Origin: Bacillota bacterium
GTDB taxonomy: Bacteria > Bacillota > UBA4882 > UBA10575
Length of the DNA: 59,290 nt
Reading direction: 5' to 3'
Assembly (NCBI GenBank): GCA_012735135.1
Contig: JAAYHY010000003.1
Span: forward strand, 1-59,290
Shown here: positions 1-59,290 of the stretch, in pieces
Layout: the number at the start of each line of letters is the position of its first letter
Numbering within the stretch: position 1 is the first letter of the stretch
The notes under the pieces: generated by a model
Database searches by the model: none
What the model saw: the letters and a program-made list of their open reading frames with translations, nothing else
Told to the model about the DNA's origin: nothing
Translations under genes and position numbers: made by a program

Positions 1-884
1 AATTCCAGGAACCATGGTTGGACGCAAACCATACTTCTTTGGGTCTAAAACTTTATTCCAACCATACCCTTGATCTCTCCTCCAAGAATTTAAGCGGCGG
101 GGTTTTCCCCGGAAGGGAACAACCGGATAACAAGTACACCTATAACTATAATGAGAAAAGGACCGGCTTGGACTTGACGATCGGCCGTCCGATCAACCGT
201 AGTTTACGGCTGGATACCTCCTTCCAGATGGAGCGGGTCACCCTTGATCCGCAGAAATGGGTGGCCGCCACCGGAAACAAATATGCCGAGGGGGCCGATC
301 AAACCCAGGACCATCCTTCTGTTAATTTGTCCGAATTGAAAGAGGAGTATTGGGACAACAGTCTTGGTTTGGGCTTGACCTACAACCGGCTCCTTTACAC
401 CGGAGTCTATTCCACCGGTGGTTACGGCGGTTATCTAGGGCTGAACCTCCACGGAGGTATTTTTGGCGGTAAATACAATTACCAGCGGTTATACGGGGAA
501 TTCAAACAGTTTTACTCTCCCTTCGAATACACGACCCTGGGCTACCGGGTGATGGGCGGGAAGCTGCTGGGCGACATCCCCGAATCTTCCAAGTTATACC
601 TGGGTGGCGAGTTGTCGCTCCGGGGTTACGATGTCCGGCATGTGGCCGGGGAAGAACAAGCTTTGGCCAATTTTGAGCTAAGGCAGCGGATTCCGAACAT
701 GGAAAACCTGGAGCTTGTCCTCTTTTATGATGTGGGGACGGTTGATTTTGAGGAATACCACCAAAGTTATGGCATCGGTTTCCGCTATAACATTCCGGTC
801 TTAGGCCAACTCCGTTTTGATTTTGGTTGGACACCGGAAGGCGGTCCACCTAAGTTTAATTTCTTCTTCGGTGAGATGTTTTAG
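1..884 (+). CDS. bamA: BamA/Omp85 outer-membrane assembly protein, C-terminal barrel (5' truncated by window)
   Basis: This is the C-terminal barrel of the Omp85 protein that inserts beta-barrel proteins into the outer membrane. The reading frame is open to the window edge (first full codon at base 3), so the POTRA domains lie outside. Visible are an EPW motif at the start, many alternating aromatic/polar strands, a loop-6 type RGY motif (LSLRGYDV, about residue 200) and a terminal phenylalanine (FFFGEMF), the usual Bam recognition end. An OmpH/Skp chaperone gene follows after 34 bases, the same order as in proteobacteria and diderm Firmicutes. A TamA-like paralogue is possible, but the neighbours favour BamA. 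Confidence 0.88.
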   Translation, partial: FQEPWLDANHTSLGLKLYSNHTLDLSSKNLSGGVFPGREQPDNKYTYNYNEKRTGLDLTIGRPINRSLRLDTSFQMERVTLDPQKWVAATGNKYAEGADQTQDHPSVNLSELKEEYWDNSLGLGLTYNRLLYTGVYSTGGYGGYLGLNLHGGIFGGKYNYQRLYGEFKQFYSPFEYTTLGYRVMGGKLLGDIPESSKLYLGGELSLRGYDVRHVAGEEQALANFELRQRIPNMENLELVLFYDVGTVDFEEYHQSYGIGFRYNIPVLGQLRFDFGWTPEGGPPKFNFFFGEMF

Positions 885-918
885 GTTAAGAGATTAAAGT
901 AAAGGAGCGGTTTTCTCA

Positions 919-1470
919 ATGAATTTAAAGGTTGCTAAAAGACTAATTCCTTTCTTATTGGTAAGCGGATTGGCGCTGGCCATTACCGGACTGGTGACGG
1001 CACAGAGTAAATCGACGGTCGGCTATATTGATTTGCAACGGTTACAGCAGGAACTTCCGGTCTTCCAAGAGTTACAGGAGTTGTTGCAGCGAAAGAATGA
1101 GGAGTTTAATTCCTACGGAAACTACCTCCAAACCCAACAACGTAACGAATTTGCGGCGCTAGAAAAGGAGAAAGCGGCGGCGCTGAAAGGAAAATCGGAA
1201 GCGGAGCGTAAGGAGATTGAGGCGAAGTACGAGGAAAAGGCTTTGGAGATCGCCCGCAATTACCAAAGGAAATTGGAAGCGGAAAACAACCGTTTATCTG
1301 GGGAAGTGCAGGCAAAACATGATGAGATTATGGCGAAGATTGAGAAAATACTTGCGGAGATTGCCAAAAAAGATGGTTATGCCATTATTCTCGAGAAAAG
1401 CGTGGTTTATTACGGCGGTGAGGATTTGACCGAGCAAGTGATTGCGGCTTTTGCGAAGAATAATAAGTAA
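919..1470 (+). CDS. OmpH/Skp family periplasmic chaperone
   Basis: A periplasmic chaperone of the OmpH/Skp family that would hold unfolded outer-membrane proteins on their way to BamA. The 183-residue length is normal. It has an N-terminal signal peptide (hydrophobic residues 9-28, likely cut after VTA), the conserved VGYIDLQRL start of the mature protein, a long charged coiled coil (about residues 55-145), and the family C-terminal pattern (KKDGYAIILEKSVVYYGGEDLT). A ribosome binding site (AAAGGAG) precedes the ATG. It lies between bamA and lpxD, as in many diderm genomes. Confidence 0.9.
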   Translation: MNLKVAKRLIPFLLVSGLALAITGLVTAQSKSTVGYIDLQRLQQELPVFQELQELLQRKNEEFNSYGNYLQTQQRNEFAALEKEKAAALKGKSEAERKEIEAKYEEKALEIARNYQRKLEAENNRLSGEVQAKHDEIMAKIEKILAEIAKKDGYAIILEKSVVYYGGEDLTEQVIAAFAKNNK

Positions 1471-1569
1471 CTGGCGAAGGCAATCATTCCCACGGGTGAC
1501 GAGTGGTGGGGATCGAGCGACAAGGCATTTTCTCGTAGTATTATTCTAAAAAACAGCGGTGAACGGAGT

Positions 1570-2421
1570 ATGAATAAACAAAAGGCCGGCGCTCTCTGGA
1601 AAACTTTCTTTTTCAGCCTGGTTTTTCTCCTCCTTTTGGCGGGGGGAACTAAGTTTTGGCTAGCGCGAAGGGACCCCGGAGCGCCCCCGGAGGAAAGGGA
1701 GATTATTCTTTTACCGGAGTTGAAGTGGGGGAGCTATGACCGCTTCCTTGGCGAGGCACAAAAGCTATCCCGGAGATTCCAGTGGCGCGTCGAAAAACCG
1801 GGAGGGGAAAGCAGCGTTCTTTCTGATCCGGCGGAAGAGTTACCAGCCGGGGAGATGAGGGAAGCCTTACAGGTGGAATTGGCCGAGCGGCGGGCGCTCC
1901 TTACCGAGGAGCTTCAGCTTAGGCGCCGGTTGATTGCGAAGGAGATTGACAGCCGTATCCAGCAGAGGAAAAATCATGATGAGTATTTGCTTCAGCAAGC
2001 CATAGAGGAACGGCGCCGGCAACAAGCCGTGGAAATGGCTGATTTTCAAAGGGAAAAAGAGAAAGAATATGCAACCAGACTGGCTGCGTTACGTTTTAAG
2101 TTGGAAATACCGGATTTATCGGCGGCGGAAAGGTCGCGCCTGGCGGCGGAGGTTACCGCTTTGGAACAGGAACTGGCGGCGGTGATCCAGCAGAAAGTCG
2201 AGGCCCACCAGCAAGAACTGGAGCAGTTTGCCGAAGCCCGGCGGGAAGCGACTGCGGTGGAACTGGAAGCCTACCGGCGGGAGTTGGAAGCGGAAGGGAA
2301 GGAAAGGCTTGACCGGGAGGAACAAAGCTTGAAAGAGGAGTTTAACAGGTGGGTCCAGCGGAACGAGGAGGCGGTTCAGGCGCTTTTAGCAGAGACTTCA
2401 GAGGAGAAGGTTTTATTTTAA
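1570..2421 (+). CDS. membrane-anchored coiled-coil protein, function unknown
   Basis: The family is not recognised. The 283-residue protein has one N-terminal membrane segment (about residues 12-30) with a short basic N-terminus, so the rest should lie in the periplasm. Residues 85-275 are almost all charged coiled coil (Glu/Arg/Gln-rich heptads) with two breaks near Pro residues. It sits between the OmpH chaperone and lpxD, 16 bases before lpxD, so it probably belongs to the envelope operon. It could be an extended Skp-like chaperone or a periplasmic spacer between membranes; neither can be decided from sequence. The 99-base gap before it holds a motif that recurs at 13321. Confidence 0.75.
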   Translation: MNKQKAGALWKTFFFSLVFLLLLAGGTKFWLARRDPGAPPEEREIILLPELKWGSYDRFLGEAQKLSRRFQWRVEKPGGESSVLSDPAEELPAGEMREALQVELAERRALLTEELQLRRRLIAKEIDSRIQQRKNHDEYLLQQAIEERRRQQAVEMADFQREKEKEYATRLAALRFKLEIPDLSAAERSRLAAEVTALEQELAAVIQQKVEAHQQELEQFAEARREATAVELEAYRRELEAEGKERLDREEQSLKEEFNRWVQRNEEAVQALLAETSEEKVLF

Positions 2422-2436
2422 GGAGGAGATGGGCAG

Positions 2437-3465
2437 ATGGCGACTTTGGGTGAATTGGCAGCGCTGGTTAAAGGGAAGGTAGTTGGGGAAAGTAACCTGA
2501 CGATTACTGGAGTTTCCGGTTTAGATACGGCGCAAGCGGGTGAGATCTCCTTGATTGCTTCGGCGAAAGCAATTCCGCTCGCCCGCGAGAGTAAAGCTTC
2601 GGCTTTTATTTTCCCTTCGAATTTACGGGAGTTTAATTTCAAAGGAATTGAGATCGATAATCCGCGGATGGCTTTTGCCCAGATTCTTTGGTACTTCCAC
2701 CCGAAAAGGGTCTATCCGGAAGAAATTCATCCTTCGGCGGTCGTAGGCAAAGATTTTCAGCATGGCGCCGGCTGTTACGTTGGGCCCTTGGTTTCCATCG
2801 GGGACCGGGTGAAGTTAGGCGCCAAGGTTGTGCTTCACCCGGGGGTAGTGATCGAGGATGACGTAGAGATTGGCGATGAATCGGAGATCAAACCCAATGT
2901 GGTCCTTTGCGCCGGCACGAAGATTGGAAAAAGAGTGATCATCCATCCGGGCACGGTGATTGGGGGCGACGGTTTTGGCTTTGAGAAAAACAGCCAAGGC
3001 AAGCATATTAAAGTTCCGCAAGTCGGTTGTGTGGTGATCGAAGATGACGTGGAGATTGGTTCGAATGTGACCATTGACCGGGCGACGACCGGCCAGACGG
3101 TGATCGGCGCCGGCACCAAAATCGATAACTTAGTCCAGATCGGCCATAACGTCCAGGTCGGTAAGGACAATATTATGGTGGCGATGACCGGTATCGCAGG
3201 CAGCACCAAACTGGGCGACCGGGTGACCTTGGCCGGACAATCGGGGATTAACGGTCATATTACCATCGGCGATGATACCGTAGTTTTTGCGCGGGGGATG
3301 GTGATCAGCAGTTTACCCGCTAATTCGGTAGTTTCCGGCCAACCGGCGCGTCCCCACGGTGAAGATATGCGCATCCAAGCCGCGACCGGTAAATTACCGG
3401 AACTGCTTAAAACCATCCGGCAACTGGAAAAACGGGTGGCCGAATTGGAAGGTAAACTGCATTGA
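2437..3465 (+). CDS. lpxD: UDP-3-O-acylglucosamine N-acyltransferase LpxD
   Basis: LpxD adds the second acyl chain in lipid A synthesis (UDP-3-O-acyl-glucosamine plus acyl-ACP), in the cytoplasm. The 342-residue length is typical. Residues 1-100 match the N-terminal uridine-binding domain ([21 protein letters not shown]). From residue 100 there is a left-handed beta-helix of hexapeptide repeats (IGDxVxLG type), the VIGGDGFGF motif at 175-182, and the catalytic histidine in QIGHNVQVG (His237). The C-terminal helix ([15 protein letters not shown]) trimerises. A strong AGGAGG site precedes the ATG. No other lipid A gene (lpxC, fabZ, lpxA, lpxB) is in the window. Confidence 0.95.
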
Positions 3466-3623
3466 ACAAGCGAAAACAGGCTTTTTTAGAACCCGCGAAG
3501 TTTGATACGTGTTTACGTGGAAAACTAAACGGGTTTTCTGCACATTTGCTCAATGACCGCCGCGAAGACAGCTTAACCGGAGAGCGGGCAAGCTTTTCCC
3601 GGAACGGAGGGAGTTATCGGTAA
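3462..3623 (+). CDS. possible small ORF (53 codons) overlapping the lpxD stop
   Basis: A TTG codon overlaps the lpxD TGA (TTGA) and opens a 53-residue frame that fills most of the gap before the LptF/G gene. A GGAAGG sequence lies about 8 bases upstream of the TTG. The product (starting [11 protein letters not shown]) is basic and hydrophilic with no recognised domain. A gap this size can be open by chance, and a 6-bp inverted repeat (AACCCG/CGGGTT, 3490-3535) lies inside it, so this may be a spacer rather than a gene. Confidence 0.25.
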
Positions 3624-3639
3624 AAGGGGTTAAACGGGT

Positions 3640-4713
3640 ATGAGGATTATCCACCGTTATTTGCTACGGGAATATCTAACCCAGTATCTTTTTTGTACAG
3701 CCGGATTTTTGGTCTTGTTGGTTGGGAACTTTTTATTTGAGATCTCCGACTTTTTGGTGGATAAACGGGCTTCCTTCGCTCTGATCTGCCTACTGGTTTA
3801 TTACCAAATTCCCTACTTGCTGATGGATGTTTTTCCGGCGGCGGTCCTCTTTGGTGTCTTTTTAAGTCTGGGGCGGTTGGCTCAGGACCGGGAGATGGAT
3901 GCGTTGCGGACTTCCGGCTGGAGTTTTCCCGCCCTAACCGCTCCTCTGCTCTGCGCCACTTTTGTCCTTTGTGTCGGAGCGTTTTATTTTAACGACCGGG
4001 TGGTGCCGGCGGCCAATTTCCGGTATGAACAGGAAATCAGAAAAATTGTTTATAAAGACTTTATCCCCTTTATCCAGGAGAACGTGGTCTTTAAAGGGCC
4101 CGACGGTCGCTTTTTTTATTTACGCCGCGTTAATGAACGGGACCGAACCGTGGAGGGAGTGCTGATCTACCAAAATCAGGATGAGGCTTTCCCCCGCCTG
4201 ATCACCGCGGCTGAAGGCCGGATTCAAGAGCAGTCTTGGTTCCTGAAGGCGGGAGCTTATTATGAATTGGCTGATGACGGGACGATTACAACGGTAGCCA
4301 CCTTTCAGGAATTGGTCGAGGATGTGGGTGAAGACCTCAGTCTTTTCCTGGGGCAGAGCAAAGGTGTGGACGAGATGAGCCGGGCGGAATTAAAAGCGAA
4401 CATGGAGCTCTTTGCCAAAAGCGGCCTTAGTATCGCCTCCTTTGCCGTGAATTACCATCTTAAAGTGGCGCTACCTTTTGCCGGACTGATCCTGGCGTTT
4501 TTGGGCTTACCCTTTGCCACTTTGGTGCCGAAAAGCGGACGGGCGATCGGATTGGCCATTAGTCTCCTCCTTATTATGGTCTATTTTTTCACGACCGTTC
4601 TTTTCCGGGAGTTGGGCGTATCCGGGCTGGTCGCCCCCTTCTGGGCCGCTTGGCTGCCGAATGTTTTCTTTCTTGGACTTGGCCTTGTTTTGTTGTTTCA
4701 GGTGATCAAATGA
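3640..4713 (+). CDS. LptF/LptG family LPS export permease
   Basis: Inner-membrane permease of the YjgP/YjgQ family, part of the LptB2FG transporter that extracts LPS and feeds the Lpt bridge. The 357 residues show the family plan: N-terminal amphipathic helix (MRIIHRYLLREYL), three membrane segments to about residue 120 with the family motif RLAQDREMDALRTSG, a periplasmic beta-jellyroll domain (about 130-270), and three C-terminal segments (ALPFAGLILAFLGLPFA onward). Only one LptF/G-type gene is present here, whereas the characterised complex uses two. The partner may be elsewhere, or this protein may pair with itself. lptD follows after 80 bases. Confidence 0.9.
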   Translation: MRIIHRYLLREYLTQYLFCTAGFLVLLVGNFLFEISDFLVDKRASFALICLLVYYQIPYLLMDVFPAAVLFGVFLSLGRLAQDREMDALRTSGWSFPALTAPLLCATFVLCVGAFYFNDRVVPAANFRYEQEIRKIVYKDFIPFIQENVVFKGPDGRFFYLRRVNERDRTVEGVLIYQNQDEAFPRLITAAEGRIQEQSWFLKAGAYYELADDGTITTVATFQELVEDVGEDLSLFLGQSKGVDEMSRAELKANMELFAKSGLSIASFAVNYHLKVALPFAGLILAFLGLPFATLVPKSGRAIGLAISLLLIMVYFFTTVLFRELGVSGLVAPFWAAWLPNVFFLGLGLVLLFQVIK

Positions 4714-4793
4714 TGCTTTCAATCTCCGCTTCGTTAAGGATAGTTGCGAAGGAATTCGATTAATCACAGATGAAGGGATGGTAAGGTGGAGTT

Positions 4794-6995
4794 TTGCAAC
4801 GCACAGTCTGCAGCCTGCTGCTGCTTATCCTTGGGGTGTTCTTATCCGCTCCCGCCGTCCGGGCCGAACAAGGCATTTTAATCGCCGATGAGGTCTTTGC
4901 CGACTATGAAAACGAACGGTTGGTGGCGAGGGGAGATGTGGTTTTTACCTATCAGGATTATGAAGTACGCGGCGACGAATTCTACCTGGATTTAGAGGAA
5001 GATCGTCTATCCGTTCCCGGCCGGGTTTTGATTAAGCGGGAGGATGAAACGGTTGAAGGGGAAAACCTGGTTTTTTACTTTGTGGACGAAGAAGGGAGTA
5101 TGGACCGGTTTGTCTTTCTGGCTGAAGCCGAGACCGGCGAGCCGATCATCATTAAAGCCCGGCAAGGAGAGGTACACGGGGAAAAAGTGGTGGGCGCCGG
5201 TTCGGTTTTTACCGGTTGCAACCAAGACCAGCCCCACTACCACCTGACGGCGGAAAAAACGGTCTATTACCCGGAGGACCGGATAGAATTGTACCATGCG
5301 GCCTACTGGGAAGGAAAGATTAAATTCCCCGCCATCCCCAAACTGGTCATCTCCCTCCAGGAGCAGGAGAATGATTTTGACGAGTCCACTTTTGGCTATA
5401 ACGCTCAGGACGGGTTTTTCCTGAAGATGGTGTACCGCTACGTTCTCCGGGGCGAGCAGCAAGGGAAGATTCTGGTCGACTTAATTCAGGGCAAAGGGGT
5501 CGGGGAAGGAATTAAGCATCAGTTTCCCGTTGGGGAGGGGCAAGAACTCTCCGTCAGCCTTTATCATTTGGATAACTTCTATGAAAAGCGCCATGATTAT
5601 CAGGTCCAAACCTCCTGGCAACAGACGAAGGGGAATCTCCGTTACCAACTGCAGGGGAAATACAATGTTCTAGGTTACTCCGAGTATGGACTGAGCGGAA
5701 ACATAAATTACCAGGCGCCAAAATGGCCGAGCAGTTTTGTGTTTGAAACCGGTCAGACCGGGGCCTCTCCCGAGTTTTACCTTTACCCCTGCCGTCTCAA
5801 TATCACTTGGCAATTGGGTCCGCGGAGCCGGCTGACTTACCGCAACAACCTTTATTACCGGGAAAAGATCGCCACTAAAGAGATTGTTACGAAAAAATAC
5901 CAAAACAACTTCGAATTTGAGCAGGGGTGGGATTTTCTCTCGTGGCAAAACTTTGCCTTGGCGGTCCGGGTGAAACAGGACTATAACTACAGCGAGCGTT
6001 ACCAGATCCCCTATTACCACGAATTACCGTCGATCTCCTTCCGCACACCCCCAATCAACCTGGGCTTTCCTGGCTACTACCAAGGAAGTGTGGATTATCT
6101 CCGCTTGGTTGAGATCCGGGGAGAAGCTGAAAAAGAGGGGATTCGAACCCAATACTTACTGGAACGGCGTCCGTTGGGGCCGAAACTCTGGACGCACGGG
6201 GGCTTCTCCCTTGATCTGGCCAACAGCAACCGCTATCAAGTTTATCGGGTGGCCGGGACTGAATTCCGGCGTTACGCGGTCTCCATTGGCTTGACCGGTA
6301 CAGAGCGGTTTACCCCCAATCTAACTTGGACGAATACCGTAAGCTGGGTGGAAGCCCAAGGCGATGCGCCGGTTGAACAGTATCCCCGTTTGGTCACCGG
6401 CTCCCATCTGTTTAGCACCGGGGGTCACTTAACCAGTAACTTGCGGTATAATACGGGGCTGTTCAGCGCAACGCTGGAGGGAGGTTACAATTTCAGCCAT
6501 CTGAATAATCCTTGGTATCCGTTGGAAGGTACTTTTGTTTTTACTCCCTTTACCAACAACAGCCTTCGTTTACAGGCCACATATAACCTGAATACCAAAG
6601 AGTATACCAATCTGTATCTTACAATCAGAGGGAGCTATAATACGGAAAAAGGCAATCGCTATCTTTTGGAAGCCGACTATGACTTTTTGGATCGCCGGTG
6701 GGAAACCCTGGAGTTGGCTGCCAACTTGCAATTTGCTTTGACGACCAAGCTCCGGACCGACGTTAATCTCCGCTATAGCCTGTTCGGTGACGGGCTGGAG
6801 CAAGCCCGGTTGGGTCTGAATTATGACTGGCATTGCCGGGAGTTGTTTTTCGGGTATGATTGTATCCGCCGGGAGTATCTGGTCCAATGTCAATACAAGA
6901 TCTTCAAGGAAGCCGGTTTTGGCTATGGTTCGGGGGAACAAGGCTTTATATGGACCGGGGCTGACCAATGGGGAGCGAAAAATGGGAATTGGTAA
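4794..6995 (+). CDS. lptD: LptD outer-membrane LPS assembly protein
   Basis: Outer-membrane translocon that receives LPS from LptA and places it in the outer leaflet. The 733 residues include a signal peptide (cut after AVRA, residue 24), an OstA/LptA-like periplasmic beta-jellyroll domain (about 25-190, with VARGDVVFTYQDYEVRGDE), and a long barrel-like region of alternating aromatic/polar strands to the C-terminus. The start is a TTG with AAGGTGGA 4-11 bases upstream; the only nearby ATG (4770) meets a stop at once. The stop region overlaps the lptC start, which suggests coupled translation. Confidence 0.9.
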   Translation: MQRTVCSLLLLILGVFLSAPAVRAEQGILIADEVFADYENERLVARGDVVFTYQDYEVRGDEFYLDLEEDRLSVPGRVLIKREDETVEGENLVFYFVDEEGSMDRFVFLAEAETGEPIIIKARQGEVHGEKVVGAGSVFTGCNQDQPHYHLTAEKTVYYPEDRIELYHAAYWEGKIKFPAIPKLVISLQEQENDFDESTFGYNAQDGFFLKMVYRYVLRGEQQGKILVDLIQGKGVGEGIKHQFPVGEGQELSVSLYHLDNFYEKRHDYQVQTSWQQTKGNLRYQLQGKYNVLGYSEYGLSGNINYQAPKWPSSFVFETGQTGASPEFYLYPCRLNITWQLGPRSRLTYRNNLYYREKIATKEIVTKKYQNNFEFEQGWDFLSWQNFALAVRVKQDYNYSERYQIPYYHELPSISFRTPPINLGFPGYYQGSVDYLRLVEIRGEAEKEGIRTQYLLERRPLGPKLWTHGGFSLDLANSNRYQVYRVAGTEFRRYAVSIGLTGTERFTPNLTWTNTVSWVEAQGDAPVEQYPRLVTGSHLFSTGGHLTSNLRYNTGLFSATLEGGYNFSHLNNPWYPLEGTFVFTPFTNNSLRLQATYNLNTKEYTNLYLTIRGSYNTEKGNRYLLEADYDFLDRRWETLELAANLQFALTTKLRTDVNLRYSLFGDGLEQARLGLNYDWHCRELFFGYDCIRREYLVQCQYKIFKEAGFGYGSGEQGFIWTGADQWGAKNGNW

Positions 6996-7614
6996 GGGCC
7001 GAACCGGGACCTGTTTGGCTATTCTATGCGGCCTGGCGGGTCTAATCTTGTTTTATTTTAGTCTGCGTCCCCTCCTCACTCCTGCCACGGAAGAACATCG
7101 GGAGGAGCAAGGCGCGACTTTTTTAGGGGGACGCTATGAGGGATGGGAAGGAACCAAACAAAGCTGGTGCTTGGAAGCGGCGGAAATCTTCCGCCCCGCC
7201 GACGGGCGGAAAATTATTTTCCGGGGGATCGACCAGATCTGTTTTTTCCAGGAGGACGGTAATAACCTTGTTTTAAAGGCTGCCGCTGCGACGCTCGATT
7301 TAAAACGGAACAGTTTAACCCTGGATAAAGTTAGGGGAGAAGTGGGCGGTGGCCGGCTAGAGGCTGACAAGATGGAGCTGGATTTAGATAAGAAACTGGT
7401 CAGGTGTGATCCTCCGCTCTCCTTTACCAAAGAACGTTTAAAAGTACAAGCCCAGCGGATGGAGGGAAATTATCAAACAGGCGAGTATTGCTTCTCCGGA
7501 GACCTGGAAGTGGTGCAGAAGGATCACCGGATCCGGGGCCATTCCTTTGTTTATCAGGCGAACGCGGACCGGTTTGAAATCCGGGGCGGGGTGGAGGTTG
7601 AATTGACGTTATGA
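6982..7614 (+). CDS. lptC: LptC-like LPS export bridge protein
   Basis: Bitopic inner-membrane protein that passes LPS from LptB2FG to LptA. The start was chosen at the ATG at 6982 (site GGGAGCG upstream) because it puts the single membrane segment (residues 9-27, TCLAILCGLAGLILFYF) at the N-terminus; the frame stays open upstream but only inside lptD. The 210-residue product has the LptC-type periplasmic beta-jellyroll (WCLEAAEIFRPADGRK, LDKVRGEVGGGRLEADKMEL). It overlaps lptD by 14 bases and lptA by 4 (ATGA), so all three should be translated together. Confidence 0.85.
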   Translation: MGIGKGRTGTCLAILCGLAGLILFYFSLRPLLTPATEEHREEQGATFLGGRYEGWEGTKQSWCLEAAEIFRPADGRKIIFRGIDQICFFQEDGNNLVLKAAAATLDLKRNSLTLDKVRGEVGGGRLEADKMELDLDKKLVRCDPPLSFTKERLKVQAQRMEGNYQTGEYCFSGDLEVVQKDHRIRGHSFVYQANADRFEIRGGVEVELTL

Positions 7615-8498
7615 GAAGCCGGAAGTTACTTTTGAAGATTGGCTTGGTAGTGGCGATGGTGGTCTTGGCCAATCACGGACGGTTGGGGGCGGCCGAGAAG
7701 GGATACTTTAAAGGGGTTGACTTATTCTATGGTGATACCGACGGAAAGAACCTGTATATGGAAGGAACCGCTTTAGAGTATTATCAAGGAGAAACGCACT
7801 TACGGTTTGGCAAGGCGGCCATCCGGGAGCGGGAGGACGGTTCCCGGGAGATTATCTTTGAGGGAGAAGTCCTTTTAACCCAGGAAGATTTTAAAGTAAC
7901 CGGGGACCGGTTCCATTACAATACGGGGACGGAAGACGGGATCTTTACCGGAAAGGTTGTTCTGGAACGGGCTGAAACCCGGGACGAAGCGGGACAGGTG
8001 GTGAAGGAAGGACTTACTTTAGTTTGCGGCCGCTTATACCTGCAAACGGCGGAAAAGGCTTTTACCGCCTCGGAACAGCCCACCATTGAACACCGGGATT
8101 TTCGGGGCAGCGGGCAGACCATCAGTTACCGGGATGCGGAAGAAAAGCTGACGATCAGCGGCGGCTTTCACCTCTGGTCGAAAGAAGACGAGTTCATCGG
8201 GGAAGAGATCTGTTTTGATCTCCGGCAAAAAACTTTTGAAGCCCGCCGGGGGGCGGCCCCCCTTGAGCTTCGTTTGAAGATTGATGAAAAAGAGCAGAAG
8301 GGTGAAGAGCAGGCTAAGGAAGAACAGGTCGGAGAAGAACAACCGGAGGAAGGACAGACCGGAGTAAAACAGCCCGGAGAAGAGCATCCGGAGGAAGAAC
8401 AGCTGAGGAAAGAGCAGACAGGAGAAGAGCAGCCGGCTGAAGAGGAGCCGGGGGAAGCGCCGGCTGCGGAAGAGCAACCAGCGGGAAGATTAGGTTGA
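7611..8498 (+). CDS. lptA: LptA/OstA family periplasmic LPS bridge protein with acidic repeat tail
   Basis: Periplasmic protein whose jellyroll units would form the bridge carrying LPS across the periplasm. It has a signal peptide (residues 1-28, cut near GAA) and an OstA domain of paired strands (about 35-225; EVLLTQEDFKVTGDRFHY, NTGTEDGIFTGKVVL). From about residue 225 to the end (295) it carries a low-complexity tail of Glu-Gln-Pro repeats (GEEQ/PEEEQ type), which the family normally lacks. It starts by ATGA overlap with lptC and ends the envelope block. The tail was probably built by local duplication of short Glu/Gln codon blocks. Confidence 0.87.
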   Translation: MRSRKLLLKIGLVVAMVVLANHGRLGAAEKGYFKGVDLFYGDTDGKNLYMEGTALEYYQGETHLRFGKAAIREREDGSREIIFEGEVLLTQEDFKVTGDRFHYNTGTEDGIFTGKVVLERAETRDEAGQVVKEGLTLVCGRLYLQTAEKAFTASEQPTIEHRDFRGSGQTISYRDAEEKLTISGGFHLWSKEDEFIGEEICFDLRQKTFEARRGAAPLELRLKIDEKEQKGEEQAKEEQVGEEQPEEGQTGVKQPGEEHPEEEQLRKEQTGEEQPAEEEPGEAPAAEEQPAGRLG

Positions 8499-8518
8499 GC
8501 AGGGGGAAAGGGGGGTAA

Positions 8519-9541
8519 ATGATGGAAGTTAAGGAGATAGTAAAAGAAGGGAATATTTCCGGGGTCTATCTTGTTTTAGACAGCCAATGGCGGATGGCGC
8601 GAAACGGTAGCCCCTTTGCCGCCCTGCGGGTGGGGGATAAAAGCGGGGAGATTGCCCTTAAGGTTTGGGAGATTACGGAGGAGGCTTTTAAACAGCTCCA
8701 AAAGGGAACAGTAATTAAACTGGAGGCCGTGGCGAAGAATTTTAATGGTTCTTTGCAACTGGAGGCCAACGGACGTGAAGCCTTCTTCCAGGTCTGCCGG
8801 GAAGGAGAGTATGATCCGGCCGCTTTTCTTCCGGGGATCTTTGGCCCCAAACTGGACGCTTTATGGGCAGTGGTCGACCGGACCTGGAACGGTCTGAAGT
8901 ATAAGCCCTACCGCTTATTGTTGGCGTATTTTTTCGGCTCCGACCAGTTCCGGGAGGACTTTGGGGCTGCCCCTGGCGCCATCCGGATTCACCATGCCTA
9001 CCGGGGCGGGTTGTTGGAGCATACCGTCGGGGTGGTGACCATCTGTCAAACCGCCGCCGCCCATTACCCTGAGGTAAACAGCGATTTGCTCCTGACCGGC
9101 GCTTTACTCCATGATATTGGCAAGCTTCAGTCTTATACGGGGGAAGTGAATATTGAAGGGACGGACCAAGGAAAGCTGCTCGGGCATTTGATGTTAGGTG
9201 TTCAGATGGTGACGGAGGGGATTCGGGCAATCCGGGAGGCCGAGGGGGAAGAAGCTTTTCCCGCTGCCCTGGAGATGCCCCTGCTCCACCTCATCCTGAG
9301 CCACCATGGTGAATTGGAGTGGGGATCTCCCGTCCAACCAGCCTTGTTGGAGGCTTGTTTGCTTCACCATGCGGACCACATGGATGCGGAAGCGGCGAAG
9401 TTCCGGGAGGCCCTTCGTAAACACCCGGATCAAGCTGGCAATTGGACAGCCTATAACCGGGCCCTGAAACGGTCTGTCTATTTGTTGGACCTGGAAGCGG
9501 ATGCCGGTGAGGAACGGGGAACCGGGTCCAGTGCGGAGTAG
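8519..9541 (+). CDS. YhaM-like 3'-5' exoribonuclease (OB-fold plus HD domain)
   Basis: Resembles the Firmicutes 3'-5' exonuclease YhaM, acting on RNA or DNA ends in the cytoplasm. The order is an N-terminal OB-fold (residues 10-90; YLVLDSQWRMARNGSPFAAL) and then an HD metal-phosphoesterase domain with HHAYRGGLLEHT (about 157-168), LLHDIGKL (about 197-204) and SHHGELEWGSP with a second HH pair near residue 280. Length 340 versus about 314 in B. subtilis. Two in-frame ATGs (8519, 8522) follow a GGGGGG-type site. It lies 20 bases after lptA, so it may share the envelope transcript. Confidence 0.82.
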   Translation: MMEVKEIVKEGNISGVYLVLDSQWRMARNGSPFAALRVGDKSGEIALKVWEITEEAFKQLQKGTVIKLEAVAKNFNGSLQLEANGREAFFQVCREGEYDPAAFLPGIFGPKLDALWAVVDRTWNGLKYKPYRLLLAYFFGSDQFREDFGAAPGAIRIHHAYRGGLLEHTVGVVTICQTAAAHYPEVNSDLLLTGALLHDIGKLQSYTGEVNIEGTDQGKLLGHLMLGVQMVTEGIRAIREAEGEEAFPAALEMPLLHLILSHHGELEWGSPVQPALLEACLLHHADHMDAEAAKFREALRKHPDQAGNWTAYNRALKRSVYLLDLEADAGEERGTGSSAE

Positions 9542-9636
9542 GCTTTTGGGTCTTCAGGAATGGTTGGCGGGTGCCCGGGGAGACCGGGGATAGAGTCAAG
9601 GGCCGGGTCACCGGCGCCGGGAGGAAACGAGAAGGG

Positions 9637-11025
9637 ATGGGAGAAAAGCGGATGACTGCGTTCAGCGGGAAAGAAGCGCAAGCGGAGAAAGAAGCCCAAG
9701 CGGAGAAAGAAGCCCAACAGCCACGGCGGAAGGTTGCCTTTCATACCTTGGGTTGTAAGGTTAACCAGTTTGATACCGAGGGTTTGATCGCCGACTTTCA
9801 AAACCACGGTTATCAGGTGGTGGATTTTGACGAGCCGGCGGAGATTTATATCCTTAATACCTGTGCCGTGACGAAGATGGCCGAACGAAAGGCGGGACAA
9901 CTCATCCGGAGGGTAAAACGGGAGCATCCTGACGCCTACTTAGTGGTGACCGGTTGTTATGCCCAGACCAGCGCTGAAGGGTTAAGCGCCTTTCCCGAAG
10001 TGGATTTGGTGGTGGGGGTAGCCGGCCGGAGCCGCCTCCGGGAGATTCTGGAGGAGAAAATACCGGCCGCGGAGAAGAATTTGGTGCTTTCTTGGGCGAA
10101 GGACAGCGAATTCGAGGTGTTAACCCCGGATTTTTCGGGACAGACCCGGGCATTTTTAAAAGTGGAGGATGGATGCCAATCTTACTGTAGCTATTGTAAG
10201 ATTCCCTTTGCCCGGGGTCCGGTGCGCAGTCTCCCCCTGGAACTGGTGATGAAGGAGATCGAACGCCTCCTGGGGCTTGGTTATAAAGAAATCGTTCTGG
10301 TCGGGATTCATTTGGGCCATTACGGAATCGACCGTGGTTATGATCTTGCCAGGATGCTGAGGCGGATTGAGGAGGAGTGGGGGTCAGCGGAAAACCAGTG
10401 GCGTTTACGGTTAGGTTCCATTGATCCGACCGATTTTACCCCGGAGCTTATGGAGGTTCTTTTCGCTGCAAAACTCCTCTGTAATCATCTGCATATCCCC
10501 CTCCAGAGCGGGTGCGGGAAAATCCTCTCCCTGATGAATAGGGGTTATACACCGGATGATTATGCCGGATTAGTTTCGATGTTACGGAAAGGCCGCCCCG
10601 GTTTGGCGGTCACCACCGATTTGATGGTGGGGTTTCCCGGGGAGACGGAAGCGGATTTTGAGGAGACCTTAAATTTCTTGCGGGCGGTGGGGTTTTCCCG
10701 GGTCCATATTTTCCCCTACTCCCTTCGGGAAGGAACGGCGGCCGCAAAGCTTCCTGGGCATCTCCCCCGCCGGGTCAAGGAAGAAAGGGTGAAACGGGCC
10801 GAACAGACCGCCCGTGAATTGGCCAAAGCGTACCGGGCGCTCTTTTTAGGCCAAGTGGTGGAGGTGTTGATTGAGGAAACCAACCGGGATGGTTATGCGG
10901 AAGGGTTTTCCCGGGAGTATTTACGGGTGCAGGTTAAAGAAGAACTAAATCCGAATAGCCTGATCCGGGCAAAGGTTGAAAGTGTCACCCGTGAACCCCT
11001 TACCGGTGTGGTGGTCGCTCCGTAA
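9637..11025 (+). CDS. mtaB: tRNA (t6A37) C2-methylthiotransferase MtaB
   Basis: Radical-SAM enzyme adding a methylthio group to t6A37 of tRNA. It has an N-terminal UPF0004 domain with the three cluster cysteines (HTLGCKVNQFDTEG, NTCAVT, VVTGCYAQ), a radical-SAM CxxxCxxC core (CQSYCSYCKIPFARG), and a C-terminal TRAM-like segment (VEVLIEET onward). HTLGCKVNQ is the MtaB form of the signature. The start is uncertain: GTG 9571, ATG 9637 (GGGAGG 11 bases upstream) or ATG 9652. All give an unusual N-terminal tail with tandem AQAEKE units before the domain. Confidence 0.9.
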   Translation: MGEKRMTAFSGKEAQAEKEAQAEKEAQQPRRKVAFHTLGCKVNQFDTEGLIADFQNHGYQVVDFDEPAEIYILNTCAVTKMAERKAGQLIRRVKREHPDAYLVVTGCYAQTSAEGLSAFPEVDLVVGVAGRSRLREILEEKIPAAEKNLVLSWAKDSEFEVLTPDFSGQTRAFLKVEDGCQSYCSYCKIPFARGPVRSLPLELVMKEIERLLGLGYKEIVLVGIHLGHYGIDRGYDLARMLRRIEEEWGSAENQWRLRLGSIDPTDFTPELMEVLFAAKLLCNHLHIPLQSGCGKILSLMNRGYTPDDYAGLVSMLRKGRPGLAVTTDLMVGFPGETEADFEETLNFLRAVGFSRVHIFPYSLREGTAAAKLPGHLPRRVKEERVKRAEQTARELAKAYRALFLGQVVEVLIEETNRDGYAEGFSREYLRVQVKEELNPNSLIRAKVESVTREPLTGVVVAP

Positions 11026-11101
11026 TAATTAGTCTTTTAAAGGGTTGGAAAAAGGATTTTTCTTTCGTTTGTCGAATTTAACTCCGGGGAAGGGAGGTTT
11101 A

Positions 11102-11443
11102 ATGGTGAGTGACTGTGTTTTTTGCCGAATCGTCCGCAGAGAAATTCCGGCGCAGATTCTTCTGGAAACGGAAGAAGTTTTGGCCTTTAAGGATATCAAC
11201 CCCGTTGCCCCGATTCATATTGTGTTGATCCCGAAAAAACACATCGGTAGTGTGATGGATCCCCAGTTACCGGCGCTTCCACCCTTAACTGCCGAGTTGT
11301 TTGCGGCCATTCAGCAATTAATGGGCGAAGAAAAAGACGGTTTTCGTGTGGTGATTAACCGTGGCCCAAATGCCGGAGAATCTGTCCCCCATTTGCATCT
11401 TCACTTGCTTGGCGGAAGAGAACTTGCATGGCCTCCCGGATAA
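11102..11443 (+). CDS. HIT family nucleotide-binding protein
   Basis: Histidine triad protein of the HinT type, a purine nucleoside phosphoramidase/nucleotide hydrolase. The 113 residues show DCVFCRIVRREIPA at the start, FKDINPVAPIHIVLIPKKHI, and the C-terminal triad HLHLHLLGGR. The ATG at 11102 was chosen because of the strong GGGAGG 5-10 bases upstream; the frame is open upstream but adds nothing family-like. It lies 76 bases after mtaB and just before the rpsU promoter, a common Firmicutes order. Confidence 0.93.
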   Translation: MVSDCVFCRIVRREIPAQILLETEEVLAFKDINPVAPIHIVLIPKKHIGSVMDPQLPALPPLTAELFAAIQQLMGEEKDGFRVVINRGPNAGESVPHLHLHLLGGRELAWPPG

Positions 11444-11472
11444 TTGACGGATTGGGCAAATTATAGTATAAT
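11444..11472 (+). promoter_or_regulatory. housekeeping sigma promoter for rpsU
   Basis: TTGACG at 11444-11449 and TATAAT at 11467-11472 are separated by exactly 17 bases. The -35 starts directly after the HIT stop codon, about 100 bases before rpsU. Confidence 0.8.
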
Positions 11473-11548
11473 ATTACCTTAGTCTGTTTATTGTTGTAGT
11501 CTATGTGCCTAAGGATTATTGTGGGCAGCGAGGGGAGGGAAGTAGATC

Positions 11549-11728
11549 ATGGCCGAAGTCAAGATCGGGAAAAACGAATCCCTAGATAGTGCCCTGCGCC
11601 GGTTTAAGCGACAGTGTCAGCGCTCAGGGATCCTGGCGGAGATTAGGAAACGAGAGCATTATGATAAGCCTAGCGTACGTAGGAAGAAGAAATCGGAAGC
11701 CGCCCGGAAAAAAAGGCGATTTTCCTAA
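11549..11728 (+). CDS. rpsU: 30S ribosomal protein S21
   Basis: A 59-residue basic protein, the usual size of S21 in Bacillota. It shows the conserved pattern ([15 protein letters not shown], then [17 protein letters not shown]) and a Lys/Arg-rich tail. A GGGAGG site precedes the ATG. It has its own promoter (11444-11472) and terminator (11738-11767), so it is expressed as a single-gene unit. Confidence 0.95.
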
Positions 11729-11737
11729 CTGACTCTT

Positions 11738-11767
11738 AAGGTTCACCCGCGGAGGGTGAACCTTTTT
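11738..11767 (+). terminator. rho-independent terminator of rpsU
   Basis: Perfect 11-bp stem AAGGTTCACCC / GGGTGAACCTT with a 5-base loop, followed by TTT, 10 bases after the rpsU stop. Confidence 0.9.
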
Positions 11768-11900
11768 GCTTTACTTTAGAATTAAGCGGAATTTAACGTA
11801 AAAAGCGAAACTTATCGGTTGGTTAACCGGTTTAACTAATATAGATTAAAGGAGAGCGGGACTGATCCTATACCAACTGGTGGAAAGTGGGGTTTAGGTT

Positions 11901-13256
11901 ATGAAACGGAAAAAGTTTGTCAAAATTAGCCCATTTACCCTTGTGCTTTTGGTGATCGCCATCGTCATCACCATTACTTCTTACCGGGAGGCAGGCCACG
12001 CCGAAACGGATCTCTTGTATGTCATCCCGCTAAAGGGGAATATTTCCGGCGGAATGGCGGATTTTATTAAACGGGCGCTTGCCGAGGCCGAACAGCGGCA
12101 AGCTGAGGCGATTATTCTGGAGCTTAAAACTTTAGGCGGGTTTGCCGATTCGATGACGGAGATTGGGGATGCCATCAGCGATGCGAAGATTCCGGTGGAT
12201 GTCTTTATCGAAGGAAGGGCCATTTCAGCCGGGGCCTACATTGCGCTCAGTGGTAACCGGATTGTGGTCTCCCCCGATGCGGTGCTGGGGGCCTCCCAGC
12301 CCTTAGTGGCCGACGGAACTCCGGCTCCGGAAAAAACAATCGCCGCCTTCCGGAAGATGTTCCGGGCGGTGGCGGAGGCCCGCGCGCAAAAAAGAGGAGT
12401 TGACCTCAATCCATTATTGGCCGAGGCGATGGTTGACCCCGCGGTGGAAGTGGAAGGGGTGGTGGCCAAGGGGGAACTGTTGGTACTGACGGCGCAGGAA
12501 GCCCTTACCCACCATTATGCGGATCTGATGGCCGATAATCTGAACGAGGCCATTCTCAAGCTTGGTTACGACCGGTTGACCGTTGTTACCGTCCAACAAA
12601 CTCCGGTCGAAAGTCTGGTTCGCTTTTTAACCGACCCGGTGATTAGTCCCCTTTTGTTGATTATCGGTTTTACCGCGTTGATCGTTGAAGTTTTCACCGC
12701 CGGGTTTGGCGCGGCCGGGGTTATCGGGGTCCTCTCCCTGTTCCTTTTCTTTGGCGCCCGTATATTTTCCGGCTTGGCCGGGTTGGAAGTGATCTTCCTC
12801 TTCTTCCTGGGCGTTGTCTTATTGGCTTTGGAAGCCTTTTTCCTGCCTGGCTTTGGCTTTGCGGGGATTTTAGGGTTGATTGCCATGGCAGGCAGTATTA
12901 TCTTATCCTATGCTTCCAGCGGGCAGGGGATTGCTTCTTTGGCGATTGCTTTGGCCTGGTCCGTTTTTTTGGTCTCCTTGATCTTGCAATATCTGAAGCG
13001 AAGTTCCTTTTGGGACCGGCTTGTGCTGAAGAAGGCCGCTGTAAAGCAGGAGGGTTATTCAGCTGTTCCCAATTATGAACAGTATATTGGCCAAGTCGGG
13101 GTGGTGGTGCATCCCTTACGTCCCGCCGGTGTCATTGAGACAGCCGCCGGAGAACGCTTGGATGTGGTCTCGGAGGGAGCTTATGTCCAAGCGGGGAAGA
13201 GGGTAAAGGTAATTGCGGTCGAAGGCAGGAGAATATTGGTACGGGTGGAAGAGTAA
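11901..13256 (+). CDS. NfeD family membrane serine protease-like protein (YqeZ type)
   Basis: Long-form NfeD protein: an N-terminal membrane segment (about 12-29), a ClpP-fold protease domain (about 37-235), four to five membrane segments (about 245-365) and a C-terminal soluble OB-fold NfeD domain (about 385-450; YIGQVGVVVHPLRPAGV). The catalytic serine of the class is visible in AISAGAY (Ser109); Lys152 is a possible partner lysine. These proteins work with flotillin-like SPFH proteins, and floA follows directly. The 11901 ATG has only a weak upstream site. B. subtilis has the same yqeZ-floA pairing under stress sigma control; no clear sigma-W type site was found here. Confidence 0.9.
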   Translation: MKRKKFVKISPFTLVLLVIAIVITITSYREAGHAETDLLYVIPLKGNISGGMADFIKRALAEAEQRQAEAIILELKTLGGFADSMTEIGDAISDAKIPVDVFIEGRAISAGAYIALSGNRIVVSPDAVLGASQPLVADGTPAPEKTIAAFRKMFRAVAEARAQKRGVDLNPLLAEAMVDPAVEVEGVVAKGELLVLTAQEALTHHYADLMADNLNEAILKLGYDRLTVVTVQQTPVESLVRFLTDPVISPLLLIIGFTALIVEVFTAGFGAAGVIGVLSLFLFFGARIFSGLAGLEVIFLFFLGVVLLALEAFFLPGFGFAGILGLIAMAGSIILSYASSGQGIASLAIALAWSVFLVSLILQYLKRSSFWDRLVLKKAAVKQEGYSAVPNYEQYIGQVGVVVHPLRPAGVIETAAGERLDVVSEGAYVQAGKRVKVIAVEGRRILVRVEE

Positions 13257-13420
13257 AATTACCTAAGAACTTTGCGAAAGAAATTCAAGCCACCCCACGT
13301 CCGGCGCCGGCTGGGCAGATTCTGGTCAAGATAAGCAGTCCCACGGGCGGAGAAGGTCGAGGATCGAGAGTATTTTTTGGGTAGATAAATAAAATAATCT
13401 TAGAAAAGAGGTGTTGTTGA

Positions 13421-14410
13421 ATGGAATTGTTCTCTCTGTTTGCTTTTGCGCTTTTGGTCATTTTCATTCTGCTCTTTTTCAACTTTATCCCGGTCGGCCT
13501 CTGGATTTCCGCCCGGGCGGCAGGGGTTAATGTCCGGGTTTGGACCCTTTTTGCCATGCGCTTAAGAAGGGTTCCCCCGTCCCGGATTGTCTTGCCGATG
13601 ATTAAAGCGGAGAAAGCCGGCCTGGAGGTAACCGTGGATAAACTGGAAGCTCACTATCTGGCCGGGGGGAATGTGGACCGGGTGATTGACGCACTGATCG
13701 CCGCCCAGCGGGCGGAGATAAATTTGACCTTTGAACGGGCGGCCGCCATCGATTTAGCCGGCCGTAACGTTCTGGAAGCCGTCCAGATGAGTGTTAACCC
13801 GCGGGTGATTGAGACCCCCGAGATCTCGGCCGTGGCTAAAGACGGAATTGAGCTAAAAGCCAAGGCGCGGGTTACCGTCCGGGCTAATATCGATCGTTTA
13901 GTCGGTGGCGCCGGGGAAGCCACCATCATCGCCCGGGTGGGAGAAGGGATTGTCACGACGGTCGGCTCTGCCGAAAGCCATAAGGAAGTTCTTGAGAATC
14001 CGGACCGGATCTCCCTAACTGTCCTGGAAAAAGGGTTGGATGCCGGTACTGCCTTTGAGATTCTCTCCATTGACATTGCCGATGTGGATGTGGGCCGGAA
14101 TATTGGCGCCAAACTCCAGATGGATCAGGCGGAAGCCGACAAGAACATTGCCCAGGCGAAAGCGGCGGAAAGACGGTTTGCTGCTTTAGCGCGGGAACAG
14201 GAGATGAAGGCTCAGGTTCAAGAGATGCGTGCCCGGGTAGTTGAAGCCGAGGCCGAGGTCCCGCGGGCGTTGGCCGAAGCGTTGCGGACCGGAAAAATCG
14301 GGGTGATGGATTATTACCAGTTGCAAAATATTCAGGCCGATACGGCGATGCGGGAAGCTTTCGGCCGGGAATCGAAACCCCATGACGGACACGATGAAGT
14401 AAAGAAATAG
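13421..14410 (+). CDS. floA: flotillin-like protein FloA
   Basis: Membrane-microdomain scaffold. The 329 residues match FloA closely: one N-terminal hydrophobic hairpin (about 5-27), then the SPFH core with [38 protein letters not shown] and [18 protein letters not shown] near the end. AGAGGTG lies 8 bases before the ATG. It pairs with the NfeD gene upstream, separated by 164 bases that contain a motif also present before 1570. Confidence 0.95.
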
Positions 14411-14420
14411 GAGTGAGATC

Positions 14421-14909
14421 ATGGGTTGGGTATGGGTTATTTTCGTACTCGTTTCCGTCCTGGCCAACTTCCTGGAGAAAATGGGCAAGCAGGCTCCTGG
14501 GCGGTCGGCGCCGGATCGGAAGGGTAAAGCTGATTTGGACGAAAACTGGATGCCGACGGAGGCCTTCCCCGGGACGTCAACGGAAGATTTTCCTCCGCGT
14601 AAGCCGAAACCAGCCCCGGTTTCGGTGGGGAATTACGCCCCCGCCCAACTTCCGGATCACCCCAAGCAACAAGAAGATTTGCTGACGGTGGAGGAGAGAG
14701 AGATACTTCTCCGCCCGCAGAGGGAATTGGTAACGGAAGACCCGTTCTTCATCGCCTTCCGTGAGGAGGATTTAATCCCTCCGGAAGATACCCGAACGGA
14801 AGGGGAAGAAAGGGAAAGCGAAGGTTGGTCCTTTCGTTCCGCTTTCATTTTAGCGCAAGTGCTAGCCAGGCCGGATTTTACCTCCCTTCCCTGGCGTCGT
14901 CGTATTTGA
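14421..14909 (+). CDS. small membrane-anchored hypothetical protein
   Basis: Not recognised. The 162-residue product has one N-terminal hydrophobic segment (GWVWVIFVLVSVLANFLEKM) and then a Pro/Glu-rich, probably disordered region. GGAGTGA lies 4 bases before the ATG, and it starts 10 bases after floA, so it is likely the third gene of the NfeD-FloA operon. A terminator follows 23 bases after its stop. B. subtilis also has a small third gene (yqfB) here, but no clear sequence likeness was seen. Confidence 0.75.
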   Translation: MGWVWVIFVLVSVLANFLEKMGKQAPGRSAPDRKGKADLDENWMPTEAFPGTSTEDFPPRKPKPAPVSVGNYAPAQLPDHPKQQEDLLTVEEREILLRPQRELVTEDPFFIAFREEDLIPPEDTRTEGEERESEGWSFRSAFILAQVLARPDFTSLPWRRRI

Positions 14910-14932
14910 ATTCTTCGTACATCAGTGATCAG

Positions 14933-14961
14933 TTGGTTGCCAAAGGCAACCAATTTTTTTT
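14933..14961 (+). terminator. rho-independent terminator of the nfeD-floA operon
   Basis: TTGGTTGCC / GGCAACCAA stem (9 bp) with an AAA loop and a run of seven to eight T. Confidence 0.9.
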
Positions 14962-15040
14962 GCCACCGGAATAAATTTCCGGTTGACAACATATGTATAC
15001 TTAATACTTGGTAACATAAAGGGATTTTTCGGATAAATAA

Positions 15041-15049
15041 TGGTATAAT
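15041..15049 (+). promoter_or_regulatory. extended -10 promoter of the Re-citrate synthase-like gene
   Basis: TGGTATAAT fits the extended -10 form TGnTATAAT; the -35 region is weak. A TTGACA at 14983-14988 lies upstream but at the wrong distance for this -10. The gene start is 41 bases downstream. Confidence 0.6.
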
Positions 15050-15089
15050 CTATAAAAACTTTTTGGCCAAGAACCGCGGAGGTGTGACC

Positions 15090-16493
15090 ATGCTGGAATT
15101 TAATGAAAGAAGTAACACATTGGAACAATCGGCGTATAAGTATACTTTACAAGATGTGGCCGAACCCAATCTTTACCGTCATCTTTATAACTATAACGAA
15201 GCGCCAAAGATCCCCTTTAACCACCGGCATGTTCCGATGCGGCCCCCGAAGGAGATCTGGATTACGGATACCACCTTCCGGGACGGGCAACAGGCGAGAG
15301 AACCGTATACCGCCGATCAGATGGTGCATTTGTATAAGTTGTTACACCGTTTGGGTGGGCCGCGTGGGATTATTCGTCAATGCGAATTCTTCCTTTACAG
15401 CAAGAAAGATAAGGAAGCAGTGGAGCGCTGTTTAGCTTTGGGGTATGAATATCCCCAGATTACCAGTTGGATCCGGGCTGTTAAAGACGACTTCCAATTG
15501 GTAAAACAGATGGGGATTAAAGAGACGGGGATTTTGGCAAGTGCATCCGACTATCATATCTTTAATAAATTAAAACTCACCCGGAAACAGGCGATGGAAC
15601 AGTATCTCGGGATTGTAAAAGCCGCCTTGGAGTACGGGATTATTCCCCGTGTTCATCTTGAAGACATTACCCGGGCTGATTTCTACGGTTTTGTTGTTCC
15701 CTTTGCCATCGAGCTAAGCAAGCTTTCTGAGGAAAGTGGAATCCCCATAAAGATCCGGGCTTGCGACACGATGGGTTTTGGGGTCAGTTATCCGGGGGTT
15801 GCTTTGCCCCGTAGTGTTCCGGGGATTATTTACGGTTTATGGCATCATGCCGGGATCCCCAGTGAGCGGTTGGAGTGGCATGGGCATAACGATTTCTACC
15901 GGGCGGTGGTCAATGCCGGGACGGCCTGGCTCTACGGCTGTTCCGCCGTGAACTGCACTTTGTTGGGGATTGGCGAACGGACCGGAAATTGTCCGCTGGA
16001 AGCGATGGTCTTTGAGTATGCGGGCTTGCGGGGGACGATGGATGGGATGGACCCGACGGTGATTACGGAGATCGCCGAGTATTATACAAAAGAGTTAAAG
16101 TATAAAATTCCACCGATGACCCCCTTTGTGGGCAAGTATTTCAATTTTACCCGGGCTGGAATTCATGCCGACGGTTTGTTGAAGGATGAAGAGATTTATA
16201 ACATATTTAATACGGAGAAACTTTTAAACCGGCCGGTGGTCGTGGCTATCAACCAGTATTCGGGGGTGGCCGGACTTGCGTTTTGGGTGAACCGGTACTT
16301 TAATCTTGAGGGAGATCGGCGGATCGACAAAAAAGATCCTTCCATTCAGAAACTGAAAGAATGGGTGGATCGGGAGTACGAGACTGGCCGCACCACCTTG
16401 ATTGGGGATGAAGAATTGGTGGAAGCGATAAAAAGGGAAACTCCCGAACTGTGGCAGAGATTGGCCACGAATCCTTCACCATTTGAAGGGTAA
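15090..16493 (+). CDS. HMGL-like acyl-CoA/2-oxoacid Claisen condensing enzyme, probable Re-citrate synthase
   Basis: Enzyme of the isopropylmalate/homocitrate synthase superfamily with a TIM barrel. Visible are the catalytic WITDTTFRDGQQAR motif (about residue 52), the metal-binding EWHGHNDF, GERTGNCPLEA and GIHADGLLKDEEIYN. The ATG at 15090 has GCGGAGGTG upstream; a longer in-frame extension exists without a binding site. The extended N-terminus (KYTLQDVAEPNLYRHLYNYN) and the missing C-terminal LeuA regulatory domain separate it from leucine enzymes and resemble the group that includes clostridial Re-citrate synthase. That assignment is inferred from memory of the family. It is a single-gene unit with its own promoter and terminator. 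Confidence 0.7.
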   Translation: MLEFNERSNTLEQSAYKYTLQDVAEPNLYRHLYNYNEAPKIPFNHRHVPMRPPKEIWITDTTFRDGQQAREPYTADQMVHLYKLLHRLGGPRGIIRQCEFFLYSKKDKEAVERCLALGYEYPQITSWIRAVKDDFQLVKQMGIKETGILASASDYHIFNKLKLTRKQAMEQYLGIVKAALEYGIIPRVHLEDITRADFYGFVVPFAIELSKLSEESGIPIKIRACDTMGFGVSYPGVALPRSVPGIIYGLWHHAGIPSERLEWHGHNDFYRAVVNAGTAWLYGCSAVNCTLLGIGERTGNCPLEAMVFEYAGLRGTMDGMDPTVITEIAEYYTKELKYKIPPMTPFVGKYFNFTRAGIHADGLLKDEEIYNIFNTEKLLNRPVVVAINQYSGVAGLAFWVNRYFNLEGDRRIDKKDPSIQKLKEWVDREYETGRTTLIGDEELVEAIKRETPELWQRLATNPSPFEG

Positions 16494-16510
16494 AATTAAC
16501 TCTTTTACAG

Positions 16511-16542
16511 GTCGCCCTTGCGAAGCAGGGCGACTTATTTAT
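16511..16542 (+). terminator. rho-independent terminator
   Basis: GTCGCCCT / AGGGCGAC stem (8 bp, extendable by an inner GC pair) followed by a T-rich TTATTTATTT tract. Confidence 0.8.
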
Positions 16543-16659
16543 TTAACCACAAAAATGTTACTGAAAGGTAAAAGACTTAGAAAAAGCTAGAAAAATGGAC
16601 AGTAGGCCAGAAAAACGAAAAAAACAGGGGCAGATTAAGGAATTAACGGTTTAGAGAAA

Positions 16660-16680
16660 TGTAACAAATTATGTTATAAT
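16660..16680 (+). promoter_or_regulatory. extended -10 promoter overlapped by a palindromic operator candidate
   Basis: TGTTATAAT (16672-16680) is an extended -10 box. A 19-base imperfect palindrome, TGTAACAAATTATGTTATA (16660-16678), covers it. A LacI-type repressor is encoded at the end of this gene cluster, so this is a natural place for its operator; that link is inferred. The -10 also shows that an ATG at 16679 cannot be the start of the permease. Confidence 0.55.
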
Positions 16681-16723
16681 GACATCGATGACAGAGAAGG
16701 GAATATGGAGGAGGAGGAGAAAC

Positions 16724-17641
16724 GTGGGCACGTTAAGTAAGGCCAAGAGGGAGAAAAGGGCCTATTGGTTTATTCTACCTGCTGTTTTATGTATGTTGTT
16801 TGTTCATTTTATCCCTATTATATGGGGGGCATACATAAGTCTATTGGACCTTGATGTTTTTACGCTGGCGCAATGGACGTCCGCTCCTTTCGTCGGCTTG
16901 GGTAATTTTATCCGCATCTTTAGTGGTCAGTTTGCGGTCGGCCAGAAGTACTTGCGTTCGATTTACACCGTAATCGTCTATGGGTTGATCTGCATACCGG
17001 TCGGTTATGTTATTGGGTTGGCGGTGGCCCTGCTTTTAAACAGGAATTTTGTTGGCCGCACCTTAGTCCGGGGTTTAATTTTGCTGCCCTACATAACCCC
17101 CGATTCGGTGGCTTTTAACGTCTGGCGGTTCATTTTCCAAGCCCGGATCGGCCTGGTCAACAAGTACCTGCTGAAATTAGGGCTGATCAAAGAACCATTG
17201 ATTTGGCTGGTCGGAGACCGGGCTTTAACTGCGGTTATTGTCGCGAGTGTCTGGAAAGGTTGGCCCTTTGCCTGTCTCATTCTCTTAGCGGGTTTACAAG
17301 GGATTCCTTCCGAATTATACGAAGCGGCCAAGATTGACGGGGCTTCCCCATGGCAACAGTTTACCCAGGTTACTCTCCCCTTGTTGCGCCCGGTGACTAA
17401 AACTTTGTTGATGCTCAACGTAATCTGGAATTTCCACGCCTTTAACCAATTCTATATCTTGCTCGGAGGTAGCCCGGGCGACGCCCATGTTCCTTCTACC
17501 TTCATTATGCAGGAAGCTTTTAGTAACCTTCACTATGGGCTAGGTTCGGCAATGGCAGTTTGCTTAATGATAGTTATCCTGATTTTAATTGCGATTTATA
17601 TGCGGTTCAAAAAAGGGGGGGTCAGTTATGAAACATTCTAA
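16724..17641 (+). CDS. ABC sugar transporter permease, MalF/UgpA type (CUT1)
   Basis: First membrane subunit of a CUT1 sugar importer. The 305 residues have six membrane segments and the permease EAA loop (ELYEAAKIDGASPWQQFTQV), which docks the ATPase. The GTG at 16724 was chosen because GGAGGAGGAGG lies 7 bases upstream; the ATG at 16679 coincides with the -10 box. It overlaps the second permease by 14 bases. No ATP-binding subunit is encoded nearby, as is common for CUT1 systems that share an MsmK-type ATPase. Confidence 0.92.
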   Translation: MGTLSKAKREKRAYWFILPAVLCMLFVHFIPIIWGAYISLLDLDVFTLAQWTSAPFVGLGNFIRIFSGQFAVGQKYLRSIYTVIVYGLICIPVGYVIGLAVALLLNRNFVGRTLVRGLILLPYITPDSVAFNVWRFIFQARIGLVNKYLLKLGLIKEPLIWLVGDRALTAVIVASVWKGWPFACLILLAGLQGIPSELYEAAKIDGASPWQQFTQVTLPLLRPVTKTLLMLNVIWNFHAFNQFYILLGGSPGDAHVPSTFIMQEAFSNLHYGLGSAMAVCLMIVILILIAIYMRFKKGGVSYETF

Positions 17642-18569
17642 GCAAACGAAGGAAAGTAGGATGACGGAACAAACGGGCTTGGTGGAAAGGAAGAAACGTA
17701 AGTCTCCCCGGAAAATTTTCATGCGTGTACTGTTGTACTTAGCCGTCTTGCTGATTCTGATTATAATCTTGGGGCCCTACTTATGGATGGTTTCCGGTTC
17801 TTTCAAGACATCCTTGGAGATTCAGGCGGCCGATGTAACCAGACCGGGTTTGGAACCCCGGTGGATTCCACGGAAATTTACCTTGGAGAATTATGCCAAT
17901 GTCAATAAAACCGTCCGGATGCTCGATTATTTCCGGAACAGTATCATCATTAGCCTCGGGACCATGTTCTTCTCGGTTTTAATTAGTGTTACCGCGGCCT
18001 ACGCTTTGTCCCGGTTTAATTTTAAAGGAAAAGAACTCTTCGCGCTAGGAGTAGCTTCCACCCAAATGTTCCCGGGGATCGCCTTTCTCATTCCCTACTT
18101 TATTCTGTTTACCTTTGTCAACCGGTACTTGGGGATTCAGTTAAGAAACACTTATCCGGGGATGATCTTGACCTATACTACCTTCGCCATTCCGTTCAGT
18201 ATTTTGATGCTGAGAAATTTCTTAGACACAGTCCCCCGGGAGATCGATGAACAAGCCCAAATCGATGGCTGTTCTCCTTTCGGTGCTCTTTTTAGGGTGA
18301 TTATCCCGCTTTCGGCGCCGGGAATTGTTGCGGTGGGGATCTATTCCTTTATTATGGCTTGGAATGAAGTTCTCTTTGCCGCAATCCTTACCGGCCGGGA
18401 AACGAAGACAGTGGCGATTGGTTTGTTAGAATATATTACCCAACAGCAAGCCCGGTGGTCCGGGATGATGGCTGCTTGTATTCTGGTCTCGATTCCGGTG
18501 CTCCTTCTCTTCACTTTTATGCAACGGCAAATTGTCGAAGGTCTCGTTAGTGGCGCTACTAAAGGCTGA
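17628..18569 (+). CDS. ABC sugar transporter permease, MalG type (CUT1)
   Basis: Second membrane subunit of the importer. It has a basic cytoplasmic N-terminus (about 40 residues), six membrane segments and the EAA loop EIDEQAQIDGCSPFGALFRV. The ATG at 17628 follows a GGGGGG-rich site and overlaps the MalF-type gene, so the pair is translationally coupled. An upstream in-frame ATG (17589) lies deeper in the first permease without a better site. Confidence 0.92.
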   Translation: MKHSKQTKESRMTEQTGLVERKKRKSPRKIFMRVLLYLAVLLILIIILGPYLWMVSGSFKTSLEIQAADVTRPGLEPRWIPRKFTLENYANVNKTVRMLDYFRNSIIISLGTMFFSVLISVTAAYALSRFNFKGKELFALGVASTQMFPGIAFLIPYFILFTFVNRYLGIQLRNTYPGMILTYTTFAIPFSILMLRNFLDTVPREIDEQAQIDGCSPFGALFRVIIPLSAPGIVAVGIYSFIMAWNEVLFAAILTGRETKTVAIGLLEYITQQQARWSGMMAACILVSIPVLLLFTFMQRQIVEGLVSGATKG

Positions 18570-18664
18570 TGGGCAAGGAGCCGGTTTCGGGAAGAAAGGG
18601 GGGGGTTATGGTTCATACTGGATAACCGCCAGCTTAGCCAAAAAGGAATAGGAGGGTAAATTTG

Positions 18665-19936
18665 ATGATGAAAAGAGTAAAAACTGGTGTTTTGGGGATT
18701 ATCCTTGGTTTAGTTCTTTTGACATCGTTGGCAGCCAGTGGGCAATCCGCAACGATTACTTTCTGGGCGATGCCCAACGCTCCGGATGAAACACATATTC
18801 CTTGGATTGAGCAGAAGGCTGCAGAATTCCAAGCAAAAACCGGCGTTAAAGTGAATTTGGAGATTGTCGGTTGGGATGTGGCTTGGCAGCGGATCTCCAC
18901 CGCGATTGTCACTGGGGAAGGCGTTGATGTTTTCCAAGTCGGAACCACTTGGAATCCGCAGTTTGCCGCGACCGGCGGACTCGAGGAGATTGACATCAAC
19001 GAGTTCGGTGGGAAAGATGCCTATATCAAAGCTAACCTTGAGTCGACAACATATAAAGGGAAATATTACGGTGTGCCCTGGTTTGCCGAGACCCGTGCCC
19101 TCTTCTATAATGTAGATATGTTCAAAAAGGCCGGGGTGCAACCGCCGAAGACCCATGATGAGCTGTACCAAGTGGCGGAGAAGCTCGTGGCGACCTTCGG
19201 TGAAGGCAGCGCCATTGCGCTGGCTGGGACCAACGCTTGGGATCTCCTGCATAACTGGTCGATTATTCTCTGGGCCAATGGGGGCAGTCTCCTAACGAAA
19301 GACAACAAGATGGCGATGTTCAACAATGAAGCCGGCGTAAAAGCCATGCAATGGTATGTGGATTTGGTCCGCAGAGGTTATGCTTCCAAGGCCTGCGCCG
19401 AATATAACCAACCGCAAGCCGATGCGGCCTTTATCAACGGTAACGTGGCCATGTGCTACATGGGGCCCTTCAATATTGCCGGTATTGAACAACAGAATCC
19501 CGGTTTGAACTATAGTGTGGTCGAACCGCCGGCCGGCCCGAAAGGAAAAGCTTCCTTCTCCGGCGGGAGCAACCTGGTTGTCCTGAAAGCCAGCCGCAAT
19601 AAGAAAGCCGCTAAAGAGTGGATCAAGTTCCTTCTCCAGTACGAGAACATGGTCGAGTACACGAAGAACCTGACCCACATGTTACCGGCCCAAGTGGAAG
19701 TCTTTGCGGATCCCTATTATGATTCCGGCGTGTGGAAGACCTTCAAGACCACTTTGGAATACTCCACCGCTTATCCGCCGCTGGCGGTCTGGGGTGACAT
19801 TGAAACCATCGTCCAAGACGAGTTCAAGAACGTGTTGGCCGAGTATGTCAATGGTACCTATAACGACAAGACCGTTGAAAAACACCTGAATGCTGCCGCC
19901 GACCGGGTCAATGAAGCCCTGAAGAAGGAGAAATAA
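18665..19936 (+). CDS. extracellular solute-binding protein family 1 (sugar), soluble periplasmic form
   Basis: Sugar-binding protein of the importer. It has a signal peptide (about residues 1-26, cleaved near SGQSA) and then the family fold (ITFWAMPNAPDETHIPWIEQ, TGEGVDVFQVGTTWNPQFAA, GNVAMCYMGPFN). There is no lipobox cysteine, so it should be a free periplasmic protein. Monoderm Firmicutes normally anchor these proteins as lipoproteins, so this agrees with a real periplasm. GGAGGG lies upstream of ATG codons at 18665 and 18668. It sits between the permeases and cellobiose phosphorylase, so a beta-glucoside disaccharide such as cellobiose is the likely ligand. Confidence 0.92.
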   Translation: MMKRVKTGVLGIILGLVLLTSLAASGQSATITFWAMPNAPDETHIPWIEQKAAEFQAKTGVKVNLEIVGWDVAWQRISTAIVTGEGVDVFQVGTTWNPQFAATGGLEEIDINEFGGKDAYIKANLESTTYKGKYYGVPWFAETRALFYNVDMFKKAGVQPPKTHDELYQVAEKLVATFGEGSAIALAGTNAWDLLHNWSIILWANGGSLLTKDNKMAMFNNEAGVKAMQWYVDLVRRGYASKACAEYNQPQADAAFINGNVAMCYMGPFNIAGIEQQNPGLNYSVVEPPAGPKGKASFSGGSNLVVLKASRNKKAAKEWIKFLLQYENMVEYTKNLTHMLPAQVEVFADPYYDSGVWKTFKTTLEYSTAYPPLAVWGDIETIVQDEFKNVLAEYVNGTYNDKTVEKHLNAAADRVNEALKKEK

Positions 19937-19953
19937 AGGAAGATGGCGGTCCG

Positions 19954-19984
19954 GGGAAGAGCGGTTACCGCTCTTCCCTTTTTC
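19954..19984 (+). terminator. rho-independent terminator after the transport genes
   Basis: GGGAAGAGCGG / CCGCTCTTCCC stem (11 bp) with a TTA loop and five T. It separates the transport genes from the phosphorylase gene and may act partially, to keep the binding protein more abundant. Confidence 0.85.
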
Positions 19985-20037
19985 CTTAAAAAAACGGAAA
20001 CTGTGAAACCCTTTTTTCTATGGCGTTTGCTCAGGTT

Positions 20038-20097
20038 AAGGAATTGTATTTATTGTCGATTGTGCCCATAAATGTTCGGGCATAAAGGCAATTCCTT
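20038..20097 (+). promoter_or_regulatory. nested inverted repeat in the cellobiose phosphorylase leader
   Basis: AAGGAATTG (20038-20046) pairs perfectly with CAATTCCTT (20089-20097), and an inner TGCCC/GGGCA pair (20063-20067, 20078-20082) nests within. No T tract follows, so it is not a simple terminator. It ends 27 bases before the gene start and could be an operator pair or a structured leader. Confidence 0.45.
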
Positions 20098-20124
20098 CAA
20101 GATAAGGAACGGAGGTCAGAGAGG

Positions 20125-22548
20125 TTGAAATTCGGATATTTCGATGATCAACATAAGGAATATGTAATTACTACTCCGCAAACCCCCTACCCTTGGATAA
20201 ATTACCTTGGCAATAAGGATTTTTTTGGCTTAATTTCAAATACCGGCGGCGGCTATTGCTTTTATAAGGATGCCAGGTTAAGAAGGTTGACCCGGTACCG
20301 TTATAATAATATTCCCTTAGATATGGGGGGGCGTTACTTTTATCTTAAAGACGGGGAAACAGTCTGGACACCAACCTGGCAACCGGTGCAGACGGCTTTG
20401 GACCATTATGAATGCCGTCATGGTTTGGGATATACGCAAATTACCGGCGCGAAGAATGGATTGGTGGCAGAAGTGCTTTATTTTGTGCCGCTGGATGAGA
20501 ATTGCGAGTTACACCGGCTGGTCCTCCGTAATACCGGTTCGACCGGGAAAGAGATCCAACTCTTCTCCTTTATTGAGTTCTGCCTCTGGAACGCCTATGA
20601 TGACCAGACCAATTTCCAACGGAATTACAGTACTGGTGAAGTGGAAGTGGCGGGTAGTGTCATTTACCATAAGACAGAATACCGGGAACGCCGTAACCAT
20701 TATGCCTTTTATGGCGTAAACCATCCTGTTGCCGGCTTTGAGACCGACCGGGATTCCTTCCTCGGCCTTTATCGCGGTTTACACAATCCCCAGACGGTAT
20801 TTAACAGCCGGCCCGGGAATTCCATCGCCCGGGGGTGGGCGCCCATCGCTTCGCATTGTTTGGAAGTGAGGCTTTTACCCGGCCAGGAGGAAGAATTCAT
20901 CTTTGTCTTAGGTTATATTGAAAATGATCCGGAGGCCAAATTTGAAGTCGACGGTAGTTTGAACAAGAAACCGGCTGAGGAAATGATGGCCAGACTCGCG
21001 AACGGTCCTGCCGTCACGGCCGCTTTTAACGGCCTGAAAACCTACTGGGCAAAGATACTAAGTGCTTATCAAGTGGAAAGTGATGATCCGAAACTTAACC
21101 GGATGGTTAATATCTGGAATCCGTACCAGTGCATGACCACCTTTAACCTGTCCAGGAGCGCTTCCTATTTTGAGTCCGGGATCGGCCGCGGGATTGGTTT
21201 TCGCGATTCCAACCAGGACTTGTTGGGTTTTGTCAGTATGGTTCCGGAACGGGCGCGCCAGCGGATCTTGGATCTGGCTTCCACTCAATTCAGCGACGGT
21301 AGCGCTTATCACCAGTACCAACCCTTGACTAAGCAAGGAAACTCGGATATTGGCAGTGGTTTTAACGATGACCCTCTCTGGCTTTTATATTCGGTCTTGG
21401 CGTATATTAAAGAAACCGATGACTATAGTATTTTACAGGAAAAAGTCCCCTTTGTGGATGATCGGTCCGAACATATTACCCTTCATGATCACCTTCGCGC
21501 ATCTTTACGCTTTACCTTGGAAAACCTTGGCCCCCATGGTTTACCCTTAATTGGCCGGGCCGACTGGAATGATTGTCTTAATCTTAATTGTTTTTCCGAA
21601 AACCCCGATGAGTCCTTTCAGACTTGCGTGAACAAAGACGGTAAGACCGCGGAATCTATTCTGATCGCGGCGATCTTCCTCTTTATCGCGCCGGAGTATG
21701 TCCGCCTTTGTTCCAAATTGAACCTGGAAGAAGAGGCCCGTCAGCTTAGGGCGGGTATTGAACAAATACAGAAAGCGGTTATGGACTACGGTTATGATGG
21801 CGAGTGGTTTTTGCGCGCTTATAACGACCGGGGAGAAAAGATTGGGAGCAAAGAGAATAAAGAAGGCCAAATCTTCATTGAACCCCAGGGCTTTTGTGTC
21901 ATGGCCGGTTTAGGCCTTGAAGACGGGAAAGCCCGCCGCAGCTTGGATGCGGTGAAAAAGTTCCTCGCGACCGAACATGGGATTAAGCTGCTTTATCCGG
22001 CTTACACTTCATACCGGAAGGAATTGGGGGAAATCACTTCTTATCCGCCGGGGATGAAGGAAAATGCCGGGATCTTTTGTCATAACAACCCCTGGGTGAT
22101 TATTGCCGAGACGACTTTGGGCCGGGCTGAGGAAGCCTTCAGTTATTATAAAAGGATCGCCCCGGCTTACCGGGAGGAAATAAGTGATGTTCACCGCTTG
22201 GAACCATATGTTTATGCCCAGATGATCGCCGGTGATGATTCCAAACGCCACGGGGAAGCCAAGAATTCTTGGTTAACGGGGACAGCGGCCTGGAATTACG
22301 TGGCCATCACCCAATATATCCTCGGTGTACGTCCTGATTTTGACGGCTTGATTATCGACCCTTGTCTGCCGGCAGAATTAAATACGGTCAAGATTACCAG
22401 GAACTTCCGGGGGGTCTGTTTCCAAATAACCATCGACAACCGGAAGACTGGCGAATTCACCTTGTCGGTGGAGGGGGGAGAAGTGCATGGGCGTACGGTT
22501 AGGCCGCTGCCCGGAGAAAATACGGTTAAGGTTCTGTGTCGGACTTAA
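20125..22548 (+). CDS. cellobiose phosphorylase (GH94)
   Basis: Cytoplasmic GH94 enzyme splitting cellobiose with phosphate into glucose 1-phosphate and glucose. The 807-residue length is normal (about 811 in Clostridium thermocellum). The N-terminus ([20 protein letters not shown]) and [10 protein letters not shown] are typical, as are the [18 protein letters not shown] loop with [21 protein letters not shown], and the acid-catalyst motif ADWND (Asp483). The start is TTG with a GGAGG site 9-13 bases upstream; all homologues begin at this position. It follows the importer genes and precedes a LacI regulator, so the set forms a cellobiose utilisation locus. Confidence 0.93.
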
Positions 22549-22554
22549 ACGATC

Positions 22555-22583
22555 TTGACACCGTTGTCTGGAATATGTATATT
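22555..22583 (+). promoter_or_regulatory. consensus promoter for the LacI-type regulator
   Basis: TTGACA (22555-22560), a 17-base spacer and TATATT (22578-22583). It starts just after the cellobiose phosphorylase stop codon, so the regulator has its own transcript. Confidence 0.75.
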
Positions 22584-22622
22584 ACTTTAGGTAGTACTCT
22601 TTAATAGTAAGGAAGAAATGTG

Positions 22623-23639
22623 ATGACTACCTTATATGATGTGGCCAAACTGGCTGGTGTTTCGCCGAAGACGGTATCCCGGGTTCTCAATGAAAGCCAC
22701 CTGGTGGCGGAGGAGACCCGCCAGCGGGTGTTGAATGCCATTGAAAAACTGGATTACCACCCGAATGCGATCGCAGCCAGTCTGAAAAGAAACCGCGCCA
22801 ATAAAATTGGTTTTATTGTTCCTTATGGTTCCGACTTTGTTTTTCAGGATCCAAACATGATGGAACAGTTGCGTGGAACCCACGATTATGTGTCGGCGGT
22901 TGGTTTTGAATTGATTGTTTCCGCCCCTCTCCATAAAAAAGATGCGCTGCAGGAAGCCTTGCGGTTAACGAAAAATCGCAATGTGGATGGGGTAATTCTC
23001 TATCCTTCTTATGGGGTTGACCAAATCATCAAGGAATTCCAGGCGAAAAATTTGCGCTATGTAACATTGGGGATATGTTATGACCAACAGAAGAATAACT
23101 TTGTGGAAGTTGACCAAACCCCAGGGAGTTATCTGGCCACCAAATATCTGATCTCCCTTGGGCACCAGCGGATCGGTTTATTGAATAAACCCTATAGCTT
23201 TTTTATGGTTAACCGGGATGATTTGCTAAATGGTTATATCACAGCGTTAAAAGAAGGCGGGATTGAATATATACCCAGTTTGGTGCGGGAAGGAAATTTT
23301 ACCTTTGAGGATGGTTACGAGAAGTTTAAGGAATTAATCGAAGAACACCCCGATCTTACCGCGGTGATCTGTGCCAGTGATCCGATGACCTACGGTACAA
23401 TCCGGGCGATTGCGGATTTAGGGTTAAACAACAAGATTCATGTGGTGGCCGGGGATAATCTTCCGTTGACGCAGAAGCTCTTTCCCCAGCTTTCTTCGAT
23501 CACTAACCCTTCCTACGAGCAAGGTAGGCAAGCGGGGAAGATGATTGTCACTATTATCAACGAAGGACGGGAACTCCCGGGCGTTACCTTAAATACGGAA
23601 TTTGTCATCCGAAATATGCATCCGGTGGTAAAAAGGTAG
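22623..23639 (+). CDS. LacI family transcriptional regulator
   Basis: Sugar-responsive repressor. Residues 4-24 form the HTH (LYDVAKLAGVSPKTVSRVLN), followed by the hinge (DYHPNAIAASLKRN) and a periplasmic-binding-protein-like effector domain (IGFIVPYG to the end). Length about 338. A GTG three bases upstream is the alternative start. It probably controls the importer and cellobiose phosphorylase genes upstream, with cellobiose or glucose 1-phosphate as effector; that is inferred from position. The gene ends inside a 20-bp tandem repeat. Confidence 0.93.
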   Translation: MTTLYDVAKLAGVSPKTVSRVLNESHLVAEETRQRVLNAIEKLDYHPNAIAASLKRNRANKIGFIVPYGSDFVFQDPNMMEQLRGTHDYVSAVGFELIVSAPLHKKDALQEALRLTKNRNVDGVILYPSYGVDQIIKEFQAKNLRYVTLGICYDQQKNNFVEVDQTPGSYLATKYLISLGHQRIGLLNKPYSFFMVNRDDLLNGYITALKEGGIEYIPSLVREGNFTFEDGYEKFKELIEEHPDLTAVICASDPMTYGTIRAIADLGLNNKIHVVAGDNLPLTQKLFPQLSSITNPSYEQGRQAGKMIVTIINEGRELPGVTLNTEFVIRNMHPVVKR

Positions 23640-23672
23640 TTTGGGTCATAAGAAGGTAGTTCGGGTTATAAG
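23633..23672. repeat. imperfect 20-bp tandem repeat across the lacI stop codon
   Basis: Two adjacent 20-base units (AAGGTAGTTTGGGTCATAAG and AAGGTAGTTCGGGTTATAAG) differ at two bases. The first holds the TAG stop of the regulator, the second an out-of-use copy. Confidence 0.85.
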
Positions 23673-23706
23673 AGCTGAATAAAAAAGGTTTTGGGCAAAG
23701 AATTGA

Positions 23707-23737
23707 AGCCTGGCTTGAAGAGTCCGGGCTTTTTTTA
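23707..23737 (+). terminator. rho-independent terminator of the LacI-type gene
   Basis: AGCCTGG / CCGGGCT stem (one G-U pair) with a 10-base loop and seven T. It overlaps the end of the convergent DUF2937 gene. Confidence 0.75.
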
Positions 23738-24310
23738 TGCCGGAAACATGAACCTTCTCCGCCGGGAAAAGGGAGCGGAAACCAGTTTCGGGAGAAATTT
23801 AAGCAGTGTTTTAACGCCTTGATAAAGGAGCCAACTGATGAGGAGTCCACAAAGGCCATAAATGGCGCCTTCCATGGTGGTGGGAAGGCCGGGGGTAAAA
23901 TCCAGCCAGGTTTCCTGGACGATACTATAGTCGCATTCCCGGAGAAAGACCCACCATCGGGTATAGACGGATGCCTCTTTGAGCGCGGTTAGGGCTTTTT
24001 CCAAAGCGTTTATACGGTTCACCAGATCGTTGATCAGTTGTCCGGAGGAGACAAAAACTTCATGTCCGGAATTGACATGGGTGGCGATATACTCGTCTAG
24101 CGTCATCCCAAAATATTCGGCGGTCATTTCGAACCGGACAAGCATAAACTGGGCTTCGGCTAAATGGCCGCCTAAACGTTGGATATACTGACTGAAAAAT
24201 TGGGGGAATTGGGCAAAACTAATCACACCAAATACGGCAATAATCCGATCCAGAAAACCACCGAGGAAGCGGAGGATTTTTTTGAAAAAAGTCCCCATCA
24301 TCCTTTTCAC
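23735..24310 (-). CDS. DUF2937 family membrane protein
   Basis: Looks like the DUF2937 family: a first membrane segment near residues 12-36, then FSQYIQRLGGHLAEA with MTAEYFGMTLDEYIATH, a soluble middle part, and a second membrane segment near 145-165 followed by a basic tail. Length 191 against about 170 for the family. Function is unknown; the family is best known from Proteobacteria. The GTG at 24310 and ATG codons at 24301 and 24298 are possible starts; GGGGTGAAAAGGA before the ATGs favours these. Confidence 0.75.
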   Translation of the reverse strand: MKRMMGTFFKKILRFLGGFLDRIIAVFGVISFAQFPQFFSQYIQRLGGHLAEAQFMLVRFEMTAEYFGMTLDEYIATHVNSGHEVFVSSGQLINDLVNRINALEKALTALKEASVYTRWWVFLRECDYSIVQETWLDFTPGLPTTMEGAIYGLCGLLISWLLYQGVKTLLKFLPKLVSAPFSRRRRFMFPA

Positions 24311-24425
24311 CCCATCCAGGCGCGGAGATTCGTGGTCATAATCATCCAGCTTTGGACTGGTGTGCCAATTCTGAATTTAATATAGGAATTCTCCGGCGAT
24401 CACGAAAATCCTTTAATGAAAAACA

Positions 24426-24452
24426 AAACGACGCTTTGCAGCGTCGTTTTTT
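24426..24452. terminator. bidirectional rho-independent terminator
   Basis: AAACGACGCT / AGCGTCGTTT stem with a TTGC loop, A-rich on the left and T-rich on the right, so it can act on either strand. On the minus strand it follows the frame-broken small gene at 24550-24823. Confidence 0.75.
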
Positions 24453-24549
24453 CGGTTAGAAAGTTATTTTTTGCTGTGGAGAACGTGGGTTTGGGGGAAG
24501 GATCCGACTTTTCATAAACATAAACTACCGGCTTTGGGTGAAGTAACCC

Positions 24550-24823
24550 TTAGCCTAATTGGTTTTGTAGATCGGTCACCAATTGATCCAGTTGATTGAG
24601 TTGCTGGACCGCGTTTTGTTCCGCCCTTTCGAAGTGGGTCAAAATATTGGCGGCTTGGGCTTCAAGGTTGGCTATTGGAACCAGTGTTTAAAAGATTGGC
24701 GTTCCTGGCTTCTTGCGCGGCCAGTTGACGGGCGAGATTTACGTTGTTTTGCTCCGCTTGTTTTAGATTTTGGATAATGGTCCGTATGGTCTGAAAGGTT
24801 TGGTTCAGTTGATGATTGTGCAT
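24550..24823 (-). pseudogene. small coiled-coil protein gene with a one-base frame break
   Basis: On the minus strand an ATG at 24823 follows AGAAGGTG 7 bases upstream and opens a 53-codon frame (MHNHQLNQTFQTIRTIIQNL, continuing as helical Gln/Asn-rich sequence) that stops at 24662. The protein pattern continues in another frame (ANLEAQAANILTHFERAEQN and on to LVTDLQNQLG) up to a stop at 24550. Both halves share the same heptad style and composition, and the whole is 91 codons plus one base, so one indel near 24665-24690 splits one protein of about 90 residues. Whether this is real inactivation, programmed shifting or a sequence error is open. Family not recognised. Confidence 0.6.
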
Positions 24824-24946
24824 TTTTTTCACCTTCTCTTCTGCATCATTCCCCGTTCGCAGGGTTGATATTTGAGGTAAAGATTAAAACTAGTTCTCAA
24901 GGAGAGAACGGGGATCCGGCAGAAGATGGCCAAGGTGAAAAAGGGT

Positions 24947-24981
24947 GGCGAAAAAAGGGGTTGCTAAAAGCAACCCCTTTT
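24947..24981 (-). terminator. terminator of the VOC protein gene
   Basis: Perfect 12-bp stem AAAAGGGGTTGC / GCAACCCCTTTT; read on the minus strand it ends in a run of six T. Confidence 0.85.
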
Positions 24982-25020
24982 GAGGAGGAAAGTAAAGAAA
25001 CGACGAACGGGCGCGAACGG

Positions 25021-25395
25021 TTAACTAATTTTTGCGGGGATAATCTCAATCCAGTAGCCGTCTGGGTCTTCGATAAAATAGATGCCCATCGCCTTATTTT
25101 CATAGCAGATGCAGCCCATTTTTTGGTGAAGGGAATAAGCGGCCTCAAAATCATCAACAGCCATGGCCAGGTGAATTTCGTTATCACCCAGGTTATATGG
25201 TTCAGTCCGGTCCCGTAACCAGGTGAGTTCCAACTGATGGCCGGTTATCCCGTCAGTCAAAAAAACAAGGATAAAGCTGCCGTCGTCAGCTTGCTTTCTT
25301 CTTACTTCCTGTAAACCAAGGGCCTCTTCGTAAAAGGCTACACTTTTCTCCAGATCAAGCACGTTAAGGTTATTATGGGCGAACCGGAATTTCAT
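25021..25395 (-). CDS. VOC family protein, glyoxalase I-like
   Basis: Single vicinal-oxygen-chelate domain of 124 residues. Likely metal ligands are present at all four expected places: His7 (FRFAHNNLNV), Glu56 (HQLELTW), His75 (NEIHLAM) and Glu117 (GYWIEIIP). The pattern LDLEKSVAFYEEALGL plus FIEDPDGYWIEI is that of lactoylglutathione lyases, so it may detoxify methylglyoxal, although the thiol cofactor in this lineage is unknown. A GGAGG site precedes the ATG. Single-gene unit with its own terminator. Confidence 0.88.
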   Translation of the reverse strand: MKFRFAHNNLNVLDLEKSVAFYEEALGLQEVRRKQADDGSFILVFLTDGITGHQLELTWLRDRTEPYNLGDNEIHLAMAVDDFEAAYSLHQKMGCICYENKAMGIYFIEDPDGYWIEIIPAKIS

Positions 25396-25420
25396 GATTT
25401 GACCTCCTTTAAATATAATA

Positions 25421-26986
25421 CTAATTTTTAAAGATGGAAGTAGTCTTTACCTGCTTCTCCGGAGGAGAGACGGGTTTTTCCTCCGGGCCTAGATGTTCAT
25501 CGGCATGAACTAGGGTTTCCAAGATTGAAGCCATCTGATCTAAGGTTTTACTTTGCTTGACAATTCGCTCCACGTTTTTCGTCTGGTTTTGGGTGGTAGC
25601 CGAGATCTCTTCCGTGCCGGCCGAAGCTTCTTCGGCAAGGGCGGCTAAGTTATTAGCCCCGGCCATAATGGCATTATTCATTTGTGCTAATTTCTCCATT
25701 GCGCGATAGATTCCCTTGATCTGTTCTGAATTTTGGCGGATTTTCCTCATCATGCTGGTAATTTCGGATGAGACTGTATTGGTGGTTTCCGAATTGCTTT
25801 CTACAATCGATAAACTAAGGTTGATAGCGTTAAAAACGTTTTCCAAATCGAGCAAAGTTGTGCCGATGATCTTCTTGATCTCCTCCGTTCCGCCCACCGA
25901 CTGTTCGGACAGTTTGCTGATTTCCGTAGCGACTACGGCAAAACCCCGGCCTAAATCACCGGCGCGGGCTGCCTCAATGTTGGCGTTTAAGGAAAGAAGA
26001 GTGGTTTTTTCGGCGATCTCATTCATGAAGGTAAGGATATCCTCAATTTTTAAGGAACTTTCCTTCAACCGCTCGGTGGCTTTTGCAACTTCACTGATTT
26101 GGGTAGCAACCTGTTTCATCTCGTCAATCGAGGAATACATGAGGGTGGACCCCCGTTGAAAGACCTCTTCCGTATCGCCGAAATCGGCGGCTAAATCAGC
26201 CGACATCTTTTTAATATTTTCAGTGATGAAGTTAATCTCCTGCACGTGTGCGGAGACCTTGGTTACTTCTCCCGTTTCCACATCAACCATTTGGGCCATT
26301 TGCTTCATCGCGGTGACGGTATCCTGGAAGGCGGTCATCAGTTCGTTGGTTTCTTTTACCAGCTCGTTACTGGTGTTACGAAGATGGGTTGCGGTGACCA
26401 CCATTTGGGAATGGATTTGGTTTAAATTCTGGTTTAATCTTTGCTCGGCATCTTCCCGTTGTATACCTAATAATTCCTGGGCTTTGATGGCGATTGTATA
26501 AATGGCGACGGTATAAAGGAGGTAAATAAAACCGGCATAGATATACATCGCCGGTTGATGAAGGGCAAAAATCTGGTCCGGGAAAAAAAGCATCATAATA
26601 CCGTGGCATAAGACGGTACCGGCCGCGGCTACGATAATGACACTGGGAGTCAGGAAAATTAAACTAAAGGCAAGGATGGAAAAGAAATAAAAGGGTACGG
26701 AGCGGTTTCCTTCCCCCATCGTTATTGTCATTAAAAAACCGAAGAGAATTAAGATGAGGGTAGTCGTATATTTGGTGTACTTACTGGTTCGTGCATTTTT
26801 GGCGAAAAGAAGAAGAAAGATACTCAGGAAACAACTGCCAAGCGCTAAGATAATCCGCCATCGCCAAGGAACGTTCTTGAGGGCAAAAAAAACAGGAATG
26901 GCACTTACCCCGAAGAAACCGAGGATTTTGGTGCAAACCTTATTGGCCCATTCTTCATGCTCCAATAATATATCTAAAGGTTTCAA
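25421..26986 (-). CDS. methyl-accepting chemotaxis protein with polytopic membrane domain
   Basis: Chemoreceptor with an unusual sensor part: about six membrane segments in residues 25-170 instead of two flanking a periplasmic domain, so it may sense membrane state or a membrane-soluble cue. The cytoplasmic part has long helices and the conserved hairpin tip ([27 protein letters not shown]), then a C-terminal helix. Length 521. It begins with TTG; GGAGG lies 11 bases upstream, rather far. No CheA or CheW is nearby. Confidence 0.9.
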
Positions 26987-27229
26987 TTCTTTGCCTACCT
27001 CCGCAATCAGAAATTGATCTCTAGTGATATCGGCTTATGCTGGAAAGAGCTTTAGAGTAAATATTACCATCGTTAAAAATAGCGGAAAAGGTTATAAGGT
27101 ATTACAAAATAGAAAAAATTAGGGGTAATAGTGGGGTTTGGCTTATTTGGCGTAAAAGATCTTAACTTTACTGGTGTATCCTGGCGGACGGAGGCGGGGG
27201 TGGACGGAAGCCGGCGTGGGCGACGACTA

Positions 27230-27263
27230 AAAAAATTAGGAGGCCATTGGATGATGGCCTCCT
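27230..27263 (-). terminator. terminator of the 84-residue protein gene
   Basis: AGGAGGCCAT / ATGGCCTCCT stem (10 bp) with a 6-base loop; the minus-strand reading ends in AATTTTTTT. The other 250 bases up to the chemoreceptor gene hold no gene I can support. Confidence 0.8.
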
Positions 27264-27268
27264 TTCTT

Positions 27269-27523
27269 TTACGCTTCCTCTTGAACCGTGTTATCTTCCT
27301 CATCATAGGGGAGATTGAATTGTTCGGCGATAATATCAAGGCAATCGGCAATGACAGCGCAGATACAACCGCAGTCGACAAAGATGAATTTTCGATCGAG
27401 GGTAGCCACGAGCACATTATCGATGACGGCGACGACCTTGACCCATTCCCGGTCACCGGATTCGAGGATGAGAAGGACCTTTTCCCCTTTTAGTCTCCTT
27501 AACACATCACAGAGGTTTTCCAA
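27269..27523 (-). CDS. small conserved-looking protein, function unknown
   Basis: An 84-residue protein with an N-terminal strand-rich part (KVLLILESGDREWVKVVAVI, then LDRKFIFVDCGCICAVIADC) and an acidic tail (YDEEDNTVQEEA). The strand pattern resembles small Sm-like or DUF2642-like barrels, but I cannot assign it. The listed start is TTG 27523, which has no site at the right distance. A good AAAGGGGG lies 8 bases before an in-frame ATT at 27538, which would add five residues. Confidence 0.65.
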   Translation of the reverse strand: MENLCDVLRRLKGEKVLLILESGDREWVKVVAVIDNVLVATLDRKFIFVDCGCICAVIADCLDIIAEQFNLPYDEEDNTVQEEA

Positions 27524-27600
27524 ACGAGGCCAACTAATGGTCGTTACCCCCTTTCTGTCTTTGTAAATATTCTATGATGACCTTAAGGAGCAGTGCCGGT

Positions 27601-30600
27601 TCAAAGAGAATAAGTTTTACTTATTAATTTATAATATAAATCAATGATCTCCGGCGAGGGAGAGAGGCCCAATTCCTCCCGGAACAGGGCGGTTAAGGTT
27701 TTAAATTGCTTGTGGACGGCTTTCAGATCGCCGAGACCGGCATAGGCCTTCATTAATAAAGCATGGATCTCTTCGGAGAAGTCGGAAAGATCCAGTAAAG
27801 GACGGAGGTGAAAGATGGCTTGGGAGTGGTTCCTTTTTTCCAGGTAATAACGGCCTAGTTTAATCTGGGCGTCTATATAAAGGTGTCGCAACCGTTCCTG
27901 GAGCGGGAGGAGCCAAGGGTAATCCAGTTCGGTCAGATAATTACCCCGGTATAAGGCGGTGGCTTGTTCAAGAAAGAGAATGGTTTCCTCCAGAGTCCGG
28001 TCCGGGCGGGAAGCAGTTTGGATCAACTTTTCAAATTCAGCTTGGTCGGTTTGGTAACAACCGGGATCAAGCTGATAGCGGCCGCCTTTGTAGGTGACGA
28101 TTTTTTCCGGAAGATTGAGGGCTTGCCGTAGACGATAGAGGGTGGTATGGAAGAGGGCATCCAGGTCTTCCCCTTGGGCCTCCGGCCATAAATCATCGAT
28201 AATCTTCTCCTTGCTAATCGCCTCGCCATGATGGGCCAGATAGACCAGCAGGTGTTTGGCCTTTCTGGTCCGCCATTTGGTATCGGAAATCTCTGTTCCG
28301 TTGACAAACACGTGAAGGGCGCCTAAGGTCTGAAGCTTTATATGGCAGTCTTCTTTAAGTGCTTGGTTCCGGCCCAAAGGTTGGGGGAGTTTTGCTAAAA
28401 ATCGGGAAGCTACCTTTCGCACATCGCCCTCACTATCCTGGGCGAGAAGGAATAATCCTTTTTTTCCTTGCTCATCGCGGAGTTCGGCTAAAGGAGCGCA
28501 GACTCGTTTTCTCACTTCCGGATCAGGGTGCTTAAGTAAGGGGGTGAGAATGGAATGGGCGCGGGCGCCCGAACGGAGAATAATCCGTTGTACAAAGGAT
28601 AATTCAATATTATGTTCGATTCCGGCGCGGAGGATCGGGGCGAAGACTTCAAAACAGGTGAGGAAATTTTGAACGTAGTTGATCCGGGCCGATAAGGTTA
28701 AGGCCTTTTTGGCATAGAATTGAAATTTGCTTTGGTCGCCCTCGGCAAAATAAAGGGCGGCTAAAGCTTGGAAGGCATAGGCGAGAGCCTTGGTAAAACC
28801 CTGTTTTTCCAGGGCGGTGACGGCTTCCAACAAGATCCGTTCGCCTTCTTTGGTCTCCCCGGCTTGGTAGAGAATTAACCCGCCAACGGTCTGACAAGAA
28901 CTGTAACATAAAGAGTCCTTGATCTCATGGAAAGCCAAAGCCCGTTCGATATTGGCTTTTGCCTCAACCATCTTCCCTTGTAACCATAGGCAACGCGCGT
29001 AAAAGGCAAAGCTTAAGGCCAGATAGGTCCGTTCGCCGTTTATCTCCTGCAATAGAGAGATGGCCTTTTGGTAATTGGCTTCGGCCTCTTGGTAATAGCC
29101 AAGATTGGTTTGGACCTCTGCCAAGTGGGTATAGGCGGAGGGCAATGTATCGACCATGCCCAGCTTTTCTTTGCAGGTGACATTTTGTTTTGCAAGCTCA
29201 AGTGCCTTTTGGAGCTCGCCCCAGTCTTCATAAATCATCGACATATGATCTTGGGTATGGTAGCCGGGTAAAAAACCCTCGGGGGAGGAGTCCATGCCCT
29301 TTTTAAAATAATACATAGCTTTAATGTAATTACCTTTTAGGTAATGGACGTTACCCAGTCCTTCCAGGATATAAGGTAACAGATAATGATTGCTCCGGCT
29401 TTTCGCCTTATCCAGGGCGGAAGTCAAAAGTTCCTCCGCCTCCGTCAGGCTTCCCGTTAAGTAAAGACTGACCGCTTTTTCCATCAGCAGATCCAAACGT
29501 TGGTCATGATCTTGGGCCGGCAGGAAGGGCGCGCATTCCGTTAAAAGTTTCAGGCTTTGAAAGAACATCCCCCGGCAACGCAAGACACGGGCCTGCAGAA
29601 TTTTGGACTGGGTTAATCCTGATTTTTCTCCCATGGCCATAAATAAATCAGCGGCTTTCCGGGCTAATTTTTCGGCTGTTTCAATGTAGCCCCGGAAAAT
29701 CTCAATTTCCGCCCGGTAAAGGAGGAGCCAAGGATTGGCTTCGACCAAATCCGGGGGAAGCGATTGGATCCAATTCAGGACCGTCTGCCAACGTCCATTA
29801 TTTAAAGCAGCGCGTCCGGCCTTTACGACCATTGCGGCCATTTCCGCTTTTGCTCCGGCAGCCATAAAATAACGGAGGGCTTGTTCCCATTCTCCTTGCG
29901 AGCGTAATAAAAGGGCGGCTTGATAAGTAAAACGGGAACAATCCTCCCCTAGTTGCAGTTGGAGAAACTCACGAAAAAGTTGATGGTAACGGTAGATATT
30001 TTTTTCTGCGGACAACTGAGTAATAAACAATTGCTCCTTCATCAACCCGGAAAGGATCAGTTGCGCATCGGCGCGGCCGGTCAGTTGGGCGCATAATTCG
30101 GGTGTAAGAACTTCCAAAACAGAGGTGGTGAGGAGAAATTCCCTGGTCTCGTCCGGAAGTTGGGCCAATACTTCGGTGGCTAAATAATCAAAGAGGACTT
30201 GCTTTTCCGTACTGAAAGAACGTAGTGAAGCATGGGCTTCGATGGCGAGCCTTAAAGCGACCGGCCAACCTTCGGTGATTATATGCAAACGTTCAATTTG
30301 TGTAGGGTCGGCGGGGTTTTTTTTCAACTGTTTAATGTAGGCCGCAATTTCTTGGCGGTCAAAACGTAAATCATCCGCGCTCAGGAGGAGTATTTCCTTG
30401 CTGGCCAATAATTTGGCGGGGATAAAGGGGAGGGGCGTCCGGCTGGTCAGCAAAAGGTGGATGTTAGATGGCAAATAATGGAATAATTCTCGCATAAAAT
30501 GGATAATCACCGGGTTGGAGATGGCGTGGAAATCATCGAAGGCAATCGTTATTCCGTCGGTTTTTAAAGCCAGATGATTAATGAACATCGCAGTAAGCAA

Positions 30601-30930
30601 GCGGATCTTGGCTTTTAGCTCTCCTGCTCCATTAATGGAAAAGAGGCCCGTATCCAACCCCGGGGTTACTCGCTGTAATGCCGCCTTCAAGTATTGAAAA
30701 AAAATGATGGGGTCATTATCTTCGGGATCCACATGATACCAGACGACCGGCTTTCCTATTTTGGCGGCCAACTGCGACATATAAACGGTTTTACCATACC
30801 CGGCAGGGGCGATAAAGACAATGGCTTTTATGTAATCAAATCCGGCCGCGAGTTCATGGAGGCGAACCCGTTCAATCAATCCCGGCTGCGTCTTTGGGGG
30901 TAATATTTTCGTGATAAATTCTTCCGCCAT
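27601..30930 (-). CDS. MalT-like STAND ATPase regulator with C-terminal SARP/BTAD domain
   Basis: Large signal-integrating transcription regulator of 1109 residues. It has an N-terminal STAND ATPase with Walker A APAGYGKT (41-48) and Walker B ITIAFDDFH (127-135), a winged-helix part with LLTTSVLEVLTPELCAQLTG, a long TPR array (about 340-750), two HEAT-like repeats (KHPDPEVRKRVCAPLAEL, DSEGDVRKVASRFLAKL), an OmpR-like winged-helix DNA-binding domain (about 850-945; WRTRKAKHLLVYLAHHGEAI) and a bacterial transcriptional activation domain at the end. It thus has a MalT-type front and a SARP-type back. The ATG at 30930 is favoured over GTG 30939 by its upstream spacing. Target unknown; the second GH94 gene is a candidate. 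Confidence 0.88.
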   Translation of the reverse strand: MAEEFITKILPPKTQPGLIERVRLHELAAGFDYIKAIVFIAPAGYGKTVYMSQLAAKIGKPVVWYHVDPEDNDPIIFFQYLKAALQRVTPGLDTGLFSINGAGELKAKIRLLTAMFINHLALKTDGITIAFDDFHAISNPVIIHFMRELFHYLPSNIHLLLTSRTPLPFIPAKLLASKEILLLSADDLRFDRQEIAAYIKQLKKNPADPTQIERLHIITEGWPVALRLAIEAHASLRSFSTEKQVLFDYLATEVLAQLPDETREFLLTTSVLEVLTPELCAQLTGRADAQLILSGLMKEQLFITQLSAEKNIYRYHQLFREFLQLQLGEDCSRFTYQAALLLRSQGEWEQALRYFMAAGAKAEMAAMVVKAGRAALNNGRWQTVLNWIQSLPPDLVEANPWLLLYRAEIEIFRGYIETAEKLARKAADLFMAMGEKSGLTQSKILQARVLRCRGMFFQSLKLLTECAPFLPAQDHDQRLDLLMEKAVSLYLTGSLTEAEELLTSALDKAKSRSNHYLLPYILEGLGNVHYLKGNYIKAMYYFKKGMDSSPEGFLPGYHTQDHMSMIYEDWGELQKALELAKQNVTCKEKLGMVDTLPSAYTHLAEVQTNLGYYQEAEANYQKAISLLQEINGERTYLALSFAFYARCLWLQGKMVEAKANIERALAFHEIKDSLCYSSCQTVGGLILYQAGETKEGERILLEAVTALEKQGFTKALAYAFQALAALYFAEGDQSKFQFYAKKALTLSARINYVQNFLTCFEVFAPILRAGIEHNIELSFVQRIILRSGARAHSILTPLLKHPDPEVRKRVCAPLAELRDEQGKKGLFLLAQDSEGDVRKVASRFLAKLPQPLGRNQALKEDCHIKLQTLGALHVFVNGTEISDTKWRTRKAKHLLVYLAHHGEAISKEKIIDDLWPEAQGEDLDALFHTTLYRLRQALNLPEKIVTYKGGRYQLDPGCYQTDQAEFEKLIQTASRPDRTLEETILFLEQATALYRGNYLTELDYPWLLPLQERLRHLYIDAQIKLGRYYLEKRNHSQAIFHLRPLLDLSDFSEEIHALLMKAYAGLGDLKAVHKQFKTLTALFREELGLSPSPEIIDLYYKLISKTYSL

Positions 30931-31085
30931 TCCTACCACCCGCCTTGTTAGAGCAAATCCGATGCTGTTGGGTATTGCTGATGATCTTTTATTCGCTAAC
31001 TGCTGTCTATAAACCTTTATTTATAAAAGAGAACACCATCTTTCCAGGGAAAACATAGACTATTTTAGGAAAGGGGAGGAATGGG

Positions 31086-31436
31086 ATGTCCTCTTTTGGA
31101 GACAACTACTACGGGCGGCCGGAATTCCAAACCCATGTCCATGAGGTTTTAGGCAGTACCCGCCTTGCCGAACGGAAAGAAGATCCTCATGATCACCGTT
31201 TTGCGACTATATCCGGGGAGGCTATTTTCATCGGTGAAGGCGATCATGTGCACGATGTAAAATTCCGCACCGATTTCTTTACCGAGCATTACCATGAATT
31301 TTTCGGCCGGACTTCGGGGGCGATTCCCGTCGGTGACCGTCATGTCCATTTTTTACAGGCTGTTACCACCTTCGACGATGGCCACCGGCATGAATTCCGG
31401 GTCGCGACTCTCATTGAAGATCCAACCGGAAATTAA
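31086..31436 (+). CDS. YmaF family protein
   Basis: A 116-residue histidine-rich protein with the YmaF repeat pattern: THVHEVLGSTRLAE, DHRFATISGEAIFIGEGDHV, HEFFGRTSGAIPVGDRHVHF and DDGHRHEFRVATLIEDP. The family occurs in Bacillota, often spore formers, and has no established role; metal binding is an inference from the many paired histidines. AAAGGGGAGG precedes the ATG. A terminator follows 50 bases after the stop. Confidence 0.85.
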   Translation: MSSFGDNYYGRPEFQTHVHEVLGSTRLAERKEDPHDHRFATISGEAIFIGEGDHVHDVKFRTDFFTEHYHEFFGRTSGAIPVGDRHVHFLQAVTTFDDGHRHEFRVATLIEDPTGN

Positions 31437-31485
31437 ATTCCTTCGGATAAGAGTAAAATAAAATTGCTCTACGCGTCATGGACAA

Positions 31486-31524
31486 AAGAGCATCTGGAGC
31501 CGAAGCGGTTCCGGATGCTTTTTT
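31486..31524 (+). terminator. rho-independent terminator of the YmaF gene
   Basis: A 13-bp stem (AGCATCTGGAGCC / GGTTCCGGATGCT, two G-U pairs) and a run of six T. The following 215 bases up to the next gene hold two weak hairpins (CCGGAAC/GTTCCGG near 31568-31598; CCATCC/GGATGG near 31614-31634) and a palindrome at 31708. Confidence 0.85.
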
Positions 31525-31707
31525 GTAATATTTAACCGGTCCGCCAGTAATGTATAGGCTGGGGGGCCCGGAACTGTTCGGATGATAACCGGTTCCGGAA
31601 GGATTAAGGTTAACCATCCGGTCCCGTAGGATGGGCCAGTGATAAAGATGGGTTTAAGGGAATAATTACGACTGACGGCAGGTAATATCCGTCCGGAAGC
31701 GAATAGA

Positions 31708-31722
31708 TCAATTTTGAATTGA
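31708..31722. promoter_or_regulatory. 15-bp palindrome upstream of the second GH94 gene
   Basis: TCAATT-TTG-AATTGA is a perfect 6-bp inverted repeat with a 3-base centre, 62-76 bases before the Shine-Dalgarno-supported start. It could be an operator; no matching site was found before the other sugar genes. Confidence 0.4.
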
Positions 31723-31741
31723 ACTGTGGCAAGATTAAGGC

Positions 31742-34162
31742 TTGACGGCAAAAAATAAGGAGAATGAAAGGGGGCGCATCATCATACGTTACGGTTATTT
31801 TGATGACCAAAAACGGGAGTATGTTATTTTAAATCCGGTGACACCGATGTCATGGGTTAATTATTTGGGCACAGCCGAGTATTGTGGGATTATTTCCAAT
31901 AACGCCGCCGGTTATGCCTTTTACCGGTCGGCGAAGACCGGGCGTCTGCTTCGTTTTCGCTTTAACAGTATTCCGATGGATCGCCCGGGGCGGTATGTTT
32001 ACATCAGAGATAACGCCGATGGGGATTATTGGTCGGCTTCATGGCAACCGGTGGGTAAGCCCTTGTCCGCTTATAAGAGCGTCTGCCGCCACGGTCTGGG
32101 CTATACTGTTTTTAATAGTGAATACAAAGGGATAACCACCAATTTCCGGGTTTTTGTCCCGATTGACCGGCCTATCGAACTCTGGGAAGTGGAGGTGGTT
32201 AATAACAGTCAGGAAGAAAGGGATCTTTCGCTCTTTACCTATGCCGAATGGTGTTTCTGGCTGATGGACCAGGATTTATCCAACTTCCAATATATCCTTT
32301 ACACTTGCCGGATGGGGTACCTGGAAGAAGGAATCATCGATTATTCGATCCGCCTGTGGCCGAACCGTCGGCCCCAGGGCTTTATGGCTTCGGTATTGCC
32401 GGTGGAAAGTTTTGATACGGACCGGGAGGCTTTTATCGGCCTTTACCGGCACGAAGGTAATCCGGAAGCGGTGGAAAAAGGAATTTGCGCTAATAGCTTG
32501 GCCCAAGGGGGAAATCCGTGTGCAGCTTTGCAAAACCGCTTGACCTTAAAACCCGGGGAAAAGAAATATGCCTTATATATCCTGGGTATTGGCGATGCGG
32601 CCACCTACGGGGTGGAATGTAAGCGCCTCTATGCCCGGCGGGAACAGGTCGAAGCGGAATTTAACAAACTACAGGCTTACTGGGAACAGCGTTTAGGGCA
32701 GTTTACCTGTGTAACACCTTCCAAAGAGCTTAACACGATGTTAAACATGTGGAACCAGTACCAATGCCATACCACTTTTAATTGGTCCCGTTCAGCCTCT
32801 TTTAATGAAGCCGGCGGACGGGATGGCCTTGGTTACCGGGATACCAACCAGGATACTTTAGGTGTGGTCCACGCCATTCCCGATCTGGTGCGCGCAAAAT
32901 TGATCGATCTTCTGAAGGGGCAGCTTTCCTCCGGAGCGGCGATGCATAGTGTCCAACCGTTAACTTGGGAACAAGGAGAACATAATCGACCACCGGAAAG
33001 CCAAATTTTCTCCGATGACCACCTCTGGCTTCTCCTTTCCGTCCCGGCTTACCTGAAGGAAACGGGGGATTTTACTTTCCTGGATCTGATGGTCCCTTAC
33101 GCCGATCAAGGGACGGCCAGCGTCTATGATCATCTGAAACAAGCATTAGAGTTTTCTTGGGGGAAAAGGGGTCCCCATGGTTTATTGCTAGGTTTAGCAG
33201 CGGACTGGAATGACTGTTTGAATCTGAAAGGTAAAGGAGAGAGCCTCTGGAGTACTTTCTTGTATTGTGTGGCCTTGGATGAATTTACTGCGCTTGCCAC
33301 CTACGTAGGGAAGACCGCCGATGCCAACCATTACCGGAGCTACCGGCAGGCGATCCAAGAAAAAATTCATCAGTACGCTTGGGACGGCCGGTGGTTCCTC
33401 CGCGGTTATCTCGATAGCGGTAAGAAACTGGGGGGGCAGGAAAGCGAGCAGACGAAGATCTTTTTAAACAGCCAGACGTGGGCGGTGATCGCCCGGGTGG
33501 CGGAGGAAGACCGGTTGCGGCAAGCAATGGATAGCGTGCATGAGCTTTTGGCGACCGAACACGGGATCGTGAAAAACTACCCGGCTTACCGGGAGCATAT
33601 CCTGGAAGTCGGGGCGATTACCGATTTTCCACCCGGACTAAAGGAGAACGCCGCGATTTTTTGTCATACCAATACTTGGGCGGTGATTGCCGAGGCGATG
33701 CTTGGCCGGGGGGACCGGGCTTTTGCCTACTACCTTTCCTTCTTGCCGGCGGCCAAAAATGACCAGGCCGAGGTATATACCATGGAACCCTATGTTTATT
33801 GCCAGTTTATTACCGGGAAAGAACATCCATATTATTTTGGGCGGGCCCGTAATTCCTGGCTGACCGGGACCGCGGCCTGGAGTTTTGTGGCGGTTAGCCA
33901 GTACATATTAGGGATCCGTCCGGCTTATGACGGTTTGCGGATCGACCCGGTCATTCCCCGGGATTGGGCGGGGTTTGAAGTGAAACGCCGCTTCCGTGGG
34001 AAAAACTTTACGATCAAAGTAGTCAATCCGCACCGGGTCTGCCGTGGGGTGGCGGAATTGAAACTCAACGGGGAAGTGCTTCCCGGTAACCTGATTCCCC
34101 TTGGGCGCATGCAGGAGGAAAACCTGGTCGAAGTGGTGCTGGGGGAAGAAAAGAATAGCTAG
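31742..34162 (+). CDS. GH94 glycoside phosphorylase, chitobiose phosphorylase-like
   Basis: Second GH94 enzyme, 806 residues from the TTG at 31742. It differs from the cellobiose phosphorylase at 20125: it has SFNEAGGRDGLGYRDTNQD, SDDHLWLL and YADQGTASVYDHLKQALEF, which look more like N,N'-diacetylchitobiose phosphorylase; the ADWND acid motif is intact. Substrate cannot be fixed from sequence; cellobionate or another beta-linked disaccharide is possible. Homologues start with M-K-Y-G-Y-F-D, which here lines up with ATA CGT TAC (31784), nine bases after AAAGGGGG. The TTG start lacks a proper site. Confidence 0.87.
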   Translation: MTAKNKENERGRIIIRYGYFDDQKREYVILNPVTPMSWVNYLGTAEYCGIISNNAAGYAFYRSAKTGRLLRFRFNSIPMDRPGRYVYIRDNADGDYWSASWQPVGKPLSAYKSVCRHGLGYTVFNSEYKGITTNFRVFVPIDRPIELWEVEVVNNSQEERDLSLFTYAEWCFWLMDQDLSNFQYILYTCRMGYLEEGIIDYSIRLWPNRRPQGFMASVLPVESFDTDREAFIGLYRHEGNPEAVEKGICANSLAQGGNPCAALQNRLTLKPGEKKYALYILGIGDAATYGVECKRLYARREQVEAEFNKLQAYWEQRLGQFTCVTPSKELNTMLNMWNQYQCHTTFNWSRSASFNEAGGRDGLGYRDTNQDTLGVVHAIPDLVRAKLIDLLKGQLSSGAAMHSVQPLTWEQGEHNRPPESQIFSDDHLWLLLSVPAYLKETGDFTFLDLMVPYADQGTASVYDHLKQALEFSWGKRGPHGLLLGLAADWNDCLNLKGKGESLWSTFLYCVALDEFTALATYVGKTADANHYRSYRQAIQEKIHQYAWDGRWFLRGYLDSGKKLGGQESEQTKIFLNSQTWAVIARVAEEDRLRQAMDSVHELLATEHGIVKNYPAYREHILEVGAITDFPPGLKENAAIFCHTNTWAVIAEAMLGRGDRAFAYYLSFLPAAKNDQAEVYTMEPYVYCQFITGKEHPYYFGRARNSWLTGTAAWSFVAVSQYILGIRPAYDGLRIDPVIPRDWAGFEVKRRFRGKNFTIKVVNPHRVCRGVAELKLNGEVLPGNLIPLGRMQEENLVEVVLGEEKNS

Positions 34163-34167
34163 TTGCG

Positions 34168-34199
34168 GAAAAAAAGACCGGCCGTTAATCTGGCCGGTC
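34168..34199 (-). terminator. hairpin between the GH94 gene and a small minus-strand gene
   Basis: GACCGGCC / GGCCGGTC stem with an 8-base loop. Read on the minus strand it is followed by seven T, a good terminator. On the plus strand it is followed by AAAATTTT and would be poor. Confidence 0.65.
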
Positions 34200-34310
34200 A
34201 AAATTTTGGGTATTATTGATCTGTTCAGCGCCTTCGGGACGATATCCCTTTTGCCGCCGTTTCTGCCAGATCCAGTGCGCCAAGCCAGTAACCTTTTGGA
34301 GTTTGCTCAA
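34185..34310 (-). CDS. small basic protein (41 codons), function unknown
   Basis: A minus-strand frame from TTG 34310 to TAA 34185 gives MSKLQKVTGLAHWIWQKRRQ followed by KGYRPEGAEQINNTQNFDRP and D. The composition looks like real protein, and the stop codon lies in the loop of a minus-strand terminator, as expected for a short gene. No good site precedes the first TTG; AAAAGG lies 8 bases before an internal TTG that would give a 32-residue form. It may also be the 3' remnant of a longer gene. It fills part of the 290-base gap after the GH94 gene. Confidence 0.45.
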   Translation of the reverse strand: MSKLQKVTGLAHWIWQKRRQKGYRPEGAEQINNTQNFDRPD

Positions 34311-34453
34311 TGTCGCCGGGGTTGACTATGAAGGCCCTTTTCGGGAACGGACTTTAGGGCACTGGGGGGTAAAAATGAAACATAAATAAAGGGTTTTCGT
34401 CTAAAATTATAGAAGATTAATAAATTGTTGGTAGGGTCTCGGGGGGTGAAGCG

Positions 34454-34870
34454 ATGAATTGGCTTATGCTTCTGATGAGCACTATGATCATGGCAATGTT
34501 GATCTTTGCCTTGGTGATGCGCTATTTTATCCATCTGGAAAGGATGGCCCTGATCAAACAGGGTATTATCCCTCCGGCTTTGATCAACCCCATTCTAAGA
34601 CGGGGGTCTTTTGGCTTATTGCTGGCCGGATTAATTACCACTTTTAGCGGTGGTGGTTTGCTGGCCGGTCTTTTTTATGGGTTGGGAACGGGTTTTTGGT
34701 TAATTGGAGGCTTCGTTCCCATTGGCGTTGGGCTGGCTTTGATCTGCGGATATTTGCTTGGTGGTAGTCAGGGACAGGAAAAGCAAGACCAGCCAGGAGG
34801 GGAAGAGGTTGGCGCCGAGCCGATCCACCGGCCGGAATTGATTCCTGTTCAACCTGGAGACAAAAAATAG
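34454..34870 (+). CDS. small membrane protein, DUF6249-like
   Basis: 138 residues with a membrane segment at the N-terminus (about 4-23), a short cytoplasmic stretch with YFIHLERMALIKQGIIPPA, two more segments (about 52-75 and 78-103) and a charged Gln/Glu/Pro-rich tail. The pattern of a helix, an E-R-x-A-L-I-x-x-G motif and a hydrophobic hairpin recalls DUF6249 proteins; this is a tentative family call. GGGGGTG lies before the ATG. Confidence 0.7.
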   Translation: MNWLMLLMSTMIMAMLIFALVMRYFIHLERMALIKQGIIPPALINPILRRGSFGLLLAGLITTFSGGGLLAGLFYGLGTGFWLIGGFVPIGVGLALICGYLLGGSQGQEKQDQPGGEEVGAEPIHRPELIPVQPGDKK

Positions 34871-34900
34871 AGCCGTTCTTCACGAAAACGGCTCTTCTTT
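34869..34900. terminator. terminator between convergent genes
   Basis: AGAGCCGTT / AACGGCTCT stem (9 bp), loop CTTCACGAA, with T-rich sequence on the plus side and A-rich sequence on the left, so it may serve both genes. Confidence 0.75.
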
Positions 34901-34930
34901 CATTTGTTTAAGATCTTGGGACCGGCTTCT

Positions 34931-35866
34931 TTATTTTTGAATCACCTGGTCGCCGGTGGCGATTTCCAGACCGCTTCCTAATTTTTGCACAATAGAGCAA
35001 GTGGCGGTCCGCTCTTTTACTTCCGTAACTTTAAGTTCGGCCACTGTTTCGGTGATGGCGTCGATGACCTCTCCGGTGGTCGGGTCTTTTATTTCCTGGA
35101 TTAATTTATGAACGACAAAGACCATTCCATTTTGGACGCCATGGTTGGCGCCGATGTTAATAATGACTCTGTTGGCATCGGCGTAGGCGACTAAACCGGT
35201 TAAACCTTTGATGGGAGCCGGCTGGTAACTCTCGACTTTTTTCGCCAGGGCTTTTACTACCTGGTCAACTGCTTCCCGGAGGGCTTTCCCCAGATTCGTG
35301 GCGCGAAACTCTTCGCTACCGAAATCAAGGGTGTTCCAATCATATTCGATGGAGATGTTGGGTTGCTTCTTCTCACCTTCGCCCTTGGCGGCAACGATAA
35401 TCTCCGCTGTCGTGGTGTCGACTAAACGGGCGTCAATCACCACGCGGGAAGTGGTGGTTTGGAGGCCAAGGCCTTTCCCGCCCAGCGAGAGCGAACCGCC
35501 GGAAGTTTTATTCGAAAATTCGGTTACGCGTCCCATCAGTAAAAACTGGACACCAAGGATCTTTCCGATCCGGGCGGCGCTACCGGCGTCGACCAGTCCC
35601 GAAGCGCCAAAATTTTGTTCATCCAAGATTTTTTGGATCTGTTCCCGTTCCATGACACGGAATTTCCGGGGTTTCAAATCTAGCAAGGCAGTGACAAATT
35701 CATCGGCGACCCCCGTTCCGACATCATAATCGCCCCACCAGACTTCATCAATGGAACCGTCGTCAAAGGGCAAGACCGCGATGGAGTAGAGATCCTGGGC
35801 CCAAACCGGGCTTCCCAGCATAAGTAGGAAAAAAACGGTTAAGAAAAGTAAAGTAATTTTCTTCAA
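34931..35866 (-). CDS. CsgG/HfaB-like secretin-type protein without lipobox
   Basis: CsgG-family protein of 311 residues. It has a signal peptide (about 1-23, cut at VWA-QD), then the CsgG core (IAVLPFDDGS, PRKFRVMEREQIQKILDEQN, GKILGVQFLLMGRVTEF, RLVDTTTAEIIVAAKGEGEK). From about residue 220 it carries an extra domain (ANRVIINIGANHGVQNGMVF, DPTTGEVI) like the FlgT C-terminal domain. E. coli CsgG is a lipoprotein; here no cysteine follows the signal. It may be a periplasmic or outer-membrane protein in this diderm cell; no curli genes are nearby. Confidence 0.82.
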   Translation of the reverse strand: MKKITLLFLTVFFLLMLGSPVWAQDLYSIAVLPFDDGSIDEVWWGDYDVGTGVADEFVTALLDLKPRKFRVMEREQIQKILDEQNFGASGLVDAGSAARIGKILGVQFLLMGRVTEFSNKTSGGSLSLGGKGLGLQTTTSRVVIDARLVDTTTAEIIVAAKGEGEKKQPNISIEYDWNTLDFGSEEFRATNLGKALREAVDQVVKALAKKVESYQPAPIKGLTGLVAYADANRVIINIGANHGVQNGMVFVVHKLIQEIKDPTTGEVIDAITETVAELKVTEVKERTATCSIVQKLGSGLEIATGDQVIQK

Positions 35867-35934
35867 GGTAATTTCTCTCCTTTCATATAAGTAGGTTGCT
35901 TAATTTTTCTCCCGATAGATTTGGATAATCTTAT

Positions 35935-37086
35935 TTACTCCTCTTCCTTTGCAACCTCCTGCTGTAAAGTCAGGATAATGGTGGTCTCTTCCTGATCCGG
36001 TTTGGTGATGGTAATTGAACAGGAGCGGTCTTTTTTCTCCCCATGGATAATGGTAAGTTCCCCAAAGTGACTGGTCTTATGCGTCCAGCCCTGCTTGGTC
36101 AGTTCGCGCTCGTAAAAAGCGATAATGGTGTCCGGCTTTTCTTTGGTGGAAAAAGTGGCCGTTGAATTTTCTCCGTTACCGTCCCCGAAATAACTTTGGA
36201 TTTCCGCTTTGGGATAAAGCGGAACATCCCGGGGGTATCCCTTGGGCAGTTGATTTCCGATGGTCACCCCCCCAACTTTGAAGGAAGAACCATCACGGGT
36301 GACTTCTACCTTTTCGCCTGTGATGGAACTGAGGATTTTTCCGGCGACGCGTTCACCGAAATCGGGCCGGTTCCGTGTAAAGACCGACCGTCCGAAGAGA
36401 GAGGGTTGGTAGCCGCCGGTTAACCGTAAGACTAGTCCGAACAGGATAAGTCCAGCCAGGACAGTAAGGCCAATCCGCTTTTCCTTCTGGCCCAAATTTA
36501 AGGTTAAGCTTTTACTTTCACGGGCCTCAACTTCTTGGTAAGCCAGGGCGATGCCGATGAAGGCGATGGGAGCGGTGAAGATGACCGGAAAGAAAAAGAG
36601 AAAGGCGCCCAAGCTTCCTAACCAGATAATCACCAGGCTATAGAGGTACAAGGTTTGCGGCGCGGTTAAACATACTCCCAGACTGCGCTTGACGGCGTCC
36701 AGCGCCGGCAATTTTTGCTCAAGGGCAAAGGTGACGGCCAGTCCGGTAATGAAGGCGAGGGCTGGGGTAATGATAAAATGCAAAAGCCAGCCGATGACGG
36801 GAATCCCACTGATCACCCAGATTAAAAGGTAGACGAGACCGGCTAATAAAACGATAAGCAAAGTCGGTAAGAAGCCTGCGAAATGCAGAAAGATTTCTTT
36901 ATAGTCAGCCTGTTTTTCCTGGCAGAGTTTTAGACAGAGGATGATTAATCCCCCGCCAAGGGGTCCGGCTAAAATGCCAAGGCTGAGTCCGGAAAGGAGA
37001 AGGGTCAGAAAGGTAGCGATCAGGAGGAGAAGGAAATGTTTACGGTAGAGCTCAAAAATACGTTTCAGGTTGGTGAGGATGTCCAT
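35935..37086 (-). CDS. polytopic membrane protein with C-terminal extracytoplasmic domain
   Basis: 383 residues from the ATG at 37086, chosen for GGAGGTGG 6 bases upstream. Residues 15-215 hold five to six membrane segments in a style like glycerophosphodiesterase membrane-domain/DUF975 proteins. After a further segment near 205-225, a soluble domain follows with KGYPRDVPLYPKAEIQSYFG and IIAFYERELTKQGW, a motif seen in small extracytoplasmic domains of unknown role. It lies 68 bases upstream of the CsgG-like gene on the same strand and may be co-transcribed with it. Function unknown. Confidence 0.72.
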   Translation of the reverse strand: MDILTNLKRIFELYRKHFLLLLIATFLTLLLSGLSLGILAGPLGGGLIILCLKLCQEKQADYKEIFLHFAGFLPTLLIVLLAGLVYLLIWVISGIPVIGWLLHFIITPALAFITGLAVTFALEQKLPALDAVKRSLGVCLTAPQTLYLYSLVIIWLGSLGAFLFFFPVIFTAPIAFIGIALAYQEVEARESKSLTLNLGQKEKRIGLTVLAGLILFGLVLRLTGGYQPSLFGRSVFTRNRPDFGERVAGKILSSITGEKVEVTRDGSSFKVGGVTIGNQLPKGYPRDVPLYPKAEIQSYFGDGNGENSTATFSTKEKPDTIIAFYERELTKQGWTHKTSHFGELTIIHGEKKDRSCSITITKPDQEETTIILTLQQEVAKEEE

Positions 37087-37182
37087 CAAAACCACCTCCA
37101 AAACGGTTTATTATATTAGAATGATTATATCAGAGGATTCTAAACAGATTCTGAACATAAAGCTAGAAGCGGGCGGGGTGGG

Positions 37183-37218
37183 GTAAAAAAGAAGAAGGCC
37201 CCGGATGGAGCCTTCTTC
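37183..37218 (-). terminator. terminator of the six-LysM gene
   Basis: GAAGAAGGC / GCCTTCTTC stem (9 bp); the minus-strand reading ends in TTTTTT. Confidence 0.8.
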
Positions 37219-37235
37219 CTTCTTCTGTTCGGCGC

Positions 37236-38411
37236 TTACCTACAGGCTGAGCTTGGTGGAATACAGAGAACCTGGCCTGGATTGATCTGATTCGGGTTCG
37301 GGATCTGTGGGTTAAACCGGATAAGGCAATTTAAAGGAATGCCGAAGCGGTTGGCGATGTTGAACATGGTATCGCCGGCCCGAACCGTATAGAGGATTCC
37401 CCCCGGTGGACATTGGGGCTGGGGTGGCTGTTGCACGAAGCAGGCGGAGGCCGGTGGAACACAGAGGACCTGGCCCGGGAAGATTAGGTTCGGATTCGGG
37501 ATCTGTGGGTTAAACCGGATTAGGCAATCTAAAGGAATGCCAAAGCGGTTGGCGATGTTGAACATGGTGTCGCCGGCCCGGACCGTATAGAGGATCCCCC
37601 CTGGAGGACAAGGCACCGGTGTGGGCACACAAGCGCTGGCCGGTGGGATACACAGGACTTGGCCGGGGAAGATTTGGTCGCCGACCACTTGCGGATTGAA
37701 GCGGCGTAAGCAATCTAAAGGAATACCGAACCGGTTGGCGATGCTGAACAAAGTATCACCGGCACGCACAGTATATAGGATTCCTCCCGGCGGGCAAGTC
37801 GGTGACGGGACGCAAGCGCTGGCCGGTGGGATACACAGGACTTGGCCGGGGAAGATTTGGTCGCCGACCACTTGCGGATTGAAGCGGCGCAAGCAATCTA
37901 AAGGAATACCGAACTGGTTGGCGATACTGAACAAGGAATCACCGGCTCGTACGGTATAGAAGGTTCCTCCCGGCGGGCAAGTTGGCGTCGGGACACAAGC
38001 GGAGGCCGGCGGGATACAGATCACTTGACCTGGAGTAATTACATTCGGGTTGGTAATCTGAGGATTGAATTGAAGGATGCAATTGACGGTCACGCCGAAC
38101 CGGTTGGCGATTTCGGATAAGGTATCACCGGCGCGCACGGTATATAAGATTCCTCCCGGCGGGCAAGTCGGTGTCGGGACACAAGCGCTGGCCGGAGGGA
38201 TACACAAGATCTGACCGGGAAAGATTTGGTCGCCGACTACTTGCGGGTTGAAGCGGCGTAAGCATTCCACAGAAATCCCGAACCGGTTGGCAATACTGAA
38301 AAGGGTATCTCCGGAACGCACCGTATATAGAATACCCCCAGGCGGACAAGTGGGTTGCGTAATTTCAGGGGCTTGGGCTGTTTCAACAATATTTTCACCC
38401 TTTTCGGACAT
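37236..38411 (-). CDS. six-LysM repeat, cysteine-rich protein without signal peptide
   Basis: 391 residues made of six LysM units of about 60 residues, each CPPGG-ILYTVRAGDTLFSIANRFG, then a variable part with NPQ, and FPGQVLCIPPASAC. Each unit has four cysteines at fixed places (CPPGG, the LDCL position, VLCIPP, SAC). LysM domains bind peptidoglycan or chitin glycans. There is no signal peptide (N-terminus MSEKGENIVETAQAPEITQP), which recalls spore-associated LysM proteins made inside the mother cell; the spore role is inferred. GGAGG precedes the ATG. The DNA repeats are nearly identical. Confidence 0.88.
   Translation of the reverse strand: MSEKGENIVETAQAPEITQPTCPPGGILYTVRSGDTLFSIANRFGISVECLRRFNPQVVGDQIFPGQILCIPPASACVPTPTCPPGGILYTVRAGDTLSEIANRFGVTVNCILQFNPQITNPNVITPGQVICIPPASACVPTPTCPPGGTFYTVRAGDSLFSIANQFGIPLDCLRRFNPQVVGDQIFPGQVLCIPPASACVPSPTCPPGGILYTVRAGDTLFSIANRFGIPLDCLRRFNPQVVGDQIFPGQVLCIPPASACVPTPVPCPPGGILYTVRAGDTMFNIANRFGIPLDCLIRFNPQIPNPNLIFPGQVLCVPPASACFVQQPPQPQCPPGGILYTVRAGDTMFNIANRFGIPLNCLIRFNPQIPNPNQINPGQVLCIPPSSACR
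37261..38360. repeat. tandem ~180-bp coding repeats of the LysM gene
   Basis: The coding units recur about every 180 bases. The copies around 37630-37780 and 37810-37960 differ at only a few positions, while the outer copies are more diverged, which suggests recent internal duplication or gene conversion. Confidence 0.8.
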
Positions 38412-38555
38412 TTGGGCACCTCCTCATGGACTGAGTAACTTATAAATCCTGATATTAAGGTATTCATTGTCCTGACTGGAGGCACCGAGATTTCAGCATA
38501 AAACTATATTCCTTATGAATAATGCTTAACCGTCCCGGTTGAACAGGTGGTTTTG

Positions 38556-38588
38556 AAATAAAAAAACTGCCCCCTCCGGGAGGCAGTT
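38556..38588 (-). terminator. terminator of the beta-barrel-like gene
   Basis: AACTGCC(C) / GGCAGTT stem around CCCTCCGGGA; the minus-strand reading ends in TTTTTTATTT. Confidence 0.75.
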
Positions 38589-38616
38589 CTCCATTTGCCG
38601 GCGGTTGGATTTATGG

Positions 38617-39303
38617 TTAGATTAACCGGAAATTCAAACCAATTTTCGCCCACGAGTTTCTTTCGGCGGCGGAGGATAATATAAAGTGATTAAATTCAAA
38701 GTTTACAGTGGTATCGCCATGGGGATGCCACTCGTATCCGATGGTTAACGGGAGATTATTCTTACCATCCGCTTCATCCCTTAACTTGGCGTCAATTGGA
38801 CTTAAGCGGTTAATTCCGAGCCAAAAGTTGCCTTTTCGGATGAGCCCGCCCAGATCAGCGGTAATGCCCTGCGGCTGAAACTTAATGCCCAGTTTAAGCT
38901 CGAAATAGTATTTATTATCCCTGCCTATGGTGCGGGAAGGGTAGGCTCCCAGGTAATAGGTGTAAGACCGTTCTTTAGTGATTAGGTTGTTGACCAGGAC
39001 AGCGTCGAAGCGATATGTATCTTTCTCCAGGGTGACCTGCCAAGGTGTTATTTTATGGGTCGAAATATTACTTGCGACATGATCGCACCAGTTATAGATC
39101 AATCCGAGTTTAGCATCGTCAGTAAAATAATAATTGAAATTAACTTGATGGTATCTTTTAAAAGTTTCAGTGTTAAAAATGTTTATCCCCCGGTTGAAAA
39201 AATCAAGTTCAAAATCGACCGAAAAGGCACTGGCCATGACAGCCTGTCCGCCCAATAAAATAAGCATTACCAAGAGAAATAAGGTTAAGACTGTTTTTTT
39301 CAT
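38617..39303 (-). CDS. predicted outer-membrane beta-barrel protein
   Basis: 228 residues from the ATG at 39303 (AAAGGAGG upstream); a longer frame exists but has no site. It has a signal peptide (about 1-25, ending VMASA), then alternating aromatic/polar strands throughout (FNYYFTDDAKLGLIYNW, YTYYLGAYPSR, YYFELKLGIKFQPQ, GEYE-free turns) and a last strand WAKIGLNFRLI. The final residue is Ile rather than Phe, close to the usual barrel end. Family not recognised. It agrees with the outer membrane implied by the Lpt/Bam genes. Confidence 0.72.
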   Translation of the reverse strand: MKKTVLTLFLLVMLILLGGQAVMASAFSVDFELDFFNRGINIFNTETFKRYHQVNFNYYFTDDAKLGLIYNWCDHVASNISTHKITPWQVTLEKDTYRFDAVLVNNLITKERSYTYYLGAYPSRTIGRDNKYYFELKLGIKFQPQGITADLGGLIRKGNFWLGINRLSPIDAKLRDEADGKNNLPLTIGYEWHPHGDTTVNFEFNHFILSSAAERNSWAKIGLNFRLI

Positions 39304-39486
39304 TACAATCCTCCTTTTGTGCAAAAAAAATGAGTGTAACCCGTACGCATAGATTAGGAAATTCACATACTAGACAATAAAATTTAAATAGTCGGCACAA
39401 ATATAAGTATATCGCGATTTTGGAAATTACGTCAAGAGGAGGACAAACGGGGTTGATCCAAAATCTGATTTTAGGAGGTGTTCTTG

Positions 39487-40095
39487 TTGGGTCAAATCAA
39501 AGCCGTTCTTTTTGATTATGGTGGCGTGCTCTCGACGAAACAGGTTCCGGAAGAAATCGAAGCGATGTTGGGACTTCTGCAGGTGGATGAAGAAGAGTTT
39601 CAGCATTGGTATTACTATTACCGGCCATTTTATGACCGGGGGAGCACGGGTGAGGAATATTGGCAAAAGGTCTTGGCCGCCTGCGGAGTAGAGTATAACC
39701 GGGAATTGGTTACCCGGCTGATGGAGCATGATCTCAAGAGCTGGACACAGGTAAACCCAGATATGCTTGGATGGGCGGCGGAACTGAAAGCCGGAGGCTA
39801 CCGGCTGGGAATCATCTCCAACATGGTGCAGGAAATATTGGCTTATATGCAGTCCAACTTTACGTGGTTGCAAGGAGACCTCTTTACCAGCCAAGTTTAT
39901 TCTTGCCTTTTGGGGGTCGCCAAACCTGATCCCCGGATTTACCAGATTAGCCTTGAAGAAATGGGACTTTCCGCGGGGGAATGCTTGTTCATTGATGATA
40001 CGGAAGTAAACGTTAAAGCTGCCCAAAAGTTGGGGTTTTCTGTTTACCATTACCGGGAACCCGCGGATCTGGTCGTGCTTAAGCAAAGCATATGA
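39487..40095 (+). CDS. HAD-IA family hydrolase
   Basis: Cytoplasmic HAD phosphatase of about 202 residues, of the YihX/epoxide-hydrolase-like kind. Motif I is LFDYGGVLS (nucleophile Asp; the second Asp is replaced by Gly), motif II IISNM, motif III the lysine of GVAKPDPRIY, motif IV FIDDTEVNV. A TTG start (39484 or 39487) was chosen because AGGAGG lies 5-8 bases upstream; GTG 39478 would overlap that site. Substrate unknown; a sugar phosphate is plausible given the neighbouring sugar genes. Confidence 0.85.
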   Translation: MGQIKAVLFDYGGVLSTKQVPEEIEAMLGLLQVDEEEFQHWYYYYRPFYDRGSTGEEYWQKVLAACGVEYNRELVTRLMEHDLKSWTQVNPDMLGWAAELKAGGYRLGIISNMVQEILAYMQSNFTWLQGDLFTSQVYSCLLGVAKPDPRIYQISLEEMGLSAGECLFIDDTEVNVKAAQKLGFSVYHYREPADLVVLKQSI

Positions 40096-40187
40096 TCGAT
40101 CTTCTTTTGCTTGCTTTCATCAGCCGGGGCCAAACGGTGTCAAGGATATACCCTTTGACCCCGGTAGCAATGCTAACGGCGAGGGAT

Positions 40188-40213
40188 GAAAAAGACCGGG
40201 ACAAGCCCGGCCT
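40188..40213 (-). terminator. terminator of the four-LysM gene
   Basis: CCGGG / CCCGG stem with an ACAAG loop; the minus-strand reading is followed by TCTTTTTC. Confidence 0.6.
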
Positions 40214-40259
40214 TTGACGCGAGGATCTTTTTCCTGTATTTCTCCCCTCCTCAAGTGAG

Positions 40260-40982
40260 TTAACGATTGGGGATGCAGACCTGTTGTCCGATCTGTAATT
40301 GATTGGGGTTAATACCTGGGTTGGCGGCGGTAATGGCGGCGACCGTCGTACCGAACCGTTGGGCTAGACTAAAGAGGGTATCCCCCGATTGAATAATGTA
40401 AATAAAGCCGGAACAGGTTCCTGGTGTCGGTGTTGGCGCCGGCGCTGGAATACAAATCTGTTGCCCAACTTGTAAGTTATTGGGGGTAACTCCGGGGTTG
40501 GCGGCGGTTAAGGCTTGTAAGGTTACGCCAAAACGAGAAGCTAAGCTAAAGAAGGTATCTCCCGCCCGGATGGTATAGAGAAAACCGCCGGGGCAAGGTC
40601 CAGGGCCCGGTGCCGGAGCCGGAACACAAATTTGTTGTCCAATTTGCAGACGGTTAGGATCAACGCCCGGGTTAGCCGCTTGCAGGGCAGCCACCGTGGT
40701 TCCGAAGCGCCGCGCAATACTGAAGTAGGTATCACCGGCGCGGACCGCGTAAAGGAAACCACCGGGACAGGAGCCTGGGCCCGGAGCGACCGGTATGCAG
40801 ATCATCCGTCCGACCTGTAAAGAATTGGGGTCCAGTCCGGGGTTGGCGTTGAGAATGGCTTGCACAGTGGTATTAAACCGTCTGGCCAGGGCAAAAAGGG
40901 TGTCACCGGAGACGATGGTATATACGGTGCCGCCAGGACAGGAAATCTGACTAATGGTCATATTCGGTTCGTTCATGGCCAT
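40260..40982 (-). CDS. four-LysM repeat protein without signal peptide
   Basis: About 240 residues with four LysM domains (YTIVSGDTLFALARRFNT, YAVRAGDTYFSIARRFGT, YTIRAGDTFFSLASRFGV, YIIQSGDTLFSLAQRFGT), each ending in QVGxxICIP, separated by Pro/Gly linkers. No signal peptide. It is a cousin of the six-LysM protein at 37236 but with fewer cysteines. The ATG at 40982 has GGAGG 8 bases upstream; an ATG at 40997 lies before that site and is less likely. Role probably in binding the cell wall or spore cortex (inference). Confidence 0.87.
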   Translation of the reverse strand: MAMNEPNMTISQISCPGGTVYTIVSGDTLFALARRFNTTVQAILNANPGLDPNSLQVGRMICIPVAPGPGSCPGGFLYAVRAGDTYFSIARRFGTTVAALQAANPGVDPNRLQIGQQICVPAPAPGPGPCPGGFLYTIRAGDTFFSLASRFGVTLQALTAANPGVTPNNLQVGQQICIPAPAPTPTPGTCSGFIYIIQSGDTLFSLAQRFGTTVAAITAANPGINPNQLQIGQQVCIPNR

Positions 40983-41097
40983 CTCTGATTCCTCCATTAG
41001 TAATATACTACAAATTATGCGGAAGCCGGATAAAAGGTAAGTGGTTAAAGTAATGAGTTATTGGGCTTAAGGTCTAAATCAAAGTACTATACGGCCG

Positions 41098-43218
41098 GTG
41101 GGGGACGTTTTTTTCCGAAGGGAAACTGGATATAATGAAAGAGTAATTCTACCGGTTTTCACCCCTTTGGTCAATCTTGCCGGCAACCGGAGGAAAAAGT
41201 GCTTCCGTTGGCTGGACCTGAGCGGAGGGAAAGGAGGAGACATCATCCACGCCGACCTTTTTGATGAAAACTTCTTTTATGAAGGCGATGATCTCGGCGC
41301 GGCTTATACCCCCCGGCAGACCATCTTTACCGTGTGGGCGCCGACCGCCCGGGAGGTTTGTTTATATACTTACCGCCAAGGAAGAGGCGGAGAAAAGACC
41401 GTCTATCCCATGACCAGGGAAACGGGGGGCATCTGGAGGCAAGTAGTGGCCGGCGATTGCCATGGCCTCTACTATACTTATGGGGTCACCCATGATGACC
41501 GGGTCTTTGAAGTGGTCGATCCCTATGCCCGGGCGGCGGGGGTCAACGGGGACCGGGGGATGGTGGTGGATCTGGCCCGGACCAATCCGGAAGGTTGGGC
41601 GGAGGTTAAACGGCCGGTGCTGGCCGCGCCGGTCGATGCGATCATCTATGAATTACATGTCCGTGACTTTTCCATCCACCCCCAGTCGGGGATGGCGCAT
41701 AAGGGTAAATTCCTGGCCTTTACCGAAGAGGGTACCCGGGGACCACAGGGGATTAAGACCGGTCTTGACCATTTGGTCGATCTGGGGGTGACCCACCTGC
41801 ATCTCCTCCCGGTTTTCGACTTTGCCTCGGTCGACGAGGGAGAAGGGAATGCCCCCCAGTATAACTGGGGTTATGATCCAAAAAACTATAATCTGCCGGA
41901 AGGGTCCTACGCCACCGACCCTTTCCAGGGTGAAGTCCGCATCCGGGAACTGAAAGCAGCGATTAAAGCCCTGCATGAAAAGGGGATCGGCGTGATCATG
42001 GATGTGGTCTATAACCATACCTTTAATTCCTGGGATTCGGCGTTGAACCGCCTGGTTCCCGGCTACTATTACCGGCTGAATCCGGACCGCAGTTTTGCCA
42101 ATGGTTCGGGTTGTGGCAATGAGCTTGCCACCGAACGGCCGATGGTCCGGAAACTAATCATTGATTCGGTTGTCTACTGGGCCACCGAGTACCGGGTGGA
42201 CGGGTTCCGTTTTGACCTGATGGGCCTCCTGGATCTGGAGACGATGCGGCGGATCCGGGCGGCTTTGGACCGGATCTGCCCGGGACTTTTGCTCTACGGG
42301 GAAGGCTGGACGGGTGGCCCGTCCCCGCTGCCGGGAGACCAAGCGGCCTTGAAGGGTAATGCCCGTTCTCTGCCGGGGATTGCTTTTTTTAACGATTCGG
42401 CGCGGGACGGCATCAAGGGGCATGTTTTTAACCAGGCGGAAGCGGGCTTTGTCAATGGGAAGGCCGGGATGGAGGAGAGCGTTAAATTCGGAATTGTGGC
42501 AGCCACTTACCATCCGGGGCTTTGCTACGAACGGGTGAACTACGACCATGCGCCCTGGGCCGGGGAACCGGGCCAGGCCGTGAATTACTGTGAAGCCCAT
42601 GATAACCTGACCCTCTGGGATAAACTGTTGATCACCAATGGGGACGAAAGCGAAGAACAGCGGATCAGAAGGCATAAGTTGGGTGGCGCCATTGTCTTGA
42701 CCAGTCAAGGGATTCCCTTTCTCCATGCCGGTCAGGATTTTCTCCGGACCAAAGGGGGGAACGCCAACAGTTATCTGGCCCCGGATGCCGTCAATCAACT
42801 GGATTGGACCCGGAAAGCCCGTTACCATGAGGTCTATGCTTATTACCGGGGGTTAATTGCGCTGCGCAAAGCCCATCCGGCTTTCCGGTTACGGACATCT
42901 GAACAGATCCAAACCCATCTTCATTTTCTGGATTTACCCGCCCAGCTGATCGGGTACACCTTAGGCGACCATGCCAACGGGGACTCCTGGCGGATGATTG
43001 TGGTTCTTTTTAATGCCCGGACGACCCCGGCGCCGGTGGCGCTGCCCGGCGAGGACTGGGTGGTGGTGGTTGACCGGCAGCACGCCGGTACGGAAGCCTT
43101 GGGTTATGTCAGGGGGCCGGAGGTGGCGGTGGAACCCCTCAGTGCTTTGATTTTGGTGGACCGGGCCAGCTTTAAGGAGGGCGCCCTACCCAAGCCCACT
43201 GAGGCATGTGAAAGGTAG
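41098..43218 (+). CDS. pulA: type I pullulanase (GH13)
   Basis: Debranching enzyme cutting alpha-1,6 links in pullulan, glycogen or limit dextrins. It has a CBM48-like part (TIFTVWAPTAREVCLYTY), the type I signature YNWGYDPKNY, and the GH13 catalytic residues in GFRFDLMG (Asp nucleophile), LLLYGEGW (Glu acid/base) and EAHDNLTLWD (Asp). It lacks a signal peptide, so it acts in the cytoplasm. The only canonical start (GTG 41098) has no site and precedes a TATAAT. The best site, AAAGGAGG (41230), is followed by ATC ATC (41242, 41245), where homologues begin; that form has 657-658 residues. It fits with the GH57 branching enzyme nearby. Confidence 0.9.
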   Translation: MGDVFFRRETGYNERVILPVFTPLVNLAGNRRKKCFRWLDLSGGKGGDIIHADLFDENFFYEGDDLGAAYTPRQTIFTVWAPTAREVCLYTYRQGRGGEKTVYPMTRETGGIWRQVVAGDCHGLYYTYGVTHDDRVFEVVDPYARAAGVNGDRGMVVDLARTNPEGWAEVKRPVLAAPVDAIIYELHVRDFSIHPQSGMAHKGKFLAFTEEGTRGPQGIKTGLDHLVDLGVTHLHLLPVFDFASVDEGEGNAPQYNWGYDPKNYNLPEGSYATDPFQGEVRIRELKAAIKALHEKGIGVIMDVVYNHTFNSWDSALNRLVPGYYYRLNPDRSFANGSGCGNELATERPMVRKLIIDSVVYWATEYRVDGFRFDLMGLLDLETMRRIRAALDRICPGLLLYGEGWTGGPSPLPGDQAALKGNARSLPGIAFFNDSARDGIKGHVFNQAEAGFVNGKAGMEESVKFGIVAATYHPGLCYERVNYDHAPWAGEPGQAVNYCEAHDNLTLWDKLLITNGDESEEQRIRRHKLGGAIVLTSQGIPFLHAGQDFLRTKGGNANSYLAPDAVNQLDWTRKARYHEVYAYYRGLIALRKAHPAFRLRTSEQIQTHLHFLDLPAQLIGYTLGDHANGDSWRMIVVLFNARTTPAPVALPGEDWVVVVDRQHAGTEALGYVRGPEVAVEPLSALILVDRASFKEGALPKPTEACER
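41131..41136 (+). promoter_or_regulatory. -10 box within the 5' part of the pullulanase frame
   Basis: TATAAT about 110 bases before the Shine-Dalgarno at 41230; the -35 region (TTTTTT) is poor. If used, translation cannot begin at the GTG at 41098. Confidence 0.4.
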
Positions 43219-43222
43219 GTAG

Positions 43223-44140
43223 TTAGTCGGAAAGAGGCAAGCGCTCAACATTAAAACCTTTGGCTTGGAGGAGGGCGATGATCCCCTGCTCCCCCAGGAA
43301 ATGGCCGCAGGGGAGGAGCAGAAAATAGCTCCCACCGGTGGCAAGGAGTTCTTCGATCTGGTCGGCCATCCGGCGGTTGCGGCGGAAATAAATATGGTCA
43401 TAATAACCGGAATAGGCCGGGTCGTCTTGATGGGCGAAGATCAACGCCGTCAGCTTCTCCAGATCCCCTCTCCACCAAGACGTAACTAATTCCTCCGTTT
43501 CCTTGGCTAAATCGGAGGCTAAGGCTTCCAGCAGCAACATTTTTTCGGTGGCCGGCGGAAGTTGGGCCAGTAAAATTGCTTGGTCGATCGGGCTTTCCAA
43601 CCCGATAATCCTTTTTCCGCCGGCTGTATCCAAGAAATAAATATCCAAACTTTGGTCGGGGAAATAGCCCATTGTTTGCTGATGAACGGCTTCAATGGTC
43701 ACCAGTAAAAACCAGGGACGGAAGGGGGCCAGCTGTTCGAGGGATAAACCGTACCGGGCTAAAACTTCGGTACAGCGTTGGATTTCAGCTGGGGAGAGCT
43801 GGTCTTTGATGGTCTGTCCTTCCGGGTATAAGGCTGCCGCCAAGATCGAGGCGTTGAGTTCTTCCGGTTCAATCTTGGTTAAGTCCACGGAAACCACCAG
43901 ATTGTCGCTGGCGGCAAATAAGCTTTCAATCTTGGGGTGGAGCGGATAGAAATCATCATTGCCGATGTTGAGGGCAGTAAGCAGATAGGCCGTGCCCTGC
44001 CCGCCGGTGACCTGCCAGAGCGCAGGCGCCGGTTTGGCAGGTAGGTTACCCAAGGCGCCGGCGGCGCCGGAAACGATAAGGAAAAGCAGGCTAAGACCGA
44101 CCAACGGTTTAACCCGGAGTCTTCTGGTGCCGATGACCAT
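43223..44140 (-). CDS. TraB/GumN family protein
   Basis: 305 residues with an N-terminal signal or anchor (about 11-31) and the TraB/GumN fold: ALWQVTGGQGTAYLL, DDFYPLHPKIESLF, IIGLESPIDQ, RNRRMADQIEELLA and PCGHFLGEQGIIALLQAKGF. The family is thought to be metal-dependent peptidase-like. The usual G-[ST]-x-H at the first motif reads TALNIG here, with Asn58 in place of His, so metal binding may be altered. It should act outside the inner membrane. Convergent with the pullulanase gene, only 4 bases apart. Confidence 0.85.
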   Translation of the reverse strand: MVIGTRRLRVKPLVGLSLLFLIVSGAAGALGNLPAKPAPALWQVTGGQGTAYLLTALNIGNDDFYPLHPKIESLFAASDNLVVSVDLTKIEPEELNASILAAALYPEGQTIKDQLSPAEIQRCTEVLARYGLSLEQLAPFRPWFLLVTIEAVHQQTMGYFPDQSLDIYFLDTAGGKRIIGLESPIDQAILLAQLPPATEKMLLLEALASDLAKETEELVTSWWRGDLEKLTALIFAHQDDPAYSGYYDHIYFRRNRRMADQIEELLATGGSYFLLLPCGHFLGEQGIIALLQAKGFNVERLPLSD

Positions 44141-44173
44141 AGAAGTAACCTCCCCTCGGTGGTTATAATTTAA

Positions 44174-44307
44174 TTATTCCACCGGGGAAAGAGATTTCCT
44201 GCCAAAAATTCCTAGACTTGGTCGGGCTTCATCACACGACGGGATCATAATTCGATCTCCTTCCACCCCGCAGAGGGTGTTTGAGACCGGACAACGATCT
44301 TAGCCAT
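44174..44307 (-). other. pair of overlapping micro-ORFs upstream of the TraB/GumN gene
   Basis: On the minus strand, ATG 44307 opens 20 codons (MAKIVVRSQTPSAGWKEIEL) ending at 44245. A second ATG (44248), with GGAAGGAG 8 bases upstream, overlaps that stop and opens 24 codons ending at 44174, 34 bases before the TraB/GumN ATG. They may be leader peptides or remains of a gene; nothing is recognised. Confidence 0.3.
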
Positions 44308-44370
44308 GCTCTTTCCGCCTTTTTGGTTTACTTTTTCTTTTGTTAGGATCTCCGCTTTATCCGGAAAGGC

Positions 44371-44396
44371 CGGCCGGCATGAAGCGAAGCCGGCCG
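44371..44396 (-). terminator. GC-rich hairpin after the penicillin-binding protein gene
   Basis: CGGCCGGC / GCCGGCCG stem (8 bp) just after the stop codon, but without a T run, so termination is uncertain. Confidence 0.4.
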
Positions 44397-44397
44397 T

Positions 44398-46548
44398 TCA
44401 TTCGGTTTGGGGTTTGGCTTTAAACGACGGGAAGGGCTCGCCAAAGATTAATTCCCAGAGGGTAGTGGGCGCGTGACAGACCTCACAGGTGGCAGTCGGA
44501 TGCTGGCCCCAGAGGAAGGTCTTTTCTTCTACTTTCCGGCAGTATGGATTGGGTAGGAGACCGGTTTTTTGACAGACCTGTAAGGTAATCTTCCGGTGAC
44601 GGGCGCAAAAAACCGTTGGTTCATGGCCGAAAAGAAAGTATTCATTATAACCGGGACAGTCCGGGGCGGCCAAGAGACCGGTTTCCCGGCAGATGCGGCG
44701 GGTGACGATTCCTTCCGGAACGGGAAAATCCCGGGGCGGCACGGCAGTTAAGGCTTTCTTCATGAAGTTAGCCCATAAAGGGGCAGCGAGCGATCCTCCT
44801 CCCGCCGGAAGCGGTTTGTTTTGATCATCACCGATATAGACAACGGCGGCCAGATCCGGGGTGAAGCCCACAAACCAGGCATCCCGGTTTTCCTGGGAGG
44901 TTCCGGTTTTCCCCGCCGCCGGCCTTTGGAGGGTGGCACGGAGGCCGGAGGCCGTTCCGCCCGGCCCCAGGGTGTCCTGGAGGACGGAGGTGAGTAAGAA
45001 AGCGATCCGGGAGTCAAGCACTTGCCGGGAACGGGGTTTCCGTTCCCAGATTAATCTGCCTTCCGCATTATAAATCCGCTTGACGGCGTGGAGGGAGGCC
45101 GTCTGTCCCCCATTGGCGAGGGGAAGGTAGGCCTGGAGGAGTTCCAAAGGGGTTACTTCCGAAGTGCCTAAGGCCAGTGACAAGTTGGGGGCCAGAGCGG
45201 AAGTGATCCCCAAGCGGCGGGCCATATTGACCGTGGGGTCCAGACCCAAACGTTGATGGAGGGTGACGGCCACAATATTGCAGGAAGTGGCCAAAGCTTC
45301 GCGTAAAGTCAACTCCCGGCCGTGGTAAGGGCGGTTACCGTAATCCCGGGGCTGATATTCTTTCCCTTCCACCGGAAAGGACACCGCCTGGCAGGGGACG
45401 GTTGACGCCAGGGTATAACCGGCTTCCAACGCGGCGAGGTAAACAAAGGGTTTAAAGGCCGAGCCAGGCTGGCGCAGGGCATGAAGACCGCGGTTGAAGG
45501 GGGTTTTGTAGTAATCGGTACCGCCGACGAAGGCTTTGATCTCACCGGTCGCCGGGTCGGCGGCGATCAGCGCTCCTTGTGGCTGCAGATCTTTCTGGAG
45601 AGGAGCCAGGCTGTTTTTTAAGGCCTCTTCGGCGGCTTTTTGGACGGGGAGGAGAAGGGTAGTTTCGATGGTCAGGCCCAGGTTTTGGATCTGCTCCTTG
45701 GAGAGTTTTAAAATATTACTCGCCTCTTCCAAGGCAAAGTCGAGAAAGTAAAGGGCCTGCCGGGGGGTCTTCTTCAGCCCGGGCAGGCGGATCTGCTCTT
45801 GTAAAATCTCTTCTTTTTCGGCAGCGGAAATATAACCAACCTTTTCCATCCGGTCCAGGACCGTTTTGGTGCGTTGGTCGGCCCCCTCCCGGTTTAAATA
45901 AGGAGAATAGAGGGCCGGTCCGTTGGGAATACCCGCGAGCAGGGCCATTTCCCGCCGGTTTAAGGCGGAGAGGGGGCGGCCGAAGTAGGTAAGGGCGGCG
46001 GTTTTGACCCCGAAGGCGCCATGGCCGAAATAGATCTGGTTCAAGTATAACTCCAGGATTTGGTCTTTCGTGTAATGAAGCTCCAAGCGCAAGGCCAGAA
46101 AGAGCTCTTTTAATTTGCGGATCAGCGTTTGCTCCGCCGATAAGTAACCGTTTTTCGCCACTTGTTGGGTGATGGTGCTGAAGCCTTGCAAGCCTTTCCG
46201 GACGAAAAGGTTGTGGTAGACGGCGCGACCAAAACTGACCGGACTGAACCCGTTATGTTGGTAAAAACGGTGGTCTTCCACCGCCAGAAAGGCCTGGCGC
46301 AAAAAGAGCGGGACTTCGGCGAGCGCCGCCAGTTCCCGGTTTTCCCGGAATAAAAGGCTGATCACTTCCCCGTCGGCACTTAAAATCCGGGTGGTCACCG
46401 GTTGTTCGGGGGGAGCAATTGGTAAACAAAGAATCAATAATAGGAACCCGGTCGCCCCGAGGAAGGCTCTCTGGGCGAGGAGACGCCAGTTCATCTTCAA
46501 GCCGGCCCAACCTTCTTTTCCCACTTGTGTTTTTTTGCAACCGTTCAT
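44398..46548 (-). CDS. class A penicillin-binding protein (PBP1 type)
   Basis: Bifunctional peptidoglycan synthase of 716 residues: an N-terminal membrane anchor (about 27-45), a GT51 glycosyltransferase domain with AVEDHRFYQHNGF and GFSTITQQVAKN, and a transpeptidase domain with the SxxK (GSAFKPF), SxN (ATSCNIVA) and KTGTS motifs. The C-terminus has two short cysteine-bearing modules (ICRETGLLAAPDCPG..., VCQKTGLLPNPYCRK...) and a final CxxC. AGGTGA lies 8 bases before the ATG. It acts in the periplasm. Its position within an alpha-glucan cluster looks incidental. Confidence 0.93.
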   Translation of the reverse strand: MNGCKKTQVGKEGWAGLKMNWRLLAQRAFLGATGFLLLILCLPIAPPEQPVTTRILSADGEVISLLFRENRELAALAEVPLFLRQAFLAVEDHRFYQHNGFSPVSFGRAVYHNLFVRKGLQGFSTITQQVAKNGYLSAEQTLIRKLKELFLALRLELHYTKDQILELYLNQIYFGHGAFGVKTAALTYFGRPLSALNRREMALLAGIPNGPALYSPYLNREGADQRTKTVLDRMEKVGYISAAEKEEILQEQIRLPGLKKTPRQALYFLDFALEEASNILKLSKEQIQNLGLTIETTLLLPVQKAAEEALKNSLAPLQKDLQPQGALIAADPATGEIKAFVGGTDYYKTPFNRGLHALRQPGSAFKPFVYLAALEAGYTLASTVPCQAVSFPVEGKEYQPRDYGNRPYHGRELTLREALATSCNIVAVTLHQRLGLDPTVNMARRLGITSALAPNLSLALGTSEVTPLELLQAYLPLANGGQTASLHAVKRIYNAEGRLIWERKPRSRQVLDSRIAFLLTSVLQDTLGPGGTASGLRATLQRPAAGKTGTSQENRDAWFVGFTPDLAAVVYIGDDQNKPLPAGGGSLAAPLWANFMKKALTAVPPRDFPVPEGIVTRRICRETGLLAAPDCPGYNEYFLFGHEPTVFCARHRKITLQVCQKTGLLPNPYCRKVEEKTFLWGQHPTATCEVCHAPTTLWELIFGEPFPSFKAKPQTE

Positions 46549-46644
46549 TTATATGCTCACCTAAATGGAGAAAATCCCCGACGATTCAATCTCTGCCGGG
46601 ACCGAATGGTGTTTCTTTGCTCCAATGAATACCCATGGACAGTG

Positions 46645-46666
46645 TAAAGAAAACGCCCTAGGGGCG
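46645..46666 (-). terminator. short hairpin overlapping the stop of the 46-residue gene
   Basis: On the minus strand CGCCC-CTA-GGGCG is followed by TTTTCTTT; the TAG stop sits in the hairpin. Confidence 0.5.
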
Positions 46667-46798
46667 GCGGGGTCTTTTGCGCGCGCGTTCGGGCGTACTT
46701 TGCAGGTTAAACCGGGATAAGCGGTGATAATCCAAAGCTTTTTTCCCCCAACGGATCCGGTTGATGATGGCCAGGCGCTTCAGGAAATCCTTGATCAT
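46658..46798 (-). CDS. small basic protein (46 codons) coupled to the branching enzyme gene
   Basis: ATG 46798 lies 11 bases after the GH57 stop and has GGGGAAGGA about 3 bases upstream. The product MIKDFLKRLAIINRIRWGKK, then ALDYHRLSRFNLQSTPERAR and a KRPRRP end, is strongly basic with an amphipathic N-terminal helix. No family recognised. A hairpin with a T-rich tail overlaps its stop. It could bind RNA, a membrane or glycogen; none is supported beyond its charge. Confidence 0.6.
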   Translation of the reverse strand: MIKDFLKRLAIINRIRWGKKALDYHRLSRFNLQSTPERARKRPRRP

Positions 46799-46809
46799 TG
46801 TTCCTTCCC

Positions 46810-48435
46810 CTACAGCGCAAAGGCCAAGTTTTCCACTTTCCGCTTGGTCTGGTCTGAAGAGGAATAGATCCGGTAATCCAGATCGGGAAAGATGTTATCT
46901 TTTGCTTCCAATTCCTGGAGCCAGTTTGGATCGATCCGGTCCTCCTTAATCTGCGCGTAGAGACCGAGGAAGCGCCCAATGTGGCTCTGGGTCCGCCGGA
47001 CCGCGTAAGGAACCACGGTGCCGGTCTTCATAATGAAGGCCCAATCGCTGCTTTGGGCGAGAAGCAACTCCCGGGCGGCCTGGTTCAACGCCCTTCTTAA
47101 AAGTCCGGTCGCCTCCGGATAAGTATCGGCCAGTTCGACCATACGCTCCGCCGCATAATGGAGATGCCGGTAGATCCAGTCGTTACTGCCCTCCAGCCAA
47201 ACCTCGTTATAACCCTTATACCCCCAACTGGAGAGGGAAGGGGTGCTGACTTGGTTCCGGGGATACATGGCCAGATAATCGCTGGGCGTGATCAACTTAA
47301 TGGTTTGCTGATCGTAATAGATCTTCCGGATTAGGAAATCGAGCCATTGGGGACCTTCAAACCACCAGTGGCCAAAGAGCTCGGCATCGTAGGGGGAGAC
47401 GATCACCGGTTTCCGGTCTAAAAAGGATGCCAGGTATTCGATCTGCTTTTCCCGGTTAAACATGAAATTTCCCGCATGAATAGCCGCCTTTTCCCGGGCC
47501 CAGTCGGGATTGTAAGGTTCTTTGTCATGGGTCCGGCCGGTAATCCGGTAATACTTAATTCCGGTGTTGATCCGGAGTCCGCTGGGGTCGATATAGGGCC
47601 GGATATATTCATATTCCAGGTCGTAACCGATATCACGGTAAAATTCCCGGTAATCGTAGTCGCCGGGATAACCCTCATTGGCGCTCCAGACCTGTTTGGA
47701 GGATTCCAGATCCCGGCCGAAAGCGGCTACCCCGGAAGGGCAATAGACGGGGGCAAAATTCCCGTACTTAGGGCGGGGGGATGCATGAAGAATCCCGTGG
47801 GCATCGGTGAAAAAGTAGCGGAGGCCATACTCGCGAAGGATCTGATCATCCCCCGGATTATAACCGCATTCGGGTAGCCAAATCCCCCGGGGCGGCCGGC
47901 CGAAACAGCGGGTATGATAGGCGACGGCATAATGGATCTGGGCCCGGACGGCTTCCCGCTGGAGCATGAGGGGGAGGTAGCCGTGGGTCGCTCCGCAGGT
48001 GATTAACTCCAAATACCCTTCGTCCTGGAGACGGCGGAAGGGTCCAATCAGATTCTTTCTGCATTTTTCCGCAAAGTACCACCGGGCGTAAGAAAATAGA
48101 TCGTGATAGTAATAGGCCATCCGGTTAAACTCCGGTTGCCAGCGGGTGCGTTCGATCTCTTTGCCGGCCAGTTCGATTAATTTTTCAAGATGCCGGAGAT
48201 AACGGTCCTGGAGCAGCCCGTCGTTGAGCATGGAAAGTAAAGGCGGGGTCAGACTCATGGTCAGCCGGTATTTTACCCCGTCCTCCGCCAGCTTTTCAAA
48301 GACTTTGAGCAGGGGAATGTAAGTTTCGGTGATTGCTTCGAACAACCATTTTTCTTCGAGAAAATGTTCATACTCGGGATGGCGGATATATGGTAAATGG
48401 GCATGAAGCACCAGACAGAGATATCCTTTTTCCAC
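46810..48435 (-). CDS. GH57 1,4-alpha-glucan branching enzyme
   Basis: GH57 family enzyme with the DUF1957-type C-terminal part that characterises branching enzymes. It has LCLVLHAHLPYIRHPEYEHF at the N-terminus, the nucleophile glutamate in GIWLPECGYNPG, the acid/base aspartate in SPYDAELFGHWWFEGP, and a helical C-terminal domain (SDWAFIMKTGTVVPYAVRRT). It would introduce alpha-1,6 branches into stored alpha-glucan, the opposite of the pullulanase. Length about 541 from GTG 48435, 9 bases after GAGGAG; TTG 48444 abuts the site. Same strand as the DUF4912 gene upstream, a pairing seen in other Firmicutes. Confidence 0.9.
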   Translation of the reverse strand: MEKGYLCLVLHAHLPYIRHPEYEHFLEEKWLFEAITETYIPLLKVFEKLAEDGVKYRLTMSLTPPLLSMLNDGLLQDRYLRHLEKLIELAGKEIERTRWQPEFNRMAYYYHDLFSYARWYFAEKCRKNLIGPFRRLQDEGYLELITCGATHGYLPLMLQREAVRAQIHYAVAYHTRCFGRPPRGIWLPECGYNPGDDQILREYGLRYFFTDAHGILHASPRPKYGNFAPVYCPSGVAAFGRDLESSKQVWSANEGYPGDYDYREFYRDIGYDLEYEYIRPYIDPSGLRINTGIKYYRITGRTHDKEPYNPDWAREKAAIHAGNFMFNREKQIEYLASFLDRKPVIVSPYDAELFGHWWFEGPQWLDFLIRKIYYDQQTIKLITPSDYLAMYPRNQVSTPSLSSWGYKGYNEVWLEGSNDWIYRHLHYAAERMVELADTYPEATGLLRRALNQAARELLLAQSSDWAFIMKTGTVVPYAVRRTQSHIGRFLGLYAQIKEDRIDPNWLQELEAKDNIFPDLDYRIYSSSDQTKRKVENLAFAL

Positions 48436-48489
48436 GGCAAACAACTCCTCTGTTCGGGCTTTTTGCGTTGGCTTTTGGTTTAATTATCA

Positions 48490-48534
48490 CAATACAATAT
48501 ATTGAAAGCCCAATCTAAGTTAAATATTGTATTG
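48490..48534. promoter_or_regulatory. perfect 11-bp inverted repeat upstream of the GH57 gene
   Basis: CAATACAATAT (48490-48500) and ATATTGTATTG (48524-48534) are exact inverted copies separated by 23 bases; the left arm overlaps a further 10-bp palindrome, CAATATATTG (48495-48504). It lies 55-99 bases before the branching enzyme start, where a regulator could bind. No T tract follows on either strand. Confidence 0.5.
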
Positions 48535-48588
48535 AGATCCTATTTCATGGTTACAACGCAAAAACCTTTGTTCATTGGTGGGTGGCCT

Positions 48589-49632
48589 TTAGTAAGTTTC
48601 TTTGGTCACCACCGGGGTGATGGTGATCTCATCCTTCCCGTCCTGGGAACGGGCGGTGACCGGGAGGCGGCGGATACCGTCCGGTAAAGCCAGACGCACG
48701 GTGAAGGAGCCGTCCGGGCGCAAGGCGACCGGTTGGCCGTCCAAGGTGAGACTGGCATTGGGTTCGGTAGCCCCGTAGACGATTAATTCCGTGTTGAGGA
48801 CCAGCCAAAAATGGCGTTCGCCCGGCGGCTGCCCGAAGGGACTACTGATACTGCTGACGGCGCCCGACCCCATCTCCTGCTCCAACCGTTTCAACAGGGA
48901 CTCGGCCAACTCCGCCGAACCGGCCTGGGGGTCACCGGCCAGCCGGTAAAGACGGCGGAAATCTTCTTCGATGATCATCCATTCTTCGTCAATCACCTCT
49001 GAGACCGTGGCCCGGGGCGTGATCACCGTATTGGAGCGGGCGAGACGAATAAACTCCCCCGACGGGGAAAAGTAGCCCAGTTCGGCCGTATAGCGCCGGT
49101 TGGGGTGAACATTGAGATACCAATTATTAGTAGAAATATGAACAGAAACATCAAAAAATACCGGTTCAACGTCGCCGGATTCCTGCTCTTCCCAGACGCG
49201 AAGATGGAGGGGAGCCTTTTCCCAGTCGCCGTAGTCCTTTTTCATCTGTTCTTTGGTCTCCCGGCTCATATCCCAATAAGCGTAGAGCCAGTACGGGGCG
49301 CGGATTAGTAATGTAATTTTGGTTTCATTATAAGAAGAGGGAAGGGGAAACCTTATTTCCTCTAACCGTTCTGCCCCGTGGGTTTCTGGGGCGGAGAGCC
49401 CGGTTGAATAGATTGGTTGCGGCGGTTGTTTGGTGGCCGCTCCGGCTTTTGCTTCGGCTTTGAGGAAGGCCTCATTATCAGCATTAGCTTTCGCTTCAGT
49501 TTGCTGCTGGACCGTATTTAAACTCTCGATCAGCTGTTTCTTCGTCATTTTTGACCGGTTTCTGATCTTTAATTCTCTGGCTAAAGAAAGCAATTCCTCT
49601 TTGGTTTTCTTTGCCAGTTCCTCTAGCGTCAT
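48589..49632 (-). CDS. DUF4912 domain protein
   Basis: 347 residues: an N-terminal Rho-N/SAP-like helical motif (MTLEELAKKTKEELLSLARE, continuing to about 45), a linker, then DUF4912 (ITLLIRAPYWLYAYWDMSRE, LHLRVWEEQ, WYLNVHPNRRYTAELGYFSP). The C-terminal part (FWLVLNTELIVYGATEPNAS onward) forms a second strand-rich domain. These domains resemble carbohydrate-binding Ig/CBM-like folds, and the gene commonly sits beside GH57 branching enzymes, so binding of alpha-glucan is a reasonable inference. The start is ATG 49632; a GGGGG-rich site lies upstream. Confidence 0.82.
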   Translation of the reverse strand: MTLEELAKKTKEELLSLARELKIRNRSKMTKKQLIESLNTVQQQTEAKANADNEAFLKAEAKAGAATKQPPQPIYSTGLSAPETHGAERLEEIRFPLPSSYNETKITLLIRAPYWLYAYWDMSRETKEQMKKDYGDWEKAPLHLRVWEEQESGDVEPVFFDVSVHISTNNWYLNVHPNRRYTAELGYFSPSGEFIRLARSNTVITPRATVSEVIDEEWMIIEEDFRRLYRLAGDPQAGSAELAESLLKRLEQEMGSGAVSSISSPFGQPPGERHFWLVLNTELIVYGATEPNASLTLDGQPVALRPDGSFTVRLALPDGIRRLPVTARSQDGKDEITITPVVTKETY

Positions 49633-49718
49633 GCCAATCCCCCTTCCGTAGATACTAAACCACGAGAACTGAAAAATTACTTCTAATAATATGACTCAAC
49701 GGTTTATAGAATATGCAA

Positions 49719-49733
49719 ATCTTATATTAAGAT
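49719..49733. promoter_or_regulatory. AT-rich palindrome between divergent genes
   Basis: ATCTTA-TAT-TAAGAT, a perfect 6-bp inverted repeat with a 3-base centre, between the DUF4912 gene and the FG-GAP gene; TATAGAAT-like -10 sequences flank it. Possible operator for either gene. Confidence 0.35.
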
Positions 49734-49801
49734 ATAGAATTTGGCAGGAAAATGTAGGGTAATCAAGAATTAGATGATGACAATTGGACAGGAGGAACAA
49801 G

Positions 49802-50785
49802 ATGCGGTTTTTGTTCAAGCTTGCCCTTACAAATGTGTTGCTTTTTGCCGTAGTCCCCTTCATCTGGTCCGCTCCTCCCTCTTACCTGTTTACCGCCAAA
49901 GATTATCTGTACGAGGCGTGGTTTAAGGTGGAAACCGTCGACTTCTTGGGCGCCGGAACACCCCAGTGCGCTGTTTTGGGACGGGATTATACCGGCGGAC
50001 GCCTCTCCGTTCAGCTTCTCTCCTGGGAACAGGGGAAGCTTACCAGCCGGTGGGAGAGTCCTAACCTCCTCGCGGAAGGACCGGCGATGTTGGCGGCGGG
50101 ATACCCTCTTCCCACCGGGGAGCCGGCCCTGCTCATCCTCTCCCAGGAACATCTTTACCTCTATACCTATGAAAATGAGAACATTATCCTTTCTTCCCAA
50201 TTTAAGCATGCCCTTTTTCCGCTGGAATTATCAGTGGCCGATCTGGATGGCGACGGCGTTGATGAACTCCTGATTGCCCGCGTGGGGAAACGCATGCCCA
50301 CTTATGACGAGATCATCGTCGAGGTATACCGGCTGACGGCGGACGGGCTGGTGAAATTGGGGAGTAGTCCCTTCCTGGGTAACCTCCGGTGCCTAACCGC
50401 CGGCGATTTGGATGGGGACGGTTTTGCGGAAATGGTGACCGAGGCGGGGCTAAGCACCCGGCCCGGAGTTATTAGCGTTTTGGCTTGGGATCCGGTCAAG
50501 CAGGAGTTGGTCCCCCGCTTCCAAATGGAAAACCTGCTTCCTACTTTACCCTTTGGGATGACCATTGCCACCGGGACGGAGGGCGCCTTGCTTTTAACGG
50601 CCGACGGTTGGGGACGGTTAAGCCTTTTCCGGCTGGAGGAGAAGGGGTTAACCCCGGTCTCCGAGCATTTCTCTTTCCCCAACGGACTGGTGGCGGTGGC
50701 CTGCGGCGATCTCAACGGCGACGGTCAAGACGAAGCGATCGTGGCCGGTCATCCTAATAACCTCTATATTGTGAGTTTAATCTAG
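49802..50785 (+). CDS. FG-GAP/VCBS repeat protein, exported
   Basis: 327 residues from the ATG at 49802, which has AGGAGG 7 bases upstream. It has a signal peptide (about 1-23, ending IWSA) and a beta-propeller of FG-GAP units; three carry calcium-binding loops (ADLDGDGVDELLIAR, GDLDGDGFAEMVTEA, GDLNGDGQDEAIVAG). No enzyme motif is seen. It would act in the periplasm or at the cell surface. The last loop sits close to the C-terminus, so the propeller may be closed by the N-terminal strands. Confidence 0.82.
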   Translation: MRFLFKLALTNVLLFAVVPFIWSAPPSYLFTAKDYLYEAWFKVETVDFLGAGTPQCAVLGRDYTGGRLSVQLLSWEQGKLTSRWESPNLLAEGPAMLAAGYPLPTGEPALLILSQEHLYLYTYENENIILSSQFKHALFPLELSVADLDGDGVDELLIARVGKRMPTYDEIIVEVYRLTADGLVKLGSSPFLGNLRCLTAGDLDGDGFAEMVTEAGLSTRPGVISVLAWDPVKQELVPRFQMENLLPTLPFGMTIATGTEGALLLTADGWGRLSLFRLEEKGLTPVSEHFSFPNGLVAVACGDLNGDGQDEAIVAGHPNNLYIVSLI

Positions 50786-50866
50786 TTTTAATAATCCAAG
50801 AAAGGGAATCCATAATAGATTGGTTAATAATAACAACAAGGGTGTATCATATATGGAGGTTTAAGC

Positions 50867-51385
50867 ATGAAGAGACTGATCGTTGGCGTAATGGGAGGCG
50901 GAGAAGGCGCTTCTCCGGAAGTTTGTGAGCTGGCTTATAAACTCGGAGGGCTCATTGCCGACCAAGGTTGGATTTTGTTAAACGGCGGCTGGGGGGTAGG
51001 TGTGATGGACGCTTCCGCCCGGGGCGCCAAAGAGCACAACGGTTTGACGGTGGGGATTCTTCCCGACCGGAATAAAGATTTGGCCTCCGCTTATATTGAT
51101 ATCCCGATTGTAACCGGGATGGGTGACGGGCGGAATTTCATCAACATTCTCAGCAGTGATATTGTCGTGGCTTTACCGGGACGTTCCGGGACGATCTCCG
51201 AGATCGCCCTCGCGCTAAAAAACGGAAAAAACGTCATTTTGCTCAATTTCCCCCTGGGGGATCTCTTTGTGGAGTATCAGAAAGCAGGAATTATGGTTTC
51301 GGTCAACAAACCCGAGGAAGTGATTACGACTATTAAAAAATTGTGCCATCTTGATCAGGAGCAGGAAGAAGACACCCTGGTTTAA
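50867..51385 (+). CDS. LOG/SLOG-like nucleotide-binding protein (TIGR00725 type)
   Basis: 172-residue Rossmann-like protein: VGVMGGGEGASPEVCELAYK, WILLNGGWGVGVMDASARGA, GMGDGRNFIN and the active-site-like ALPGRSGTISEIALAL, the counterpart of the PGGxGTxxE motif of LOG phosphoribohydrolases. It likely binds or hydrolyses a nucleotide; the substrate is unknown. TGGAGG precedes the ATG. Confidence 0.85.
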   Translation: MKRLIVGVMGGGEGASPEVCELAYKLGGLIADQGWILLNGGWGVGVMDASARGAKEHNGLTVGILPDRNKDLASAYIDIPIVTGMGDGRNFINILSSDIVVALPGRSGTISEIALALKNGKNVILLNFPLGDLFVEYQKAGIMVSVNKPEEVITTIKKLCHLDQEQEEDTLV

Positions 51386-51391
51386 GAAGAA

Positions 51392-51437
51392 AAAAAGCGG
51401 AACGCCCGCCTTAATCAAGGCCGGGCGTTCTTTTTTT
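51392..51437. terminator. bidirectional terminator between convergent genes
   Basis: GAACGCCCG-CCTT / AAGG-CCGGGCGTTC stem (one bulge), followed by seven T on the plus strand and an A-rich flank on the left, so it can serve both genes. It overlaps the 3' end of the UPF0182 gene. Confidence 0.85.
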
Positions 51438-54092
51438 GCTTTTTCGGTAATTTTCGATTAGGTCAAGACCTTTGCGGTAATGCTGTTCCAGCGCCTCCAA
51501 GAAGGCTTCCTCGTCGTCGAAGAGGGACGGGTCCTCCCCGGCTGTGGTTTCCGGAGTTACGGCCGGGACTGGTTCCGGAGGGGTATCTTCCTTTCCGGCG
51601 GGTACCGTTTCCGTTTCCCCCTTCAGTTTGCGGAGGGCCTCTTCAATATTGTCGCCAATGGCGATCCGGTCCTGCCAGACCAGGACGACCTTTTTAAATT
51701 CGGGGATCTGACCCTGGTTGGACTGGATGTAGAAGGGTTCGGCATAGAGGAAGTTGTTTGCAACCGGGATGACCAGCAGGTTGCCCCGGATTAATTGGGA
51801 CTGGTTCTGACTCCATAAGGTAATTAACTCAGTGATCTCCGGGTGTTGACCAATCCGGGCTTCGATCTGCATCGGGCCGAAGGTATTGGTCCCTTTGGGT
51901 AACTGGTACAGGATTAACTCCCCGTAATGGGGCGGGTCGCACCGGGCGACCAACCAGGCGATCATATTTTGTTTACCCTGAGGCGTGAAGGGACGCATCA
52001 GGAGAAATTCTTCCTTTTCCATTCCAGGTAAAACCAGAGTTACATAGTAGGGTTCCAAGATTTCTTCGTTCCGGGCGTAAATCTGGGTGGGTAGATTCCA
52101 GAAGTCTTCCTTTTCATAAAAGGCTTTCGCCTCGGTCAGGTGATAACTGAGGAGCATCTCTTGTTGGATGGTGAAAAGGGCTTCCGGGTACCGGATGTGT
52201 TGCTGCAACGCCGCCGGCATCTGGTCGAAAGGTTTAAACTTCTCCGGAAAGATCTTCAGCCAAGTTTGGGCGATGGGATCGGCCTGGTCCACCACATAAA
52301 AATCGACGGTTCCATGGTAGGCGTCGACCACGACCTTGACGGAGTTGCGGATATAATTGTAGCCGTTTTTGTGCTGGCGGGCGTAGGGGAAGTACCGGGA
52401 AGTGGTGTAGGCGTCAACCATCCAAAAGAGCCGGTTCTCAGCCGCCACCAAATAAGGATCTTCATCCAAGATGAGGAAGGGAGCGAGGCGCATAATCCGT
52501 TCTTTGATGTTCCGGTACAAAAGAATTTTGCTTTCCGGTTGAATATAACCGGAAAGAATTAAGTTCCGGTCACGCAGTTCCACGGCCATTAAGAGCCGGG
52601 TTAGCCAGCGCCGGAGGGAGATTCCGTCCCGTCCTTCGTAGACTGTGGTGACGTTTTCGCCGGCGGCGGCGGGATAATCAAACTCCTTTTCCCGCGTCCG
52701 CACGATAATATAAGTGTCGGGGGCTTCCCCGAAGTAAATCTGGGGGCGGGTTAACTTCAGATCCGGGAGGGACGGGTCAATTATCGGGGGCAGATCTTTA
52801 ACGATAAAAAGCGCCTGCCCTACGTTATTGGCTTGATTGACCGCATTCATCGCCAGGCCGTAGCCGTGGGTATAGTTCAAGTGCCGGTTCAACCAGTTTT
52901 GGTCGATTTTTTCAGGATCCAGTTCCCGGGCGGCAATCATGACTTGTTTCTGCCCCTGGGGGGTCGGATAACGATCCAGATCAATATCGTAAAACGTGTA
53001 GTAGGAACGGAAAGACTGCAGTTGATTATAGGCCGGCAGCAACGGACGCCAGTCCCAGATCCGCAAATTGGCCAGCGAAGGGTGGTCCGGGCTAAGCGTG
53101 GCCAGATCCGCCTCGGTCTTTAGTGGATAAGGCTGGGCTTTGATCCGGTCCAAGCCAAAACCCAACCGGGTGTACTGAATGTGGTGTTCAAGATAGGGTT
53201 CTTCCATAATAAACTGGTTAGGTTTGACCACCACTGCTTCGACCAGCGGAGGGAGGACCAACGTGAAAAGCAGTAAAGAGCAGAGCCATAAGCCAAGACC
53301 GGTCAGGATTAATCGGCGTGGTTTCGTCTTGAAGAGGGTACTCAGCAAGAAGAGGGCGGTGATAATGGCAATCACGGCCATCACGTTGTAGCCAAGAATA
53401 CGCACGTGACGGGTGGTAAAATCCACACCGGTTAATAACGGCTTCTCTTCAAAAAGGAAGCCCGTCCGGGTCAGATAATAATCGCCCGCCTTGAGCAGGA
53501 AAAAGAGGACACCCAGGATGGTCAGGTGGATCCGGGCCCTGGGCCAGAACTGGAATTTTTTATCCTGGTACCAGTAGGCCTGGGCCACGACGTAAAAAAG
53601 GGTTACGCTGAGCAGAGAAAGGAGGATTAAACCGAGGAAAGTCACGATCAGTTTCTGGGAAAAAGGATAGACAAAAAGGTAAAAGCTGAGGTCCAAATGG
53701 AAGATGGGGTCCTTGACCCCAAAGGCGGTCCGGTGCAGGTACTGTTGGATGACGGTCCAGTCCGGCGCCGCGCCGGGCAATAAGAAGGCCGTCAACACAA
53801 AGGCGGTGATTAAGCAGAGGAAGAGATGTTGCCGGGGAGTAACTTTTACCTCTGAATCCAATTGAAAAAAGGCCTTTTTGGTTTGGCGTAAATTAAAGAA
53901 GAGAAAGCCAAAGCAAAAGACGCCCAAACCCAAGCGGATCGAAAGCTTTGTGAGGAAGGGAATCCAAAATAGTTTTAAAGCATTCAGGCTTCGGTACCAC
54001 AGCCAGAGAACAAGCTGGTGGGAGAAGAAAAAGATGAGCGCCAGTCCAACTCCGCACAGAAGGAGAAGAAGGAGGGCAATTTTTTTCTTCAA
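51411..54092 (-). CDS. UPF0182 family membrane protein
   Basis: Large integral membrane protein of 893 residues with about seven membrane segments in residues 5-290 and a long extracytoplasmic part (about 300-800; [60 protein letters not shown]). This is the UPF0182 pattern; function is unknown in all lineages. An acidic, Pro/Thr-rich tail of about 70 residues follows. The TTG at 54092 was chosen because GGAGGTG lies 6 bases upstream; the frame is open for 12 more codons. Confidence 0.88.
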
Positions 54093-54128
54093 GGGGCTCA
54101 CCTCCAGATCAACGGTTATTGCAAACAA

Positions 54129-54379
54129 TTCGCTTCCGCTCCGGGGTAATCCTGCCCTTCTCCAGATTTAACCCCATTTTTAGAAGGTATTTACCAAGGA
54201 GGTGTCAAAGTCATTGCACAGAAGGAGTGGTGGCGAAATATGCTAAGTCTCCCAAGAACCGTAGCGTCCACCAGAGAATAACCAGCAGGAAAATCCCAGT
54301 TAATTATCGAATTAGGCCGTTTATATCTACTTTTTCTGTTTACTTGCCGGGGACAGGATTAATTTGGAGGTGGGTAGCC
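54129..54379 (+). other. lon leader region with an orphan Shine-Dalgarno and micro-ORF
   Basis: Within this 250-base leader, AAGGAGGT (54196-54203) is followed 9 bases later by ATT GCA CAG (54213), a frame of 22 codons to 54281, and 10 bases later by TTG (54214) with a 10-codon frame. Either could be a leader peptide. No clear CtsR or HrcA-type box was seen. Confidence 0.3.
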
Positions 54380-56752
54380 ATGGCGGCTGCTACGTTTAAC
54401 TGGAGAAAACCGAATCATACCGAGAATCAACTGGAACTTCCGCTCCTCCCGCTGCGGGGAGTTATTGTCTTTCCCTACGTGATTATCCATCTGGATGTGG
54501 GGCGGGAGAAATCCGTCAGCGCCTTGGAAGAAGCAATGGTCAACAACCGCATGATCGTCCTTGCCGCCCAGCACCAGGCTAAGACCGATGAGCCGGAGCC
54601 GGAGGATATCTATAAGTTAGGAACCTTGGCCGAAGTCAAACAGTTATTGAAACTGCCCGACGGCACCCTCCGGGTGCTGGTGGAGGGGTTGAGCCGGGTG
54701 GAAGTAAAATCCTTCCTCCAACGGGACCCCCATTACCGGGTGCTCGTCGAAAAAGTGGAAGAGTCAACGGTCATCACCCCGGAGTTGCAAGCATTGATGC
54801 GGACGACTTGCTTCCAGTTTGAGCAGTATATTAAAAATAGTAAACGGATTCAACCCGATGTTTTAGCTTCCGTTTCCCGGATCGAAGAACCGGGGAGGCT
54901 CGCCGATGTGATCGCTTCCCACCTTAACTTGAAAGTTGAAGACAAGCAGGCCTTGCTGGAAGCGATTACTCCCGGAAAACGGCTGGAAAAACTCTACGCC
55001 ATCTTGGTGAATGAGTTGGAGATCATCGAGATGGAGAGAAAAATCCACCTCCGGGTGAGAAAACAAATGGAGAAAACCCAGAAGGAATACTATCTCCGTG
55101 AGCAGATGAAGGCCATCCAGAAAGAGTTGGGCGAGAAAGATGAGCGGACGGCGGAAGCTGACGAACTCAGGGCGAGGGTGGAAGAAATGGACCTCCCGGA
55201 GGAAGTGCGCCAAAGGGCGCTCAAGGAGATTGACCGTTTAGAAAAGATGCCGCCGATGGTAGCGGAAGCTGCGGTGGTCCGGAATTATCTGGATTGGTTA
55301 TTGGCTTTACCCTGGAATATCTATACCGAAGACCACCTTGACCTGGAGGCGGCCGAAGCCATCCTGAATGAGGACCATTATGGCTTGGATAAGGTAAAAG
55401 AGCGGATCCTGGAATTCCTGGCCGTCCGGAAGTTGACCAAGAACCTAAAGGGACCGATTCTTTGTCTGGTCGGCCCTCCGGGGGTGGGGAAAACTTCGCT
55501 TGCCCGGTCAATTGCGCGGGCGATGAACCGGAAATTTGTCCGTTTCTCGTTGGGGGGAGTCCGGGATGAGGCCGAGATCCGCGGTCACCGGCGGACCTAC
55601 GTGGGCGCGTTACCCGGCAAGATCATCCAGTTAATGCGCCAGGTGGGGTCGAAAAACCCCGTCTTCCTTCTGGATGAGATCGATAAGATGTCCATGGATT
55701 TCCGGGGTGACCCGTCGGCTGCCCTTTTGGAGGTGCTGGATCCGGAACAGAACAACGCCTTCGGCGATCATTACCTGGAGGTTAGTTTCGATCTTTCGCA
55801 GGTCTTTTTCATTACCACGGCAAATACCGTGTATAATATTCCCCGGCCCTTACTCGACCGGATGGAGATTATCCAGATTGCCGGTTATACCGAAGAGGAG
55901 AAGGTGGAGATCGCCAAAAGACACCTCCTGCCGAAACAACGCCGGGAGCATGGTTTGGAAAATGATCAGCTGGTCCTGACCGATGCGGTGCTGGCCGAGG
56001 TGATCCGGTCCTATACCCGGGAATCGGGGGTACGCAACCTCGAGCGGGAACTGGCTACGATTTGCCGGAAAACAGCCCGGCAGTTGGTGAGTAACCAAGT
56101 GGCGACGGTCCGGGTGAGCAAACAAAATCTCCATAAATATTTAGGTATTCCCAAGTTCCGTTACGGGGTGAAGGAGGAGGACGACCGGGTCGGGGTGGCG
56201 ACCGGGCTGGCCTGGACCGAGGTGGGGGGAGAACTCTTGATGATCGAAGTCTCCGCGGTCAAAGGCAAGGGCCAGTTGTTGCTCACCGGAAAACTGGGTG
56301 AAGTGATGCGCGAGTCCGCCCAAGCGGCGGTGAGTTACATCCGGTCCCGGGCGGCGGGCCTTGGGATCCCCGAGGATTTCCATGAAAATACCGATCTTCA
56401 TATCCACGTGCCGGAAGGCGCCATTCCGAAAGACGGCCCTTCCGCCGGGATTACAATGGCGACGGCGGTTGTGTCCGCTCTTTCCGGCGTACCGGTCCGG
56501 AGTGACGTGGCGATGACCGGTGAGATTACTTTGCGCGGCCGGGTCTTGCCCATCGGCGGTTTGAAGGAAAAGGTGTTGGCGGCCCACCGGGCGGGGATTA
56601 AAACGATTATTATTCCGAAGGAAAACCAGAAAGATATGGAGGAGATCCCACCGCAAGTCGCCCGAAAACTCCGCTTTGTCCTGGTGGAAACGATGGATGC
56701 GGTGTTGAAAGAGGCCTTGGTGGCGGTGGTTGCCCGGGAAGAGGTGGGGTAA
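54380..56752 (+). CDS. lon: ATP-dependent protease Lon (LonA type)
   Basis: Cytoplasmic AAA+ serine protease removing damaged and regulatory proteins. The 790 residues include the N-terminal substrate domain ([20 protein letters not shown]), coiled coil, AAA+ module with Walker [12 protein letters not shown] and Walker [11 protein letters not shown], and the protease domain with catalytic Ser in [11 protein letters not shown] and Lys in [22 protein letters not shown] precedes the ATG at 54380; upstream in-frame sequence (to 54119) is unlike Lon. Confidence 0.97.
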
Positions 56753-56816
56753 AAACTGGCGCCCGATGTATTTTATAGATAGTGGCAAAAGGCAGGAGGA
56801 TCAAGGAGGCGATCCA

Positions 56817-59171
56817 TTGAACGAGAAGACCTTCCGGGTCTTGGAGTTTGAAAAAATTTTGACCCGGTTAGCCAATTACGCCAGCAGTCCATTGGGTAAG
56901 GAACTGGCGCTTAACCTCCGGCCGGCTCTGACTTCCGCCGAGATCAAAGCGGGACAGGCGGAGACGACGGAAGCATGTTTTTTAATCCAAAGCGGGGAAC
57001 GGATTCCTCTGGGGGGGATTTTTGACCTCCGGGCGGTCTTCAAAAAGGCCGGCCTGGGCGGGGTATTATCCCCGGAAGAACTGGCGGCGGTGGGCGAGAC
57101 CTGCCGCGCCGCCCGTCTCTTCCGGGAGTTTTTTCGCGGGGATAAGGAGGAAACGGTGCCGACCCTGGCGGCCTTAGCCGCAGGCTTAACGGCTTTTCCT
57201 GCGGTGGAAGAAGCAATCGCGCGGGCAATTACCCCGGAGGGGGAAGTGCGGGATGACGCCAGCCCTCAGCTCTACCGGTTACGATCCCAGATGCGCACCT
57301 TCCAGAACCGGGTCCGCGATAAACTGGAGGCGATTGTCCACGGAAATGAAACCCGGAAATATCTCCAGGAAGCCTTGATCACCCTCCGCAACGGCCGTTA
57401 TGTGATCCCGGTGAAACAGGAATACCGGCAGGTTCTGCCGGGGATCGTCCATGACCAGTCGGCCAGCGGGGCTACCTTATTTATTGAACCCATGGCCATT
57501 GTGGAGATTAACAACCAATTACGTCAGGTAGAGGCGGAAGAGAAAAAGGAAGTGGCCCGGATCCTGGCGGCCTTAAGCGCGTTGGTGGGCGAGGTGGCTT
57601 CCCCGGCGCTGGTTAATTTAAAGATCCTTGCCCGCTTGGACTTGGCTTTTGCCAAAGCCCGTTACAGTCAAGCCATCGGGGGAACGGAACCGGTCATCAA
57701 CGATCAGGCTTACCTCCGGTTGCTGGCCGCCCGCCATCCCTTGCTTGAAGGGGACGTGGTCCCAATCGATCTGGAGTTGGGACGGGGTTTTCAAACCCTC
57801 GTCATTACCGGCCCGAACACCGGCGGCAAAACCGTCAGTTTGAAAACGGCCGGCTTGTTAACGTTGATGGCCCAGTCCGGCCTCCATATTCCGGCTGCTT
57901 CCGGTTCGGAGGTCGGGGTCTTTACCGGGGTTTATTGCGATATCGGTGACGAGCAAAGTATCGAGCAGAGCCTGAGTACTTTCTCCTCCCATCTAACCAA
58001 TATCATCTCGATTTTAAAGGAAGCCCGGAGCGAAGACAGCCTCGTTCTCCTGGACGAACTGGGGGCGGGGACCGACCCGGCGGAAGGGGCGACCCTGGCC
58101 GTTGCCTTGCTGGAAGAGTTCCACCGGCGGGGGGTGAGGACGATTGCCACCACCCACTACGGGGACTTAAAGGTTTTTGCTTATAACACCCCAGGGGTGC
58201 AGAATGCCTCGGTTGAGTTTGACCCGCAAACTTTAGCCCCCACCTACCGTCTGTTGATTGGTCTGCCCGGACGGAGCAACGCGTTGGCGGTGGCTTCCCG
58301 TTTGGGGCTGGACCCGGCCATCATTGAACGGGCCCGGGAATTGCTTTCCCCCGGGGAGCGGCGGGTGGAAGACCTCATCGGCGAGATCATGAAAGAGCGG
58401 CAAATGCTGGAACAGGAGCGGCGGGACGCCTCCGCTTTAAGGCTCAGGGCGCAGCGGGAAGAACAGGAACTAAGGGCTGAACTGGCCAAGTTGAAAGCGA
58501 AAAGGAACGAACTGATGAAAGAAGCGCGGGAGGAGGCCCGGGCCCTGATCCGCGAGACCCGGCGGGAGATGGAGAATTTACTCCGGAGCTTACAGGAGGC
58601 CGCCGGTCCGTCCGCCCGCACCAAGCTGGCCAATGAAGCCCGGGCGGCCATGGCGGAACAACTGGAGGCCTTAACCGAACCCTTACTCCCCGGCGACAGC
58701 GCATACCAGGGTGAACTGGAAGTGGGGCTCAAAGTGAAACTGGCCGGTTTTGGGCAGGAGGGGGTTATTCTCGACCTTAATGCGGAGAATGCCCTGGTCC
58801 AGGCTGGCGCGGTCCGGCTCTGGGTGGAACGGGGCAAACTTACCCCCTTAGGGGAGGAGAAGCAAGCACCGGCGGCGCCGGGGACGGTCAAGATGGGCGC
58901 CCTGGCCCAGGAAAAGGTGAAAACCATCTCCCCCGAGCTCGACCTCCGGGGGATGACCGTGGAGGAGGCTTTACAAGTGACCGATAAATATCTGGATGAG
59001 GCAATTCTCGCCGGTCTTCCTTGGGTCCGCCTGATTCACGGCAAGGGCACCGGCGCCCTCCGGGCCGCCATCAAAGACTACGTCAAAAAGCATCCCCGGG
59101 TCAAGAAATACCGCTGGGGCGAGACCAACGAAGGCGGGATGGGTGTGACCGTGGTCGAACTGGAGCGGTAG
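56817..59171 (+). CDS. mutS2: endonuclease MutS2
   Basis: MutS2 recognises recombination intermediates or collided ribosomes. The 784 residues show the MutS-like core and clamp (about 1-300), the ATPase with Walker A ITGPNTGGKTVSLKT and Walker B VLLDELGAGTDPAEGA, a long coiled coil (about 505-625), a KOW-like segment (LEVGLKVKLAGFGQEGVILD) and a C-terminal Smr domain (LDLRGMTVEEAL, IHGKGTGALR) with its nuclease motif. The TTG start has AAGGAGG 7 bases upstream. It starts 64 bases after lon. Confidence 0.95.
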   Translation: MNEKTFRVLEFEKILTRLANYASSPLGKELALNLRPALTSAEIKAGQAETTEACFLIQSGERIPLGGIFDLRAVFKKAGLGGVLSPEELAAVGETCRAARLFREFFRGDKEETVPTLAALAAGLTAFPAVEEAIARAITPEGEVRDDASPQLYRLRSQMRTFQNRVRDKLEAIVHGNETRKYLQEALITLRNGRYVIPVKQEYRQVLPGIVHDQSASGATLFIEPMAIVEINNQLRQVEAEEKKEVARILAALSALVGEVASPALVNLKILARLDLAFAKARYSQAIGGTEPVINDQAYLRLLAARHPLLEGDVVPIDLELGRGFQTLVITGPNTGGKTVSLKTAGLLTLMAQSGLHIPAASGSEVGVFTGVYCDIGDEQSIEQSLSTFSSHLTNIISILKEARSEDSLVLLDELGAGTDPAEGATLAVALLEEFHRRGVRTIATTHYGDLKVFAYNTPGVQNASVEFDPQTLAPTYRLLIGLPGRSNALAVASRLGLDPAIIERARELLSPGERRVEDLIGEIMKERQMLEQERRDASALRLRAQREEQELRAELAKLKAKRNELMKEAREEARALIRETRREMENLLRSLQEAAGPSARTKLANEARAAMAEQLEALTEPLLPGDSAYQGELEVGLKVKLAGFGQEGVILDLNAENALVQAGAVRLWVERGKLTPLGEEKQAPAAPGTVKMGALAQEKVKTISPELDLRGMTVEEALQVTDKYLDEAILAGLPWVRLIHGKGTGALRAAIKDYVKKHPRVKKYRWGETNEGGMGVTVVELER

Positions 59172-59199
59172 GTTTTGAATTTCGTTATTTACCAAATTA

Positions 59200-59233
59200 A
59201 AAGAGGCTGCCCCCTTCGGGCAGCCTCTTTTCG
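59200..59233 (+). terminator. rho-independent terminator of mutS2
   Basis: Perfect 13-bp stem AAAGAGGCTGCCC / GGGCAGCCTCTTT with a 5-base loop and a short T tail. Confidence 0.9.
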
Positions 59234-59290
59234 TAAAATATGCACCTTTGTTTAGCCAAGGTTTTTCTCGCAATCAAAGTTTAATCAGAA

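Follow-up and report, generated by a model that had tools for sequence, protein, structure and literature searches.

In the genome of an uncultured bacterium of the phylum Bacillota (designated G000), a gene encoding a predicted GH94 phosphorylase is very probably translated from an AUA codon at position 31784, or from the preceding AUC at 31781, by the ordinary initiator tRNA with the anticodon CAU. Initiation at such a codon would be weak and IF3-sensitive and would be rescued by a strong Shine-Dalgarno (SD) sequence. The gene is located in the window, that is, the whole stretch of 59,290 nucleotides that was analyzed. Positions 18662-48444 of the window contain a carbohydrate cluster with two GH94 phosphorylases, a pullulanase, a GH57 branching enzyme and a solute-binding protein (18662-19936). 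In the following, AUH designates the codons AUU, AUC and AUA.

The SD sequence AAAGGGGG of the GH94 gene is followed by the 9-base spacer CGCATCATC and then, from 31784, by ATA CGT TAC GGT TAT TTT GAT GAC, exactly as the original prediction described it. The prediction further stated that a canonical start codon is lacking at a usable distance, which the reading frame bears out: no in-frame AUG, GUG or UUG lies within usable distance of the SD. An upstream stop occurs at -16 codons, and the sole canonical codon between the stop and the ATA is TTG 31742, which has no proper SD. Downstream of the ATA, canonical codons reappear in frame only at +18 codons (GTG) and +22 codons (ATG 31850), where the distance from the SD is too great. 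A further in-frame ATC, at 31778, has a spacing of only 3. A survey of the distances between SD and start codon, proposed along with the prediction, yielded a genome optimum of 7-8 nt, with the GH94 candidates at 6-9; the spacings of both ATC 31781 and ATA 31784 are inside the range used by the genome. A check for hairpins in the ribosome-binding site of the GH94 start revealed nothing notable, and a search of the window for riboswitches and other known RNAs gave no Rfam match. Since neither the GH94 gene nor the pullulanase gene is closely preceded by a gene on the same strand, initiation at both is uncoupled from upstream translation.

The GH94 product matches PF17167 and PF06165 far above the cut-off and contains the catalytic and supersandwich domains at full length. 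Homologues were searched for in 41 genomes, from the same genus out to the same phylum, and their 5' ends were aligned. The codon opposite ATA 31784 is ATG, GTG or TTG in all GH94 homologues compared except two, which have GGC at this site and carry an ATG three or four codons before it. The homologues place the start exactly at ATA 31784, in support of the predicted AUA (or AUC) start, and the extension upstream of it is not conserved. In the closest relative, G006, whose protein is 91% identical, the sequence reads AAAAGGGGGCG-TTTA-ATG-ATG-CGT, compared with GAAAGGGGGCG-CATC-ATC-ATA-CGT in G000; the ATG ATG of G006 corresponds to ATC ATA in the window, each codon differing at the third base only. 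Homology favors ATA 31784 over ATC 31781. The latter may nevertheless serve as the start, given that its spacing, like that of the ATA, falls within the genome range and that G006 carries an ATG at either site. The gene is under purifying selection, with a dN/dS of 0.06-0.065, and the G000 branch is not accelerated (10 vs 20 unique residues).

Table 1. Coordinates in the window of the three genes with putative AUH starts and of their initiation signals
Feature	Position	Strand	Basis
GH94 phosphorylase coding sequence, 792 codons	31784..34162	+	Pfam; dN/dS
GH94 Shine-Dalgarno AAAGGGGG	31767..31774	+	strong pairing with the 16S 3' end; retained in relatives
ATA, likeliest GH94 start codon	31784..31786	+	spacing 9; ATG/GTG/TTG aligned in nearly all relatives
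ATC, alternative GH94 start codon	31781..31783	+	spacing 6; ATG in G006
TTG-initiated extension, L/M-TAKNKENERGRII	31742..31783	+	rejected as coding
Pullulanase Shine-Dalgarno AAAGGAGG	41230..41237	+	sequence; G-rich
Pullulanase ATC, putative start (second of ATC ATC)	41245..41247	+	ATC/ATA/ATG interchange in eight congeners
Pullulanase-type GH13 coding sequence	41245..43218	+	Pfam; dN/dS 0.09-0.12
Small-gene Shine-Dalgarno AGAAAGGGGG	27547..27556	-	8 nt before ATT
Small-gene ATT, putative start	27536..27538	-	ATT/ATA/ATG interchange in six congeners
Conserved small gene, 89 codons, function not assigned	27269..27538	-	conservation; no Pfam match

Two companion genes in the window make stronger cases than GH94. 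The original prediction attributed the same arrangement to the gene at 27538, with ATT, and to the pullulanase gene at 41242, with ATC, and in both genes AUG and AUH are indeed exchanged at a fixed position. For the pullulanase the position had to be corrected: ATC ATC is present at 41242 and 41245, and the homologues identify the second of the two as the start. The pullulanase start codon is ATC in G000, G006, G001, G002 and G007, ATA in G005, and ATG in G003 and G004; in G006, G001 and G002 the frame is devoid of ATG, GTG and TTG from the upstream stop through +30 codons. The start codon of the 27538 gene is ATT in G000, ATA in G007, G003 and G002, and ATG in G006 and G001. The SD is retained across species at both genes. 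A conserved isoleucine within a longer protein was considered and rejected, since such a residue would neither alternate with ATG nor trail a conserved SD at fixed spacing; moreover, in several species stops lie so close upstream that a longer protein would have no canonical codon to start from. In G000 the 27538 gene is preceded by a large TPR/BTAD regulator gene (27601-30939).

The frequency of AUH starts was estimated by a codon-blind scan in which start positions were ranked by coding score and SD pairing. The scan covered 836 kb of G000 including the window, 336 kb of G006, approximately 384 kb of G003 and G007 together, and approximately 356 kb from four other genera of the family. Most G000 genes have ATG, GTG or TTG starts. 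The best position was non-canonical in 29 of 646 G000 genes, 22 of them with a strong SD, and ATT, ATC or ATA accounted for 10 of these 22, compared with 6.9% expected from codon frequency (binomial p = 7e-7). The ten genes are infC, pullulanase, the 27538 gene, GH94, aspartokinase (lysC), a PfkB kinase, RecJ, UPF0047, DUF2935 and a DUF2229 activase. The G006 calls add FeoB and DUF2937, and the aspartokinase of G006 also has ATT. An ATT at L079:2054 was dropped from the set for want of an SD. Codons such as ACG, AAG, GAG and GCG that replace ATG in orthologue pairs were not counted as starts, because on inspection most of these cases could be traced to a misplaced start or had a canonical start codon only a few codons away. 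In a control scan of 249 kb of E. coli, infC (AUU) ranked first, just below the strong-SD cut-off, which no AUH call reached; the one other E. coli AUH call had a weak SD and was probably false. The genomes of the genus yielded 13 AUH calls in 1153 genes and the other genera of the family 0 in 214, a difference that is not significant (p = 0.24); short outgroup loci yielded 1 weak call in 61 genes. These counts suggest that AUH codons start about 1.5-2% of the genes of G000, the best-sampled genome, and roughly 1-2% genus-wide.

Only ATG, GTG and TTG are normally accepted as starts by gene finders, and AUH genes are therefore annotated with incorrect N-termini or with a spurious start within the SD, such as the GTG in GGAGGTG. 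AUH genes often carry an in-frame GTG within the SD (GGxGGTG), as at L038:3226, L101:18531, L042:16220 and L085:16186 (all on the minus strand), which is likely a trap for gene finders. At L069:4075 (minus strand) a gene for an XerC/D-type recombinase has an apparent CTG start behind GGGGAGGTG; the frame is closed by a stop three codons before the CTG.

The recJ genes of 11 species from four genera of the family start at ATC, ATT or ATA, and those of most outgroups at ATG. In G000 and G001 a TAG is located two codons upstream of the start. In the species with AUH starts, recJ begins before the upstream frame ends, with an overlap of 26-29 nt (L065:3789, L238-L248); this upstream frame, judging from gene order elsewhere, is presumably the tail of SecF. 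Conservation of the AUH start may thus be due in part to the overlap or to translational coupling, and since the start may be constrained or coupled in this way, selection against ATG at recJ is not claimed. A RecJ scan of GTDB contigs retrieved only two records, one of them matching the G006 contig.

Inspection of IF3, proposed along with the original prediction, revealed nothing unusual: IF3 of G000 aligns over its full length with solved bacterial IF3, its conserved sequence is neither lost nor grossly changed, and its gene, infC, itself starts at ATT. The relatives in the genus and family that use AUH starts have a single, normal CAU initiator tRNA. In the G000 draft a search for the initiator tRNA gene was negative, so that the CAU anticodon was seen in the relatives only; the draft also lacks several other tRNAs although it is rated 99% complete.

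The codon itself, its homologous position, the retained SD, purifying selection, interchange between species, IF3 and the CAU initiator of relatives, all read from the sequences, point to initiation at the AUH codon of GH94. In the most plausible model, the anticodon CAU of the fMet initiator tRNA matches the first two codon bases, A and U, and forms a mispair with the third, while the strong AAAGGGGG would keep the 30S subunit bound until some of the complexes pass the IF3 check. The AUN pattern of these starts matches the finding that in vitro non-Watson-Crick pairs are tolerated at the third codon base only (PMC10158994). From the CAU initiator of the relatives, the ordinary IF3, and the in vitro and reporter data (see below) we infer a weak, SD-assisted and IF3-sensitive initiation with methionine. 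The product would probably have the normal N-terminus fMet-Arg-Tyr-Gly..., and its synthesis would reach only part of the rate obtained with AUG and vary with the IF3 level. The same arrangement would operate genus-wide, with AUG and AUH being swapped between species at fixed positions.

Other explanations were weighed against this model. Translation from TTG 31742, the only upstream canonical in-frame codon, would place a 14-residue extension (MTAKNKENERGRII) ahead of the conserved GH94 N-terminus. It is very unlikely, as this TTG is not preceded by a proper SD at normal distance, the extension is missing from the homologues, several close relatives have in-frame stops in the matching stretch, and AAAGGGGG, at normal start spacing, would be left unexplained. 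Masking of an ATG by a base-calling or assembly error could be imagined in a draft of 161 contigs, but is exceedingly improbable: the error would have to affect ATC and ATA alike, and further genes as well as several species with independent assemblies show the pattern too.

More specific to GH94 is a possible recent loss of the ATG in a gene that is becoming silent or that is now translated solely from the internal ATG 31850. The gene is patchily distributed in the genus, every other congener that carries it has a canonical start, and the AUH start is private to one draft genome; dN/dS is insensitive to a recent loss of the start, and ATG 31850 has a moderate SD. Even so, this scenario has little probability. 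All 792 codons are intact with a dN/dS of 0.065 and without acceleration on the G000 branch, both changes preserved AT at positions 1 and 2, as in the two companion genes, and a start at 31850 would remove conserved N-terminal residues, the 21 codons before it showing only two conservative replacements relative to G006 besides the start. It is similarly improbable that initiation has changed in the lineage, through a second initiator tRNA that reads AUU, AUC and AUA or through a relaxed IF3 or ribosome, and that AUH is an ordinary start there. AUH starts are apparently commoner than in Listeria and the G000 draft yielded no initiator tRNA of its own, but an altered initiator tRNA is unlikely because the relatives with AUH starts carry the one usual CAU gene, a deviant IF3 was rejected because the alignment is normal throughout, and most genes start with ATG, GTG or TTG.

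Beyond the inferred weak initiation by the CAU initiator at GH94, it is conceivable, though rather doubtful, that the genus, and for recJ much of the family, keeps AUU, AUC and AUA as a standing, evolvable class of starts for tens of genes. Translation would then be regulated at an additional level tied to IF3, AUG and AUH would be exchanged steadily between species, and an alteration of the initiation machinery that is not visible in the draft might contribute. If AUH starts are as common as the scan suggests, they provide a natural set for testing the role of AUH, with the closely related ATG versions as built-in controls.

The AUU starts of E. coli infC and pcnB are AUH codons behind an SD that are read by the ordinary initiator tRNA. 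The G000 genes resemble them in the codon and the SD and presumably also in the initiator tRNA, and G000 infC likewise starts with ATT; however, E. coli has very few AUH genes, whereas G000 has 10 in 646 scanned genes, metabolic enzymes among them. The title of a 2002 paper cited in PMC13009471 presents pcnB as the second chromosomal example. In S. aureus, ribosome profiling and reporters proved AUA starts of infC, ccpN and citZ and an AUU start of cvfC1, and in reporters AUU and AUA starts with extended SDs gave about 10-30% of the AUG output (PMC13009471). Strong extended SD pairing and, for some genes, conservation between related species are common to S. aureus and the G000 genus, but the four S. 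aureus genes are experimentally proven. Listeria monocytogenes has fixed non-canonical starts in infC (ATT) and rnhC (ATC), and rsbW variants in which ATG is changed to ATA or ATT, with translation decreasing in the order ATG > ATA > ATT (PMC13068326). The changes of ATG at the third position are similar, and in Listeria they lower translation; unlike the rsbW variants, AUG and AUH are interchanged between species in the G000 genus. In Listeria 6 of 2265 conserved (core) genes have such starts by annotation (PMC13068326); the 10 of 646 in G000 are about six times as frequent (p = 6e-4), although the latter number is scan-based and the counting methods differ. Borrelia burgdorferi pncA, long misannotated, has an experimentally proven AUU start (PMC13398362) and, like several G000 genes, encodes a metabolic enzyme, but is a single proven gene. 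The title of a proteomic study of Deinococcus deserti, cited in PMC5552922, refers to unusual use of non-canonical initiation codons, and a high AUH rate may therefore not be unprecedented. The mechanism is thus already known from infC, pcnB, S. aureus ccpN and Listeria rnhC; what appears to be new in the genus is the frequency of AUH starts and the turnover of AUG and AUH between species.
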